Below, piece by piece: positions 1 to 64,000 of a DNA stretch of 64,000 nt. Numbering within the stretch: position 1 is the first letter of the stretch; each line of letters opens with the position of its first letter. The notes under the pieces were generated by a model. That model made no database searches and was not told where the DNA came from. It was given only the letters and a program-made list of their open reading frames with translations. Position numbers and translations under genes: made by a program. This DNA is from Candidatus Peregrinibacteria bacterium (GTDB lineage: Bacteria > Patescibacteriota > Gracilibacteria > UM-FILTER-43-11): positions 1 to 64,000 of the forward strand of contig JAFGCR010000009.1 in the NCBI GenBank assembly GCA_016932495.1, given 5' to 3'.

Positions 1-149
1 AAATTTACATTTCGTAGTCCTGCACTTCAGTCGTCCATTCGGACTCCTTCCGTTCCGGATCGCGTCACTCGCTACTTACTGGGGGAAGGAAAAGAAAAAT
101 AAACAAAAAGAAAAAAAGTTTGACTTTCTGTCTAAAATCCTTAAACTAC

Positions 150-262
150 TCCTTGTCGCAGACAGTCGGCATCCCTGAACGGGTACAAGTCCTACCGAGA
201 CAAACAGCATCATTCTTACCTTTTGAATGTCTCGTTTGTATCTGCACAACCGAGATTTTTTA
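150..262 (+). ncRNA. Ribosomal protein L10 leader (autoregulatory mRNA leader)
   Basis: GACAGTCGGCATC...GTCCTACCGAGAC resembles the L10-leader kink-turn region, directly upstream of rplJ-rplL. Confidence 0.6.
230..261 (+). terminator. Attenuator (intrinsic terminator) in rplJ leader
   Basis: TCTCG(T)TTGT-ATCTGC-ACAA(C)CGAGA followed by TTTTTT; GTCTCG (229-234) can alternatively pair with CGAGAC (196-201). Confidence 0.6.
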
Positions 263-273
263 ATTAAATTATC

Positions 274-957
274 ATGGCTATAACCAAAGACCAAAAAACT
301 CAAATTCTACAGGAACTGGTAGACAAATTCGGCCGCTCTAAATCCGTTGTATTCTCCGATTACCGCGGATTGGATGTGGCAAGTGTTTCTGATCTTCGCA
401 ATAAACTCCGCGAAAAGGATGCCGAAACAAAAGTCGCCAAAAAGACGCTGATCAAATTGGCCGCCAAAGAGAACAATATCGATGGGCTGGGCGATGAGAT
501 GTTAACAGGACCGGTATCCGCGACTTTTTCATACGAAGACGAGATGGCGGGCCTGAAAGTCCTGTTTAATTTTTCTAAAGTAAACGAAAACCTCAAACTT
601 TTGGGCGGAGTAATCAACGGCGAAGTGGTTGGTGCGGATGAAATTATTCAGCTGGCCAAACTACCGGGCCGCGAAGAATTACTGGCCAAACTCATCGGCT
701 CTATGAACGCGCCGGTTTCCGGCTTTGTAGGGATTCTTGGGAATCTACTGGGCGGTTTTGTCCGTGTTCTGAATGCGTATAAAGACACGCTTCCGGCAGA
801 AGCTGTGCAGGAAGCACCAAAAGAAGAGCCCGCTCCGGTAGCCGAGACACCCGCACCTGCCGAAGAATCAGTATCCACCGATACGGCAGGGCCGCAAGGC
901 GACGCCGTAGAGACGGCTCAGGAACCGTCTCAGGAGGAAGAGAAAAAGGAGGAGTAA
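274..957 (+). CDS. rplJ: 50S ribosomal protein L10 with acidic Pro/Ala/Glu-rich C-terminal extension
   Basis: MAITKDQKTQILQELVDKF...VVFSDYRGLDVASVSDLRNKLR; synteny with rplL. Confidence 0.95.
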   Translation: MAITKDQKTQILQELVDKFGRSKSVVFSDYRGLDVASVSDLRNKLREKDAETKVAKKTLIKLAAKENNIDGLGDEMLTGPVSATFSYEDEMAGLKVLFNFSKVNENLKLLGGVINGEVVGADEIIQLAKLPGREELLAKLIGSMNAPVSGFVGILGNLLGGFVRVLNAYKDTLPAEAVQEAPKEEPAPVAETPAPAEESVSTDTAGPQGDAVETAQEPSQEEEKKEE

Positions 958-974
958 ATTGTCTTATTTACAAA

Positions 975-1002
975 TTTTTAATTTTAAATCTTTAATCTTT
1001 AA
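975..1002. repeat. Four tandem heptamers (TTTTTAA TTTTAAA TCTTTAA TCTTTAA) before rplL
   Basis: Direct reading; strict 7-bp period. Confidence 0.7.
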
Positions 1003-1013
1003 TCTAAATTATT

Positions 1014-1427
1014 ATGTCCGACGAAGAAAAGAAAGACATTAAACTCTCCAAAGCCGCTCAGGGTATTTTGGATGAGGTCAAAAAACTCAGTGTTCTTGAA
1101 TTGGCCGACCTCGTGAAGGCCATGGAAGAAGAGTTCGGTGTTTCCGCAGCTGCCCCTGTGGCAGTCGCTGGCGCCGCTCCTGCTGCCGGTGGTGACGCTG
1201 GTGCCGCTGAAGAAAAAAATTCTTTTGATGTTGAGCTGACCGCTGGCGGCAGCCAGAAGATCGCCTGCATCAAAGTCGTCCGCGAGATCACTGGTCTGGG
1301 CTTAAAAGAAGCCAAAGATATGGTCGATGGCGCGCCGAAAGTGATCAAAGAAGGCGTGAAGAAAGCGGAAGCGGAGGAAATGCAGAAAAAATTAGAGGAA
1401 GCGGGTGCAACTGTTACCCTGAAATAG
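1014..1427 (+). CDS. rplL: 50S ribosomal protein L7/L12
   Basis: C-terminal [49 protein letters not shown]. Confidence 0.97.
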
Positions 1428-1448
1428 TTTTGTTTAAACTGAAATCCT

Positions 1449-1483
1449 ACCCTGCACCCCACACCCTTGGTGTGCAGGGTTTT
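1449..1483 (+). terminator. Intrinsic terminator after rplL
   Basis: ACCCTGCAC...GTGCAGGGTTTT hairpin. Confidence 0.7.
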
Positions 1484-1528
1484 GCTTGCCTGACGGCATT
1501 GACCCCGACCCTTTTAAAGTGGTAACTT

Positions 1529-2980
1529 TTGAAAGTAAAAAACCGTTTTATGAATTCTTTCCGGACACGAAAAATTCGACAAAAACCACCCCTGAAACTG
1601 GGGAAAAAGCTGAAAGACGGATTTTCCGGTTGCTTTCGGCTCATCATCGGCGGCGGAAAAAAACACTGGAGCTACATAGTCGCTTTTCTCTTACTTCTTG
1701 TAGGCGCTTTGGTGGTTTTTAGGGTGACCGGCGGGATTTATCGGACCCTTCAGGATTTTAGCCCCGAAGATATGGTGCTTGCCCTTGGATCCGAATTGAA
1801 ACAGGATGAATACGGTTACACGAATATGATTTTACTGGGGGATGGAGGGCATGTCCGGGACGGGGCGGACCTGATCGATACCATCATGGTCACCAGCATT
1901 GATCTGGCCGGGAATAAGGTTTCTCTTTTTTCAATCCCCAGGGATTATTACGTGTGGAGCGATGAATACGGGGACGCGAAGATCAATGAACTTTATCGCA
2001 ACAACAAAAATAAAATGGGTGAAGAAGGGGCTTTTGATGCCTTTAAAGATGTCACAGGAGAGATCACGAATCTCGATATCCATTACTATGCCCGCGTGGA
2101 TTTTAACGCGTTTGTGGATGTGGTGGATAGCTTAGGAGGAGTTACCGTGGATGTTAAAGAGCCGATTTATGATCCTTATTACCCGAATGAAACCGATGAT
2201 GGTTACACGGTCTTCGAGGTCGATGCCGGCCTGCAGGAAATGAATGGTGAAACCGCCCTCAAATTCGTCCGCAGCCGGAAGACCACCTCTGATTTTGACC
2301 GGGCGGCTCGCCAGCAGCAGGTGTTGATGGCGATCCAGGATAAGGCCCTGTCGAGCGGGGTGCTGAAAGCCAATACGATTAAAAAGCTCTATCAATCCCT
2401 TAAAGACAATGTAAACACCGACCTGACTGTCCGTGAAATGATCGCTTTAGCCTCATTTGCCAAAAATTTTGACCGTAAAAACATGGTTTCTAAGGTCATC
2501 CATGATGACCCGGGCGCGGATGGCGGGTTTTTGTACACGCCGGAGCGGAAATACTATAACGGTCAGTTTGTTTTGGTGCCCGACGGGGACAATATGGATC
2601 TTATCCACCATTATGCTGACCTCATCTTCCATCATCGGGATGTACTGATAAACCCTGTGCGGATCGAAATCCTGAACGCCACCAAAGAAGCGGGAATCGC
2701 ACGGGTAGTGGCCAGCCATTTAAACCGTTTTGGTTTTGATATCATGAATATCGACAATCTTTTCGATGAACAGGGAGAGCGGAAGTATGTCGAAAAGAGC
2801 TTTATCCGCTATAATCATTGGGAGGTGGATGCGGAAGGGAATGTGATTCCCCGCGATCAGACCACGCTGGATGTTCTGGGCGGTTTTATTAAAGGGGAGC
2901 CCATCCCCAGCAGCCAGTCCCAGCCGGAGGACGAAGTGGATATTTCTATTGTGCTCGGTAAGGACTACGAAATCTATTGA
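1529..2980 (+). CDS. LCP (LytR-CpsA-Psr) family protein with C-terminal LytR_C-like domain
   Basis: N-terminal TM; LIDTIMVTSIDLAGNKVSLFSIPRDYYV; INELYR; FVRSRKTTSDFDRAARQQQVL. Confidence 0.87.
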   Translation: MKVKNRFMNSFRTRKIRQKPPLKLGKKLKDGFSGCFRLIIGGGKKHWSYIVAFLLLLVGALVVFRVTGGIYRTLQDFSPEDMVLALGSELKQDEYGYTNMILLGDGGHVRDGADLIDTIMVTSIDLAGNKVSLFSIPRDYYVWSDEYGDAKINELYRNNKNKMGEEGAFDAFKDVTGEITNLDIHYYARVDFNAFVDVVDSLGGVTVDVKEPIYDPYYPNETDDGYTVFEVDAGLQEMNGETALKFVRSRKTTSDFDRAARQQQVLMAIQDKALSSGVLKANTIKKLYQSLKDNVNTDLTVREMIALASFAKNFDRKNMVSKVIHDDPGADGGFLYTPERKYYNGQFVLVPDGDNMDLIHHYADLIFHHRDVLINPVRIEILNATKEAGIARVVASHLNRFGFDIMNIDNLFDEQGERKYVEKSFIRYNHWEVDAEGNVIPRDQTTLDVLGGFIKGEPIPSSQSQPEDEVDISIVLGKDYEIY

Positions 2981-3032
2981 TCATTCCCTTGCTTTTAAGA
3001 GCGTGTTAGTATAAAATTCCCACGCCTTACAA

Positions 3033-3103
3033 ATTGAAGATTGAAAATTCAAAATTGAAAATTCGAAAGACTCAATCTTTAATTTTAAATCTTTAATTTT
3101 CAA
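3033..3103. repeat. Heptamer inverted-repeat block (ATTGAAG ATTGAAA ATTCAAA ATTGAAA ATTCGAA / TCTTTAA TTTTAAA TCTTTAA TTTTCAA)
   Basis: Direct reading; period 7 in both arms. Confidence 0.75.
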
Positions 3104-3112
3104 TAAATTATT

Positions 3113-3481
3113 ATGCCCATCACTAGACAAGCGATCAAACGGGTAAAGCAAGATAAAGCCCGCACCGCGCGCAACAAGCATTACAACAACCACATGAAAT
3201 CCATGGTCAAGCTGATGCTTGGTTATATCCAGAAAAAGGAAACCGATAAAGCGGTCAAGATCTTCCCGAAGGTCGTCAGCGCTATCGATGTCTGTGCGAA
3301 GAAGAACCTTATTCATAAAAACAACGCGGCCCGTAAAAAAGCCCGTCTGCAGAAGGCGTTAAGCAATATTCAGAAAGGGGGAGGTGAAAAAACGGAACCG
3401 AAAGAGGTTAAAGAGGTAAAGAAAGCCCCGAAAAAGGAAAAAGCCCCTAAAACTGAGAAGAAAGCCGCTAAGAAAAAGTAA
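3113..3481 (+). CDS. rpsT: 30S ribosomal protein S20 with Lys-rich C-terminal tail
   Basis: MPITRQAIKRVKQDKARTARNKHYNNHMKSMVK...IHKNNAARKKARLQKAL. Confidence 0.93.
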   Translation: MPITRQAIKRVKQDKARTARNKHYNNHMKSMVKLMLGYIQKKETDKAVKIFPKVVSAIDVCAKKNLIHKNNAARKKARLQKALSNIQKGGGEKTEPKEVKEVKKAPKKEKAPKTEKKAAKKK

Positions 3482-3900
3482 TGAGCAAAGGTAAATACCT
3501 CGCCATTGATTACGGAGACCGTCGCGTTGGACTGGCCATATCTGATTTTGATAAACAGATCGCCTTCCCGCGCGATTTTTTGGAATATAAGAAAACCGAT
3601 GAACTGATTGATCAGATCAAAATATTCTGCAGGGAAGGGCAGATCATTAAGGTGATTGTCGGATTACCTGTGGAAATGGACGGGACAATGGGGGAACGGG
3701 TGATTAAAACCTACGAATTCGGCGATAAACTCAAAAAAGCCATCCATCCCACCCCCGTGGAATATTTTGACGAACGCCTGACGACCAAAGAGGCCACCAG
3801 AAAACTCCATCAGCAGGGAATTAAGGAGCGTGAGCAGAAAGGGCAGAAAGATATGGTGTCTGCGCAGATTATTCTGGAGGCATATCTTAAAAACATGTGA
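3481..3900 (+). CDS. ruvX: Holliday junction resolvase-like RuvX/YqgF
   Basis: LAIDYGDRRVGLAISD; VGLPVEMDGTMGE; YFDERLTTKEA. Confidence 0.92.
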   Translation: MSKGKYLAIDYGDRRVGLAISDFDKQIAFPRDFLEYKKTDELIDQIKIFCREGQIIKVIVGLPVEMDGTMGERVIKTYEFGDKLKKAIHPTPVEYFDERLTTKEATRKLHQQGIKEREQKGQKDMVSAQIILEAYLKNM

Positions 3901-3958
3901 CATTTGACAGGTAACATGTGACTTTTTTGGTCAGCTGTCAAAGGTCAATTGTCAAATG
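3893..3958. repeat. 4+4 heptamer hairpin between convergent ruvX and nadE
   Basis: ACATGTG ACATTTG ACAGGTA ACATGTG -acttttttgg- TCAGCTG TCAAAGG TCAATTG TCAAATG. Confidence 0.9.
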
Positions 3959-4676
3959 TAATAACAGGAGGTCCTTCGTTTTTATGCTCATTCGCCTTCA
4001 TCCGGTCAAATAGCTTCTGCTCATCCTCGGTTGATGGTTTTTTACCAGCTTCGAATTTTTTCAAAATCGAATCAATCTCCGCGTACTGCAGACCGATCTC
4101 TTCTTCATCACTCTGATCTCGCATCAGTTCTGCGGAGGCAGTTTTATGCACAATGATCTCCGGTAAGCCTAAATACTCACTCATTTTCCATACATCGGTT
4201 TTATAAAGGTTGCCGATAGGCAGTATATCCGTAGCGCCATCCCCGTGTTTTGTAAAATAACCCAGCATCAGTTCCGTCTTATTGCCGGTGCCCAGCACGA
4301 TGGCGTTGTGGGTATTGGCGTAATGGTAAAGAAGCGTCATACGCACGCGCGCCTGGATATTCATTTTAGCTAAGCTGGAAGACCGCCATGGCAGTTTTTC
4401 GTAGGCATCGATAAACGGGTTGATAAGAATGACATGTGATTGAATGCCCAGCTCCCTGGCCCAGTCGACGGCGTCCTGAACATTTTGGGGTTTATTTACG
4501 CCCTCATTCGGTAAGATCAGGGCGGTGACATTTTCTTTTCCAAGAGCCATCACACCCAGTTTAGCGGTTAGCGCGCTATCGACGCCGCCGCTTAAACCGA
4601 CAACCGCTTTTGAAATACCTACTTTTTTAAAGTACGCCGAAAGTTCAGCAACAATGTGGTCTGCTTTTTTCTGCAT
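3945..4676 (-). CDS. nadE: NH3-dependent NAD+ synthetase
   Basis: AVVGLSGGVDSALTAKL; LGTGNKTELMLGYFTKHGDGATDILPIGNLYKT. Confidence 0.94.
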   Translation of the reverse strand: MQKKADHIVAELSAYFKKVGISKAVVGLSGGVDSALTAKLGVMALGKENVTALILPNEGVNKPQNVQDAVDWARELGIQSHVILINPFIDAYEKLPWRSSSLAKMNIQARVRMTLLYHYANTHNAIVLGTGNKTELMLGYFTKHGDGATDILPIGNLYKTDVWKMSEYLGLPEIIVHKTASAELMRDQSDEEEIGLQYAEIDSILKKFEAGKKPSTEDEQKLFDRMKANEHKNEGPPVITFDN

Positions 4677-4678
4677 GA

Positions 4679-5548
4679 TTACCGGCTTCCAAGGTTAAGC
4701 ATCGGAAGGATATCATCCGGCAGAACACCCCAGTTGATATCGGGCGCCATTTTCTGAACAAATTCATACTGGATGACTTGCGGGTTCGCCCGCAGGGTCT
4801 CACCTTTTAAACGAATGGCCTCGGCGTCCGCTTCCGCTTCAATGATCTTCTTTTCCTTCAGCTTTTCCGCCTCCAGCCGTTGGAACTCTGCTTTCTGGAT
4901 CTTTTGTTCCGCTACTTGCTTCTCTTCAATGGCGCTGGCGTATTCGGGAGAGAAGGCGATATGACGTAAAAGGACGCTTTCCAGTATAATATCTTTTTCG
5001 GCAAAAAGTTTTTTAATCACTTCATTGATTTTAACCTCCGCTTCGGCACGTTTTTTGGCATAGACGTCGATGGCGCTGTAATTGGCGATCACGGCGCGGA
5101 TCTGGCTGCGGGAGATGGTGCGGACGATCTTCTGGATATAATCCGGCCCCACGCTCTGGAAAAGCTCTGCGGCTTTGTCACGGTCCACATGAAAAAGCAC
5201 CGTGGCATCCACCTTGACCGTCTGGCCATCTGCCGTCGGCGCAGTCATGCTGTCATCGCTGTAAATCGCCCCTTCACCGGGCGATACGCTCATGGTGTAT
5301 TCCTGGGTGCGTACGTCCATCAGGTACGAAACCTGCCAGAAGGGGATTTTAAGGTGCAGACCTTCGGGCAGTTCTTTTGCAAGCACCCCGCGCCCGCGGT
5401 CATAAATTATCCCCACATGCCCCGGAGGAACCGAGACAAGCCCGTCTAAAATGATTAAAAAGACAACGATGGCAATCGCGATGCCGATTAAATTCTTCCC
5501 CTTCATCTGAAATTGCGGAAAGCGGGGTATTGGTGGAAATTGAGGCAT
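4679..5548 (-). CDS. SPFH/prohibitin-family membrane protein
   Basis: N-terminal TM, VPPGHVGIIYDRG, coiled AEKLKEKKIIEAEADAEAIRLKGETLRANPQVIQYEFVQKM. Confidence 0.85.
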   Translation of the reverse strand: MPQFPPIPRFPQFQMKGKNLIGIAIAIVVFLIILDGLVSVPPGHVGIIYDRGRGVLAKELPEGLHLKIPFWQVSYLMDVRTQEYTMSVSPGEGAIYSDDSMTAPTADGQTVKVDATVLFHVDRDKAAELFQSVGPDYIQKIVRTISRSQIRAVIANYSAIDVYAKKRAEAEVKINEVIKKLFAEKDIILESVLLRHIAFSPEYASAIEEKQVAEQKIQKAEFQRLEAEKLKEKKIIEAEADAEAIRLKGETLRANPQVIQYEFVQKMAPDINWGVLPDDILPMLNLGSR

Positions 5549-5596
5549 GATTTTGATGGTTAGAGTGTGTCGTCATTATAGCAGAAAGAGAGGCGG

Positions 5597-5624
5597 TTAC
5601 AACCAAAGCGCGGAATGATATAAT
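5597..5624 (+). promoter_or_regulatory. Putative sigma-70-like promoter
   Basis: TTACAA-16 nt-TATAAT upstream of the 5646 ORF. Confidence 0.4.
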
Positions 5625-5645
5625 ACGCCTGTTAAATTTATATTT

Positions 5646-6317
5646 ATGGAAGACAGGATAAAAAAAGAAATCATTGCTGGTATCACTGTTTTTGAGAAGC
5701 ATTTGCCCGAATCGATTCATAATCAGATTTTGCTTACCGGAGGAAGCGCCGCCTTTCTGTATGGTTCCGACAGGCCATTTTCAAAAGACATCGATTTTGA
5801 ATTGCCGAAAACAGCTGTTCCGGAAATTGAAAACATACTAAAAGTGCGTTTCGAATACCATCGGGAAAAGCCCATTTTTCATTCCCTGAAGGCCACATTT
5901 TCAGAAGGAAATGAGGCGTACGATCTTATTGCCGAGTCGGTTATTCAGCCGGCTGGGCATCCCGAATCTTACACGGTTTATTTAACGGATGACATTCTTG
6001 GGAAAAGAAAAATATTTAATATAAACGGCCAGACCCTTTATCTGATTCCGAAAGAGCTTCTCGTTCTCATCAAACTGCTGGCCGGACGTGGGGAGGAGCT
6101 TGGGAAGTACGATTTATATGATGTTTGGAAGATCATGGTAGCAGGTAAGGATTTTGATTACGCTTTTTTCGCAGGATTGGTGAGCCAGTTTTGCCGGCCG
6201 CTTGAAAAATCCCTGCCGCTTCTTTCAGAGAACGTGCGGAAGATTTTAACGGAACATCCGGCCGGTCAGCTTAAGTGGCTTTCGGAGGCCCTAGCTTCTC
6301 TTCAGCCATCTGCCTGA
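5646..6317 (+). CDS. Nucleotidyltransferase-fold protein (AbiEii-like)
   Basis: LLTGGSAAFLYGSDRPFSKDIDFELP resembles an NTase GGS...DxD core. Confidence 0.5.
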   Translation: MEDRIKKEIIAGITVFEKHLPESIHNQILLTGGSAAFLYGSDRPFSKDIDFELPKTAVPEIENILKVRFEYHREKPIFHSLKATFSEGNEAYDLIAESVIQPAGHPESYTVYLTDDILGKRKIFNINGQTLYLIPKELLVLIKLLAGRGEELGKYDLYDVWKIMVAGKDFDYAFFAGLVSQFCRPLEKSLPLLSENVRKILTEHPAGQLKWLSEALASLQPSA

Positions 6318-6972
6318 ACGCGTCAATCCCTTCGGGCAGATTTTCCGCCCATATAAAATAGTCAAAGTGGGCCAGCGGGCGGTCTTTCCACTCATTTTCA
6401 ATGAACTGTATGCGTTTTTCGACTTGTGCCGGATCTCCTCCGCGTTTTTGGATGCCGGTGATGATGTCTTCTTTGGGGCGGTTGATAAAAACGGTTGTGA
6501 TCGGGATGTTATCAAAAACAGATTTGACCCCCCGCATCAGACCGGGAAGGTTCTGCTCCCCGCCACCGATCATGATCACATTCCCTTTCGAGATCAGGAA
6601 AATAAGATGGACTGAATCGTAACCGAATTCATCCCCGTCGTATTTTTCGTAATGATAAAAAAACCGTTCTCGCTCTTTCAGATGCTCAAAAAGGTCCTTT
6701 TCCACAAAATAGCCGCTTAACACCTCATTCTCCCCCGGTCGTTTCGGGCGGGTCAGTGTACGGACGAATCGGGAAAACGGATAAGTCCGGTTTTGCTGCA
6801 AAAAACCGTCGATCACCGCGTCTTTTCCGCTGCCGGTGTAACCGAATACAATGAATACGTGGTTGAACTGATACGTGCTGAAATCAAATTCCTGCTCCGC
6901 GTAGGAGCTGGTCATCAGCTTAAATAAATAATCCCTCCGGCCTCTTTGAAGGTGTTTTTCTTTTTCATCCAT
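6271..6972 (-). CDS. Guanylate kinase-like P-loop NTPase
   Basis: FGYTGSGKDAVIDGF P-loop; RTLTRPKRPGENEVLSGYFV; overlaps the 3' end of the convergent NTase gene. Confidence 0.6.
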   Translation of the reverse strand: MDEKEKHLQRGRRDYLFKLMTSSYAEQEFDFSTYQFNHVFIVFGYTGSGKDAVIDGFLQQNRTYPFSRFVRTLTRPKRPGENEVLSGYFVEKDLFEHLKERERFFYHYEKYDGDEFGYDSVHLIFLISKGNVIMIGGGEQNLPGLMRGVKSVFDNIPITTVFINRPKEDIITGIQKRGGDPAQVEKRIQFIENEWKDRPLAHFDYFIWAENLPEGIDAFRQMAEEKLGPPKAT

Positions 6973-7131
6973 GGCTTTTATTTTAAACTGGCCTGATTAT
7001 AGCAAAACCCCGCCGTCTTATTAAGTGATTAGTTATTAAGTATATATATTAACTACCCTTCATAACCAATTACCCTCTTACCCCGGTTATAAAGAAGGGG
7101 ATACTGAATAACTTTAATCCTGAAAAAGGTA

Positions 7132-7161
7132 TTGACGAGGTGAACAAATGTTTACTATACT
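7132..7161 (+). promoter_or_regulatory. Putative sigma-70-like promoter upstream of the S23-like ORF and radA
   Basis: TTGACG-18 nt-TATACT. Confidence 0.5.
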
Positions 7162-7171
7162 TTTTGATGAG

Positions 7172-7199
7172 TTATGAGTTAAGAGTTAAAAATTAAGAG
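7172..7199. repeat. Left arm of heptamer inverted repeat flanking the S23-like ORF
   Basis: TTATGAG TTAAGAG TTAAAAA TTAAGAG. Confidence 0.9.
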
Positions 7200-7207
7200 T
7201 TTTAATT

Positions 7208-7570
7208 ATGAAGAAGAGTATTGTGCAGGAAAAAAGTTATAACTTTGCCATCAAAATAATAAAGTTTTATAAAATTATAAATTTCCAAAAGAAAGAATTT
7301 GTACTGGCAAGACAATTGTTAAGAAGTGGTACATCAATTGGTGCAAATATTGAAGAAGCTTTAGGCGGACAATCTAAAAAAGATTTCATTGCAAAACTAT
7401 CAATAGCTAATAAGGAAGCTCGTGAAACTAATTATTGGATAAGGCTATTAAGAGACACAGATATCCTAAACAAGAATGATAGTGAGAAATTATTGTCTGA
7501 TTGTAGGGAATTGATAAAAATCATTAGCTCGATCTTACTTACATTAAAAAGAAAAACTCTTAACTCTTAA
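7208..7570 (+). CDS. Four helix bundle protein (S23/IVP-like)
   Basis: FYKIINFQKKEFVLARQLLRSGTSIGANIEEALGGQSKKDFIAKLSIANKEARETNYWIRLLRD. Confidence 0.88.
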   Translation: MKKSIVQEKSYNFAIKIIKFYKIINFQKKEFVLARQLLRSGTSIGANIEEALGGQSKKDFIAKLSIANKEARETNYWIRLLRDTDILNKNDSEKLLSDCRELIKIISSILLTLKRKTLNS

Positions 7571-7584
7571 TTTTTAACTCTTAA
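7557..7584. repeat. Right arm of heptamer inverted repeat flanking the S23-like ORF
   Basis: CTCTTAA CTCTTAA TTTTTAA CTCTTAA; 25-bp perfect inverted match between 7177-7201 and 7562-7586. Confidence 0.9.
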
Positions 7585-7595
7585 CTAAATAAAAA

Positions 7596-8903
7596 ATGAA
7601 ACTCAAAACCATTTACATCTGCTCCCAATGTGGCGCAGAAAGCCCCAAATGGGGCGGGCAATGTCTGGGGTGCGGCAGCTGGAATAGTCTGGTGGAGGAT
7701 GTGGTTAATATTGGGAAAAAGGATAAAATCATCTCATCCGTGGCGGTAAAACCGACGATTACGATCAGGCATACATCTAAAAAGAATCAGAGATTATTCA
7801 CACAAATAGTCGAATTCGATCGTGTGGTGGGCGGGGGTTTTATGTCGGATTCAGTAGTCCTTTTGGCCGGTGATCCAGGGATTGGAAAGTCTACGCTAAC
7901 ACTCCAGATCTGTGATTGTATGGCAGGAATAGGGCAGAAGGTACTTTATTTTTCCGGAGAAGAGTCGGTTGATCAGATCACAGACCGCGCCAATCGCCTG
8001 GGAGCCAAAAATCCGATCAGTGTATTGAATCTTAATTCTCTGGAATCCATTCTGGCCACCATTCAATCCGAAAAACCTGGTTTTGTGGTGGTCGATTCGG
8101 TTCAGGTAATGGTCAGCGAGGAGTTAGCCAGTCAGGCTGGCTCAATCTCGCAAGTCCGTTACGTTACCGAACAGCTTATGCAGGTGGCTAAAAGCCAGAA
8201 TATCCCCATTTTGCTTATCGGCCATGTGAACAAAGAGGGCAATTTGGCCGGTCCGCAGGTTCTCACACATCTGGTCGATACGGTTTTATTTCTGGAGGGC
8301 GACCGCTTCCACCAGTTCCGCCTGCTCCGCACCACGAAAAACCGTTTCGGGGCGGTGGATGAGGTGGGGGTATTCGCCATGAAGGAAAGGGGATTGATCG
8401 AAGTCAAAAACCCGTCTGCTTTATTTTTGGAAGGCCGGGCGGAAAATCCCATCGGCTCCGTCATCGTGCTGGTTCTGGAAGGCACACGCACGTTTCTGGT
8501 CGAGGTGCAGGCGCTCACCTCATACACACATTTCGGCTATCCCAAGCGCACCGCCAGTGGGGTGGATATGAACCGTTTGAATATCGTGCTGGCCGTGCTG
8601 GAACGGTATGCCAAAATCAAGCTCGATAACACTGATGTGTTCGTAAACGTGGTCGGCGGCCTCCGGCTTTCGGAGCCGGCCGTGGATCTGGCAATTGCAA
8701 TGGCGGTAGCCAGTTCCAAGCTCAAAAAACCCCTCCCTCCCGATCTGGCGGTGATGGGTGAAATCGGTTTATCCGGCGAAGTGCGGAATGTGACACAGAT
8801 GGAAAAGCGGCTGAAAGAAGCGGAGAAATTAGGATTTAAACAGATTTTGTCCGCCAAGCAGGTGAGGTCGGTGGAGGAGGCGGTGAAGATGTATTTTAAT
8901 TAA
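7596..8903 (+). CDS. radA: DNA repair protein RadA/Sms
   Basis: YICSQCGAESPKWGGQCLGCGSWN zinc finger; LLAGDPGIGKSTL Walker A; Lon-like C-terminus. Confidence 0.97.
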   Translation: MKLKTIYICSQCGAESPKWGGQCLGCGSWNSLVEDVVNIGKKDKIISSVAVKPTITIRHTSKKNQRLFTQIVEFDRVVGGGFMSDSVVLLAGDPGIGKSTLTLQICDCMAGIGQKVLYFSGEESVDQITDRANRLGAKNPISVLNLNSLESILATIQSEKPGFVVVDSVQVMVSEELASQAGSISQVRYVTEQLMQVAKSQNIPILLIGHVNKEGNLAGPQVLTHLVDTVLFLEGDRFHQFRLLRTTKNRFGAVDEVGVFAMKERGLIEVKNPSALFLEGRAENPIGSVIVLVLEGTRTFLVEVQALTSYTHFGYPKRTASGVDMNRLNIVLAVLERYAKIKLDNTDVFVNVVGGLRLSEPAVDLAIAMAVASSKLKKPLPPDLAVMGEIGLSGEVRNVTQMEKRLKEAEKLGFKQILSAKQVRSVEEAVKMYFN

Positions 8904-8914
8904 AATTTATCGTC

Positions 8915-8951
8915 TTTTTTGTCATTCCGACCGAAGCGGAGGAATCCCTTA
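8915..8951. repeat. Left arm of GTCATTTCGACC-type inverted repeat
   Basis: TTTTTTGTCATTCCGACCGAAGCGGAGGAATCCCTTA. Confidence 0.75.
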
Positions 8952-8966
8952 ATGTAATTGGTGATT

Positions 8967-9260
8967 ATGCGTAGAAATTATGAATTTTATGTTTACATAA
9001 TGGCCAGTGAAAGCGGGACTTTGTATGTTGGTTTTACGAATTGTATTGAAGGAAGAGTTTATGAACATAAAAATGATTTAATCGATGGGTTTACCAAAAA
9101 GTATTAATGTCATAAATTGGTTTATTTTGAGGACCATCAGTATGTATTTAATGCGATTGATCGGGAGAAACAAATCAAAAAATGGCGACGCGAAAAAAAG
9201 CAGGATTTAATCAAATCTATCAATCCATCCTGGAAAGATTTGGCGGCTGATTGGCATTAA
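8967..9260 (+). pseudogene. GIY-YIG nuclease ORF interrupted by an in-frame TAA at 9105-9107
   Basis: MRRNYEFYVYIMASESGTLYVGFTNCIEGRVYEHKNDLIDGFTKKY*CHKLVYFEDHQYVFNAIDREKQIKKWRREKKQDLIKSINPSWKDLAADWH. Confidence 0.75.
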
Positions 9261-9261
9261 A

Positions 9262-9297
9262 TAAGGGATTTCTCGACAGGCTCGAAATGACAAAAAG
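9262..9297. repeat. Right arm of GTCATTTCGACC-type inverted repeat
   Basis: AAGGGATTTCTCGACAGGCTCGAAATGACAAAAAG. Confidence 0.75.
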
Positions 9298-9312
9298 AAT
9301 GACCACGATACC

Positions 9313-10104
9313 TTAAATCCTAAAAAACCTTTCCGCATTTTTCGTCGTAACTTCCAAAACTTCATCCACCTTCATCTTCCGCACCTCTGCAATCGTTTTT
9401 GCCACCTCCATCACAAAAGCCGGCTCATTCTTTTTCCCCTTGTATTTTTTAGGCGGCAGGAAAGGGGCGTCCGTTTCGATCATCAGGCGGTTTGCGGGCA
9501 TGTCTTTAATGATCCGCCGAAGCTCTTCATTCCGGTCATACGTGATGATGCCGGTGAAAGAGATCATCAGCCCCAGATCCAGAAATTTAAAGGCTTCCTC
9601 GTAACTTCCGCTGAAGCAGTGCATCACTCCGTTAACGCATTTGGTTTCCTTCAGGGCTTTCAGCATATCGGGAAAAACCCTTGAATTTTCGCCAGCGAAC
9701 TTGCCCGCCCGGCAATGGAGGATAGCAGGTTTTTTCAATTGCCTGGCAATATTGAGCTGGCCGATCAAATAAGCTATCTGGTCTGCATGAGGAAAGCGGT
9801 CATGGTAATAATCCAATCCGATCTCACCGATGCCTACGATTTTTTTTTCGTTTTTGGCATATTCATAAACCTGTTCCAGATCCCGTTCAATATTATCGCC
9901 AAGATCAGTCGGATGGATGCCGGCGGTCGTCCAGATAAAATCATGCTCATCAGTGAGAGGAAGGCATTTCCCCACCTGCTCCAGATTGCAGGCAACGGTG
10001 ATTATTTTTTTTATATTGGCCGAAAGCGCCCGTTTGATGACGGCGGCCTGCATCCGCCTTGGAATAAAATCCAGGTGGCAGTGGGTATCGATGGCGTAAC
10101 TCAT
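9313..10104 (-). CDS. tatD: TatD family hydrolase
   Basis: AIDTHCHLDFI; GIGEIGLDYYHD; METDAPFLPPKKYKGKKNEPAFV. Confidence 0.93.
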   Translation of the reverse strand: MSYAIDTHCHLDFIPRRMQAAVIKRALSANIKKIITVACNLEQVGKCLPLTDEHDFIWTTAGIHPTDLGDNIERDLEQVYEYAKNEKKIVGIGEIGLDYYHDRFPHADQIAYLIGQLNIARQLKKPAILHCRAGKFAGENSRVFPDMLKALKETKCVNGVMHCFSGSYEEAFKFLDLGLMISFTGIITYDRNEELRRIIKDMPANRLMIETDAPFLPPKKYKGKKNEPAFVMEVAKTIAEVRKMKVDEVLEVTTKNAERFFRI

Positions 10105-10108
10105 AAAT

Positions 10109-11269
10109 TTAGACTAATTTTTTCTTCCTCAGATCTTTAAACAATCCAGCCTCATACAAAGCCATTCCACCGAGCCCCATCAGCACCAGGGCGAATTTAA
10201 TGATCCAACCGACGATGGGGATGAGCGTTAAAAGTACATAGATAAGCGCGCCCAAAGAAAAAGAACCAAAAACTCTTAAAAACCCACTTTTATCGGTCAG
10301 CCGGATCAGTTTCATACCGATCATCAGAGTGGCTATAAGTTTCGCGAAAAAGAGGGCGATGAGCCAAAGGGCCATCAAGATGAAAAAGAATACCCAGCCG
10401 ATGCCGGTGATCAGAAAAAGAACGGCAATGATAGGCGTCAGAATCAACACCAGAAAACCGATCCCCACACTTGCCATTGGCTTTTGGTAAACCGTCTGAA
10501 CCGCGTTTGGCATATAAAAACGGAAGAGTGCCAATACGATCAGGCCTGCCAGAAGAAGCGAGAGGAAACTGAAAACAGAAAGGCCTGCTATCACGCTTGA
10601 GACAATCGTTCTGAAATCCTGATTAGTTACGGCAAATTCGGTGGGTTTGTAATCAACGACTCCCATGACCGTTTCTTCATTCACGGTTTTGCTGGGGGCG
10701 GGGGAGCGGTAAAGCAGATTCCCCATCACTTTGCCGTTGGGGCCGAAGGTCAGCTGTTTCACACTGACAAGTGCCACATTCCCTTTGATAATGCTGTTGA
10801 TATACAGATTAGAGGCGGTCCCCTGCAGATTGCCGTTTATCTGGCCGTTAATGACGACATTCCCGCCCGCCACCGTTACATCACTCCCAACAAATCCGCT
10901 TTCCCCAAGTTCAATATTCCCTCCGGCGATAATCAGATCGTCTTTAACGAGTGCGTTCATCATAATATTTCCTCCTACCACGCGCGCGTCATCTCTTACT
11001 TCTCCTTTTATCGTTATTTCTCCTCCGCCCAGCATCAGGTCCTGCGAGACCACCGAATTCACCATTATTCGTCCGCCCCCCAGAATCAGGTCGCCGTTTA
11101 CATTCGATTCCATCTGGATCGTCCCGCCCGCGCCGTAATAGTCGTCGTTGATGGTCTCCGTCGAAAGGATCTCCTCGCCCGCTTCAAAATTCAGGGCGAA
11201 AGCGAGCGTTGGGATCAGAAAAATGGATAGCAGGGCAATAATGAATGGTTTTTTGAATTGCATGGTCAT
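10109..11269 (-). CDS. Membrane protein with N-terminal bactofilin-like (polymer-forming) beta-repeats
   Basis: Repeated NGDLILGGGRIMVNSVVSQDLMLGGGEITIKGEV...; several C-terminal TM segments. Confidence 0.55.
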   Translation of the reverse strand: MTMQFKKPFIIALLSIFLIPTLAFALNFEAGEEILSTETINDDYYGAGGTIQMESNVNGDLILGGGRIMVNSVVSQDLMLGGGEITIKGEVRDDARVVGGNIMMNALVKDDLIIAGGNIELGESGFVGSDVTVAGGNVVINGQINGNLQGTASNLYINSIIKGNVALVSVKQLTFGPNGKVMGNLLYRSPAPSKTVNEETVMGVVDYKPTEFAVTNQDFRTIVSSVIAGLSVFSFLSLLLAGLIVLALFRFYMPNAVQTVYQKPMASVGIGFLVLILTPIIAVLFLITGIGWVFFFILMALWLIALFFAKLIATLMIGMKLIRLTDKSGFLRVFGSFSLGALIYVLLTLIPIVGWIIKFALVLMGLGGMALYEAGLFKDLRKKKLV

Positions 11270-11328
11270 ATTGTATTAAATCCAGATTGATTATAACAAA
11301 TTCAGGAGTTAAGCAAAAATAGTCCCGG

Positions 11329-11413
11329 TGGTGCCCGGGAAAGGACTCGAACCTTCACACCTTACGGTACTAGCTCCTAAGGCTAGCGTGTCTACCAGTT
11401 CCACCACCCGGGC
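11329..11413 (-). tRNA. tRNA-Leu (anticodon TAG)
   Basis: Reverse complement GCCCGGGTGGTGGAACTGGTAGACACGCTAGCCTTAGGAGCTAG...GGTTCGAGTCCTTTCCCGGGCACCA; loop CTTAGGA. Confidence 0.95.
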
Positions 11414-11430
11414 CCGTCGGAATTTTGCGA

Positions 11431-11517
11431 TGGTGCCCAGGAGAGGATTTGAACCTCCACGCTCCGGAGAGCACAGCGCCCTGAACGCTGCGTGTCTACC
11501 AATTCCACCACCTGGGC
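11431..11517 (-). tRNA. tRNA-Leu (anticodon CAG)
   Basis: Reverse complement GCCCAGGTGGTGGAATTGGTAGACACGCAGCGTTCAGGGCGCTG...GGTTCAAATCCTCTCCTGGGCACCA; loop TTCAGGG. Confidence 0.95.
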
Positions 11518-11584
11518 AAAACATAATTACCTAAGCATAACGCGTAAGGATTTTACTTTAAAAAAAGCCTGTTTGCAAATTCAT

Positions 11585-12079
11585 TTACAGCCGTTCTGTT
11601 TCCCGCTGATTCATCACGTTCAGGAGGCTGTCTTCAGCGTCCAGATAATCCGTAAAAAGGATCCCGTTTAAATGGTCGATCTCATGCTGGACCACGCGGG
11701 CGTTAAAGCCTTCCAGTTTCAGGATTCGATCCGTGCCTTTTTCATCCAGGTATTTTACTGTGATTTCATGATAACGCTCCACGTTTCCCCAAATGCCCGG
11801 CAGGCTCAGACATCCTTCTTCACCGACTTCCGTTTTATCCGAATGGTCGATGATTTCCGGATTGATCATCGGGATTAGGTTTTTATTGTTTAAAAGCACC
11901 AGGATCATGCGGACGTTCCGGCCGACCTGAGGAGCTGCCAACCCGACCCCTTTTTCTTCTTTCATACTTTTTTCCATTTCCTTCAGCAGCCTGAGGATCT
12001 TTTTATCGATTGTCTTGATGGGTTCCGATTTTCTGCGGAGGATCTGATTGTCCTGTCCTGTTTCGATGACGAGCGTCAT
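11585..12079 (-). CDS. def: Peptide deformylase
   Basis: GVGLAAPQVG; EEGCLSLPG; QHEIDHLNGILF. Confidence 0.96.
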   Translation of the reverse strand: MTLVIETGQDNQILRRKSEPIKTIDKKILRLLKEMEKSMKEEKGVGLAAPQVGRNVRMILVLLNNKNLIPMINPEIIDHSDKTEVGEEGCLSLPGIWGNVERYHEITVKYLDEKGTDRILKLEGFNARVVQHEIDHLNGILFTDYLDAEDSLLNVMNQRETERL

Positions 12080-12088
12080 AGGCTTTGA

Positions 12089-13181
12089 TTATTGTGTTTT
12101 GGATTGTAACAAATATGCTTCGATAAATAAATCGATGTCGCCATCCATCACCTTATCGACCTGGCTCGTTTCGGCATTGGTCCGATGATCTTTAACCATG
12201 GTATAAGGCTGGAAAACGTAAGAGCGGATCTGGTTGCCCCAGGCGGCTTCTTTATAACCCCCTTTCAGTTCTTCCACGCGCTCTTTTTTTTCTTCCCGCA
12301 TTCTCTGCATCAATTTAGCCCTGAGGACCGAAAGGGCCTGCGCTTTATTCTGGGCTTGCGAGCGCTCATTTTGAGAGGTGACAACAAGTCCTGTGGGCAG
12401 ATGGGTGATGCGGACCGCTGAATCGGTGGTGTTCACATGCTGGCCGCCCGCTCCGCTGGCGCGGAAGGTGTCGATCCTCAAGTCTTTTTCATTGATTTCA
12501 ACACCTTCTTCTTCAGAAAGCACGGGCAGCACTTCAACCAGGGCGAATGAAGTCTGCCGGAGGTTTTTTGCATTAAAGGGCGAAAGGCGCACCAGCCGGT
12601 GGACGCCATGTTCAGCTTTCAGGTAACCGTAGGCCAATATCCCTTTGATTTCAATAGTGGCACTTTTAATGCCCGCTTCAGCCCCCATTGTTTTTTCATG
12701 CACAGCGGCGGTAAAACCATGGTTTTCCGCGTAGCGTAAGTACATCCTCATCAGCATTTCCGTCCAGTCCTGCGCGTCCACACCGCCCGTGCCGGCGGAA
12801 AGGATCAAAATGGCGTCATTTTTGTCATAAGGGCCGCTTAAAAACAATTCAATATGCGCTTTCTGGTGGGCTGACTTCAAGCTTTCTGCCTCCTGCTGAA
12901 AATCCTCCGCTTCTTTCGGCTTATTCTCATCTATCATGTCAGACAATTCTTCCAGATCCGTGCGTTTTTTGCGGATGTCTTCCCACTGATCGCTTAAATT
13001 CGTCCAGTATTTCAGTTCCTTTAAAACCTGTTCCGCTTTTTTACGGTCATTCCAAAAACCCTCCTGGCTCGACTTATCTTCCGCCTTTTTTCGTTTCTTA
13101 CCGGCCTCTAAGGAGTCAAAGATACTGGAGATCTTTATCAATGGCGGAAAAAAGCGCGGTGAGGTCGGTTTTTAAATCCAT
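12089..13181 (-). CDS. prfB: Peptide chain release factor 2, programmed +1 frameshift
   Basis: ASGAGGQHVNTTDSAVRITH; zero-frame MDLKTDLTALFSAIDKDLQYL then TGA at 13116-13118 within CTTTGAC, continuing +1 as DSLEAGKKRKKAED. Confidence 0.93.
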
Positions 13182-13473
13182 TTTAAATCTCCATGGTTAT
13201 GATACGCCTTTAAAATTAACACGCTTACGTGTTTCAAGGCAATACAGACACTAATTTTTGGATGCAAAAAAGAAAAATGTGAAAAAATTTGAAGAAAATC
13301 TAAAAAAATTGCAGAAATACCATCCGTTTTTTCTTTAATTTTTAAACACCCTCACTATTCCAGGGCCGCATCATAACAGCACAAAAAAACTTATTTTTTT
13401 CAAATTTTTCTATCCCAATTTTTCTCAGGTATAGCGGAATAAGGCAGAATTCCATAATTGTTAGGTTAAACCC

Positions 13474-13502
13474 TTGCGCTCTGCTCTAAAATTTGCTATA
13501 AT
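13474..13502 (+). promoter_or_regulatory. Sigma-70-like promoter of the pilus gene cluster
   Basis: TTGCGC-17 nt-TATAAT, 35 nt before the 13537 ATG. Confidence 0.65.
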
Positions 13503-13536
13503 GTATAGATAAATTTCTTTCTAAAACAAAAAACGG

Positions 13537-16050
13537 ATGGCCGACGAAAATAAAATCCAAAACCCCTCTGCAGATCCGGCAAAGATAAAACAGCTCGAAA
13601 TCGACCTGAAAAACGCTTACAAAGAAGAGCGGTTTGAAGATGTCAAAAAACTGGCTGCTGATTTAAAAACGTTAGAGCCGACCAGTCATTTGGCGGAACG
13701 GCTTTTGGAAAAAACGCAAAAGGCGGAAACCGACGCGCTGAAAAAAGCCAATAAAGAAAAGATCAAAGTATGGGAAGTGCAGATCAGGCAGGCGTTCAAG
13801 GTGGGTAATCTGCCGGCTATCGAACAGATCGCCGCGGAGGTCAAAAAAGTAGATCCGGAAAACAAGGTAGTACGTAAGATCGAAGGCCAGATCGACGAGG
13901 CAAGGGCGATGTTAGTGCGCGAAGAGAACAAGGGGAAGATCAAGGCACTCGAGATCGAGATTAAAATGCTGATGAAAATGGACAAATGGAATGATGTGCG
14001 CGCCAGGGCAAATGAATTGCTGGGTTTGGATAAAGGCAGTCGTTTCGCCCTTAAGGCAATCAAAAAAGCAGATAAAACCCAGCCTCAGGCCGTTTCGGCC
14101 GGTGGGGGGGTAACCTCTGCACCCGTTAAAGAACCTGAAAAACCGGCGCCAGCAGTTTCTCCCGCCCCTGTTGTTTTGGTGAAACCGGAAGCTCCGAAGC
14201 CAGAGATAAAGACCGAGACAAAGCCGGTTGAGACAAAAATTCAGGAAGTATCTTCTCCTGTCTCTATGAAAACTGAGGAGAAAAAAGAAGGCCACGAAAT
14301 AAAAAAGACAGAAAAGTCCGGATTTTTTGCCCGTTTGTTTAGTAAAAAAGCAGAAGCAGAAAAAGCCCCCCTTGGCTCTGATAAAAAAGTTCAGGAAACG
14401 CCTCAGAAAAAGGAGGCCGTCAAAAAAGAAGTAAAAAAAGAACCAGTCAAACCTGATCCTGAAAAAATTAAAAAAGAAAAAATCAGCTCCCTGGAGTCCG
14501 AGATGAAACAGGCGTTAAAAGATAAAAATGAATCAGAGGTGAAACGGCTGATGGAAGAAATCAGGGCGCTCGAACCAAAGAGCAAGACCATTGTTAAAGC
14601 GCAGGCCCAGCTAGACAAAGAGAAAGCCAGATTGGAAGCCAGCGCGAAGAAAGAAAAGGTCAACGGGCTGACCAAAGAGCTGAAAAGCGCTCTGAAAAAT
14701 GAGGAATGGAAAAAGGCGGAAGAAAAAGCAGACGAACTTCTGAAAACGGATACAAAAAATAAAACCGCCCTTAAAGCTCTCGAAAAAGCGAAAGCGGCTC
14801 AAAAGGCACCGGAAGCTAAAAAAGAAATAGCCAAAAAACCCGGATTTTTTGCCAGACTTTTTGCGAAAAAACAAAAGGCTCCCGAAAAAACCCCGGAGAT
14901 CAAAAAAGAGGCGGAGAAAAAACCGGTTGTGAAAAAAATGGAAGCAAAGCCTGTGGCAGAACCGGTTAAACCAATGCCCGCTAAAGCCGGGCCTTCGGTT
15001 GTGCCGGTTGTTAACCCCCCCGTCGCTCCTGTTGTTCCGCCGTCCCCGTCCCAAAAACCGGTCACCCCGGCCGCATTCACTCCTCCGCCCAAGCCGATTG
15101 TCGCGGTTCCCCGGAAAGAAGTGGTTAAGGCGGTGGAAAAAACGGAAATGCCAAAGCCGGCGGCCGTTCCTGTACCGTTAGGAATGGCGCAGAAATCTGT
15201 CTTCCCGGAACCGGCCGCTGAGTCCGCCGGAAAGACCGAAGGGGAAAAGGGAAATATTTTTACTAAATTATTCGGTGAAAAGAAAGCGGTTTCACAGAAA
15301 GAAGCGTCCGGAAAATCCATCATCGACACGATTGTTTCTAAGACCGAAGAAGGAAAAAAGGCGGAGCAGAAAGCTAAAAAGAAGCCTGATCTGTACGCGG
15401 ATCATTTTGTCAGGTTCACCACTGTATTTCTGGAATTCAGTGTGGCGTTTATCCTGATCAGCGCCGGTTTCTTTTACGCCCAGAACATCGATACGGAAAA
15501 CCGGGTTTTATCGCTGATCGGCATTGAAGAAAACAACGCGAGCCGTTTATACGCCGCCGCCCAGGAATTGGAAGGCCTGGACAAAGACGAAAAAAAGGTC
15601 AGCAAGGAGATCAAAGAGTATCAGGAGGGGTATACCGATAAAAATAAAGAAGTGGTCCAGAATATTGTTGAAAACCGCCTGGATTGGCCGGACCTGATCA
15701 AGAAACTGAATGAGGTCACGGAATCTGTTTACGAAAAAAATCCGCTTTCCCAGTACGTTCAGTATAACAATTACGCCTATGATGTGGAACGCGGCGAGCT
15801 TCGGGTCAGCGCTACGTTAAGCGACCCCCTGGGAAAAAACCTCACAAAACTCGCGGAATTAGAGGAAGCCTTCCGCTATTTTCCGAAAGACAAAAATGAT
15901 CCGAATGACGAACGGGAGCCGTATTTTTACGGGCTGAAAGATTTTACGTCTTTCTCCAAGACATACAGTAAGACAACCGGCCGTTATATCTCCAACTTCT
16001 CACTCACCCTTTACACAAAACCTCTTGAAGACGGTAAGAAAAAAAAGTAA
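13537..16050 (+). CDS. Lys-rich helical-repeat protein with C-terminal TM and PilN-like region by position
   Basis: Five ~55-aa helical repeats, three F-x-(R/K)-L-F motifs, TM FLEFSVAFILISAGFFYAQ; first gene of the pilO/pilB/pilC/pilin cluster. Confidence 0.45.
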   Translation: MADENKIQNPSADPAKIKQLEIDLKNAYKEERFEDVKKLAADLKTLEPTSHLAERLLEKTQKAETDALKKANKEKIKVWEVQIRQAFKVGNLPAIEQIAAEVKKVDPENKVVRKIEGQIDEARAMLVREENKGKIKALEIEIKMLMKMDKWNDVRARANELLGLDKGSRFALKAIKKADKTQPQAVSAGGGVTSAPVKEPEKPAPAVSPAPVVLVKPEAPKPEIKTETKPVETKIQEVSSPVSMKTEEKKEGHEIKKTEKSGFFARLFSKKAEAEKAPLGSDKKVQETPQKKEAVKKEVKKEPVKPDPEKIKKEKISSLESEMKQALKDKNESEVKRLMEEIRALEPKSKTIVKAQAQLDKEKARLEASAKKEKVNGLTKELKSALKNEEWKKAEEKADELLKTDTKNKTALKALEKAKAAQKAPEAKKEIAKKPGFFARLFAKKQKAPEKTPEIKKEAEKKPVVKKMEAKPVAEPVKPMPAKAGPSVVPVVNPPVAPVVPPSPSQKPVTPAAFTPPPKPIVAVPRKEVVKAVEKTEMPKPAAVPVPLGMAQKSVFPEPAAESAGKTEGEKGNIFTKLFGEKKAVSQKEASGKSIIDTIVSKTEEGKKAEQKAKKKPDLYADHFVRFTTVFLEFSVAFILISAGFFYAQNIDTENRVLSLIGIEENNASRLYAAAQELEGLDKDEKKVSKEIKEYQEGYTDKNKEVVQNIVENRLDWPDLIKKLNEVTESVYEKNPLSQYVQYNNYAYDVERGELRVSATLSDPLGKNLTKLAELEEAFRYFPKDKNDPNDEREPYFYGLKDFTSFSKTYSKTTGRYISNFSLTLYTKPLEDGKKKK

Positions 16051-16083
16051 TCCCTCCTTATTATAAATCTATAATTTAAACGC

Positions 16084-16803
16084 ATGGAACCTGCTAACCC
16101 AACGACACCAAAGGAAACGCCCGATGCGGCTCCGAAAAAATCCCTTTCCAATATTTTTTCCACCCCCTTAGGAACCAAACGGATGGATAAGGCCACTGAA
16201 CTGAAAAAAAAGAATCAGATCAAAGGGTATATCCAGCTGGGGATTTCCGTGGTCGCCCTTGGGCTTTATTCTTTCTTTTTCCTTTATGATCAGGTGCCGG
16301 CGTATCTGGATTTCTCGAATACCTACGCGGCGCTTCAGGAGGATATCGAAGATAAGGAAGTGACGATTGCCAATCTGGAAGAAGAACGTGACGCGCATAA
16401 GGCCGCTTACGACGCCACCTTCAGGGAAGAACAGGCCATCATCAGCACTGTGCTGCCGGAAGAGACGGATAAGCTCGGCGTGATCCGCCTGATGGAAAAT
16501 TTTGCCACCCATTTAAACACCGTTTACCCTCCGTTTGAGTTTACCTCGATCACTTTCAGGGAGCCGGTGAAGGAAGACGGATACACTGTTCTCCCGTTCA
16601 GCACCTCCATCCATGCCAGTACTACGAATTTTGACCGTTTTTTAGGACTGATCAATCTGTCCGGCGGCATCAGTCCGGAAAGTCCCGACCACATCCGCCT
16701 GATGGAAATCTCTAATGTCTCGCTCAATTATCGCGGGGTGGATAAAGAAGGAAAAGATCAGGGAGTGGATTTTAATGTAGAGCTCAAAGCCTATTCACGC
16801 TAA
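16084..16803 (+). CDS. PilO-like type IV pilus assembly protein
   Basis: Single N-terminal TM then coiled coil and ferredoxin-like region; position before pilB. Confidence 0.5.
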   Translation: MEPANPTTPKETPDAAPKKSLSNIFSTPLGTKRMDKATELKKKNQIKGYIQLGISVVALGLYSFFFLYDQVPAYLDFSNTYAALQEDIEDKEVTIANLEEERDAHKAAYDATFREEQAIISTVLPEETDKLGVIRLMENFATHLNTVYPPFEFTSITFREPVKEDGYTVLPFSTSIHASTTNFDRFLGLINLSGGISPESPDHIRLMEISNVSLNYRGVDKEGKDQGVDFNVELKAYSR

Positions 16804-16810
16804 TTTTTAA

Positions 16811-18262
16811 ATGGCCGATATCCAAATCGAAACACCGCCGGTACCGCTTGCGGACCCTTCTGCAGCTGAAACCGCTGCAGCGCCGGCCGCTGGCCAGACT
16901 TCAGCAACCGTGATGGAACCTGTTGTTCCGCAGGCCTCTGAACCTCCGCCGCCTCCCAAAGCGGTGGTGGCCAATTCTGACAATGGTAAGGAGGAAGCGC
17001 CGGCCAAACCAGCGGGGAATGGTGACGTGTCAGCCAATGGCATGATGGAAGCTCTGCAGAACTCCATTATCGCCGGGAACATCCCCCAGATCGTTTTGCA
17101 TATGATCACCTATGCCACCAGTATCGGCGCGAGTGATATCCATATTGAACCTTTGGAAAATATTGTCCGCATCCGTTTCCGTGTGGATGGTGTCCTCCGG
17201 CTGATCATCGAATATCCTTCCAATATCCATCCGGCCGTAGTCTCCCGTGTTAAGATCATGTCCGGCCTTAAGATCGATGAACAGCGCATCCCGCAGGACG
17301 GCCGTATGCAGATCACCACGGAAGACGGCAAGGAACTGGACCTTCGTGTGTCCACCCTGCCCACGGTGAACGGGGAAAAGATCGTCAGCCGTATCCAGGA
17401 TAAATCCAAAACCATTCCCGATCTGCCGAACCTCGGCATCCAAGGGGAAAATATGAAAAAGATGGAGCGGTTCCTTAAGCTCCCCAACGGAGTGATCCTG
17501 GTGACCGGTCCGACGGGTTCCGGAAAGACAAACACCCTTTATTCCACCCTGAGCCGCCTGAACGTCATTGGTGTGAATATCATGACTTTTGAAGATCCTG
17601 TCGAGTATCAGATGGACGGGCTGAGCCAGAGCCAGGTCAAACCCGAGATCGATTATGATTTTGCCTCCGGCCTTCGCACGGCCCTGCGCCAGGACCCGGA
17701 TATCATCATGGTGGGGGAGATCCGCGACCAGGAAACCATCGAGATCGCGATCCGTGCCGCTTTGACAGGCCACCTGGTGCTGTCGACCGTCCATACCAAC
17801 AGCGCGGTGGGCACGCTGACCCGTATCTCGGATATGGGCCTGCCCGGCTATTTAACGGCTTCCGCCATCCGCGGGATCATTGCCCAGCGTCTGGTGCGGC
17901 GGGTTTGTTCTGACTGTAAAGAACTCTATGCCCCTGAAGGAGTATTGCTGACTGAGATTAAAAAGGAATTAGCGGACGTGCGCGAGGGTTATATGGACCC
18001 CAAACTTCTGGAAAACCCCCAGCTGGCCCGCGGAAAAGGATGTGACAAATGCGGCGGCACAGGGAGTAAGGGGCGAATGGGTATTTTTGAGATCATGGAG
18101 ATGGACCGCGATATCGGCGAACTGATTTTAAAAAACGCCACAGATTCGGCATTGATGGATCAGGCCAAAAAAAACGGCATGATCACTTTAAAACAGGACG
18201 GCTACATCAAAGCTCTTCAGGGGGATATTCCTATAGAAGAAGTTTATCGTGTAGTTCAATAA
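16811..18262 (+). CDS. pilB: Type IV pilus / type II secretion ATPase (PilB/GspE family)
   Basis: GVILVTGPTGSGKTNTLYSTL; RTALRQDPDIIMVGEIRDQETIEIAIRAALTGHLVLSTVHTN; CSDC...CDKCGGTGSKGRMGIFEI. Confidence 0.92.
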   Translation: MADIQIETPPVPLADPSAAETAAAPAAGQTSATVMEPVVPQASEPPPPPKAVVANSDNGKEEAPAKPAGNGDVSANGMMEALQNSIIAGNIPQIVLHMITYATSIGASDIHIEPLENIVRIRFRVDGVLRLIIEYPSNIHPAVVSRVKIMSGLKIDEQRIPQDGRMQITTEDGKELDLRVSTLPTVNGEKIVSRIQDKSKTIPDLPNLGIQGENMKKMERFLKLPNGVILVTGPTGSGKTNTLYSTLSRLNVIGVNIMTFEDPVEYQMDGLSQSQVKPEIDYDFASGLRTALRQDPDIIMVGEIRDQETIEIAIRAALTGHLVLSTVHTNSAVGTLTRISDMGLPGYLTASAIRGIIAQRLVRRVCSDCKELYAPEGVLLTEIKKELADVREGYMDPKLLENPQLARGKGCDKCGGTGSKGRMGIFEIMEMDRDIGELILKNATDSALMDQAKKNGMITLKQDGYIKALQGDIPIEEVYRVVQ

Positions 18263-18263
18263 A

Positions 18264-18291
18264 TTTTTAACTATTAACTCTCAACTCTTAA
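18264..18291. repeat. Four tandem heptamers in pilB-pilC gap
   Basis: TTTTTAA CTATTAA CTCTCAA CTCTTAA. Confidence 0.7.
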
Positions 18292-18298
18292 CTAGCTC

Positions 18299-19495
18299 AT
18301 GAGTCCAGCCACCTTACATATCGGAGCCGCTGCGGGCAAAGAAGAGGCAGTAAAGACAAAAGCGCCGGAAGCGCATGGAAAACGTCCTATGGGCGTGATA
18401 GGCCGCCTGAACGCGTACCTGGCCCGTTTCAGCGCGATTAAAGATGAAGATAAAGTCAGTTTTTTCCGTCTGATGGCGACGATGATCAACGCGGGAATTT
18501 CTATTACCAAATCCCTCCGCATCCTCACGGAACAGATCGAAAACGTGCATTTTAAGCAGATCATCGAGGATCTGACGATGCGCATTGAAAGCGGGGCCAG
18601 TTTCTCCGAAGCCCTGAGCGCTCATGATAAATACTTTAATGCGGCGCAGATCGGTATGGTGGAATCCGGGGAGGCAACCGGCCGTCTGAACCAGGCCTTA
18701 CTGCAGATCGCCAGCGAAACGGAAAAATCCACCCAGCTCAATAAAAAGATCAAAGGCGCCATGATTTACCCGGTAACGATCATCGTCATCCTTATTGGCG
18801 CCATGTACGCGGTCATGACTTTTGTGATGCCGAAGATCAAGGAGGTGTTCGAAAGCCTGGGTTCGCAGTTACCGGCCATGACCCAGTTTTTAGTGGATGC
18901 GAGTGACTGGATGGTGGGCAAGACCGCCGGCATCCCTAATGGCCTTTTGGTGCTCATCAGCCTGGTTGCTTTTGTTTTCCTGTTTCTGTGGTGGAAGAAG
19001 ACCAAGGTCGGCCGTTTACTGTGGACCAAGGCCACCATGCGCCTGCCGGTTTTCGGCAATCTGATCAAAAAATCCGCGCTGGCCCGTTTCTGTCGAAGTA
19101 TCAGCACGCTGACCAACAGCGGTATTTCGATCGTTAAAGCGCTTGAGATTACGGCGGGCAGTGTCGGGAACCCTATTTACGAAAAACGTATCCGTTTGAT
19201 CTCCGAAGATGTAAAGCGCGGTATTACGATGGGAGAGAACATGAAAGACGACCCGCTTTTTCCTACGATGGTAGTGGGCATGATCAATGTGGCCGAACAA
19301 ACCGCCCAAATGGACCAGATCACGGGTAAGTTGGCGGATTTTTACGAGGAAGAACTCGATGATATGGTCAAGAACCTTTCCCGCCTGATGGAGCCGATCA
19401 TCATTGTCATCTTGGGCGGCACGGTCGGTTTTCTGGTCATCGCGGTCATGCTGCCGATTCTGCAGTCTTCTGATCTGGCGACCGCCGGCTCCTAA
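18299..19495 (+). CDS. pilC: Type IV pilus inner membrane platform protein (PilC/GspF)
   Basis: FRLMATMINAGISITKSLRILTEQ; AQIGMVESGEATGRL; LMEPIIIVILGGTVGFLVIAVMLPIL. Confidence 0.94.
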   Translation: MSPATLHIGAAAGKEEAVKTKAPEAHGKRPMGVIGRLNAYLARFSAIKDEDKVSFFRLMATMINAGISITKSLRILTEQIENVHFKQIIEDLTMRIESGASFSEALSAHDKYFNAAQIGMVESGEATGRLNQALLQIASETEKSTQLNKKIKGAMIYPVTIIVILIGAMYAVMTFVMPKIKEVFESLGSQLPAMTQFLVDASDWMVGKTAGIPNGLLVLISLVAFVFLFLWWKKTKVGRLLWTKATMRLPVFGNLIKKSALARFCRSISTLTNSGISIVKALEITAGSVGNPIYEKRIRLISEDVKRGITMGENMKDDPLFPTMVVGMINVAEQTAQMDQITGKLADFYEEELDDMVKNLSRLMEPIIIVILGGTVGFLVIAVMLPILQSSDLATAGS

Positions 19496-19589
19496 AAAAG
19501 AGTTATTGCGTTATGTAAAAAAACTCTTGCATACAAAAATTGTACATGTTACACTTAAAACAAGCTTTTATCATTTAAACAAAAACAAA

Positions 19590-20159
19590 ATGATCAAGAA
19601 AAACGCTTTTCGGCGCGGTTTCACACTCATTGAACTGATGATCGTCATTGTGATCCTCGGTATTTTGATGGGTACGATCCTCCCGCGCTTGACGGGTGCG
19701 CAAGCCCGCGCCCGCGACACCGCCCGTAAGGCGGATCTTAATAACATCTCCCAGGCTCTCGAAGTCTATTACGGGGATGAAGGTACTTACCCGCCCGCGG
19801 ATAATCCTCCATGTCTGGATCCGGATGCGACGAACCCCACTACCACTTCCTGGAAGATCGCTCAGTATCTGAAAGGTAAAAAAGTTCCGGCACCTCCTTC
19901 AAAGGAGCAGATGACTTTAGGGTGTCAGGGTGAATATTATTATAAACCGCTGAAACAAGGTGGTGTCGATAAGGCTTCTTATGTGCTGGCTTCCGATGTG
20001 GAGACCTGGCAGTTGGCCAATTATTTAGCAGATGAGAGTACTCCTGGAGAATTTAATTCCGCAAGCAACGCGTCTACTTATGTGGATGTAATGGGTGAAG
20101 AGGCAGTGAGCCAGGAAAATTCTAACACCCGGAAAACAATTTATATTGTGATTCCATAA
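19590..20159 (+). CDS. Type IV prepilin-like protein
   Basis: MIKKNAFRRGFTLIELMIVIVILGILMGTILPRLTGAQARARD; start is internal to the track ORF. Confidence 0.9.
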   Translation: MIKKNAFRRGFTLIELMIVIVILGILMGTILPRLTGAQARARDTARKADLNNISQALEVYYGDEGTYPPADNPPCLDPDATNPTTTSWKIAQYLKGKKVPAPPSKEQMTLGCQGEYYYKPLKQGGVDKASYVLASDVETWQLANYLADESTPGEFNSASNASTYVDVMGEEAVSQENSNTRKTIYIVIP

Positions 20160-20190
20160 AGGAATTTTAAACCTGAATCAAATAAAAAAA

Positions 20191-20219
20191 CCTTCCCGCG
20201 GAAACACGGGAGGGTTTTT
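20191..20219. terminator. Intrinsic terminator between the prepilin and convergent transposase genes
   Basis: AAAAAAA-CCTTCCCG-CGGAAACA-CGGGAGGG-TTTTT. Confidence 0.8.
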
Positions 20220-20225
20220 GGTGTT

Positions 20226-20921
20226 TTAATTTTCCTCTAGTAAATCCTCATATTCCGGGTTGGTAAAAACGTATGGCCAGCCATTCGGCAAACCATGTTT
20301 CACGGGGTTGTATTGGATGTATTCCATATGATAATCGAAATCATGGTCATTGCGGATGATGTGGTCGTGGAAGGATTTTTGCCATTGAAATGGGGGAAAT
20401 GGATGGTCGGTGGGGTATTTTTGGTGGAATCGGTTTTTTAATTTTTGAATATATCGATCAAATTGTTTGGTAATTTTGATTAATGATCCGTTTTCATATT
20501 TTTTATTGCCCCATTTTTCCCGAAGGCGCGCAATCGATTGCGCGCCTTCATGCGGTATGTATGGTTTATTAAAATCAAAAATTATATTTATATTATGTGA
20601 AAATTGTTTTTTGATGGAAAACATCACCTCCGAAATATTAAATTCGTCATCCGGTTGCACCAACAAATGGAAATGATCATAAACCAAAACCCACCCAAAT
20701 AAAAAAAATCCTTTCAACCGTTTGCATAAACGTAAATTTTCCACAAATAAATCCGCAAAAATCCTTTCCCGGAAAAAAGAAACATTTCCCTCCGTTTTAC
20801 ACGTTATAAAATAACACACATCTTTAAAATAAATGCGTTTTTGACTATCACGGTGTAACAACCGATAGGTTTTTATAAATTCCAAATATCGTCCCATACA
20901 AAAACGTTCATTTAAATACAA
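20226..20921 (-). CDS. REP-associated tyrosine transposase (Y1_Tnp / IS200-like fold)
   Basis: YFITCKTEGN; VYDHFHLLVQP (HxH); QWQKSFHDHIIRNDHDFDYHMEYIQYNPVKHGL. Confidence 0.88.
   Translation of the reverse strand: MYLNERFCMGRYLEFIKTYRLLHRDSQKRIYFKDVCYFITCKTEGNVSFFRERIFADLFVENLRLCKRLKGFFLFGWVLVYDHFHLLVQPDDEFNISEVMFSIKKQFSHNINIIFDFNKPYIPHEGAQSIARLREKWGNKKYENGSLIKITKQFDRYIQKLKNRFHQKYPTDHPFPPFQWQKSFHDHIIRNDHDFDYHMEYIQYNPVKHGLPNGWPYVFTNPEYEDLLEEN
20522..20549. repeat. Perfect 28-bp palindrome inside the transposase ORF
   Basis: GAAGGCGCGCAATCGATTGCGCGCCTTC equals its own reverse complement. Confidence 0.97.
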
Positions 20922-20957
20922 AAAAGGAATTCATTAAACCAAATGACTTGTTTAAAG

Positions 20958-22892
20958 TCAATTACCGTTCAGATTAAAATATTTGTTGTAATACCATTTA
21001 AATAGGGCTTCATCTGTGTTTTGTTCCTGCTGGTATTCTTTAACCCTTTGTTCAATAAGCGCCTCCACTTCTTCGGAATTTGAAGCCTGGGAAACATGGA
21101 GCTGGAGTGCGGTGGGGCCATCCCTCGTATCTTCTTTATAAGGTTTCGGATAAAGAGACAGGGGGAAGAACTTGTTTTGAAGCACCATATAGCCATCCAG
21201 ACGATCCTGTCCCATAGGAATTGCGTAGGGGTTTGAAATGAGACTTTTTCCCATGTAATAAGAGGGAATATCCAGATTAACCAGATCGAGGAGCGTGCTG
21301 GCGATATCAATATGTGACCCTTGTTCAGCTTCCAGTTTCAGATCCCTTGCCGTTATCATCAGGAAGGGGATATGGGCAGGCTCCAGAACAAAAGAAGTCT
21401 GAAACCCGTTGCCGGGCACGGATTTGTAAAGGGGATAAAGCTGGTCAGATGTCAGCAAAACGACCAGATCTTCATTCAAAAGCCCTTCTTTTTTGAGGTT
21501 TTCCACAAACGCCTCAACATAACGGTCGAGGCATTCAATAGAAAAAAGCAGTTTATCCTCCGGATCGTTTTTGGTTTTCGGGTAATAACAGCGCCCTCCC
21601 GGAGAATGGGTGTCGACGGTGAGCAGGGTTAAAAACAGCTTTTCATCAGGTCCGCTTTGTTTCAGGCGCTCAACCGCTTCATCAAAAACAAAATTATCCG
21701 TGTAGCCCCAGCCATTATAAAGGTCGGGGTGGGTTTTTATGAATTCGGGAAATTTTTCTTCAAAGTCTTCCCGGGCGAAGATCGTATCAAAGCCGAATTT
21801 TTTAAAATGCATATTTTCACCCACATAATATTTAGAGGCGCCTCGTATAAATTCGGTTTGATAACCTGCTCCTGCCATGAGTTCCGGGGCGCACTGGTAA
21901 TCTGCGTCCTGGCGCACCATTCGGGCGTTGGTATGGCCGCAGAGCATAGCACTTACTCCTTGGAGGGTAAAAGGGCCAGAAGGGTAGAATTTATCAATGT
22001 GGGGGTATGCTTCAAAGAGCTGGTCTATATAAGGAGTCGAGCCAGCAATCTCATTGTTATAACGGGACAGGAAATTCTGGTTCAGGGACTCTACGACGAT
22101 CAGGACGATTTTTTTAGGGGGATCAGAGAAGGTCTGGGTGAGCTGGGTATCAAGATTGAGTTTTTTAATCTGATCCGCCTCTGTTTCAGTAAGGGGCTGA
22201 TAGGGCCGGTTATGGTCGTTGAAATGAAACCACATTTCTTGTGCCAAAACGGCCAATGTCGAGTCTTCCAGGGCAATGGTGCGGTAAAACGCCTTTTCAA
22301 CTCTGTCCGGATGCGCTAGGGAATTATGACCGCTGTAATAAACGGAAATAAACGGACTCCAGAGGGCCAGTAGAGCCAGCAGTCCGGTAAAAAGCCATTT
22401 TTTAAACAGCCAGAAATTTTTATCATGATTGCGGATTTTAAAAAGCGCGATGGCCAGAAAAGCCATTATCGCCAGCACCAGTACCACTATTAAAGTCAAT
22501 AAAGGGGTGAGAAAAGACAGCAGAATATGAAAATTAAACCCCTCCAGAATGTAAAACTGGAAATTGCTTCGGGTCACGTAATAAAACCCGACCCCCATCA
22601 TATTGATCAGAAACAGTATTTCGAATAAAGCGATCAGAAAAACCCGTTTCCATGCCGCTTTGGTGTAATAGAGCAGGTAGAAAAGTAGCGCGTACGGGGC
22701 AGTCTCGCTTAAAAATCGTTTACTGATGCTCCCGATCACATTCGAAAAGAAATGAACGTTGACCTGAAACGGCTGAAGACCGTTAATGTGATAGAGAAGG
22801 GCATAAAGCGTGCAGAAATACAGGACAAAAAAGCCGATATAGAACAGGTGAAAAGGTTTCAGTCGGGTTTTTTGTAGGTGAAATTTTTTCAT
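20958..22892 (-). CDS. LtaS-like sulfatase-fold membrane phosphotransferase
   Basis: Five N-terminal TMs; IVLIVVESLNQNFLSRYNNE; FLTLLTVDTHSPGG; LLTSDQLYPL. Confidence 0.85.
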   Translation of the reverse strand: MKKFHLQKTRLKPFHLFYIGFFVLYFCTLYALLYHINGLQPFQVNVHFFSNVIGSISKRFLSETAPYALLFYLLYYTKAAWKRVFLIALFEILFLINMMGVGFYYVTRSNFQFYILEGFNFHILLSFLTPLLTLIVVLVLAIMAFLAIALFKIRNHDKNFWLFKKWLFTGLLALLALWSPFISVYYSGHNSLAHPDRVEKAFYRTIALEDSTLAVLAQEMWFHFNDHNRPYQPLTETEADQIKKLNLDTQLTQTFSDPPKKIVLIVVESLNQNFLSRYNNEIAGSTPYIDQLFEAYPHIDKFYPSGPFTLQGVSAMLCGHTNARMVRQDADYQCAPELMAGAGYQTEFIRGASKYYVGENMHFKKFGFDTIFAREDFEEKFPEFIKTHPDLYNGWGYTDNFVFDEAVERLKQSGPDEKLFLTLLTVDTHSPGGRCYYPKTKNDPEDKLLFSIECLDRYVEAFVENLKKEGLLNEDLVVLLTSDQLYPLYKSVPGNGFQTSFVLEPAHIPFLMITARDLKLEAEQGSHIDIASTLLDLVNLDIPSYYMGKSLISNPYAIPMGQDRLDGYMVLQNKFFPLSLYPKPYKEDTRDGPTALQLHVSQASNSEEVEALIEQRVKEYQQEQNTDEALFKWYYNKYFNLNGN

Positions 22893-22900
22893 AATATCGT

Positions 22901-22988
22901 ATTGATTGCGAATTGACCGCGAATTGACACCGAATCGATTCGGAATCCATTCGCAATCTATTCGATATCCATTCGTAAACTATTCGAT
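22901..22988. repeat. Eight 11-bp units, inverted about the centre
   Basis: ATTGATTGCGA ATTGACCGCGA ATTGACACCGA ATCGATTCGGA ATCCATTCGCA ATCTATTCGAT ATCCATTCGTA AACTATTCGAT. Confidence 0.9.
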
Positions 22989-24329
22989 TTCTTTCAAAAT
23001 CTTTGCCGCGCTCGCTTTACCGATCCCTTCAATCCCTTCGAGCGCTTTCAAATCCATTCCTTTTAGATCCTCGATGGTTTGATAGCCGGCTTTTTCGAGT
23101 TTGTTCACAATCGCCTTGCCAAGCTTCCCCCAGTGGCCGGGCTCGCCCCCTTCTTCTTTTTCAATGGATTTTTCAGCCTCCTCGATTTCCTTTTCTGCTT
23201 CAGCCACCTCTTCAAGCTCCTTGTCTTCCATCCGGCGGTTGGTTTTAGAAAGTTCTTTCAGTTTTTCCTTAAAAGCCGGGAGCTGTTCCAGGTTGTAAAG
23301 GTCCAGTTCATAGCCGGTAAGATCAGAGGCGAGGCGCACATTCTGGCCCTTTTTGCCGATGGCCATGGGACGCTCCTCTTCTTCCACAAACACAGCCGCC
23401 CGTTTGCGCACGCGCGGGTCTTCGCCCGCATTCACAATAATCACCTCCGCGATCTTGGCGGGCTGAAGGGCAGTGGCGATGAATTCACGCGGGTCTTTGC
23501 TCCACTCGATAATATCCACACGCTCGCCGTTTAGTTCTTCCATCACACTCTGGATACGCACGCCTTTCTGACCGATACAGGCGCCGATAGGATCGATTTT
23601 TTCGTCATCCGACCACACAGCCACCTTACTCCGTACACCGGCGTCGCGGGCGATGGATTTGATCTCCACATCCCCTTCGATGATTTCGGGGATCTCCATC
23701 TCAAGCAAACGCACCACCAGGTTGGGGTGGGTGCGGGAAATGGACAGTTCCGGCCCGCGGCTGGTATGCACCACTTTATCTAAATACACCTTGATGCGCT
23801 TACCATTGTAGTACTTTTCGCCGGAGATCTGGTCGCGCGCGGATAGGGGGACCGTGTGATTTTCGATATTGATGTATACATTGTCGCCTTCCACACGCAT
23901 CACTTGGGCGGACAGCAGTTCGTTTTCGCGGTTTTTGAACATCTCATACAGGGATTCGCGTTCCGCCTCCTGAATGCGCTGGAGGATGACCTGTTTGGCG
24001 GCCTGAGCCGCGATCCGGCCGTATTCCAGAGGAGTGACATCGATCTTGATCTCATCGCCGATTTTCACGTTTTTCTTCATCTTCTGGGCTTCAGCCAGCG
24101 AGATCTCGATATTGGGATTATCGATTTCTTCCACCACCTCCTTGATCAGGAGCACGGTAGCAAAATTCCCTCCTTCATTCAGGATGATCTCCACTTCCTC
24201 CTCCTTATTGCCGAAGTCTTTACGATAGGCGGTGGCTAGGGCGGCTTTGACCGCTTCCATCACACTTTCATAAGAAATATTTTTTTCGGCGCAAATCTGG
24301 TTCACGGCTGCGATAAATTGTTCTTTCAT
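22980..24329 (-). CDS. nusA: Transcription termination/antitermination factor NusA
   Basis: N-terminal domain, S1, KH (DPIGACIGQKGVRIQSV), C-terminal HhH. Confidence 0.96.
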   Translation of the reverse strand: MKEQFIAAVNQICAEKNISYESVMEAVKAALATAYRKDFGNKEEEVEIILNEGGNFATVLLIKEVVEEIDNPNIEISLAEAQKMKKNVKIGDEIKIDVTPLEYGRIAAQAAKQVILQRIQEAERESLYEMFKNRENELLSAQVMRVEGDNVYINIENHTVPLSARDQISGEKYYNGKRIKVYLDKVVHTSRGPELSISRTHPNLVVRLLEMEIPEIIEGDVEIKSIARDAGVRSKVAVWSDDEKIDPIGACIGQKGVRIQSVMEELNGERVDIIEWSKDPREFIATALQPAKIAEVIIVNAGEDPRVRKRAAVFVEEEERPMAIGKKGQNVRLASDLTGYELDLYNLEQLPAFKEKLKELSKTNRRMEDKELEEVAEAEKEIEEAEKSIEKEEGGEPGHWGKLGKAIVNKLEKAGYQTIEDLKGMDLKALEGIEGIGKASAAKILKEIE

Positions 24330-24338
24330 AACCTTTTA

Positions 24339-24374
24339 GATTAAAGATTTAAGATTAAAGATTTAAGATTAAAG
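24339..24374. repeat. Five tandem heptamers upstream of nusA
   Basis: GATTAAA GATTTAA GATTAAA GATTTAA GATTAAA. Confidence 0.85.
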
Positions 24375-24496
24375 TCAGGATTAATCTATTTTAAGAAAAA
24401 AAACCAAATCCTAAATTACCTTAGGATCTGATTGTGTTTTTATTATAACTCCCGACAGAACGGATGGCAAGAATTTTTTGCGGAATAATTTGCGTT

Positions 24497-24536
24497 TATA
24501 CCGTAGAGACGCGATTAATCGCGTCTCTACGGTATA
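24497..24536. repeat. Perfect 40-bp palindrome at the recX 3' end
   Basis: TATACCGTAGAGACGCGATTAATCGCGTCTCTACGGTATA equals its reverse complement. Confidence 0.97.
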
Positions 24537-24982
24537 CGGTTTAATGTCGAATAGATCACCGCATCCTTAAATCCCCGGTTCCGCAAAAAATTCATCAGTT
24601 TCTGTTTGCGTTTGCGCGGGTCGGTTTCATGGACTGTCTTTTCTTTTTCTTCCAGGGCCTTTCGGCACATGGCTTCTTCATTATAATTGGCTGCCATCAG
24701 AAGTGGTTCGATTAAATCATCATCCAGCCCCCGTTTTTTAAATTCCACCATGATTTTAAGCCGCCCGATGGGCCGCTGAGTCAGATGACTGATGAGCTGT
24801 TCCGCGTATCGCCGGTCATTTATCAGTTCCACCCGCCCCATCTCATCCATTATCTGAATAATATATCCTTCTTCCTCCGGATATTTCTGACTGAGCTTGC
24901 GCGTAAGGTCTGCCCGGCTCATCATCCGGGTCTGGATGGCTTTAAGGGCGGATTCCCAGATTTTATCGTAAATGGATTTCAT
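24527..24982 (-). CDS. recX: Regulatory protein RecX
   Basis: MMSRADLTRKLSQKYPEE; NDRRYAEQLISHLTQRPIGRLKIMVEFKKRGLDDDLI; MNFLRNRGFKDAVIYSTL. Confidence 0.85.
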   Translation of the reverse strand: MKSIYDKIWESALKAIQTRMMSRADLTRKLSQKYPEEEGYIIQIMDEMGRVELINDRRYAEQLISHLTQRPIGRLKIMVEFKKRGLDDDLIEPLLMAANYNEEAMCRKALEEKEKTVHETDPRKRKQKLMNFLRNRGFKDAVIYSTLNRIP

Positions 24983-24996
24983 GAATTTAATATAGC

Positions 24997-25087
24997 ATTT
25001 TTTGTCACTTCGACCAAAGTGGAGAAGTCCCTTTTCTACTCAGTAATTTATAAGGGATTTCTCGGCAGGCTCGAAATGACAAAAATA
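24997..25087. repeat. Empty copy of the GTCATTTCGACC-type inverted repeat
   Basis: TTTTTTGTCACTTCGACCAAAGTGGAGAAGTCCCTT...AAGGGATTTCTCGGCAGGCTCGAAATGACAAAAATA. Confidence 0.8.
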
Positions 25088-25135
25088 AGAGGATGTCTTA
25101 TTGTTTTAAAACGGTCCTTCCGATAAAATACTTGT

Positions 25136-27202
25136 ATGAGCCGACCGCCTAAAAAGCAAAAATTGACCGTACAGTTCCAGCCCCTGGAGGGAGAATTTTT
25201 TGACATAAGGCCTCCTAAAAATCCATCCGAGCCCATTCTTCCTAAGGTGGAAAAAGGGTCATCCAGCGGGTTCGGCCGGTTTTTTGCCGTGGCGTTCATC
25301 ATTTTTATCGCTTTTACGGTCACAGGGATTTACACGAGCGGCCGTTATTTCCTGGCTGAAAACAAAAATATCGCTTTTGCGGGTTATGATAATCTGAAAG
25401 AAGGCGCAAAGTCATTAGTGAACCAGGATTTTAGCCGGGCGGAATTACTGTTTGAAGGAGCGGGATCCGCGTTTGAGGAAATGGATCGGAATATGCGCTT
25501 TTTAACGGGTCAGGCCAACCATTATTTAAAGGCCGATCTGTATCTGGATGCCGCCCAGAAATTACTGCAGAGCGGCATGGCGGTTTCCCGCATCGGTCAG
25601 GAACTGAGCAGTCTTTTAAATGATTCGCGGGCCATCCCGTCAGTCTTTATTCAGCAGAATCTCCACAACGATTCATCGCTCCGTTTAACCGACTTGGTGG
25701 GTGCGCAAAAGGAGCGGTTAGACCGGGTCATGGCGGAGACTCTCCTTATTCAGAAGAACCTGACGACACTGAATGCTGAAGCGCTCCCCAGCGACCTTCG
25801 GCAGGCCCTGGAAACAGCTCAGGGTTATGCGGGCTTATTTCTCACAGCCCTTCGGGAGGTAAATGATAATTTTAAAACCGCCCTCACGCTTCTCGGCGAT
25901 CCGATGCCCCATCGGTATCTGGTGCTTCTTCAGAATAACCATGAGCTTCGGGCGACCGGCGGGTTTATCGGCAGTTATGCGCTGATCGATGTGAATGACG
26001 GCGCGATCAGCAAGGTAGAAGTGGAAGATATCTATCAGACCGACGGCCAGCTGAGCGAGGTGATTGCGCCGCCCCCGGGTATCGACCAGGTGGCGGACCG
26101 GCTTTATATGCGCGATGCCAATTACAGCCCGGATTTCCCGACCGCCGCCCGGCAGATCATGTGGTTTTTGGAACACAGCCGCGGCCCCACGGTAGACACG
26201 GTGATCGCCATTGACCAGACCGTGGCTGAAAAACTGCTGGCGCTCACGGGCGAAGTCGTGGTGCCGGGATTTCCGTTTGCCATCCGTGCCGAGAACTTCA
26301 ACGATCTTTTTTCCTATCATATTGAAGCCAAACTTTCAAAAACCGGCACTCCTAAACAGATGCTGATCGACTTCATTCCGGTTTTTAAAGAACGGCTTTT
26401 AAGCCTGGAAAGTTTTTCTCAGCTAAATGAGATCGCTCTTGATCTGATCGGGAGCCGGCATATACAGGTCTATTCCACAGACCCCGGAATCCAGGCGCTC
26501 GCCCAGCGTTTACATCTTGACGGGGGGATGATCGCGGCCCAGCCGGATGTGGATTATCTTTCCGTCATCACCACCGCTATCGGCGGGAATAAAAGCGACG
26601 CGTTTATCAATACCCATCTGACTCATCATACTGAAGTCGGCCACATGGGCGAAGTGACCGACCACCTCACAATCCAGAAGGCCCACACCTGGCAGGAGGA
26701 AGATTTCGCGTACTGGGCGAAGCTGATCAGCCGGTATGGGGCAGGAGAATTGCATGAAAAGACCCTCCGGTTCATCCAGGGGGAAGGGGATAATGTGGAT
26801 TATATGCGGGTGTATGTGCCCAAGGGCAGCCGCCTGATCTCCCTGGAAGGGGTAGATATTGAAGACATGGAGTCGTTTGAAGATCTGGGCTACACAGTAT
26901 TTGCCTTCACGTTCGGTCCGTTGCCGGCTGGCGAAAGCCAGACAGTCAAACTGAGTTACCGGCTGCCGTTTGAGCTGAATCCCATGGATCCGGCCAAGGG
27001 ATTTGATACCTACCGCTTTATTGTCCAAAAACAGGCCGGCGCACAGAACATCACGTTCTCAAAATCCCTGCAGACCTCCGACTACCTGCAAGTGCTCGAA
27101 ACCTATCCGCCCATTTCTAAAACCGCTTTCATTCTTTATCCGCAATACCAGACCGCTTTAGATGGGAATGAGATTTTTTTGTCGGCGGTGACAGGGAATT
27201 AA
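25136..27202 (+). CDS. DUF4012 domain-containing membrane-anchored protein
   Basis: YLVLLQNNHELRATGGFIGSYALIDVNDGAI; DANYSPDFPTAARQIMWFLEHSRG. Confidence 0.85.
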   Translation: MSRPPKKQKLTVQFQPLEGEFFDIRPPKNPSEPILPKVEKGSSSGFGRFFAVAFIIFIAFTVTGIYTSGRYFLAENKNIAFAGYDNLKEGAKSLVNQDFSRAELLFEGAGSAFEEMDRNMRFLTGQANHYLKADLYLDAAQKLLQSGMAVSRIGQELSSLLNDSRAIPSVFIQQNLHNDSSLRLTDLVGAQKERLDRVMAETLLIQKNLTTLNAEALPSDLRQALETAQGYAGLFLTALREVNDNFKTALTLLGDPMPHRYLVLLQNNHELRATGGFIGSYALIDVNDGAISKVEVEDIYQTDGQLSEVIAPPPGIDQVADRLYMRDANYSPDFPTAARQIMWFLEHSRGPTVDTVIAIDQTVAEKLLALTGEVVVPGFPFAIRAENFNDLFSYHIEAKLSKTGTPKQMLIDFIPVFKERLLSLESFSQLNEIALDLIGSRHIQVYSTDPGIQALAQRLHLDGGMIAAQPDVDYLSVITTAIGGNKSDAFINTHLTHHTEVGHMGEVTDHLTIQKAHTWQEEDFAYWAKLISRYGAGELHEKTLRFIQGEGDNVDYMRVYVPKGSRLISLEGVDIEDMESFEDLGYTVFAFTFGPLPAGESQTVKLSYRLPFELNPMDPAKGFDTYRFIVQKQAGAQNITFSKSLQTSDYLQVLETYPPISKTAFILYPQYQTALDGNEIFLSAVTGN

Positions 27203-27704
27203 CCCTTCGCCTTTTCTTCCTTTGAAGATTTTTTGTCAGAAACACATGACCGACTTCGTTGCTGAAGCCGTTTTTTCTGAAAAATCCGATGGCGTGCTCG
27301 TTTTCTGAATCCGTGTCGACCAGCATCATCCGGACGCCGTGTTTAATAAACACATCGGTCAGCCGTTTTAAAAGCCGTTTGCCGACTCCTTTTCCTTTTA
27401 GTTTAGGTTTCACCCCCAGCCAGACCACATACCCGTAGACCCAGGCGTTTTTGCGCTTGGTGATGATGGTCCCCAGGGCAAATCCCACGATTTTTCCGTC
27501 CAGTTCCGCCGCGTAACAGAATTCGCCGTCTGATTCAAAAAACCCGACCACTTCATATTCGTCCCACGTGCGGTACAGGCTGGGCCATTTTTCCGCGGTG
27601 AAAAGTTTTTCCCCCAGGGAAAAGACGGCTGACAGGTCGTCCAGCTCCATCTCGCGGATAACCAGTTCCGATAAGTCGATTTCCTCCTCCGGCTGCGCTT
27701 TCAT
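27129..27704 (-). CDS. GNAT family N-acetyltransferase
   Basis: VVWLGVKPKLKGKGVGKRLLKRLTDVFIKHGVRMMLVDTDSENEHAIGFFRKNGF. Confidence 0.87.
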   Translation of the reverse strand: MKAQPEEEIDLSELVIREMELDDLSAVFSLGEKLFTAEKWPSLYRTWDEYEVVGFFESDGEFCYAAELDGKIVGFALGTIITKRKNAWVYGYVVWLGVKPKLKGKGVGKRLLKRLTDVFIKHGVRMMLVDTDSENEHAIGFFRKNGFSNEVGHVFLTKNLQRKKRRRVNSLSPPTKKSHSHLKRSGIADKE

Positions 27705-27752
27705 AAAATAAATTAAAGTTTACTAATAGTATACTCCTGTTGGTCAAGGTTT

Positions 27753-28577
27753 TTATGACTGTCGTTTTTCCAGTGCTTCATACAACGCCTTTTCCATTAC
27801 TTCCACAGGTGCTTTTTTGCCGAACCATAGTTCAAATTGCCCCACAGCCTGATGCAGGAGCATCCGTTCACCACTGATTGGGGTAGCGCTAGCTTTTTCG
27901 GCCTCTTTCAGAAGCTGGGTTTCAATCGGGCAGGTAATAAGATCCATCACCACCGCATGAGAAGGAATCTGGCCGGCATTCAGCAGGGTTTCCTCACAAC
28001 GGGGCAGGGAGCCGACAGGGGTGGCATTCACGATGATGTCAAAATTGGCCTGAGGGATCTGGCGGAATTCAATGGTCTCCACGTCAAATTCATCCGCCAG
28101 AGCCTCCGCTTTTTCCTGAGTACGGTTAAAAATAAACACATCCGCTCCATATTCTTTCAGGCTGTATACAATGGCTTTAGCCGCTCCGCCTGCCCCCATA
28201 ACGAGGGCTTTTTTCCCGGAAATGTCCGTTTTTTTCCGGAGCGCCTGCATGGACCCTGCGGCATCCGTGTTATAGCCGATGAGCTTGCTGTTCTCATTCA
28301 CCACTGTGTTCACGGATCCCACGATTTTGGCCAGAGGATCGTAATGGTCCATATAGGCCATGATCTCCTCTTTATAGGGCATGGTCACGCTGAATCCGCC
28401 GATGTTATTGAGATCGGTCTCATAACAAAAATTCGCTAAATCATCCGGATGGTCGGGATCGATGTCAAAAAGACGGTATTCCGCGTCTATTTTCAGGTGC
28501 CGGATAGCCGCGTTATGCATCGCCGGGCTGAGCGAATGGGCAACCGGGTGACCGACGATTCCATAGATTTTATTCAT
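27753..28577 (-). CDS. aroE: Shikimate dehydrogenase
   Basis: YGIVGHPVAHSLSPAMHNAAI; GGFSVTMPYKEEIM; VMGAGGAAKAIVYSL. Confidence 0.95.
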   Translation of the reverse strand: MNKIYGIVGHPVAHSLSPAMHNAAIRHLKIDAEYRLFDIDPDHPDDLANFCYETDLNNIGGFSVTMPYKEEIMAYMDHYDPLAKIVGSVNTVVNENSKLIGYNTDAAGSMQALRKKTDISGKKALVMGAGGAAKAIVYSLKEYGADVFIFNRTQEKAEALADEFDVETIEFRQIPQANFDIIVNATPVGSLPRCEETLLNAGQIPSHAVVMDLITCPIETQLLKEAEKASATPISGERMLLHQAVGQFELWFGKKAPVEVMEKALYEALEKRQS

Positions 28578-28590
28578 ATTACTTATTGGG

Positions 28591-28752
28591 GACCTGATAG
28601 GGGGCTGATTGGTGACCTAATTGGTTATTTTTATTGTTGGATCACTTTTTTTACTGGATCACAGAATCACTTGTGATCAAGTGGATACGTGTTCCAGTGG
28701 AATAACCATTAGGTCTCCGCCCCGATGTTTATCGGGGCAGGCCTCCTATCAG
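28591..28752. repeat. Nested inverted repeat with an inner GCCCCGAT-GTTT-ATCGGGGC hairpin
   Basis: CTGATAGGGGGC/GCCTCCTATCAG and GTGACCTAATTGGTTATT/AATAACCATTAGGTCTCC arms. Confidence 0.7.
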
Positions 28753-28755
28753 AAT

Positions 28756-30066
28756 TTATTCCTCCCACATCGGTTTTTTATCCAGACGGTTCTCACCGAT
28801 CTTTTTGGCCACCACATCCACAACCCCTTCCATCGGCAAGGTCTCCTGGCTTCCTTTATCCATGTCGCGCAGGATGATGGTGCCTTCCTGCACTTCTATC
28901 TGCCCCAGGATCAGGGAGTATTTGGCTTTCAGGCGGTCGGCCACTTTCATCTGGGACTTGATGGAATCTTTTCCAGTCGCCCCTACGACATTAATGCCTC
29001 GCTCACGCATCTCGTTGAGCAGAGAAAGGGAACGTTTTTTAGCGATATGGCCGAGTTGGGCCACAAACACATGGATACGGTCTTTGTTGGGCGGGCGGAT
29101 ACCGGCTTCTTTCATGTATTCGATCGTCCGTTCCATCCCCGCGGCATACCCTATGGCAGGAGTGGAGGAGCCGCCGAACAGCTCCACAAGGCCATCATAA
29201 CGGCCGCCGCCCCCGGTGGCGTTCTGGGCGCCGTCTTTCCGGCTCCAGAATTCAAACACGGTGTGGGTGTAATAATCGAGCCCCCGTACCAGGTAGGGGT
29301 TTTCTACGTAGGAAACCTTCAGCTCATCCAGGAATTCCTTCACCAGCTCATAATGCTCTTTGCTTTCTTTGCTCATCACATTTTCAAATTTGGGCGCCAT
29401 GGAAGCAAGGATCTGGCAGTCCTCCTCTTTGCAGTCGAGTAAACGCAGGGGGTTCCGGTGCATCCGTTTCTGGCAGTCCGCGCACAAACTTCTTTCCTTG
29501 CCGGTATAAAAATTGATGAGATCTTCCCTGAACCGCTGGCGGTCCTCGGCAGATCCGATGGTGTTCAGCTGAAGACTTAGCCGATCCGCCACACCCAGAT
29601 CCTGATTGATCTTATGGGAAAGGTAGATCACCTGCGCGTCAATGGCCGGATCGGATTCGCCGATGACTTCAAAGCCGAACTGATGGAATTGCCGGTAACG
29701 GCCTTTTTGGGGACGACTGTAACGGAAGAACGGTTCGATGTAATACAGTTCCACGGGCTGGGGAAGCTGCTGCATGCCATGCTCAAGGTAAGCCCGCACC
29801 ACGCCAGCCGTTCCCTCAGGCCTTAGAGCGAGCCTTTTTCCGCCCCTGCTTTCAAACGTAAACATCTCCTTTTCCACAATATCCGTGGAATCCCCCAGGC
29901 TGTGCACAAACACATCTAGATTCTCAAACAGGGGAGTGCTGATACGGCGGAATCCGGCTTCACGGCAGCGATGGCGGACCACCTTTTTAATAAAGGAAAA
30001 ATACAGATGGTCGTCCGGCAGTACATCGTGGACCCCTTTCGGACTTTGATATTTCGGAGAGGACAT
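28756..30066 (-). CDS. hisS: Histidyl-tRNA synthetase
   Basis: RPEGTAGVVRAYLEHGM; QFGFEVIGESDPAIDAQVI; GGGRYDGLVELFGG. Confidence 0.97.
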   Translation of the reverse strand: MSSPKYQSPKGVHDVLPDDHLYFSFIKKVVRHRCREAGFRRISTPLFENLDVFVHSLGDSTDIVEKEMFTFESRGGKRLALRPEGTAGVVRAYLEHGMQQLPQPVELYYIEPFFRYSRPQKGRYRQFHQFGFEVIGESDPAIDAQVIYLSHKINQDLGVADRLSLQLNTIGSAEDRQRFREDLINFYTGKERSLCADCQKRMHRNPLRLLDCKEEDCQILASMAPKFENVMSKESKEHYELVKEFLDELKVSYVENPYLVRGLDYYTHTVFEFWSRKDGAQNATGGGGRYDGLVELFGGSSTPAIGYAAGMERTIEYMKEAGIRPPNKDRIHVFVAQLGHIAKKRSLSLLNEMRERGINVVGATGKDSIKSQMKVADRLKAKYSLILGQIEVQEGTIILRDMDKGSQETLPMEGVVDVVAKKIGENRLDKKPMWEE

Positions 30067-30073
30067 AGCTACG

Positions 30074-30144
30074 AAATTTTAAATTTTAAATTTTAAATTT
30101 TCAAAATTTCTATTAATTGAAAACTGAAAACTGAAAATTTGACC
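30074..30144. repeat. Heptamer block upstream of hisS (4x AAATTTT; TTGAAAA CTGAAAA CTGAAAA TTTGACC)
   Basis: Direct reading, period 7. Confidence 0.7.
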
Positions 30145-30231
30145 GCTAAAGTTTACCATATCATAAAATTTTTAATGTGTACAACATATTATTTGTCAGG
30201 ATTCAGAAAGCAGGACTCAGAATTCAGCTGA

Positions 30232-30280
30232 CTCTTAACTCTTAACTCTTAACTCTTAACTCTTAACTCTTAACTCTTAA
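30232..30280. repeat. Seven perfect tandem copies of CTCTTAA
   Basis: Direct count; abuts the stop codon of the 30281-31744 gene. Confidence 0.97.
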
Positions 30281-31744
30281 CTATTTGACGTCAGTAGCAA
30301 GAACGAGTCCGTCCAGCCGCGGTTCCCACTCAACTCCTTTTTTAACCGCGTACAGGCGCGACGACTCAAACAGCGGGATACCGATGAGGTCTTTATGAAT
30401 AAGCTCCATGATTTTTTGAAGAGTGGTCAGCCGTTTCTGCGGGTCGAGTTCCTGACGGCTTTTTTCAATCAGGGCGTCTACCACGGCGTTTTTATACCGC
30501 CCGTTGTTGTATTGCCCTTTACTATGGATGAAATCATCCAGAAAACCGCCCGCGTCCCCGTTTTCCGCCTGCCAGCCGATCACGAACATCTGAGACTGGT
30601 TATCTTTGATGCGCTGGAGAAGATCAGTGGGGGAAACGGGGTTATCTTTGACCAGAAAACCGGCTTCCCGCAATTGGTTTTTCAGGTAATCGGCCAGAGT
30701 CCGGTAAGTCGTGAGGTAATCCAGGGTGATTTTTTTGCGCTGTTCGCCGAATAGGTCTTTGGCGCGTTTTTCTTCGCTGAATTCAGCCATGGGGATATTG
30801 GGATTGTATCCGTAAACCCCGGGAGCCACAAACTGGGAGACCTGACGGACGAAATGATTCCCGATTGCTTCGATTTCAGCCGGATCAAAAATCGTTAAGA
30901 TCGCCTCCCTCACGTCCCGGTCGGCAAGAAGGGGATCATCCAGTTTGAACATAAGAAAATTGACCTCCAGGCTGTAGCTGGTCTTGACTTGTTCCTTCGG
31001 CAGCTCCAGCGCCTGGTCCCGCGGGACCGCCACCAGGATGTCGATCAGCCCCTGCTCAAAGTCTGTCTGACGCTGTTCTTTATTTTTGGTCACCCGGTAA
31101 TTCACGGTCCTGTAGGCCGGATGGCGCCCCCAATAATTTTCAAAGGCCGTAAGAATCAGGTGATCCCCCTTTACCCATTCCTGGATTTTATAAGGTCCGG
31201 TACCCGTGTTGTCCGGCCGGTTGATATGGAATTTGGTCAGTTTGGAGAGGATGAGAGGGTCAGGTTTCTGGGTGATGATCTTAAGGGTAAAATCATCTTT
31301 TTTCTGGATTTCCCTGATGGTGCTCAGGACGCTTTTTACCTGGCTTCCTCCTATTTTTTGGGATTCATTATAACTGTCGATGACGCTTTGGGCGTCAAAA
31401 GGCGTTCCGTCCTGGAAAACGACCTCCTTTCTTAGTTTAAATTCCCAGGTCACAGGGTCTAAATTCCCCCACGAGACCGCCAGTCCGGGGATGACACGGA
31501 GGTTTTTGTCGAATTTGACCAGCCCTTCATAAACATTAGCCGTCCGTATCATATTATTAAGGTTCAGGCTGTAAGGAGAGATATCAGTGGCTTCCGCATT
31601 TAAGACAATCATGAGCGTGTCAGCCTTGTAGCTGTGAGGGCCGAAAATTTTGTTCGGGAGTTCCTGAAAGAGGAAATCTTTTTTAATAAAGACAAACAGG
31701 GCGATAAGGATGAGTAAGCCGGTGAAGATATTTTTCTTGGACAT
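30281..31744 (-). CDS. ABC transporter substrate-binding protein, family 5 (peptide-like)
   Basis: LAVSWGNLDPVTWEFKLRKEVVFQDGTPFDAQSVIDSYNESQ; GTGPYKIQEWVKGDHLILTAFENYWG. Confidence 0.9.
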   Translation of the reverse strand: MSKKNIFTGLLILIALFVFIKKDFLFQELPNKIFGPHSYKADTLMIVLNAEATDISPYSLNLNNMIRTANVYEGLVKFDKNLRVIPGLAVSWGNLDPVTWEFKLRKEVVFQDGTPFDAQSVIDSYNESQKIGGSQVKSVLSTIREIQKKDDFTLKIITQKPDPLILSKLTKFHINRPDNTGTGPYKIQEWVKGDHLILTAFENYWGRHPAYRTVNYRVTKNKEQRQTDFEQGLIDILVAVPRDQALELPKEQVKTSYSLEVNFLMFKLDDPLLADRDVREAILTIFDPAEIEAIGNHFVRQVSQFVAPGVYGYNPNIPMAEFSEEKRAKDLFGEQRKKITLDYLTTYRTLADYLKNQLREAGFLVKDNPVSPTDLLQRIKDNQSQMFVIGWQAENGDAGGFLDDFIHSKGQYNNGRYKNAVVDALIEKSRQELDPQKRLTTLQKIMELIHKDLIGIPLFESSRLYAVKKGVEWEPRLDGLVLATDVK

Positions 31745-31749
31745 GGTTC

Positions 31750-31837
31750 GGATTGACTTCGTATCGACTGCGGATTGACTTCGTATCGACTAGTCTATCC
31801 GATATCCATTCGAAGTCAATCCGATGTCTATTCGGTA
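31750..31837. repeat. Eight 11-bp units, inverted about the centre
   Basis: GGATTGACTTC GTATCGACTGC GGATTGACTTC GTATCGACTAG TCTATCCGATA TCCATTCGAAG TCAATCCGATG TCTATTCGGTA. Confidence 0.9.
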
Positions 31838-31847
31838 TTCTACCAAA

Positions 31848-31878
31848 AAACCCCGATGAACAACACCGGGGTTTTGGT
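31848..31878 (-). terminator. Intrinsic terminator after the STAS gene
   Basis: AACCCCG-ATGAACAACAC-CGGGGTT hairpin with AAAAAA on the + strand. Confidence 0.75.
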
Positions 31879-31894
31879 TGATAAGCATTTGGTA

Positions 31895-32392
31895 TTAGAC
31901 AGCCGGAGGAGGAGTGGGTGGAGTGGGTTCCTGGGGGATTTCCGGAGCCGCTGGTGCTTTGGCTGCGGACGGAGTGGCTGCCGCCACCGCAACAGGTTCT
32001 TTCGGCGCCTTCACAGGTGTTTCAGCGGAAGCACCGCCAAAGGCGGTCTTGGCTTCCTCTGCAGTTTTATAGATCGTGATGATCTGGGTGATTCCCACTA
32101 CCTTCAGAATATCCAGGATGTTGGGGCGGGCATTGGCAATAGCGATCTTGCCGTTTTTGGCGCTTGCGCGGGAGTACCAATCCGTGACATAGCCAATCGA
32201 CTTAGAATTCATATAAGCGAGTTCAGAAAAATCCAGAAGCAGATTGGGTTCAGGCATCTCATCGATCGCCTGATAGATTTTTTTTGCCTCTTCATCCACA
32301 TTGGTTTCATCCAGCTGGCCGGCAAAACTGATCAGTTTTATCGCCTTGCCGTTCGCCTCCAGGTCTTGAAAAGTGGTTTGTACGTCTGCCAT
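31895..32392 (-). CDS. STAS domain anti-sigma factor antagonist-like protein with Ala/Pro-rich tail
   Basis: NLLLDFSELAYMNSKSIGYVTDWYSRASAKNGKIAIANARPNILDILKVVGITQII. Confidence 0.85.
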   Translation of the reverse strand: MADVQTTFQDLEANGKAIKLISFAGQLDETNVDEEAKKIYQAIDEMPEPNLLLDFSELAYMNSKSIGYVTDWYSRASAKNGKIAIANARPNILDILKVVGITQIITIYKTAEEAKTAFGGASAETPVKAPKEPVAVAAATPSAAKAPAAPEIPQEPTPPTPPPAV

Positions 32393-32455
32393 TTTATTGT
32401 AGGTTAGATCCTAAACTTGATTCAGGAAAAAATTGAAAGATTAAAAATTGAAAAT

Positions 32456-33001
32456 TTATAATTGTTCCCCTTCTTCTAAATATTTTACCACATGCACCGT
32501 CAGCCCGCCTTCGGGATTGTCCTTAAATTCCAGGACATCCGTCCAGTTGGCCACGATCTGAGCCAGGCCCCGCCCGCGGAGCGAAGTCATTTTAGTGGGG
32601 TCCATGTGCTTTCTCTCCTCAATCACAGCCGTCATATCCTGGGCGGTTCGTTTAGAAGGGCCGGTGCCGGAATCCGTTACATAGATCTCGATACTTTTAC
32701 CTTTGCGGCTGACAAAGGTGATCTTTACATCCATACCTGGGGCAGAACCGAATTCGATGGCGTTGTTGACGAGTTCGTCGACCACCGACTGGAACCGGAA
32801 GGCCCATTGCTCTGAAAAACCGGTCATATTACGGACCACATTCATCGTAAAGTCCCTTAAGCCTGACATAAAGTAGGCGTTTGTGGGGATGATGATGCTG
32901 ATTTTGATCGGCTCATCCATATTTTTTTGGCTTTTACTGGCGACACTATGTTCCTGAGGGGTTTCGGTGCCCTTGGTGCCGGATGGTTTTGTTTCTTCCA
33001 T
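32456..33001 (-). CDS. RsbW/SpoIIAB-like GHKL serine kinase (anti-sigma factor)
   Basis: FRFQSVVDELVNNAIEFGSAPGMDVKITFVSRKGKSIEIYVTDSGTG; SLRGRGLAQIVANW. Confidence 0.83.
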   Translation of the reverse strand: MEETKPSGTKGTETPQEHSVASKSQKNMDEPIKISIIIPTNAYFMSGLRDFTMNVVRNMTGFSEQWAFRFQSVVDELVNNAIEFGSAPGMDVKITFVSRKGKSIEIYVTDSGTGPSKRTAQDMTAVIEERKHMDPTKMTSLRGRGLAQIVANWTDVLEFKDNPEGGLTVHVVKYLEEGEQL

Positions 33002-33080
33002 GATTGGTTTCTTAACTATCTTAATATTTTATCATTTTTTAAGCAAAAAAGCAAGAATAATTGCCCCGAAAACTAACTTT

Positions 33081-33165
33081 CAGCAACAGCATACAGCAGC
33101 CGCAACAGCAAAAGTTCTGATCATACGTGTCATCCTGTTGCTCACATGGTTGCTGTTGCTAATTT
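33081..33165. repeat. Degenerate CAGCAA/TTGCTG inverted repeat
   Basis: CAGCAACAGCATACAGCAGCCGCAACAGC ... CCTGTTGCTCACATGGTTGCTGTTGCT. Confidence 0.6.
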
Positions 33166-34133
33166 TCAAGCACCCCGGCAGGAATCAGCCGGAGATCAGT
33201 AGGCGGCCAAAGGACGATCAGGACTTTTCCGTTAATATTCTCCCTGTCCACGAAGGGCGTATACTGCTCATCGATAGGCGAAAACCAATGACGGGAGTCA
33301 TTGCTGTGGCTGCGGTTATCCCCTAAAACAAAATAATAACCCTCCGGAACGACAAAATCCCCCATGCCGGGCGTTTTTTTAAAATACGTGTTGAAGGCGT
33401 TTTCATCGTTTAAATAAACTTCTTCCAGTTCTGCGAATTCATCGCTGTCCGCTGTTTTTAAATACACACGCCCGTTTTCGATCCGGATGGTATCGCCGGG
33501 AATACCGATGATCCGTTTTACAAAATATTCAGGGCCGGCCGAACTGTAGATTCGTACCAGATACGACTGACCTGGCTGCCCCCAGAAAGTCAATTGTCCC
33601 GCCTGGATGTCTGCGCCGGTCACCACTTTTTTTTCAGCCTGTTTCCAGCTGCGGTCGATAAGGGAATCGGCTTTTGACTCTTCAACAGGCCTGTAATAGA
33701 CCAAATCCCTTTCTTCCACCCGATCCTGGCAGAACCAGAATGTCTGGACCAGGGGGTTTTGGCAGTAAAAAACGTTTTTTCCGGTTTTTAAATCCGCAAT
33801 CGGCAAAATTCCTTCGCCAGCAGCGTCAAAAACAATCGATTCTTCAAATTTATGGGGGTATTTATTGGTAATGGGGGGCAAGAAAACCACTGTGTCGCCC
33901 CGTTCAGGTCCTCCTAAATGATAATTCAGCTTATCGATCAGGATAAATTCATTGTTTTTAAGGGTATCGGCCATGGAGGAGCCGATGACCCGGAACGGGG
34001 AGATCAGAAACGTCCGGATCAGCACGACCAGGACAATGATGATGACCGCGTTGTAGAGAATGTCTGCCAAAAAAAGCCCGATTTCTTTCAGGGGTCTTTT
34101 CGCGTCGCTCTTTTTAGAGGGGTTTTTGTGCAT
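33159..34133 (-). CDS. lepB: Signal peptidase I
   Basis: FRVIGSSMADTLKNNEFILIDKLNYH; YFVKRIIGIPGDTIRIENGRVYLK; YFVLGDNRSHSNDSRHW. Confidence 0.93.
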   Translation of the reverse strand: MHKNPSKKSDAKRPLKEIGLFLADILYNAVIIIVLVVLIRTFLISPFRVIGSSMADTLKNNEFILIDKLNYHLGGPERGDTVVFLPPITNKYPHKFEESIVFDAAGEGILPIADLKTGKNVFYCQNPLVQTFWFCQDRVEERDLVYYRPVEESKADSLIDRSWKQAEKKVVTGADIQAGQLTFWGQPGQSYLVRIYSSAGPEYFVKRIIGIPGDTIRIENGRVYLKTADSDEFAELEEVYLNDENAFNTYFKKTPGMGDFVVPEGYYFVLGDNRSHSNDSRHWFSPIDEQYTPFVDRENINGKVLIVLWPPTDLRLIPAGVLEN

Positions 34134-34231
34134 AGTTCATGTCTTCAGAAATGCGTACCAAGCTTAATCGGAATTTAAGTTATTTACAAGTTTTTTTATT
34201 TTTGCAATAATTCATATGAACAAAAACAAAA

Positions 34232-34810
34232 ATGATCATCGATAAGCTTATTTTTAAGAAGCACCTGGAAAAAGGGGAGAAGATCCTCTATGTGGTGCAT
34301 AAACATTGGATTGAAATAGTCAAAGCCACGCTGGAGGTCATTTTTTTTGGCTATGTTCTGCCATGGTCTTTGTATCTGATCGGTTTTAATTCACGCCTTT
34401 TTTTCTGGATCGCCTTTGCCTGGTCCGCTATAGCGACCATGCGGTTTTTATATGTTTTGGTCGACTGGATGAGCGATGCGTGGCTGATCACCGATATGAG
34501 CACGATCGTCGTTGAATGGCATGGCATTTTCAGCAACACATCGGCACGGGTGGGCTTTGAGGACATTGAGGGCGCGTCTTACGAGATAAAAGGTTTTTGG
34601 GGAACGATCCTCCGTTTCGGGAACATGACACTCCGGGTGATGTCAGCGTCCCACTTTGACCTCAAAAACGTTTCAAATCCCAAAAAGGCGGAGTTGGCAC
34701 TGGCCCGGTTTCAGGACCAGTACCTGAATGATCGGAACATGCAGGATTCGACTAGCTTAAAAAGTCTGCTTTCAGATATGGTCTCGCATCATATCCGCGG
34801 CATAAAGTAA
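34232..34810 (+). CDS. Membrane protein with bacterial PH-like domain
   Basis: Two TMs, WLITDMSTIVVEWHGIFSNTSARVGFEDIEGASYEIKGFWGTILRFGNMTLRV. Confidence 0.6.
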   Translation: MIIDKLIFKKHLEKGEKILYVVHKHWIEIVKATLEVIFFGYVLPWSLYLIGFNSRLFFWIAFAWSAIATMRFLYVLVDWMSDAWLITDMSTIVVEWHGIFSNTSARVGFEDIEGASYEIKGFWGTILRFGNMTLRVMSASHFDLKNVSNPKKAELALARFQDQYLNDRNMQDSTSLKSLLSDMVSHHIRGIK

Positions 34811-34891
34811 AAACGCGGTCCTCTCAAAAATAGAAGGATCGCGTCCGCTGAGGTCTGATACCGAAGCCAAAAAACAAAAACAAACACAAAA

Positions 34892-35293
34892 ATGAAAATT
34901 TTTCTGATCATACTAGCCGTTTTTATAACGGTGGATGTGCTGATTGTCCTGTATGTCGTGTACCGGCGTATGCGGCGTAAGATTTCGGAAAGGGATAAGG
35001 CTAACATACGGAAAAACTGGAAAGAGATCATCCGTCAGAGCGATATGCGGCACGCTATTATGGACGCGGACAAACTGCTCGACCACACGTTGTATCTTTT
35101 TGGATATAAAGGAAATTTGGGCACTAAGCTCAAAAAGGCCAGCCGTCTTTTTAAAAACGTTAACAAAGTGTGGGCCGCCCACAAGGTGCGCAACAACATC
35201 GCCCACCAGATCAATTACCAGATCGATGAAAAAACGTACCGCAACACCATGCTGACTTTTAAAGAAGCATTTAAAGATTTGAGAATATTTTAA
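34892..35293 (+). CDS. Hypothetical single-TM protein
   Basis: N-terminal TM; no family recognised. Confidence 0.6.
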   Translation: MKIFLIILAVFITVDVLIVLYVVYRRMRRKISERDKANIRKNWKEIIRQSDMRHAIMDADKLLDHTLYLFGYKGNLGTKLKKASRLFKNVNKVWAAHKVRNNIAHQINYQIDEKTYRNTMLTFKEAFKDLRIF

Positions 35294-35303
35294 TAACAAT
35301 TTC

Positions 35304-35400
35304 CCAATGACCAATTCCCAATGACCAATTAATGTAGTAAAAATTTCAGAAAATTGGTCATTGGCCCGAAGGGCGAGCAGAGCGGGTCATTGGTCATTAA
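35304..35400. repeat. 4+4 heptamer hairpin with 22-nt interruption in right arm
   Basis: CCAATGA CCAATTC CCAATGA CCAATTA ... AAATTGG TCATTGG [cccgaagggcgagcagagcggg] TCATTGG TCATTAA. Confidence 0.85.
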
Positions 35401-35406
35401 GAAAAT

Positions 35407-35988
35407 ATGATTCTAGGAATAACCGGTATCAGCGGGTCAGGAAAACACACAGCCGCCCATTATTTTGAACAGCGGGGGTGGGTGATTTTGGATGCGGATA
35501 AGATCGCTCACCATTCTTACCGTCCGTATACGGCTGTCTGGAAGGCGGTTGTACGCGAATTCGGGGAAGGGATCCTGAATCAGGACGATACCATCAACCG
35601 GGTAAAGCTTGGGAAGATCGTTTTCAGCGCTTCAGAGCCTGAGGAGTCGGAAAAAGCCCTCTCTAAGCTGAACCAGATCGTCCATCCGTATATGAAAAGG
35701 CGTATCAAAAACGAAATCCACCGCCATTTCCGGCGTCAGTCCAACATAGCGATCGTAGTGGCGCTTTGGAGGGAGTCGGATCTGGAAGACTGCTGTGAAA
35801 AAATTCTGCTTATTAAGGCAGATCCGGCATTAAGGAGAAAGCGGATCCAGGGGCGGGACGGCATTTCACCGGAAACCTATGAGATGCGGGTGAAAAATCA
35901 AACGGAGCCGCCCCAGCCGGATTTTATCGTGGAAAACAGCGGATCGCTGACAGATTTCAGGGAAAAACTGGGCCAGCTGGGTCTTTAA
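35407..35988 (+). CDS. coaE: Dephospho-CoA kinase
   Basis: ILGITGISGSGKHTAAHYFEQRGWVILDADKIAH; INRVKLGKIVF; LNQIVHPYMKRRI. Confidence 0.85.
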   Translation: MILGITGISGSGKHTAAHYFEQRGWVILDADKIAHHSYRPYTAVWKAVVREFGEGILNQDDTINRVKLGKIVFSASEPEESEKALSKLNQIVHPYMKRRIKNEIHRHFRRQSNIAIVVALWRESDLEDCCEKILLIKADPALRRKRIQGRDGISPETYEMRVKNQTEPPQPDFIVENSGSLTDFREKLGQLGL

Positions 35989-36059
35989 AAAGCGTTCGCA
36001 GAAAAAGGGACCATAAAAACACCGGGATTCTTAATTGTGAATTTTATATAAAGAATATA

Positions 36060-36087
36060 TTGACAAAAACAGAAAAATTATTATAAT
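36060..36087 (+). promoter_or_regulatory. Sigma-70-like promoter
   Basis: TTGACA-16 nt-TATAAT. Confidence 0.6.
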
Positions 36088-36118
36088 TAATATCCGATAC
36101 CTATATTTAGCCCTCCCC

Positions 36119-39100
36119 ATGCCCGAAAAACCCACTCCGAAAGCCAAGGCTCCTTCTAAAGCGCCGCAATCCGGCGTGGATTTTGATATTGATGTGTCTC
36201 TGAGCGATCTGCAGGGAGACGGGACTAAAGACCAGCGCGAAGCAGCTGCAGCCTTTGCTGTAGGATCCAAACGAGATGAGATTTTAGCCCGCTCCAGAAA
36301 CACCTCTGATATCGAACGGCGGATCCGCCAGGAAGTCGAATGGAATGCCGATGGTTTAGGGGAAACAGAGATGGACATCCCTGCTCTCCCCCCTCTTCCG
36401 GCATTGCCTCTGGAGGATAAAAAAGAAGAAGATTACGAGATCAGGATGATCCGGTTTTTAAGCGGAGAGATCCAGAAAGCGGAAGTCTTTGTCCGGAATG
36501 TAAAAAGTGATCCGGATGCCGCTTCGGAAATCATTGAAAGGGCTGAAAGAATGCTGGAAGCCCATCGGGAGAATTATCAGCAATATCTGGATCAGATGCA
36601 GAAAGCGGCATCAGAGACCGCCGCAGACGTTTCGCTGGATGACGCGTTCGCGGACATTCTGGATGAATTGAATGAAGCGGGGTTTGAAGCCACGGGCAGT
36701 CCGGATGATTTTCCTACTGAAGAGCAGGCCAAGGCCGCGGAACAGCAGGATGAGCTCCGTCTGATCCGGGAGTTAGCGAGCCAGCTGGAGGACGTGGATA
36801 CCGAAGAAGGGGAATGGGTCATCCGTGAAGCCGAACACCTTAAAAGCCAGTCGGACAGGAAAAAGGCGATCGATTATCTGAAAAGAAAACAAAAAGAAGC
36901 CTTGATGGAATTTCTGAAGCGCAAAGAACTGGAGCGCAAAGCTGAGCAGGAAACCGCGATCCGGGAAGAGATCGAAAGGCGTGAGGAGGAAAAAAGGGCA
37001 AGAAAAGAAATCGGAGATTTTATCATGGACACGATCGTCGAGGGGAAGGGGGCCCGTATTGAGAATCTGGAGGCTTTTGAGCGCCAGGGGGGAAAAGTTT
37101 ACGAACCGGATTCATGGGGCCTGAGGAAGATCGAATGGAAAGGGAGGTTCAATGCTCTTGATGGGGAAAACCGCCTGATCAAACCCATGATCGGCCGGTT
37201 ATGGTTCGATAAAATGGGAGAATTCCATCCCTGGCGCTATAAACATAGCCCCACTCCCCGTGAGAAAAAATTGATGGCCCCGGTCGAAAAAGCCGGTGAA
37301 TCCTATTTTCTTACGGTGGACGGCGAAGTGTTGCCTATCGTTTCTCCTATGGAGGAGCTCAAAGCTTTTTACGAAAATAAAGAAGAGGCAGAAGTGGTAG
37401 AAGGTGACATCATTCTTATGGAGCCGACAGAGCGCCATATCATTTACGTCGAGATCCTGGCGGAAGAATTAGCCGCTTTTGCCCAACGTTTTGAAGAAGC
37501 GGATAAACAGGCGTTGCTCGGTTTAAAAGACGAGATCCTTGCTGTGAAAGATTACGATGAAGATTCCAATTGGATATCAGTGTTATCTTCTGTAAAAGAA
37601 TGTGTCAGAAAGGCGGAGTTAAGCCCGACAGTCGCTTTTATTAAAGACCGCCTGTTCTTGAGGCTGGCTAAAACTGCCCGCGCCTACGATGTGGAATTGG
37701 ATTTCAACGGCCTGGCAGAACTGGATGATTACCAATGGGAACCTTATGGCCGATATGACCAGGGGGTCATTGTCCAGTTCCAGAGAGGCGGGAAAGATCA
37801 GTTTACATTGATCCGCGACGGAAAACTGCTCTATCCGATAGATGAGGCGTTAGATGGTGTGGATTCTTTTACGGGAAAGGTAGCGCGTGTTTCCGGGCAG
37901 CGCGGGAAAATGGCGTTATATAATTTTATTCTCAAAGAAAATGGCGAGTTATTCAGTCTGGAGTGGTTTAAGTTCATCTATCCGGTTGCCCATGGCATAT
38001 TCCGCTTGAGAACGCTGGATGACCGTTATAATTATCTGAACCCCGGAACAGGCGCCCTTATGAGTGATACTGGTTACGATGAAGCCGGTGATTTTGATAG
38101 CAGCGGAAAGGCACTCGTTAAACAAGGGGGGGAAAAATTTTACATTGACCGCGATGGCAAACGGCTTCAGCCCATCCGGCTAGCCGCTTCCATAGTAGTC
38201 GAACGCCATTTTGATACAGCCAAAACCGGCCCTATTCCGACTATCGAAGAATTGAAGGCCCGCATTAAGGAGCGGACACAGGAAGCGGAAGACCGCCACA
38301 TCAGCCATCGGTTCAGAGATCAATTCAGGGAATTGACTGAAGCGCATCCGGAAGAGAGGGAAGCGCTTCTCCGGCTTTTCAGTGTGTTCCGCCAGATGGT
38401 TAACGCGCATATAGACGATAAAGACAACGGAGAAAAGATCCATGAAGACCTTATCATCAAAACCCTCATAGCTAAGGTCGATCAGTCCGCATTAAGCAGA
38501 AAACTGAAACTAACACTAAAAGACAGCATTTATAATTTAAGGCATAAAAAACCTATATGGGGGAGGGTCGATCCGTTGCAGGTCCCTCTGATCACGGCGT
38601 TTGGCGTATTGATCGATGCCCACCCCGAAGAGGAACATGCGCTGTTCAGCCTTATCATGCGCTTAGAGATGAGAATGCAGCAAGTCCCTAAGGGTAAACG
38701 CCATCAGCGGTCCCTGCGCGAGAATCTGCGCAATCTTGTATTCGGGAAAGAATCCAGACTCAGCCTTAAGGCCAAACGAAAGGTCTATAATGTCATCCTG
38801 ACGATGATGAATAATCCTGATATCCAATGGGGCGGCTCTTCCGCCGATCATCAGACGTTCAAGAGAGAGCATACGGAGAGGCAGATCATCCGATTATGCG
38901 CTTCTGCAGAAGGAGGCCGTGTCGACGAGGCTTATCAGGGATTACAAAAACTGCTGCAGTCCGGGCATGGACGCAGGGTATCGGATCTGAAAAAAGAGGC
39001 TCTCAGGAAATTAGCTCTGGCTTTTTATCAGCATCTTTATGAATTATCCCAAGCTTATCAGGCAGGAGACCGAAATCCTGTTTTAGTAAAAAGATATAAG

Positions 39101-39637
39101 GAGGCGGAAAAAAAGACAATCAATGTTTTACAGCTTGCGAATACTGCTGATCCGGAAAACACTCAGATCCGGCAATTGATCGATTTACTGAAGCCGGTAT
39201 CCCTTGCCGGAATGGAAAAGAAGTCGACCCTTCCGCCCCGCCCCGTGGTCAAACGGAAACGGACCCGGTTATGGACTAAATTATTATTGCTCGGCTTATT
39301 GGGAGGGGTGGGCGCCGGTGTTTATTACCGGGCTGATCTGCAGAAAGCCGCTGAAGGATATGGTTTGTTACAGCCAAATAAGGAAAACGAGTCCGCTTTG
39401 GCACAGATGGGAGAGATGCAGATGAAGCAGGGGCGATTCAGGGCGGCCCGGAACACGTATTTAAAATTACTTAAAATAAGCCCCCGCAGTGCTGATTATC
39501 ATGCGGCATACGGGCAGATCCTTTTAAAACTGGAAAAAATAAAAAAAGCCGAATGGCACTTTAATTATGCGCTTAAGCTGAATCCAGGCCATGAGCTGGC
39601 CCGGCTTGAATTAGAAAAATTAAAACAAAAGAGGTAA
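36119..39637 (+). CDS. Large hypothetical protein: charged coiled coil, WG-like repeats, TM, C-terminal TPR
   Basis: 1172-aa ORF; TM LWTKLLLLGLLGGVGAGVYY; TPR AQMGEMQMKQGRFRAARNTYLKLLKISPRSADYHAAYGQ. Confidence 0.7.
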   Translation: MPEKPTPKAKAPSKAPQSGVDFDIDVSLSDLQGDGTKDQREAAAAFAVGSKRDEILARSRNTSDIERRIRQEVEWNADGLGETEMDIPALPPLPALPLEDKKEEDYEIRMIRFLSGEIQKAEVFVRNVKSDPDAASEIIERAERMLEAHRENYQQYLDQMQKAASETAADVSLDDAFADILDELNEAGFEATGSPDDFPTEEQAKAAEQQDELRLIRELASQLEDVDTEEGEWVIREAEHLKSQSDRKKAIDYLKRKQKEALMEFLKRKELERKAEQETAIREEIERREEEKRARKEIGDFIMDTIVEGKGARIENLEAFERQGGKVYEPDSWGLRKIEWKGRFNALDGENRLIKPMIGRLWFDKMGEFHPWRYKHSPTPREKKLMAPVEKAGESYFLTVDGEVLPIVSPMEELKAFYENKEEAEVVEGDIILMEPTERHIIYVEILAEELAAFAQRFEEADKQALLGLKDEILAVKDYDEDSNWISVLSSVKECVRKAELSPTVAFIKDRLFLRLAKTARAYDVELDFNGLAELDDYQWEPYGRYDQGVIVQFQRGGKDQFTLIRDGKLLYPIDEALDGVDSFTGKVARVSGQRGKMALYNFILKENGELFSLEWFKFIYPVAHGIFRLRTLDDRYNYLNPGTGALMSDTGYDEAGDFDSSGKALVKQGGEKFYIDRDGKRLQPIRLAASIVVERHFDTAKTGPIPTIEELKARIKERTQEAEDRHISHRFRDQFRELTEAHPEEREALLRLFSVFRQMVNAHIDDKDNGEKIHEDLIIKTLIAKVDQSALSRKLKLTLKDSIYNLRHKKPIWGRVDPLQVPLITAFGVLIDAHPEEEHALFSLIMRLEMRMQQVPKGKRHQRSLRENLRNLVFGKESRLSLKAKRKVYNVILTMMNNPDIQWGGSSADHQTFKREHTERQIIRLCASAEGGRVDEAYQGLQKLLQSGHGRRVSDLKKEALRKLALAFYQHLYELSQAYQAGDRNPVLVKRYKEAEKKTINVLQLANTADPENTQIRQLIDLLKPVSLAGMEKKSTLPPRPVVKRKRTRLWTKLLLLGLLGGVGAGVYYRADLQKAAEGYGLLQPNKENESALAQMGEMQMKQGRFRAARNTYLKLLKISPRSADYHAAYGQILLKLEKIKKAEWHFNYALKLNPGHELARLELEKLKQKR

Positions 39638-39658
39638 AGTAATTTCTAATTCATTGTT

Positions 39659-42600
39659 ATGAATCCTAATAAGCCCGACATACACGATTGCCCTTACAAT
39701 AATCCGGCTGAGCAGGCTCGTCTGCGGAATCTGGTGGATTCCATGAACGCCCTGATCCGTCATCATCGGTCGTTGGCCGGCGCGGAAAGCAGAGAAGATT
39801 TTGTAAAAGGGCTTCAGAAACTGTTTTTCAGATCCGGATTGCCCGCTGATGTCCGAAGCCAGCTCCAGCCTTTTTATCTGACAGCCCAGCTTAAGGCGGC
39901 CCAGCAGGATGAATGGTTTGATGCTCAGGCCATGGATGACGCGTTCCAGGAAGCAATGCAGGCATGTCTGGAGCCGGATGTGTGTGAAAAATTAAAAGAT
40001 CTGGCCGCCCGGACCCGTGTGCTCATTGAACAGCGTCTCGGTTCTGCCGCCGGGCTTTCATCGGAACAGCGCTTAAAAAAGGACCTGCTCGCCATCAATA
40101 AAGTAAATCCTGTCCATTGGCGGGTGCGGAATTTTTTCCGGAAAAAGATCCGTGAAAACATTCCGAAAAAACCGTTTGATTTCGGGGCTGTTTTACAGGA
40201 ACTGAAAAGTGACTGGAAAGCCAGAGAGAATACGGGTGAGATCAAAGCGGCTGAACGCCGCAGGGAAGCAGACAGGACTTTAAACAGCATCCGCGCGGAC
40301 ATCCAGATGGAACGGCATATCCGGGAGGTTTTAAGAGCGCCGGTATCTTCAGAAAAAAAAGTGGATGTCGCCCGTGCCGCTGAACAAGCTCTGCTTCATC
40401 GGGAGGAACCGTTGCCGGAAACAAAGCCTCAGCTCGATTTTCCCGGGGATAGGGTGGAAGTGGGCAGTGAAACGGCCGCCCCGCCGGTTACCGAAACAGC
40501 TTTTCCGCCTTTAACCGGTATGCCTTTAGAAGAATTCGGTCCTTTAATGGAAGAGAATGCTCCGGAAGAAGCTGAAGCTCCGAAGGTAAAGCAACCGGGA
40601 ACTCCGGACATACCTGAGACCAAAAAAGACCTGCTGTCCCGCCAGTTTCCAAAGATCATCGGGCCGGAAAAGCATCAGTGGAATGGCCTGATGATGGCGA
40701 CCTTTTCTGGAAATGAGAACAGTGTCCGCCGGTTTCTAAAGCAGGGGATCGATGTAAATGAAGCCGATGAAACCGGCTACACCCCCCTAATGCTGGCTGC
40801 GGAAAATGATTTTGATCATATTGTTGAGATTTTGATCGAGTACAATGCCGATTCGTCGTTAAAAGACAAAAAAAACGAGACCGCTTTAGATAAAGCCCGT
40901 AAGATGGGATATGTAAAAATAATCGCCCTCCTGGAATCAATCGAATTTAAAGTAAGATCCACCCGCAAAAAAATCGACTTCCCTGACTACGAGGTGGCGG
41001 AAAAAGCCGTGAAGATGAAGGAGGCGGAAACGGCTCAGCAGGCGTTTGAATGGGGGAATGATGCCAGCAGGGGTGGTGATTATGATCTGGCCCGCCGGTA
41101 TTTCGAACAGGCGATCACCATCGATCCGGATTTCACGCTGGCCTATAAGCATCTCGGTTATGTGCTGGAACAATTGGGGGAATTAAAGCTGTCAGCCGAT
41201 TACCACCGTACCGCTACCGAAATGGAATCGCGTTCGCTCATCAAGTCTGCCCGCCAGGCGGTGCAGATGGGAGATAACTTTAACAATCAGAATGATTTTG
41301 AAAAAGCATTGGAATGTTACGAAAAGGTGTTCACATACGGCTTTGATCCGACGCCGGACGTTGTGGTCATGGCTTATTTCGGCATAGGGCAGATCTATTT
41401 AAAGAGAAACGATTTGGAGCCTGCCAAAGAACATTTTAAAAAAATCCTGAAAATTGATCCGGGCCATTTTAATGCCTGCCGGTATCTGGGCTATATCTTC
41501 CATCGCGAAGGCGATCTGCTGGCGGCCAAGGTCTGGTATAATAAGGCTCTTGAAAATCAGCCGGATAACGAATGGGTTAAAGAACATCTGCGGGCAATCC
41601 GGACCCAGGAAGCTCCAAGTGTTTCTTCAGGATACACTTTAGAGGAGGCTTTTGCCGATCTTGCCGCTCAGCAGAAACAAAAAGAAGCTGACTTTCAGGC
41701 GCAGATGGGCAACAGCGTGATCCAGGCTCCTGAAGACATGCTGACGGATGGATCAGGCGATGAGGCGGAGTCTTTTCATACGCCGACTACCGATGAGCTG
41801 AATGGAATCGGTTTTCCGGTGGAGACCGATGGCATGCCCCCTCCGCCCCTTCCTCCTGATGCGGTCTCTATCGGAAAGGGCGCGTTTGATTTTATCCCCC
41901 CGGCTGTCCGCGGCCAGAGTAAATTAGGTGAAGAGGCGCTCGAACAAAAAAGACTTCGGGCTAAAAAGCGTCTGGAAGAGCTTTGCCGAGTCATTGCCTG
42001 CGAAGAGCATCGTACGGCCGAAGAATTGGATGAGGCGGTCAAAGGGTATGTCGCATTGGTCAAACAGCCGAAACTTTCCTGTATCGAGGGGGTCGATCAC
42101 CGGACCATCGCTATTAAATTACGTGATTTATGGAAACAGGGACTTTTGGAAGATTTCGGTTTCACCCCCGTAGAAATGGCTCATGCGCAGGACCTGGCTG
42201 TCAGCAATAAGGTCAGCGGGATAAAATCAGAGGAATATTTTAAGGCTCTGGCGGAATTCGGAAAAAGTTATTTTGAAATGAAGACCATCGAAGCAATGAA
42301 GAAGGCGGGATTCTTTTTCTTTAAAGCCCTGGAGATCGATCCGAAGCCTAAAGGGGAATATAAGTGGGTTAAAGGATATCTGAATGAAGCGAAAAAGTGG
42401 CTGGAACGCCTGGAAAAAGAGGCGGAAGAACAGCCGGTGCAGATCGAAGAGGATTTTGAAAACTCCTTACGCCCGCCTACGATTATAAATGCGGATATGC
42501 CGGAAGCCGTGCGCCAGGAAGCGCAGGAAGGAATGGGGATTTTCAGCAGTAAGACCCGGAAATTCATCCCGGGGCCGACTAAAGTTGTAAAAGAACCAGT

Positions 42601-43129
42601 CACCATCCCTCAGGGGAGATCTCTTCGGCAACGCTTAAAAGAACAGCTGGGGGATGTGTCTGATGAGCCGGTCACCCAAAGGAATATCCAGATCCCGGAA
42701 GAGGTCAGCCGGTCAGAGGCAGATGAATTTGATCTGATGCCTCCTACCATGCCGGTACCGCACATTCTGGATGAGGTGCTGAAAGATATACAGGAGGATA
42801 ATGAAGGCGGTCCGGAGGTCGCTGATAATCCCGAATTCCGCCGCAAAGCCCAGGAGTTTAGACATCAGTATATAGAATCCAATGATCCTGCCCATAAAAA
42901 AATGCTCCAGACCACTATTTACAAATATCATTACGATGATATCAATTTCCATCGCCGGAAAAACGCGATGTCGTATCTGGAGCTGGGCATCAGCCTGATC
43001 ACTTTTAAAGACAAACCCCGGGCTACCCGCGCCCTGAACGAGGCTTTGAAATTAGTCCAGAAGGACCAGGTGACTCTGAAGGATCAGATCAATGAATGGC
43101 TGGGAAAACTGAACGAAAAAGCCGTTTAA
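39659..43129 (+). CDS. Large ankyrin- and TPR-repeat protein
   Basis: GNENSVRRFLKQGIDVNEADETGYTPLMLAAENDFDHIVEILIEYNADSSLKDKKNETALDKAR (Ank); ARRYFEQAITIDPDFTLAYKHLGYVLEQLGE (TPR). Confidence 0.8.
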   Translation: MNPNKPDIHDCPYNNPAEQARLRNLVDSMNALIRHHRSLAGAESREDFVKGLQKLFFRSGLPADVRSQLQPFYLTAQLKAAQQDEWFDAQAMDDAFQEAMQACLEPDVCEKLKDLAARTRVLIEQRLGSAAGLSSEQRLKKDLLAINKVNPVHWRVRNFFRKKIRENIPKKPFDFGAVLQELKSDWKARENTGEIKAAERRREADRTLNSIRADIQMERHIREVLRAPVSSEKKVDVARAAEQALLHREEPLPETKPQLDFPGDRVEVGSETAAPPVTETAFPPLTGMPLEEFGPLMEENAPEEAEAPKVKQPGTPDIPETKKDLLSRQFPKIIGPEKHQWNGLMMATFSGNENSVRRFLKQGIDVNEADETGYTPLMLAAENDFDHIVEILIEYNADSSLKDKKNETALDKARKMGYVKIIALLESIEFKVRSTRKKIDFPDYEVAEKAVKMKEAETAQQAFEWGNDASRGGDYDLARRYFEQAITIDPDFTLAYKHLGYVLEQLGELKLSADYHRTATEMESRSLIKSARQAVQMGDNFNNQNDFEKALECYEKVFTYGFDPTPDVVVMAYFGIGQIYLKRNDLEPAKEHFKKILKIDPGHFNACRYLGYIFHREGDLLAAKVWYNKALENQPDNEWVKEHLRAIRTQEAPSVSSGYTLEEAFADLAAQQKQKEADFQAQMGNSVIQAPEDMLTDGSGDEAESFHTPTTDELNGIGFPVETDGMPPPPLPPDAVSIGKGAFDFIPPAVRGQSKLGEEALEQKRLRAKKRLEELCRVIACEEHRTAEELDEAVKGYVALVKQPKLSCIEGVDHRTIAIKLRDLWKQGLLEDFGFTPVEMAHAQDLAVSNKVSGIKSEEYFKALAEFGKSYFEMKTIEAMKKAGFFFFKALEIDPKPKGEYKWVKGYLNEAKKWLERLEKEAEEQPVQIEEDFENSLRPPTIINADMPEAVRQEAQEGMGIFSSKTRKFIPGPTKVVKEPVTIPQGRSLRQRLKEQLGDVSDEPVTQRNIQIPEEVSRSEADEFDLMPPTMPVPHILDEVLKDIQEDNEGGPEVADNPEFRRKAQEFRHQYIESNDPAHKKMLQTTIYKYHYDDINFHRRKNAMSYLELGISLITFKDKPRATRALNEALKLVQKDQVTLKDQINEWLGKLNEKAV

Positions 43130-43205
43130 TTCCTTTGCAGCTCGTAACGGATAATTTATCTTCGCTGTGTGGGGGCGTAATTTGTCATTGAATATTTTTT
43201 TAAAA

Positions 43206-43270
43206 TTACAAGTTACAAATTAAGAATTACCAGTTACAATAAATAACGTTATTTCGTTACAGCGTTATTG
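43206..43270. repeat. Heptamer then octamer tandem words before gatB
   Basis: TTACAAG TTACAAA TTAAGAA TTACCAG TTACAAT, AAATAACG TTATTTCG TTACAGCG TTATTG. Confidence 0.65.
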
Positions 43271-44689
43271 ACTATGGAATACGAACCCGTAATCGGCATC
43301 GAGATCCACGCGCGGATCAACAGCAAGACCAAGATGTTCTGCCGCTGCAGCAACAACATTTTTAATGAAAAGCCGAATAGCCATGTGTGCGGTATCTGTA
43401 TGGGGCATCCGGGAATGTTGCCCGCCACCAATCAGGAAGCGGTGAAAAAGGGGATCAAGGCGGCCCTGGCTTTGGGGTGCACGATCAACGAGTTTTCCAA
43501 ATTTGACCGCAAGAGTTATTTTTACCCTGACCTCCCTAAAGGCTTCCAGATCTCTCAGTACGATAAGCCGATTTCAGAGCATGGAAAAGTAGTGATCACG
43601 TTGCCGGATAGCACGTCAAAAACCATCGGCATCACCCGTCTGCATCTGGAAGACGATGCGGGAAAGCTCACGCATACGGCAGGGGGCACGCTTGTTGATT
43701 TTAACCGCTCCGGCACGCCTTTAATGGAGATCGTCAGCGAACCGGACATGAGAAGTGTGGAAGAGGCGAGTTTATACGCCCGTCAGATTCAGAAGATCGT
43801 GCGGTATGTGGATGCGTCCGATGCGGACATGGAAAAAGGACAGCTTCGGTTTGATATCAATGTCTCTCTTCGCCCCAAAGGTCAGAAGGAATTCGGCGTG
43901 CGGAGTGAAACTAAAAATCTCAATTCGTTCCGAAGTCTCGAAAAAGCGCTGGAATACGAGATCAAACGCCAAACGGAAATCCTGGAAAGTGGCGGCAAGG
44001 TGGTGCAGGAGACCCGCGGCTGGGATGATAATAAAGAAGTCACCGTCTCTCAGCGGGGCAAAGAAGAGGCCGCGGATTACCGTTATTTCCCCGAACCCGA
44101 CATTCCTCCGCTGGTGGCGACAAAAGAAATGATCGAGGAACTGAAAAAAGAGATTCCCGAACTCGCGCATGCTAAAGCGGATCGTTATCAGTCTGAACTA
44201 AGCCTGCCCGCGGACCATGCCCATCAGCTTTCAGGAAATGCGGCCTTGGCTGATTATTTTGAAAAGGCGTTAGCGGTTTCCGGTGAACCGAAAAAAACCG
44301 CCAACTGGATTTTGTCCGAGTTAATGGCAGTAGAAAAAGACATTACCCATAGTAAATTATCTCCTGAAAATCTTGGTAAACTCATTAAACTTATCGAAGA
44401 CGGTGCGATCTCCGGTAAGATCGCTAAAGATATTTTCCAGGAAGTTTATGAAGGTGATCTGGATCCGGAAAAAGTAGTGGAAGAAAAAGGCTTAAAAGTG
44501 ATGAGTGATACCGGTGAACTGGAAAAGGTCTGCCTGGGAGTCATCGGTAAAAACCCCCAGATCGTGGCTGATTTTAAGGGCGGAAAGGAAAAAGCCATCG
44601 GTGGCCTGGTCGGTCAGGTAATGGCGGCGACCAAAGGCTCTGCTGACCCGAAGATGGTGAATGAGATATTGAGGAAACTTCTTTCTTAA
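43268..44689 (+). CDS. gatB: Asp-tRNA(Asn)/Glu-tRNA(Gln) amidotransferase subunit B
   Basis: YEPVIGIEIHARINSKTKMFCRC; HVCGICMGHPGMLPATN; YFYPDLPKGFQISQYDKPI. Confidence 0.97.
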   Translation: MTMEYEPVIGIEIHARINSKTKMFCRCSNNIFNEKPNSHVCGICMGHPGMLPATNQEAVKKGIKAALALGCTINEFSKFDRKSYFYPDLPKGFQISQYDKPISEHGKVVITLPDSTSKTIGITRLHLEDDAGKLTHTAGGTLVDFNRSGTPLMEIVSEPDMRSVEEASLYARQIQKIVRYVDASDADMEKGQLRFDINVSLRPKGQKEFGVRSETKNLNSFRSLEKALEYEIKRQTEILESGGKVVQETRGWDDNKEVTVSQRGKEEAADYRYFPEPDIPPLVATKEMIEELKKEIPELAHAKADRYQSELSLPADHAHQLSGNAALADYFEKALAVSGEPKKTANWILSELMAVEKDITHSKLSPENLGKLIKLIEDGAISGKIAKDIFQEVYEGDLDPEKVVEEKGLKVMSDTGELEKVCLGVIGKNPQIVADFKGGKEKAIGGLVGQVMAATKGSADPKMVNEILRKLLS

Positions 44690-44782
44690 TTTGTCATTTC
44701 GAGCCTGCCGAGAAATCCCTTTATAAAAATTATTAGGTTATTAGATGAGAGATTTCTCCGCGTTGGTCGAAATGACAAAAGG
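44690..44782. repeat. Empty copy of the GTCATTTCGACC-type inverted repeat, opposite orientation
   Basis: TTTGTCATTTCGAGCCTGCCGAGAAATCCCTTTAT ... AGAGATTTCTCCGCGTTGGTCGAAATGACAAAAG. Confidence 0.8.
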
Positions 44783-44875
44783 GTATTAAGATACTTTTCC
44801 GTCAACTTTAACCATTCGCCTTTAGAGGTAAAAATATGGTATAATTTATAAGAATTAAAATTAAAAAATAAAATC

Positions 44876-45463
44876 ATGCCCATCATCCCAACCGTCATCG
44901 ATAAAACCCCTGAAGGAGGAGAGCGTGTGTACGACATCTACTCCCGTCTTTTGGAGGAACGTATTATCTTTTTAGGTTCCGCTATTAACGATGAAGTCGC
45001 CAATACGGTGATCGCTCAGCTGCTTTTTCTGGAAAAAGTCGATCCCACCAAAGACATCACGATTTATGTGAATTCTCCGGGTGGTTCCGTTTCCGCCACA
45101 TTGGCCATGTACGACACCATGCAGCTCATTAAATGTGATGTGTCGACCGTTTGCCTCGGCATCGCGGCTTCCGGCGGTTCCATCATCCTGATGGGCGGTA
45201 CTAAGGGTAAGCGTTACATTCTGCCTCATTCCGAAGTCATGATCCATCAGCCGCTGGGCGGCACCGAAGGCCAGGCCACTGATATCGCTATCCATGCCGA
45301 CCACATCGTACAGACCAAAAAATTGCTGAACCAGATGATTGCGAAACACACCGGCCAGACTATGGAACAGGTAGAAAAAGACACCGAGCGTGATAAATTC
45401 ATGCGCGCCAAAGAAGCGCTGGAATACGGCATTGTGGATAAGATCATTGAATCGAAGAAATAA
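44876..45463 (+). CDS. clpP: ATP-dependent Clp protease proteolytic subunit
   Basis: [55 protein letters not shown]. Confidence 0.97.
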
Positions 45464-45464
45464 T

Positions 45465-46636
<1,172 letters not shown>

Positions 46637-46638
<2 letters not shown>

Positions 46639-46674
46639 TCTGAAGGCGGGATTCGCGAATCCCGCCTTCAGATT
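46637..46674. repeat. Perfect 38-bp palindrome downstream of tgt
   Basis: AATCTGAAGGCGGGATTCGCGAATCCCGCCTTCAGATT equals its reverse complement. Confidence 0.97.
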
Positions 46675-46689
46675 TTCGGATAATCCGGC

Positions 46690-47043
46690 TTGCCAATGAA
46701 CCTCCCCCCTCAATCACAACTCACCGATAAAAAATACAACGAGATCCTGCGCCTGATCGGTCAGCTGGGGGTTGATTTGGATGACATCGAGGAAAAATTC
46801 ATCCACGGGGGCGGTCGGGGCGGCCAGAAGCTCAACAAAGCCACCAACGCCGTTCAGCTGCGCCATCTGCCCACAGGCATTATCATCAAATACCAGAAGC
46901 ACCGCGAGCGGGCCATGAACCGCATTTTAGCTTTGAGAGAGCTTTTGGACAAACTCAATCCGGATTCCAGAAAGGCAAAGGCCATCGAAAAAATCCGCAA
47001 ACAGAAAAAACGGAGACAGCGGAGGATGCGCCCGCCGGAATGA
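46690..47043 (+). CDS. Small GGQ-domain release-factor-like protein
   Basis: FIHGGGRGGQKLNKATNAVQLRHLPTGIIIKYQKHRERAMNRILAL with basic tail. Confidence 0.85.
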   Translation: MPMNLPPQSQLTDKKYNEILRLIGQLGVDLDDIEEKFIHGGGRGGQKLNKATNAVQLRHLPTGIIIKYQKHRERAMNRILALRELLDKLNPDSRKAKAIEKIRKQKKRRQRRMRPPE

Positions 47044-47397
47044 TCATTCCGTTATTCCGTCCAGCATATCACCCAAATTGCCGACCTGCCCGGCCGTGTC
47101 TTTAAGGCTGTCGAGTGTTTGGTAAAAGTCCGTGTACTGGCCGCTGATCTGGTCGATCAGGCCGCTCGTTCGGATATATTTGAAAAAATAAACCCCGCCC
47201 ACGATCGGCAGGACGATAAAGACCAGGAAGAAAAGAAAGCTGATGATCCCGCGGAAGATGGCGATCCCGCGGACGGTCCGCTGGTATTTCAGCATCTGGT
47301 CCATTTTGGCCTCCAGGCTGGACAGATCCGGTCCCTGGGCCGTCGTTTTTGCGGAGGTGACTTTACCTTCTTTATCCAGATCGTCTAAATTTTGCAT
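47044..47397 (-). CDS. Hypothetical membrane protein
   Basis: Central hydrophobic segment FRGIISFLFFLVFIVLPIVGGVYFF. Confidence 0.6.
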   Translation of the reverse strand: MQNLDDLDKEGKVTSAKTTAQGPDLSSLEAKMDQMLKYQRTVRGIAIFRGIISFLFFLVFIVLPIVGGVYFFKYIRTSGLIDQISGQYTDFYQTLDSLKDTAGQVGNLGDMLDGITE

Positions 47398-47407
47398 GAT
47401 GAGGGGG

Positions 47408-49192
47408 TTATTTTTTATGAAGAATTTGAATATTGGCTTCTTTTATATCCTTTTCCGGCATTTCAGACGGCGCGCCAAGCGTCAGGTCTTTGGCTTTCTG
47501 GTCTTTGGGGAAGGCAATGACTTCACGGATGTTAGGTTCGTCGGCAAAAAGCATGATCAGCCGGTCCAGCCCCCAGGCAATTCCTCCATGGGGCGGCGCG
47601 CCGTAACGGAATGCTTCGAGTATGTGGCCGAAGCGCGCTTCCGCGTCCTGCGGGCTGATTTTTAGGATCTCGAAGATCTGCTGCTGGAGTTTGTGCTCAT
47701 GGATACGGATGCTCCCTCCGCCGATTTCATTGCCGTTTAAAATGATGTCGTAGGCGATGGCGCGGGCTTTGACCGGGTCGCGCTCCAGGAGTTCCCGGTC
47801 CTCGTCCATCGGCCGGGTAAAAGGATGATGCATGGCGGCGAGCTGGCCGGTTTCTTTTTCAAATTCAAAAAGCGGAAACTCATTCACCCAGCAGTATGAA
47901 AAGACATTTGGATCCATCAGTCCCAGCTTTTCGCCGCAGTAAAGCCGCACCTGCCCCAGCACATCACAGGCGGTTGTAAACTGGTCGGCCGCAAAAAAGA
48001 CAATGTCACCCGTTTTGGCACCGGTGGCTTTTGTGACCCCTTCCGCGATCTCATCACTCAGGAATTTAAGGATGGGAGATTTGATCCCTTCTTTTTTATA
48101 CACAAGGTAGGCCAGTCCTTTGGCGCCGTAGACTTTGGCCAGTTCCTCCAGTTTATCCAGCTCACTGCGGGACCAGTCGGCCACCCCTTTCACTTTCAGC
48201 GCTTTCACCACGCCGCCCGCTTCCACTGTACCGGAAAAGACTTTAAAATCCGATTTCTCCACAACATCAGAAACGTCCGTCAGCTCCATGTTAAAGCGGA
48301 GATCCGGCTTATCGGAGCCAAAGCGGTTCATGGCTTCATGCCAGGTGAAAATCGGAAAAGGGTTTTCTTTGATCTGTTTTGTGGGGGCGAATTTCCGGGT
48401 AAGGTTGATGAACAGTTTTTCGTTGATGGCCATCACGTCTTTCTCCTCCGCGAAACTCATTTCAAGATCCAGCTGGGTGAATTCCGGCTGGCGGTCGCCT
48501 CGCTGGTCTTCGTCGCGGAAACAGCGGGCGATCTGGAAGTATTTATCCATCCCCGCAATCATCAGGAGCTGTTTGAGCTGCTGGGGGCTCTGGGGAAGTA
48601 CAAAGAATTTGCCCGGATAAAGGCGGGAAGGCACCAGATATTCACGGCTGCCTTCGGGGGTCCCCTTAATAAGGATCGGGGTTTCCACTTCCACAAACCC
48701 GTCTTTATCCAGAAAGTCCCGGATTTCCTTGATCATTTTATGGCGGAGTACCAGGTTATCCCTCATCCGGTCATGGCGAAGATCGAGGTAACGGTATTTA
48801 AGCCGAAGTTCTTCACCCACTGGTTTTTCCTGGTCGATCTCAAAAGGGGGTGTTTTGGATTCATTCAGGATCTCGATCTGATTGATATAGACTTCGATGT
48901 CTCCCGTTTTCATGTTCCTGTTTTCCTGCCCTTTGATCCGGTTTCTGACTCCGCCAGTTACTTTCAGTACAAATTCCGGCCGGATTTTTTCCGCCGCTTC
49001 CCAGCTTTTTTTATCAAATTCAGGGTCAAAAACGACCTGGGTCAGGCCATAACGGTCTCTGAGGTCGATAAAGATCACGCCGCCATGATCGCGCCGCCGG
49101 TGGACCCATCCGCTTAAGGTCACCGTTTTTCCTTTGTCCGATGCAGTCAGTTCTCCGCAGGTATGGGTTCGGTACATATTATTAATTTTCAT
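47408..49192 (-). CDS. aspS: Aspartyl-tRNA synthetase
   Basis: LSGWVHRRRDHGGVIFIDLRDRYGLTQVVFDP; QSPQQLKQLLMIAGMDKYFQIARCFRDED; GIAWGLDRLIMLFA; start may be 49177. Confidence 0.97.
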   Translation of the reverse strand: MKINNMYRTHTCGELTASDKGKTVTLSGWVHRRRDHGGVIFIDLRDRYGLTQVVFDPEFDKKSWEAAEKIRPEFVLKVTGGVRNRIKGQENRNMKTGDIEVYINQIEILNESKTPPFEIDQEKPVGEELRLKYRYLDLRHDRMRDNLVLRHKMIKEIRDFLDKDGFVEVETPILIKGTPEGSREYLVPSRLYPGKFFVLPQSPQQLKQLLMIAGMDKYFQIARCFRDEDQRGDRQPEFTQLDLEMSFAEEKDVMAINEKLFINLTRKFAPTKQIKENPFPIFTWHEAMNRFGSDKPDLRFNMELTDVSDVVEKSDFKVFSGTVEAGGVVKALKVKGVADWSRSELDKLEELAKVYGAKGLAYLVYKKEGIKSPILKFLSDEIAEGVTKATGAKTGDIVFFAADQFTTACDVLGQVRLYCGEKLGLMDPNVFSYCWVNEFPLFEFEKETGQLAAMHHPFTRPMDEDRELLERDPVKARAIAYDIILNGNEIGGGSIRIHEHKLQQQIFEILKISPQDAEARFGHILEAFRYGAPPHGGIAWGLDRLIMLFADEPNIREVIAFPKDQKAKDLTLGAPSEMPEKDIKEANIQILHKK

Positions 49193-49275
49193 TTAGTAAT
49201 TTTCAATTTTCATTTCATTTAAAAAATTTTAAAACTTACTGATTGGTTTGAAAATTGAAAACTGAAAATTTAAAA
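49186..49275. repeat. 4+4 heptamer inverted repeat upstream of aspS
   Basis: TTTTCAT TTAGTAA TTTTCAA TTTTCAT ... TTGAAAA TTGAAAA CTGAAAA TTTAAAA. Confidence 0.8.
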
Positions 49276-49319
49276 AATTGCCTCGATTATTTTAAGTTAA
49301 TTTCAAGACAGAGGCAAAT

Positions 49320-49961
49320 CTATTCCTTCACATCAATCCCCAGGATCCCTTCCAGCTGGGAGGCAGTAATAGGCCCTTTGCGGACGATGCGGATATGGTC
49401 GCTTTCCACTTTGATGACTGTTGAAGCTTTGTCGTGGCGCGTGATCTTCCCCTCAAAGACCAGGTCGGGCTGATGTGGTTTGCCTTTGAAGCGTTCCACC
49501 ACTTCTTCATGGCTGAAGCAAAGCGGTTCGCCGGAAGGGTTGGCGCTGGTGGTAACAAGCGGCCCGCCCCAGGCGCGCAGAATATCCTGAGTGGAATCAT
49601 GCATCGGCACCCGAAGGCCGATCAGCGGAGTTTCCGGAAAATAGGTTTCCGGAACAGCCGGCCCTTTGGGAAGAAGCAGGGTAACCGCACTGGGGAAAAG
49701 GTGATGGGATATAAACCGGCTGAACTCGTCCAGCTGCACATAATGTTCCATTCTGAGCTGTTCCGGCACCGAGATCATGATGCTCATGGGCTTATTGAAA
49801 TCCCGGCCCTTGATCGCCTGCACGTTTTTAACCGCTTTTGGGTTCATCATGTCCGCGGCCAGGCCGTAACAGGTGTCCGTGGAATGCGCGATAACCCCGC
49901 CCTTTTTCAGGACGTCCACAGCATCACGCAAAGTATCCGGGTTAAAAGGGACTGTTTTCAT
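49320..49961 (-). CDS. Sua5/YciO/YrdC family L-threonylcarbamoyladenylate synthase
   Basis: GGVIAHSTDTCYGLAADMMNPKAVKNVQAIKGRDFNKPMSIMI; VTTSANPSGEP. Confidence 0.92.
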   Translation of the reverse strand: MKTVPFNPDTLRDAVDVLKKGGVIAHSTDTCYGLAADMMNPKAVKNVQAIKGRDFNKPMSIMISVPEQLRMEHYVQLDEFSRFISHHLFPSAVTLLLPKGPAVPETYFPETPLIGLRVPMHDSTQDILRAWGGPLVTTSANPSGEPLCFSHEEVVERFKGKPHQPDLVFEGKITRHDKASTVIKVESDHIRIVRKGPITASQLEGILGIDVKE

Positions 49962-50026
49962 AACGACACGACGATACAGTAAAATGATTGAAAATTGAAA
50001 TAAAATCCACTACACTAATCTGGAAA

Positions 50027-53000
50027 ATGACCAAGACCATTAAAAAAATATTATTGCTCGGCTCAGGCGCCTTGAAAATAGGTGAGGCGGGTGAGTTCGA
50101 TTATTCCGGTTCACAGGCCATCAAGGCGTTTAAGGAAGAGGGGATAAAAGTCGTCCTCATCAACCCAAACATCGCCACCAACCAGACCTCTAAGGGGCTG
50201 GCGGATAAGATCTATTTTCTGCCGGTCACGCCTTATTTTGTGGAGCAGGTGATCAAAAAAGAAAAACCCGATGCCATTGCCCTGAGCTTTGGCGGGCAGA
50301 CGGCGCTGAATTGCGGCGTGGCGCTTTTTGAAAGCGGCATTCTGAAAAAATATAAAGTCCAGGTGCTCGGCACACCCGTCAGGTCCATCCAGCTCACCGA
50401 AGACCGCCAGCTGTTTAAAGACGCGCTGGCAGAAATCAGGATAAAATCCCCCTTAAGCGTGGCCTGCACCACCATTCCGCAGGCGAAAAAGGCGGCCGTG
50501 AAGATCGGTTTTCCGGTTATGGTCCGCGCCGCTTTCGCGTTAGGCGGTTTGGGGTCAGGAGTCGCTAAAAATCAGGCAGAACTCAATACAGTCCTTAAAA
50601 AAGCGTTTGCCGCTTCGCCTCAAGTATTGGTCGAGGAATATCTGAAAGGCTGGAAGGAGATCGAATACGAAGTGGTGCGGGATAGTAAAGACAACTGCAT
50701 CACCGTCTGTAATATGGAGAATTTCGATCCGCTGGGAATCCACACGGGCGAATCCATCGTTATCGCGCCCAGCCAGACGCTCACGAACCATGAATACCAG
50801 AAACTCCGCAATCTCGCGCTTAAAACTATCCGGCATCTTAAGATCGTGGGCGAATGCAATATCCAGTACGCGCTTGACCCGAAATCCGATGATTACCGGG
50901 TGATCGAAGTCAATGCCCGCCTGTCCCGTTCTTCTGCCCTTGCCTCCAAGGCTACCGGTTACCCGCTGGCGTATGTGGCCGCCAAACTGGGATTAGGGTA
51001 CGGACTGACGGAACTAAAGAACGCGGTTACCCAAAAGACCTGCGCCTGCTTTGAACCGGCGCTGGATTATGTGGCGCTTAAAATCCCGCGCTGGGACCTG
51101 AATAAATTTCGTAAGGTGAGCGAGGTGATCAGCTCCGAGATGAAATCAGTGGGGGAGGTGATGGCGCTCGGGCGGAATTTTGAAGAAGTCCTGCAAAAGG
51201 GCCTCCGCATGATCCAGATCGGCGCGTATGGTCTGGAGCCGGATATGTTTGAATTTAAAAATCTGAAAGAAGCGGTCGAAACACCCACTCCCCGCCGTCC
51301 GTTTGCCTTGGCACAGGCGGTCGATAAAGGATATTCAGTCGAAAAGTTATACAAACTCACCGGCATCGATCCCTGGTTTTTACATAAGATTAAAAACATC
51401 CGCAAGATCGCCAAAAAGGTCAGAAAAGCCAAATCGCTTACCAGTATCTCCGAAGACCTGATGCGAATGGCCAAAAAAGCCGGTTTTTCCGATAAGCAGA
51501 TCGCCCGGATCTTAAAGGGGGATGAGATGACGGTGAGGGAATACCGGAAAAAACTGGGCGTCACCCCCGTCGTTAAACAGATCGACACCCTGGCCGCCGA
51601 ATTCCCTGCCAAGACCAACTACCTGTACATGACCTACTGGGGAGATAAAGATGATATCTCTTTTAAAAATTCGAAATTCGAAATTCGAAATTCGAAATTG
51701 AAGTCAAAAAAAGCGGTTGTAATAGGCTCAGGCCCGTATTGCATCGGCTCTTCCGTCGAGTTTGATTGGTGTTGTGTGAACGCGGTCAAGACTCTGCACA
51801 AAAAAGGATATGAATCCATTATGGTCAATTACAATCCGGAAACGGTGAGTACGGATTTTGATGAATGCGATAAGCTTTATTTTGATGAGCTCAGTCACGA
51901 ACGGGTCCTCGACATCGCGGATAAGGAAAAGCCTGATGGAACCGTCGTTTCGATGGGTGGGCAGATTCCCAACAACCTGGCACTTCGATTGGCGGAAACC
52001 GGCGTAAAGATCATGGGCACCTCCGTGAAAGACATCGACCGGGCGGAATCCCGCGATAAATTCTCCGCCCTTCTGGATGAACTCAAAGTCGATCAGCCGG
52101 AATGGAAGGCCTTTACTAAAATCGAAGACGCCTACCGGTTTGCGGATAAGGTCGGCTATCCCGTTCTGGTCCGCCCCAGTTATGTGCTGTCGGGTGCGGC
52201 CATGCGGGTAGCGCATAACCACGAAGAGCTGGAGGATTTCTTAGGCAAAGCCGTCCGCGTGAACACCGAAGCGCCCGTGGTGATCAGTAAATTCATGGTG
52301 GGCGCGCGGGAGATCGAAATGGACGCCGTGGCCCATAAAGGAAAGGTATTGATTTACGCCATCAGCGAACACGTGGAAGACGCGGGCGTACACAGCGGCG
52401 ATGCGACTATCGTATTGCCTCCGCAACGGACGTATTTAGAGACCCTGCGGCGTGTGAAAAAGATCGGCAAAGCCATTGCCAAGTCCCTTAAAATAACCGG
52501 TCCGTTCAACATCCAGTTCCTGGCCAAAGACAACCGTATCAAAGTGATCGAATGCAATCTGCGCGCCAGCCGGTCTTTCCCGTTTGTTTCCAAAGTCACC
52601 AAATACAACTTCATCGAGATCGCCATGAGAGCCATGGTCGGCGATGTGGATAAAAATGCCCGTTACCAGACGGTCGATCTGGATTATGTGGGCGTGAAAT
52701 TTCCTCAGTTCAGCTTCCCCCGGCTTAAAGGGGCCGACCCGGTACTCGGCGTCGAGATGGCCAGTACGGGTGAGGTGGCTTGCTTTGGAAATGATTTTGA
52801 GGCCGCCTTCCTTAAATCCTATTTGGCGGTGGGGTATAAAATACCCAAAAAGAACATCCTGCTTTCTGTTGGCCGGTTGAAAGACAAAGTCAGTATGCTT
52901 GGTGCTATCCGTCAGCTTGAAACAATGAAATTTAATCTTTTCGCCACAGAAGGAACGGCAAATTTTTTAAAGGAAAACGGCATCAAAACGACCAAAATCC

Positions 53001-53254
53001 ACAAAGTTTCCACCAAAAAAAGCCCGAATATAACCGACTACGTTAAAAACGGAAAGATCGACCTGGCCATCGTCATCCCCACCAAATACGCGCATGATGA
53101 AGTGACAGCCGGTTACCAGATCCGTCGGATGGCTGTGGATCAGCACATCCCGCTGCTCACCAACATCCAGTTCGCCAAAGCCCTGATCCGTTCTATCGAG
53201 AAGTATCGGATTGAGGATTTGGAGATAAAGGAATGGGGGGAGTATAGGAATTAA
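50027..53254 (+). CDS. carB: Carbamoyl-phosphate synthase large subunit
   Basis: ILLLGSGALKIGEAGEFDYSGSQAIKAFKEEG; both ATP-grasp halves; start set at MTKTIKKILL rather than 49988. Confidence 0.96.
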   Translation: MTKTIKKILLLGSGALKIGEAGEFDYSGSQAIKAFKEEGIKVVLINPNIATNQTSKGLADKIYFLPVTPYFVEQVIKKEKPDAIALSFGGQTALNCGVALFESGILKKYKVQVLGTPVRSIQLTEDRQLFKDALAEIRIKSPLSVACTTIPQAKKAAVKIGFPVMVRAAFALGGLGSGVAKNQAELNTVLKKAFAASPQVLVEEYLKGWKEIEYEVVRDSKDNCITVCNMENFDPLGIHTGESIVIAPSQTLTNHEYQKLRNLALKTIRHLKIVGECNIQYALDPKSDDYRVIEVNARLSRSSALASKATGYPLAYVAAKLGLGYGLTELKNAVTQKTCACFEPALDYVALKIPRWDLNKFRKVSEVISSEMKSVGEVMALGRNFEEVLQKGLRMIQIGAYGLEPDMFEFKNLKEAVETPTPRRPFALAQAVDKGYSVEKLYKLTGIDPWFLHKIKNIRKIAKKVRKAKSLTSISEDLMRMAKKAGFSDKQIARILKGDEMTVREYRKKLGVTPVVKQIDTLAAEFPAKTNYLYMTYWGDKDDISFKNSKFEIRNSKLKSKKAVVIGSGPYCIGSSVEFDWCCVNAVKTLHKKGYESIMVNYNPETVSTDFDECDKLYFDELSHERVLDIADKEKPDGTVVSMGGQIPNNLALRLAETGVKIMGTSVKDIDRAESRDKFSALLDELKVDQPEWKAFTKIEDAYRFADKVGYPVLVRPSYVLSGAAMRVAHNHEELEDFLGKAVRVNTEAPVVISKFMVGAREIEMDAVAHKGKVLIYAISEHVEDAGVHSGDATIVLPPQRTYLETLRRVKKIGKAIAKSLKITGPFNIQFLAKDNRIKVIECNLRASRSFPFVSKVTKYNFIEIAMRAMVGDVDKNARYQTVDLDYVGVKFPQFSFPRLKGADPVLGVEMASTGEVACFGNDFEAAFLKSYLAVGYKIPKKNILLSVGRLKDKVSMLGAIRQLETMKFNLFATEGTANFLKENGIKTTKIHKVSTKKSPNITDYVKNGKIDLAIVIPTKYAHDEVTAGYQIRRMAVDQHIPLLTNIQFAKALIRSIEKYRIEDLEIKEWGEYRN
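51669..51696. repeat. Four tandem ATTCGAA heptamers inside carB
   Basis: Direct count; encodes [13 protein letters not shown]. Confidence 0.97.
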
Positions 53255-53368
53255 GGGATTTTTTTATTATTATAAAATAATTTATAATTTTTGTCATAAG
53301 AAAATATTTGAATCTAAATATTCTATTACATATCATGATAAACGAATTAATATGTTAAATTTTATAAA

Positions 53369-54415
53369 ATGGAAGATCAATTGCTCGATTTACAGGATGT
53401 AGCACGTCAGTTGAATATTAGCTACAATCACCTCGTTAACAACCTTATCAAAAGCGATAAAATTCCTGTAATTAATGTCGGCTCAGGCAATCAGAGAACC
53501 TTACGTGTCAGCAAAGAAGATTTAAAAAAATATTTGGACGAACAATCCTCAAAACAGACGACAATCCAAAATGCTGCAGAAAATGTCCAGAATTTACGAG
53601 ATTCTTTATTGTTATCCTATATTGCGAAAGAGAATGCCCAACTCACACCTGACGACGCATTAATGGTTTCCGATGTGCTAAACGATCTTAAAAAGAAAAA
53701 AGGCATAGAGGGGAAAATACCCAAACTGGACTTATTTATAAATTCATTTGGCGGGGCGCTAGAGGCCGCTTATAAAATTGTACAAATTTGTCGCGATTAT
53801 GCAAACGAGATTCATGCCATTGTGCCAGTTTATGCAAAAAGTGCTGCAACGGCTATTGTTTTAGGGTGTGATTCTCTAACTATTTCGAAAGTTGGTGAGC
53901 TTGGACCGATCGACCCCATCATTATCGATCAAAATACCGGCAAGCGATTTCCTGTCAAATCAATCGAGGCTCTTTTTAGATTTAGAAGTGATGAAGAAAA
54001 ATTAAAAAAGTTTGGGATTGACCCAAAGAAGGTAGACGAAATGATCGGGAAGATGGATCCTTTTACGCTTGGAGCGTATCTAAATACCCGCCTCGTGTCA
54101 GAAGAATATATCCCAGAATTACTCAAAAAAGGTTTAAATAAAAATGATACAGACGAAAATGTCCAAAAAATCACAGATTATTTTATTAACGAACTCCATT
54201 CGCATGCCCATCCAATTACATTCACAAGTTTGTGTGAAAAGGGTGTTAAAAATTGCGAATTGTTAGAGGGCCAATTGGAGGAGGGAGTGAAGCAACTTTT
54301 GCGCGTTTATATGGCTTATATGAATACAAATTCATTTAATAAAATAATCGGCAATGCGTATTGGCAATTTAATAATCGGGCGATACAAATCACAATGCAA
54401 AAGAAGGAAAATTAA
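53369..54415 (+). CDS. HTH (excisionase-like) domain fused to SDH/ClpP-fold serine protease
   Basis: LLDLQDVARQLNISYNHLVNNLIKSDKIPVINVGSGNQRTLRVSKEDLKKYLDE; LDLFINSFGGALEAAYKIVQICRDYANEIHAIVPVYAKSAATAIVLGCDSLTISKVGELGPIDPII. Confidence 0.75.
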   Translation: MEDQLLDLQDVARQLNISYNHLVNNLIKSDKIPVINVGSGNQRTLRVSKEDLKKYLDEQSSKQTTIQNAAENVQNLRDSLLLSYIAKENAQLTPDDALMVSDVLNDLKKKKGIEGKIPKLDLFINSFGGALEAAYKIVQICRDYANEIHAIVPVYAKSAATAIVLGCDSLTISKVGELGPIDPIIIDQNTGKRFPVKSIEALFRFRSDEEKLKKFGIDPKKVDEMIGKMDPFTLGAYLNTRLVSEEYIPELLKKGLNKNDTDENVQKITDYFINELHSHAHPITFTSLCEKGVKNCELLEGQLEEGVKQLLRVYMAYMNTNSFNKIIGNAYWQFNNRAIQITMQKKEN

Positions 54416-54424
54416 TTAAGTTTT

Positions 54425-54847
54425 ATGTCTTCAGAAAAAATCCGATGCTACACGTGTAAATCAAAGCTAATCCCCGGGCACAATTACAAGGAGGTGAATA
54501 AAATCGCCAGAAGAATTTTTAATGAATTACATTCGAATAAGAGGAAAAGGCCATTCGTGAAATCAGCATATTTCGGAGAGAAAATCTTTCTCGATAATTT
54601 CTGGCCCCATCTAAACCAAAAGAATCCAACCGACAGAAAGCGTCGCCTAAAGTTTTTTGAATGTGCAATTGAATTTATTGAAAATTCAAAAGGGAAACCT
54701 ATTTATGAGCAGAAAGATGAGCTAAAAAAAGAAGCCTTATATCGGTTCGTTGGTCGGGTTGGCGATCGATATTTTGTTATCCAGGTAAAGGCGGATTTGA
54801 AGAGGGGGCAGAAGTTTTTGATGTCAGTATTTGAATATGAAGCATAG
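54425..54847 (+). CDS. Hypothetical protein with N-terminal CxxC; C-terminus resembling compact RelE/PBECR-like nucleases
   Basis: IRCYTCKSKLIPGH; KKEALYRFVGRVGDRYFVIQVKADLKRGQKFLMSVFEYEA. Confidence 0.4.
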   Translation: MSSEKIRCYTCKSKLIPGHNYKEVNKIARRIFNELHSNKRKRPFVKSAYFGEKIFLDNFWPHLNQKNPTDRKRRLKFFECAIEFIENSKGKPIYEQKDELKKEALYRFVGRVGDRYFVIQVKADLKRGQKFLMSVFEYEA

Positions 54848-54954
54848 AGAAAAATAACCCCCAACCAAGTGGAGCATTGGACTCCAGCTGCGGGATCACT
54901 TTTCTGATACAAGTATAGCATCACTTTGTCAAGCTTGTCAACATTTGTTCACTT

Positions 54955-55398
54955 TTACCCCATCAGCTCCTTCACCACCTTATTCACCATGCCCCCGTCG
55001 GCCTGGCCTTTTAATTTACCCATCACCGCGCCCATCACCTTGCCGAAGTCAGATGGTCCGGCGGGTTTGAGCTGGCCGATCACTTCCTGCACGGCCGCTT
55101 TCACCTGCTCCTCGCTCATCTGCTCAGGCATGTAGGTTTCAAGGATTTTGATCTCATCCAGCTCTTTCTGGGCAGCCTCTTTGTTGCCGCCTTTTTCAAA
55201 GCCATCCGCGCTGTCATGGCGCTGTTTGATGCCTTTCTTGATCAGGTCGATGACCACCTCGTCGGTCGCCACCTTATCCGCGCCGCTGACTTCATAATTC
55301 ATGATGGCCGCCTTGAGCATACGGAGGGTGCTTAATTTAAGTTCTTCTTTGGCTTTCATGGCCGCGGTGAGGTCGGCGATGATCTGTTCTTTTAGCAT
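54955..55398 (-). CDS. GatB/YqeY domain-containing protein
   Basis: LKEQIIADLTAAMKAKEELKLSTLRMLKAAIMNYEV; ETYMPEQMSEEQVKAAVQE; GKVMGAVMGKLKGQADGGMVNKVV. Confidence 0.93.
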   Translation of the reverse strand: MLKEQIIADLTAAMKAKEELKLSTLRMLKAAIMNYEVSGADKVATDEVVIDLIKKGIKQRHDSADGFEKGGNKEAAQKELDEIKILETYMPEQMSEEQVKAAVQEVIGQLKPAGPSDFGKVMGAVMGKLKGQADGGMVNKVVKELMG

Positions 55399-55420
55399 GA
55401 TTTATTGGTTACAAATAGAT

Positions 55421-55464
55421 GCGGATTGACCCGAATCGATCGATGCGTATTCGGGTCAATCCGA
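55421..55464. repeat. Short 11-bp-unit inverted repeat
   Basis: CGGATTGACCCGAAT / ATTCGGGTCAATCCG perfect 15-bp arms, 12-nt loop. Confidence 0.85.
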
Positions 55465-55473
55465 TTCAAAAAA

Positions 55474-56742
55474 TTATTTATCATGATAAATTTTGCACCT
55501 CAGGTGCGCTCCGCTTCCTCTCAGTTTTTTAGCCTTATCCAGGCGGTCAAAGGCGGAGATGTAGGCGGCTTCACGCATCGTGCACTTATATTCGTTCTGG
55601 AAATCCAGGATGCGGACCAGCGCCTCGATCATAGCGCGTTTCAGTTTGGCTTCCACTTCTTCGATGGGCCAGTAATAGGCCTGCTGGTTCTGCAGCCATT
55701 CAAAATATGAAACAGTTACCCCGCCCGAATTGGCCAGGATGTCAGGGATGATGACCACTCCTTCTTTTGCCAGGTATTCGTCCGCTTCCGCGGTGGTGGG
55801 GCCGTTGGCCAGCTCCAGAATGATCTTAGCTTTGATGTTTTTCATATTGGCTTCCGTTACCTGGTTTTCCATGGCGGCCAGCACCAGGATGTCGCAGGGT
55901 TTTTCGAGCAGTTCTTCATTCGTGCAGGGTTTCCCTTCATCGGAATCCTGTACAGAACCCTTTTCTTTTTTAGTTTTCATGATATTAAAGGGATCCATAC
56001 CGTCATTGTTGTAAAGACCTCCCCGGGAATCACTTACGCCGGTAACGGTAAAGCCCATGCCATGAAAAATCTCAGCGGCGAAACTTCCTGCGTTTCCGAA
56101 TCCCTGGATGATTATTCTGATTCCCTCGATTTTCATATCATGGCGTTTCATATATTCTTCCAGAATATAAGCGCCGCCCTGCGCAGTAGCGGTTCCGCGG
56201 CCCAAAGATCCCCCTACTTCGATCGGCTTGCCGGTTACCACACCGGGGCTGTACTGGTTTACCAGCCGGCTGTACTCATCCATGAACCAGGCCATGATCT
56301 GAGGGGTGGTGTACATGTCGGGAGCCGGAATGTCATGGTTAGGGCCGATGATCTGGTAGACCGCCTGCACGTATTTGCGGGTCAAACGTTCCAGTTCGCC
56401 CTCACTCATTTTTTTGGCGTTGCAGGAAACGCCCCCTTTGCCTCCGCCGTACGGGATGCCGGCGACTGCGCATTTAAAAGTCATTTCGGTGGATAGTGCC
56501 TTGATCTCATCAAGGTCCACACTGGGAAGATAGCGGATTCCTCCTTTGAAAGGTCCGCGGAGCTCATTGTGCTGGACGCGGTAGGCTTCAAAGTATTCCA
56601 TATGTCCGTCGTCCATGCGGACCGGCAAGGTGGCTATCAGAGTTTTTTGAGGGTGGGAAAGGACGTTTAAAGTCTCCTGGTCAAGCTTCATGATCTTGGC
56701 CGCTTTGTTCATGTTTTTAAGGGTATTTTCGTAGAAACTCAT
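55474..56742 (-). CDS. gdhA: Glu/Leu/Phe/Val dehydrogenase family protein
   Basis: GPFKGGIRYLPSVDLDEIKALSTEMTFKCAVAGIPYGGGKGGVSCN; IQGFGNAGSFAAEIFHGMG. Confidence 0.93.
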   Translation of the reverse strand: MSFYENTLKNMNKAAKIMKLDQETLNVLSHPQKTLIATLPVRMDDGHMEYFEAYRVQHNELRGPFKGGIRYLPSVDLDEIKALSTEMTFKCAVAGIPYGGGKGGVSCNAKKMSEGELERLTRKYVQAVYQIIGPNHDIPAPDMYTTPQIMAWFMDEYSRLVNQYSPGVVTGKPIEVGGSLGRGTATAQGGAYILEEYMKRHDMKIEGIRIIIQGFGNAGSFAAEIFHGMGFTVTGVSDSRGGLYNNDGMDPFNIMKTKKEKGSVQDSDEGKPCTNEELLEKPCDILVLAAMENQVTEANMKNIKAKIILELANGPTTAEADEYLAKEGVVIIPDILANSGGVTVSYFEWLQNQQAYYWPIEEVEAKLKRAMIEALVRILDFQNEYKCTMREAAYISAFDRLDKAKKLRGSGAHLRCKIYHDK

Positions 56743-56803
56743 AATTGATTTTGATTAAAAATACAATTAATAATTTAGTGCTGTTTATTTAAATACGCAA
56801 GAA

Positions 56804-56866
56804 ACATTTAACATGTGACCATTGACATGTGACATCGGTCAATTGTCAAATGTTAAAGGTCACATG
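56804..56866. repeat. 4+4 heptamer hairpin at the alr 3' end
   Basis: ACATTTA ACATGTG ACCATTG ACATGTG -acatcgg- TCAATTG TCAAATG TTAAAGG TCACATG. Confidence 0.9.
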
Positions 56867-57978
56867 TAAATCCGTGGGATTCGTTCATTTATACGTGTCG
56901 TCACTTCATAATTGATGGTCTGGCTTTGTTCTGCGATTTCTTCAGCGGTAATATGTTCCTTGCCCTGACATCCAAGCAATACCACTTCATCTTCCAGTTT
57001 TACACCTGGAATATCGGTTATATCCACCATGATCATGTTCATGCAAACCCGGCCGATGACCGGCGCCTTTTTCCCCCTTATCAGCACCGCCCCCCGATTG
57101 CTCAAAAGCCGTACAAATCCGTCATAATACCCCACAGGGATGATGGCGATCCGGCCGCTATGGGGCATTTCATACGTGCAGCCGTAACCGATCAGCGCCC
57201 CCTGTTTCACTTCCTTTACCTGCGCCACCACGGTTTTCCAGGTGAGGGCTGGCTTAAGGGTGATATCAATACCCGCCCGCTTAGCAGCCTGTTCGGTCTT
57301 GTCGCTGGGCCACAGGCCGTAATTGCCGATACCCGTCCTAACAAAATTAAAATACGCTTCCGGCAGTAAAATGGTCGCCGCGGTGTTGGCGCAATGTCGG
57401 TAATGAGGGGCATGACCGCTTTTTTCCAGTAAATGGACGGCTTTATTAAATTCTTTCAGCTGATAGAGCGCGTATTCATGGTTGATGCGGTCTTCCAGAT
57501 TGGCAAAATGCGTCGAGACCCCTTTTAATATAAGGTGCGGGTGTTGTTGCACCTGCCGGATGAAATCAGGAAGGTCGGAAAGTTCAATGCCCTGGCGGTG
57601 GTTTCCGGTCTCGATTTTTAAGTGAATGCCGACTTTTTTTCCGATTTTTCCTAATTTTTTCACGGTTTCCAGATTATAGACCACCAGTTCCGTATTAACC
57701 GGCAGATCAGTTAGATCCGACAGGGGAGTGTAGCCGATGATCAGCAGGGGGATTCTGATGCCGGCTTTTCGCAGGATCTTAGCTTCAAAAAGCGCGTTTA
57801 CGCATAAATAGTCCGCCCCGTTCTCTTCAAAGATCCGCGCACACTCCGTAAGGCCATGGCCATACGCGTTGGCTTTGACCGCGGGCGCCAGCACCACCTC
57901 TTTTCCGACCAGTTTACGGAACATTTTCAGGTTATGCACCAGAGCCGGTTCGCTGATTTCCACCCACGTTAAATCCAT
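56860..57978 (-). CDS. alr: Alanine racemase
   Basis: LAPAVKANAYGHGLTECARIFEENGADYLCVNALFEA; GIGNYGLWPS; RVCMNMIMVDIT. Confidence 0.95.
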   Translation of the reverse strand: MDLTWVEISEPALVHNLKMFRKLVGKEVVLAPAVKANAYGHGLTECARIFEENGADYLCVNALFEAKILRKAGIRIPLLIIGYTPLSDLTDLPVNTELVVYNLETVKKLGKIGKKVGIHLKIETGNHRQGIELSDLPDFIRQVQQHPHLILKGVSTHFANLEDRINHEYALYQLKEFNKAVHLLEKSGHAPHYRHCANTAATILLPEAYFNFVRTGIGNYGLWPSDKTEQAAKRAGIDITLKPALTWKTVVAQVKEVKQGALIGYGCTYEMPHSGRIAIIPVGYYDGFVRLLSNRGAVLIRGKKAPVIGRVCMNMIMVDITDIPGVKLEDEVVLLGCQGKEHITAEEIAEQSQTINYEVTTRINERIPRIYM

Positions 57979-57986
57979 AAACGAAG

Positions 57987-58073
57987 TGACGTTATGACAA
58001 TATGACGATATGACAAAAGGGCAACGATATCAACAAGTCTGCCTTGTCATTTCGTCATATCGTCGTTTCGTTA
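57987..58073. repeat. 4+4 octamer inverted repeat between alr and ftsL-like genes
   Basis: TGACGTTA TGACAATA TGACGATA TGACAAAA ... CCTTGTCA TTTCGTCA TATCGTCG TTTCGTTA. Confidence 0.9.
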
Positions 58074-58460
58074 TTTAGACGCAATCGCCGTATCTCCGCG
58101 GATAAACAGCGGCGTGTCGGTTTTGACCATCCTCTGGATCTTCGGGTCGTTCTGAATATTGGCAAGCGCCTGCACACGGGCGATCTCCATATCCCACACC
58201 TCGTTTTCTGTCAAAAGCTGGGAGCGCTGGACTTCCAGATTCTTTAAAGCATAGCCTTTGGTGGCGTTTTGGTTGGAATTGGCGAGGTACGCAAGACTGA
58301 TAAACGCTACAAGAGCGATAATTACAAATACGAGCGCATTAACACCCACCTCCACTTTGTGAGATAGCGGATCTCGTCGCACTTTTGTTGGGTTATTGTC
58401 TATATAAAGTGCTGCAGACATGAATCTATGTGTTTGTGTCGGGCAGTTGAGGTTGATCAT
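58071..58460 (-). CDS. FtsL-like single-TM coiled-coil protein
   Basis: TM ALVFVIIALVAFISLAYLA plus short coiled coil; directly downstream of rsmH. Confidence 0.6.
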   Translation of the reverse strand: MINLNCPTQTHRFMSAALYIDNNPTKVRRDPLSHKVEVGVNALVFVIIALVAFISLAYLANSNQNATKGYALKNLEVQRSQLLTENEVWDMEIARVQALANIQNDPKIQRMVKTDTPLFIRGDTAIASK

Positions 58461-59386
58461 AATCGCTCGGCAGCCCGCAGTTTCGCACTGCGCGAACGCG
58501 GGTTCTGCTCGACCTCAATACCTGTTGGTATTATAGGCCGTTTGGTTAAGAGATAAAGTTTTTTTTGAAAATTACATTGACAGAGAGGTAATTCCTTGGG
58601 ACAAATACAATCCCTGGTGTAGTAACGGAAAATGTTTTTAACAAGTCGGTCTTCGAGCGAGTGGTAAGAGATCGCGGCGATCCGGCCCTTGGGCGCGAGG
58701 AGGTCGATCGCCTGATGCAGGGCGCTTTCCAGCACTTCCAGTTCACGGTTCACATAGATGCGGAGCGCCTGAAAGGTGCGGGTGGCGGGATGGCGCCCTA
58801 TTTTTCCTTTGGAAGTAGTCTTGATGATCTCGGCTAACTGCAGTGTGTTTGCAATGGGATGTTTTTTACGTTCATTCACAATGGCCTTTGCGATGACTCT
58901 CGACCGTCTTTCATCACCATACTGATAGATCAGATCCGCCAATTTTTTTTCGTTATACGTGTTGATGACGAGTTGGGCGGTTAATTCCTGAGTTTGGTCA
59001 TAACGCATATCGAGCGGCCCTTCTTTCTGAAAAGAAAAACCGCGTTCGGGAATGTCCACATGCGGAGAAGAGAGTCCGAGATCAAATAGGATGGCATCCG
59101 GGTTCCCGAATCGATGACGTTCAATCTCAGTTTTCAGGTTTTCAAAATTGGAATGAACGTAGATAATTTGTTTTTCAAATTTTTTCAGACGCTGTTTCGC
59201 CTTTTTTAAATTCGTTTCATCCTGATCAAAAGCCATCAGCTTGCCCTTAGGGCCGATTTTTTTTAAGATTGCTTCACTATGTCCGCCCAGTCCCAGGGTA
59301 CAATCCACCACTCTGTTGCCGGCTCGAAGATTTAAAAGATCAATCGTCTCACTGAGTAAAACTGGAATATGTAACTGTTTATCCAT
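58457..59386 (-). CDS. rsmH: 16S rRNA (cytosine1402-N4)-methyltransferase
   Basis: HIPVLLSETIDLLNLRAGNRVVDCTLGLGGHSEAIL; GLSSPHVDIPERGFSF; FQALRIYVNRELEVLESAL. Confidence 0.95.
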   Translation of the reverse strand: MDKQLHIPVLLSETIDLLNLRAGNRVVDCTLGLGGHSEAILKKIGPKGKLMAFDQDETNLKKAKQRLKKFEKQIIYVHSNFENLKTEIERHRFGNPDAILFDLGLSSPHVDIPERGFSFQKEGPLDMRYDQTQELTAQLVINTYNEKKLADLIYQYGDERRSRVIAKAIVNERKKHPIANTLQLAEIIKTTSKGKIGRHPATRTFQALRIYVNRELEVLESALHQAIDLLAPKGRIAAISYHSLEDRLVKNIFRYYTRDCICPKELPLCQCNFQKKLYLLTKRPIIPTGIEVEQNPRSRSAKLRAAERL

Positions 59387-59401
59387 TTGCGTTTCGGATT
59401 T

Positions 59402-59466
59402 ACATATGACATCTGACAGCTGACATCTGACAGAAAGGTCAAATGTCAAATGTCAGGTGTCAGATG
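59402..59466. repeat. 4+4 heptamer hairpin upstream of rsmH
   Basis: ACATATG ACATCTG ACAGCTG ACATCTG -acagaaagg- TCAAATG TCAAATG TCAGGTG TCAGATG. Confidence 0.92.
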
Positions 59467-59815
59467 TTTATAAAAAAATCAGTCATGGCATTCAGATATT
59501 ACGTAAATAATGGCGTGCCAGACGGATTTAAATTTGTTATAAAAATTCATCGTATATTTTTTAGTTTTGCCCTTCAGTTACCAATTTAAGCTGTATAAAT
59601 TTTTTGGTCAATAACAAATTTTGTGTTCAACTTTTGACACCATGTCCAAGTTGTATACATTTTTGGTTCAGGAAAGCGGAAAAGTAACAATTTTGTTACA
59701 GAAAAAATTGGTTGTCATATACAGAAAATATTTTTAAATAATTTAATTTTTTCATGTATGCTTGATAGGCGATGATTTTTTCGTTATGCTTTCACACGCA
59801 AATTTAAAAAAACAC

Positions 59816-61081
59816 ATGCATCAATCTACTACTTTAAAAAACGGACTGCGCATCATCACCACCCCTATTGAGGGCACCAAATCCGTGACCGTGCTTTGTC
59901 TGGTCGGGGCAGGTTCCCGTTATGAGAATAAAAAGATCAGCGGGATTTCCCATTTCCTGGAGCATTTGTTTTTTAAGGGGGCGGAACGGTACCAGAACGC
60001 GGCGGAAGTCGCCTCGGCTATCGATTCTGTGGGCGGGGATTTTAACGCGTTTACGGGCAAAGAATATGCCGGTTATTACGTCAAACTGGCGTCTCATAAA
60101 AAAGAAGTGGCTTTTGATGTGATCGGCGACATGATGCTGAATGCCACCTTCCTTCCGCACGAGATTGACAAGGAAAGGGGGGTGATTCTGGAGGAATACA
60201 ATATGTATCAGGATACCCCCATGTATCAGGTGGGCTGGGATTTTGAAAAACTGCTGTTTGGTGATCAGCCCATGGGCTGGGACCAGATTGGTGAAAAAGC
60301 AATCATCAAATCCCTCACGCGGGATCAGATCGTGGATTACAAGGAAGCGTTGTACACGCCGGACAATACAATTGTCAGTGTGGCGGGTGATATCACCGAG
60401 AAGGAGGCCAAGAGTCTGGTGGAAAAATATTTTCCGTTTGAAGAGATAGAAAGGGGGTTGGAGCCGGCGCCTTACCGGCCCGTCAAAGGAGGTGACAAAG
60501 CCATCCTTCAGGAGAAAAAGACGGAACAGGCGCATATCATTGTAGGGGTCGAAGGAATGCCGGCCCGCCATAAAGATAATTATACTGAAAAGATCCTCAG
60601 TATCATTCTGGGCGGCAATATGAGTTCACGGATGTTCCTGAATGTACGGGAGGCGAAGGGGCTGGCTTATTATATCCGTACCACCACCGACGATTACACC
60701 GACACCGGGACCCTGAGTACGGCAGCGGGCGTGGACCTGACCAGGATCGACCTGGCTATCGAAGCGATTTTGGTGGAATACCGCAAGGTCATGGAAAAGA
60801 AAGTAGGGGACGAGGAATTAAAAAAAGCAAAAGATTTTATGAAAGGGAAGATCATCCTGCGGCTGGAAGACAGCGAAGAATACGCCCATTTAATGGGAAA
60901 ACAGGCCTTACTCTTTCCCAAAATCGATACTCTGGAAGACATTCTGCACAAGATCGATGCCGTGACCGCCGATGACATCCTGCGCCTGAGCCGGAAGATA
61001 CTGGAAGAAAAAAACTTGCGCGTCGCCCTGATCGGGCCGTATAAAGATAAGGAACATTTTTCAAAATTATTGCATTATTAA
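59816..61081 (+). CDS. M16 family (pitrilysin-like) zinc peptidase
   Basis: GISHFLEHLFFKGAERY (HxxEH); DFNAFTGKEYAGYYVK; start may be 59786. Confidence 0.93.
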   Translation: MHQSTTLKNGLRIITTPIEGTKSVTVLCLVGAGSRYENKKISGISHFLEHLFFKGAERYQNAAEVASAIDSVGGDFNAFTGKEYAGYYVKLASHKKEVAFDVIGDMMLNATFLPHEIDKERGVILEEYNMYQDTPMYQVGWDFEKLLFGDQPMGWDQIGEKAIIKSLTRDQIVDYKEALYTPDNTIVSVAGDITEKEAKSLVEKYFPFEEIERGLEPAPYRPVKGGDKAILQEKKTEQAHIIVGVEGMPARHKDNYTEKILSIILGGNMSSRMFLNVREAKGLAYYIRTTTDDYTDTGTLSTAAGVDLTRIDLAIEAILVEYRKVMEKKVGDEELKKAKDFMKGKIILRLEDSEEYAHLMGKQALLFPKIDTLEDILHKIDAVTADDILRLSRKILEEKNLRVALIGPYKDKEHFSKLLHY

Positions 61082-61088
61082 AAATAAC

Positions 61089-61168
61089 AAATTTTAAATT
61101 TTAAATTTTAAATTTTAATTTAATAGGGTAAATTGTAATTTGTTATTTGTCATTTAAAATTTAAAATA
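61089..61168. repeat. Heptamer block (4x AAATTTT) with inverted AAATAACAAATT/AATTTGTTATTT, before ndk
   Basis: Direct reading. Confidence 0.65.
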
Positions 61169-61170
61169 TT

Positions 61171-61632
61171 ATGGAACGAACTTTGGTCTTAATCAAACCC
61201 GACGCGCTCCAGCGCGGATTAATCGGAAGAGTGATGAGCTATCTGGAAGACAAGGGCCTGACCCTGGTCGGCAACAAGATGATGCAATTGGACGATGATT
61301 TGCTTCACGAACATTACGCCCATCTGGTCGATAAACCTTTCTTTAAAGGCATTGCTGATTTTATGAAAAGCACCCCTGTCATCGTGCAATGCTGGGAAGG
61401 GCAGGAGTGTGTGGAAGTGGTCCGGAAACTCTGCGGGGTTACCAACGCCCGTGATGCCGCGCCCGGCACGATCCGCGGGGATCTGGGGATGAGCGTGCAG
61501 AGCAATTTGATCCATGCCTCCGACAGCCTGGAAACCGCCAAGGTCGAAGTGCCGCGTTTCTTTAAAAAAGAAGAACTGTTCAGTTACAACAAAAAGAACT
61601 ACGAATACATCTACGCCCCGGACGAGAAATAA
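61171..61632 (+). CDS. ndk: Nucleoside diphosphate kinase
   Basis: ERTLVLIKPDALQRGLIGRV; NLIHASDSLETAKVEVPRFF. Confidence 0.97.
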   Translation: MERTLVLIKPDALQRGLIGRVMSYLEDKGLTLVGNKMMQLDDDLLHEHYAHLVDKPFFKGIADFMKSTPVIVQCWEGQECVEVVRKLCGVTNARDAAPGTIRGDLGMSVQSNLIHASDSLETAKVEVPRFFKKEELFSYNKKNYEYIYAPDEK

Positions 61633-61643
61633 TTAATTTATTG

Positions 61644-61709
61644 ATAGTGTAAGCGGCAAGTGCAAGTTAAGAATAAGAGCCTTGCACATGCACTTTACAC
61701 TTGCACTAT
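61644..61709. repeat. Degenerate ~7-bp-unit hairpin between ndk and the convergent RlpA-like gene
   Basis: ATAGTGTAAGCGGCAAGTGCAAG / CTTGCACATGCACTTTACACTTGCACTAT. Confidence 0.75.
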
Positions 61710-64000
61710 TCAGTGTAGATCAATGTAATCTTAATTATCCCCAGATTATCCTGTTCGATACCGATGCCGATATCTTTCCATTTGCTGTCTTTCAGCTGGG
61801 CGTTTTCACCGGCTTGGGCAATGGCATCGGAAAAACTGGAATTACCCATAATATAGGTGCCGAGCGACACATTCACGCCCGCATCACGGATGGTGTCCAC
61901 CAGGGACGCCCCGCTGCCGTCCGTGAAATCAAAAAAGTCCTCATCCGCCATCTTCTGGCTCCAGGCCTGGGCAAGGGTGTTTAAGTTGTCTTTCAGGGTC
62001 AGGGCGCTGGACCGGCCGTCATTGATGTTTTCAAGCAGAGTGCTTCGAAGGCCGGCCAGATCACTCAGGTCAAGCGGATCCGTGGAAAAAAGCTGGACCA
62101 CGATGTAACTGCCATCGCTGTCTTTGGTGATGCCGAAGCCGACACGCGTCCATTCTTCCGACAGGATGTTCGACCGGTGAATGGCACTTCGCATCAGGCC
62201 GTATTCCGCGAGGGTCAGATTCGTGTCTTTAGCCAGGTTTTCACCGATCTGCGTCTGGATGCCGTAATTGGCGCGCAGGTCATTGACGGTACGCCCCTGT
62301 TTATCCCAGTGGCTGAAATAGCCGCTTCGCACCATATCGTCACTGCGGGCCTGAGCCAGGCTGTTTAAGCTGTCATCGATTTTTAAAGGCGCCATCTGAT
62401 GCTCGTTCCGGTCACGGTTGACCAGGCTGAGGAACTGGAGTTTCAGGTCGGAAAGATTATCCCCCAGGTCTTCCGGCTGGCCGGAGGAAAGGTCCCGCGG
62501 GCTGGGCAGAAGCGGGTATTGGTTGCGGACGTAGATCGGAGCGTTTAAAACGGCAAGGCCTTCAGCATTGTTCACTTCTATAAAATGAAGGCCGGTTTTT
62601 TCCGTGGTATAACGGGCAGTCAGAGAATAGTTCCCGGCAGAAAAGACATCGATCCCCACGGCGTTTTCATGAGGGGTGGCGGAACCGCTTGCTATTTCGA
62701 TCTCATGTACTTTTCCGCTGGGCAGGATGACTGCGGCTTTTGAACGGATGTCGACTTTCGGCCTGAGGACCGCCTGGATATCGTTTTTCAGGATCGCGTT
62801 TTCCGTTAAGCTCACAAGTTCGATCTCATCTTCATTCAGCTGGTATTCATAATGGTCGCTGGCTAAAAAGGTCTTTTCAGCGGCCGGGCTCCACACGATC
62901 TGGACCGGTTCCAGAAGAGAACTTTTGGTTAAAGCCGCGCCCCGCAGGGAAAGGTCGACATTGCCTGCCTGAAAAGTCGTGAATTCTTTGTAGACCGGCG
63001 ACCATTGGGTCAGGTCATGAAGGATATAGCTTTTATGCAGTCCTCCCTGGGAGAACGTGAGCTTAAAAAGGTTGTAATTTCCCTGATCCCACCGCATGAC
63101 CGTGTTGCCTTCCTGGTAATCCAGTTCAAAGCCGGCCACGGCCGCCATGCTTGTGCTCTGGACTTCTTCAATACAGGTATTTTTCAGCACTTTGATCTGC
63201 CGGATATTGCTGGTGCCGGATTCCCCCGGGAGGATCCCGAGCCGGAAATCACCCTCTTTAGGGAAGCGGACAGAAAGGGTGAAGCGGCCGCTTTTAACAT
63301 CCCCGTAAAATGCGGTCTGATTGTCATCACTGTCCACCAGAAAAGCGCTGACCGTGCTGGTGTTGACAGAGGTGGTTCCGCGTAAAGTCAGCACATCATC
63401 CAGGATCATCCGCGTGGGGATGGTCTCGTCCAGGGTGATTTTTTCAAAGGCGTTTTTTTCGATGTATTTCAGGCTGTCCGCGTCCGGACAATAGACCTTA
63501 GACGTGTTCAGTATGTCGCTTTTTAAAAGATCGGTCAGGGATGATGAAGATTCGGTCACCGGGTCCTGGGTGACTTCGATTTTGACCTCGATGATCCCGC
63601 GGGAAAGCGGGGCGATGTATTCAAAGGCCGCCTTGGAAAGGTCGATGATCCGGTTGGGGTCGGACACATAAGGCCCGCGGTCATTCACGCGAACCACGAC
63701 CGATTTACCGGTTTCTACACTAGTCACCTTAAGCCGTGTGCCGAAAGAATAGGTCAGGTGGGCGGCCGTAAAGGCGGAGGCGTCGAAGATCTCACCGCTG
63801 GCGGTGGTCTTGCCGTGGAATTTTTCACCGTAATAACTGGCCTTGCCGTCGGCCATAATAAAATCGTTCGTGGCCAGCCGGTACATCAGCTCTGCCAGCA
63901 TTCCCCGGGTGACTGGCGTGGCGGGATAGACATTTTCGCCGGAGGACTGGTCGAGCAGTCCAGCCAGCCGGGCGTATTCAAAATAAGAACCGAACCAGGC
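61706..64000 (-). CDS. Surface protein: SLH, RlpA-like DPBB and two CAP/SCP-like domains (5' end beyond window)
   Basis: ASYYGEKFHGKTTASGEIFDASAFTAAHLTYSFGTRLKVTSVETGKSVVVRVNDRGPY; LVNRDRNEHQMAPLKIDDSLNSLAQARSDDM; frame stays open to 64000 (YPATPVTRGMLAELMYRL). Confidence 0.88.
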   Translation of the reverse strand, partial: AWFGSYFEYARLAGLLDQSSGENVYPATPVTRGMLAELMYRLATNDFIMADGKASYYGEKFHGKTTASGEIFDASAFTAAHLTYSFGTRLKVTSVETGKSVVVRVNDRGPYVSDPNRIIDLSKAAFEYIAPLSRGIIEVKIEVTQDPVTESSSSLTDLLKSDILNTSKVYCPDADSLKYIEKNAFEKITLDETIPTRMILDDVLTLRGTTSVNTSTVSAFLVDSDDNQTAFYGDVKSGRFTLSVRFPKEGDFRLGILPGESGTSNIRQIKVLKNTCIEEVQSTSMAAVAGFELDYQEGNTVMRWDQGNYNLFKLTFSQGGLHKSYILHDLTQWSPVYKEFTTFQAGNVDLSLRGAALTKSSLLEPVQIVWSPAAEKTFLASDHYEYQLNEDEIELVSLTENAILKNDIQAVLRPKVDIRSKAAVILPSGKVHEIEIASGSATPHENAVGIDVFSAGNYSLTARYTTEKTGLHFIEVNNAEGLAVLNAPIYVRNQYPLLPSPRDLSSGQPEDLGDNLSDLKLQFLSLVNRDRNEHQMAPLKIDDSLNSLAQARSDDMVRSGYFSHWDKQGRTVNDLRANYGIQTQIGENLAKDTNLTLAEYGLMRSAIHRSNILSEEWTRVGFGITKDSDGSYIVVQLFSTDPLDLSDLAGLRSTLLENINDGRSSALTLKDNLNTLAQAWSQKMADEDFFDFTDGSGASLVDTIRDAGVNVSLGTYIMGNSSFSDAIAQAGENAQLKDSKWKDIGIGIEQDNLGIIKITLIYTE

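Follow-up and report, generated by a model that had tools for sequence, protein, structure and literature searches.

The 64,000-nucleotide stretch of a Candidatus Peregrinibacteria genome analysed here (the window) carries ruvX and nadE in convergent orientation, with a hairpin at 3893-3959 whose arms hold the 3' ends of both genes. The hairpin is 1 base longer than the initial annotation gave (3893-3958). The features of this junction are:

3481-3900, plus strand: ruvX (PF03652), 3' end within the left arm
3893-3922, plus strand: left arm, made of TGACANN-type heptamers and holding the ruvX stop (3898-3900); its polarity is that of the arms of the TGACANN IVP elements described below
3923-3929, no strand: loop TTTTTTG, 7 nt
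3930-3959, minus strand: right arm, the same words inverted, holding the nadE stop (3945-3947) and the last four NadE residues, TFDN
3945-4676, minus strand: nadE (PF02540), 3' end within the right arm

The stop codons listed in the initial annotation were all found at their positions. Stops on the plus strand fall at 3898 (TGA), 3905 (TGA), 3912 (TAA) and 3919 (TGA), and TCA, which is TGA on the minus strand, falls at 3931, 3938, 3945 and 3952 of the right arm, covering all three frames in either case. ruvX does terminate on the first left-arm stop (AAC ATG TGA, ending at 3900) and nadE in the right arm (ACA TTT GAC AAT TGA, ending at 3945). Both stop codons come from the hairpin, which leaves no frame open from either approach. 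All frames are closed because the 7-letter repeat word contains TGA. When a repeat unit holds a stop and its length is not a multiple of 3, every frame is closed automatically, and a copy that abuts two convergent genes therefore ends both.

The fold of 3893-3959 beat all 200 dinucleotide shuffles on either strand (z -3.6 and -4.4), and an Rfam scan of the window returned two tRNAs and nothing else. We searched the 1.175-Mb genome with TGACANNTGACANNTGACA, the TGACANN triple-unit pattern, allowing at most 1 mismatch, and obtained 77 matches, compared with 1 for the reversed control, demonstrating that the recurrence of the pattern is not due to chance. Other statistics for this genome come from 454 kb of stretches and from whole-genome pattern searches. 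Non-coding arrays in the 454 kb had periods of 7 (41 arrays), 11 (12), 8 (5) and 14 (5), more rarely of 22, 12, 10, 5 and 19 (2 each) and 6 (1), and an order-1 Markov control sequence contained one array in all. Genes were called with a simple longest-ORF caller, which makes stops reliable and starts less so. Hairpin counts are lower bounds, because the strict hairpin threshold misses 3893-3959 itself, and the hairpin scores of AT-rich words are noisy. Further copies and arrays in the window are:

22894-22986, no strand: hairpin of an 11-bp word (CGNATNGACNN) at the nusA end
31748-31834, no strand: hairpin of an 11-bp word, upstream of a solute-binding-protein gene
46040-46073, plus strand: stop-free (AAATTCG)n array inside tgt
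51667-51699, plus strand: stop-free (AAATTCG)n array inside carB
56808-56870, no strand: further TGACANN solo (gene-less) hairpin
57984-58076, no strand: hairpin of an 8-bp word (TGACGANN), within which the right-hand gene ends
59409-59467, no strand: TGACANN solo hairpin in the gap between divergent mraW-like methyltransferase and M16 peptidase genes

The array in tgt lies within a segment whose length varies among relatives (the rows of three loci were left out of the Tgt alignment), and that in carB lies just before the second pre-ATP-grasp domain. Perfect palindromes of 20 and 19 bp, at 24497-24536 and 46637-46674, adjoin gene ends; they are non-periodic and of ordinary G+C. Hairpins of the CGAAATCC type (L037:2089-2209, L037:5419-5541, L082:16190-16320 and L082:19080-19200) have a loop of about 60-70 bp instead of a short one, and in the two copies of this type in the relative G001 the loop includes CAAAACGTTTTG or a close variant of it, apparently a conserved interior.

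At two loci, TGACANN arrays paired at a distance of about 470 bp enclose genes of the family PF05635 (23S rRNA-intervening-sequence protein, IVP), and the window contains one such arrangement with another word:

7167-7205, plus strand: left AGTTAAG array of the full IVP element
7208-7570, plus strand: IVP gene (PF05635) of 120 aa, closest solved structure 2rld, its stop inside the right array
7550-7586, minus strand: right, inverted AGTTAAG array of the same element

PF05635 matched 11 times in this genome and 0-16 times in the relatives searched. Periodic hairpins were nearly absent from the 20-60 kb sampled of four genomes with 0-1 copies (G003, G009, G015 and G018); G004 is an exception, with one IVP gene yet many 9-bp solos. 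We then scored the inverted repeat from flank to flank at 79 IVP loci of this and 18 related genomes. A score of at least 14 was reached at 62 loci, the other 17 falling below it, as opposed to 0 of 300 cross-paired flanks and 7 of 141 other small genes, a control set from which IVP genes were not excluded. The same was seen outside these genomes: matching inverted flanks surrounded all 12 IVP genes taken from named plasmids of five phyla, and were 7-bp periodic in all but one. This sample was drawn from the spread of matches and covers Nostoc, Anabaena, Dolichospermum, Planktothrix, Euhalothece, Bernardetia, Treponema, Chlorohelix and Monoglobus. Cross-pairs within it reached at least 14 in 13 of 132 cases, at least partly because the Nostocales share the word TAATTCG. 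The 50 kb of pNPUN02 hold only two heptamer arrays, both of them beside the IVP gene. Thus IVP genes are associated with inverted arrays of a repeated word.

Some of these loci have features of their own. In the Anabaena cylindrica plasmid pANACY.01 (L299) an IVP gene with (AAGTAAA)n flanks lies between cas2 and cas1, and in Monoglobus (L308) one lies between restriction-modification genes. One IVP lineage found in five genomes (L227, L228, L240, L258 and L224) carries, in place of a short word array, a terminal repeat that is conserved and hardly periodic (TCTGGCAATTGCATTC...).

The word follows the lineage of the IVP protein. The nearest IVP relative in another genome shared the word (top 5%) in 26 of 66 cases, where 3.3 were expected, and the correlation between word and IVP-protein similarity (Mantel rho 0.13) exceeded the maximum of 500 permutations (0.120); it is small because the majority of IVP pairs are too distant to have a word in common. 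Where words are most strongly shared, also between taxonomic families, the two IVPs nearly always rank among each other's closest. The arms of 3893-3959 scored 21, 21 and 15.5 against the three TGACANN IVP elements, of which this genome has two and another family one, and at most 9 against any other. In a prospective test, made once the hypothesis had been formed, the next-closest relatives of the TGACANN IVPs, at 71% in G058 (another family) and 61% in G002, proved to have inverted TGAC-type heptamer flanks, and those further away, at 55%, 48% and 39%, had other flank words.

The hairpin at 3893-3959 consists of two arrays of a single word, inverted relative to each other, and it shares both word and polarity with the arrays that flank IVP genes. 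It encloses no PF05635 gene, which is a feature of the full form only, and since its loop is only 7 nt it is the solo form. Solo hairpins carry the words of IVP elements, in the same polarity: those matching the IVP arms of their own genome did so in the same versus the opposite polarity by 14 to 0 in G000, 5 to 0 in G001 and 2 to 0 in G007. For several solo families of this genome, such as TCGTGNN and ATTGAAA, no IVP partner was found.

We also compared orthologous junctions. Several relatives also have ruvX and nadE in convergent orientation, and heptamer arrays occupy the junction in G001, G006, G007 and G012, with a different word in each; in G019, an order-level relative, the two genes overlap and no element is present. 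In G001 the word of this junction, of the TTTCTGATCTCAGA type, also flanks an IVP gene (C7:175737). Between the window and the syntenic G001 contig C7, many orthologous gaps differ in the presence of an element or in its word. The gaps between rpsT and ruvX and after nadE have an element only in G001, and the elements at 22894-22986 and 57984-58076 are present only in the window. The presence of the elements is therefore lineage-specific. Neither a target-site duplication nor an exact empty site was established between the window and G001 C7.

We think that 3893-3959 is probably a gene-less, or solo, copy of a repeat family that we term IVP elements. A full IVP element consists of a PF05635 gene, usually of 115-135 aa and encoding a four-helix bundle, between two inverted arrays of a degenerate word, each roughly 20-50 bp, and a solo element consists of the two arrays and a short loop. 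Each IVP lineage has its own word (TGACANN, TTANGACTW and others, mostly 7-12 bp), and solos carry the words of the IVP elements of their own genome with polarity kept. The IVP protein may recognise its own word and act in trans on solos, and could in this way help full and solo elements to spread or persist. It is mainly the gaps between genes that tolerate elements. To our knowledge, PF05635 has no known catalytic activity. The model therefore lacks a mover, and cutting or copying would be done by another enzyme. Rather than a stem kept complementary base by base, the arms resemble a pair of independent arrays of a single recognised word; speculatively, four to five units per arm would suit one word per IVP subunit.

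Another class of explanation, which we regard as unlikely, holds that IVP is a regulator that binds DNA or RNA at the arrays, which would be autoregulatory beside its gene and targets elsewhere as solos, so that nothing is mobile and sites arise through local slippage and selection. The co-inheritance of word and IVP agrees with this, as does the behaviour expected of a motif read by a protein: the fixed word positions are conserved, and between paired units the variable NN positions match in 15 of 36 cases, no better than shuffled (14.7 expected; only 18 unit pairs). But arrays inverted on both sides of a gene, together with a gene-less form, resemble the termini of an element more than they do operators, and neither the high presence/absence variation at orthologous gaps nor the many unrelated words per genome speaks for a set of regulatory sites.

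Could the hairpin be a bidirectional intrinsic terminator, or a structure stabilising the mRNA 3' ends of ruvX and nadE? It folds stably on both strands, it lies between convergent genes, GTTTTTAAG, a T-run, comes next after it on the minus strand, and other words fill the same junction in relatives. However, 81 periodic hairpins showed no downstream T enrichment and a G-U versus A-C count of 51 versus 59, a terminator scan listed no site at 3893-3959, and the G+C-rich stem followed directly by a U-tract that defines an intrinsic terminator was not found there. Moreover, periodic hairpins in this genome occupy 8 of 52 divergent gaps of at least 50 bp, as against 5 of 44 convergent ones, so that convergent gaps are not enriched. 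We consider this explanation improbable, and a secondary effect on transcript ends is possible if the hairpin is an IVP element. Selection for pairing at the RNA level was rejected separately: there was no excess of G-U over A-C in the sense RNA, no U-tract and no covariation at the NN positions.

Neutral slippage, with tandem heptamers produced during replication, inverted arms produced by template switching and no protein dedicated to either, appears very improbable. Heptamers are over-represented in bacteria generally, according to work cited in PMC4679880 and PMC4692102. Yet identical words in identical polarity turn up at many loci, and in different genera where the IVPs are related; the NN positions are not copied between arms; the arrays of pNPUN02 stand only beside its IVP gene; and the flanks present at every one of the plasmid IVP genes are hard to reconcile with slippage.

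The initial annotation had proposed that the hairpin is selected as a translation stop in all frames and on both strands. Gene ends bear this out in part: all frames were closed within 24 nt at 35% of ends with an element and 4% of other ends, the enrichment that had been predicted, but at 12 of 54 element-bearing ends no frame was closed. Unit lengths of 7, 8 and 11 describe most arrays of this genome; 12-bp arrays occur there too, and 9- and 12-bp units are common in relatives, which contradicts the expected absence of lengths divisible by 3 and is the very result that had been named as refuting it. TTANGACTW, a family of 9-bp units, was matched 22 times in G004 and 16 times in G007, and its gene-end hairpins, designed as 3893-3959 is, close at most two frames; 12-bp units are present in G001, G006 and G007. 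Comparison of the C-termini in relatives, also suggested at the outset, showed that the NadE core ends ..PPxI and that the last residues and the stop vary with the array; at the orthologous ruvX-nadE junction the stop comes from the array in some species and from before it in others. Outward stops outnumbered inward stops in 38 hairpins of this genome, with 7 showing the reverse, but the excess was as strong between divergent genes (7 versus 0) and nearly absent in other genera (13 versus 8): stop polarity belongs to the word. The polarity in divergent gaps counts against a stop function, since no ribosome approaches there from outside. All-frame stops of TAACTGA heptamers were already noted by MacGregor 2015 (PMC4679880), where they are read as a limit on repeat placement. 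The best reading is that the stops are a by-product, a consequence of TGA in a 7-bp unit and of filtering of the sites where arrays are tolerated. In view of the 9- and 12-bp families of the same hairpin design, the stop-free families at gene ends and inside genes, and the divergent-gap polarity, a purpose-built stop is hardly credible.

Other gene families also lie between inverted repeats. At 8920-9300 of the window, a GIY-YIG gene with an internal stop (matched at 8985-9200) is bordered on both sides by inverted repeats of the GTCATTCCGA...TCGAAATGAC type. We considered whether GIY-YIG genes are a further cargo of the word arrays and rejected this, as their inverted repeat is different and non-periodic (GTCATTC...GAATGAC type); with inverted flanks scoring at least 14 at 10 of 25 loci in relatives, they form a parallel, non-periodic class. 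PDDEXK_3 genes had such flanks in 3 of 5 cases, weakly periodic. PDDEXK_3 genes of the GxxExxY type stand between inverted CTGATT-type repeats at L262 (G001:C7:12761-13099), L263 (G000:C41:2929-3267) and L264 (G007:C38:72198-72539). One PDDEXK_3 gene of G001 fills the gap that holds the IVP element in the window, and repeats like these also form solo hairpins there.

The closest known arrangement is the 23S rRNA intervening sequence (IVS), for example that of Coxiella burnetii, a small PF05635-type (S23p/IVP) ORF with complementary termini that form a stem (PMC4990558). Full IVP elements share this plan, but the IVS lies in rRNA helices and is excised by RNase III, whereas IVP elements lie between protein genes, have arms made of lineage-specific word arrays and commonly occur as gene-less copies. 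In particular, 3893-3959 is not located in an rRNA gene but between ruvX and nadE. REP sequences with RAYT transposases and MITEs have short palindromic solo copies and a protein-coding relative, and IVP elements may be compared with them in how they would work. They differ in that IVP is a four-helix bundle and not a transposase, that the arms are word arrays, and that target duplication is not established. MITEs are marked by a target-site duplication and an autonomous partner with matching termini, and for 3893-3959 a partner with matching termini was found. By protein family, IVP is comparable to Avd, the accessory protein of diversity-generating retroelements, which PMC10053308 describes as homologous to PF05635 proteins; this paper and a title in its reference list also indicate that a PF05635 member forms an assembly of five four-helix bundles.

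Intergenic heptamer repeats have been published as TAACTGA of Beggiatoaceae (PMC4679880), STRR of cyanobacteria and GGGAATC of Xanthomonas (PMC4692102). As far as the consulted portions of these reports go, they are intergenic 7-bp arrays with all-frame stops in one orientation and overlap with ORF ends, as here, and 3893-3959 is likewise built of intergenic tandem 7-bp units; the same portions describe direct repeats and report neither an IVP link nor paired inverted arrays, both of which are found here. Our search of the open-access literature returned papers on heptamer repeats and on the IVS, none joining arrays to IVP genes; subscription journals lay mostly outside it and novelty is provisional.

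Inverted arrays around IVP genes of several bacterial phyla may explain the long-puzzling heptamer repeats of bacteria. We put forward, tentatively and at somewhat less than even confidence, that IVP elements form a mobile class spanning phyla: an Avd-like protein with no catalysis of its own would read the heptamer-type word peculiar to it in the inverted arrays, and would mobilise solo and full copies alike by borrowing enzymes. The STRR of cyanobacteria and the TAACTGA repeats of Beggiatoaceae would then be termini and remnants of such elements. These data link the widespread PF05635 four-helix-bundle genes, known mainly from rRNA intervening sequences, to abundant intergenic heptamer repeats. 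If the link is true, the origin of these repeats would become directly testable, the flanks of an IVP gene would reveal the nucleic-acid target of its protein, and many of the apparent gene-end hairpins and C-terminal extensions of these genomes would be what is left of elements.
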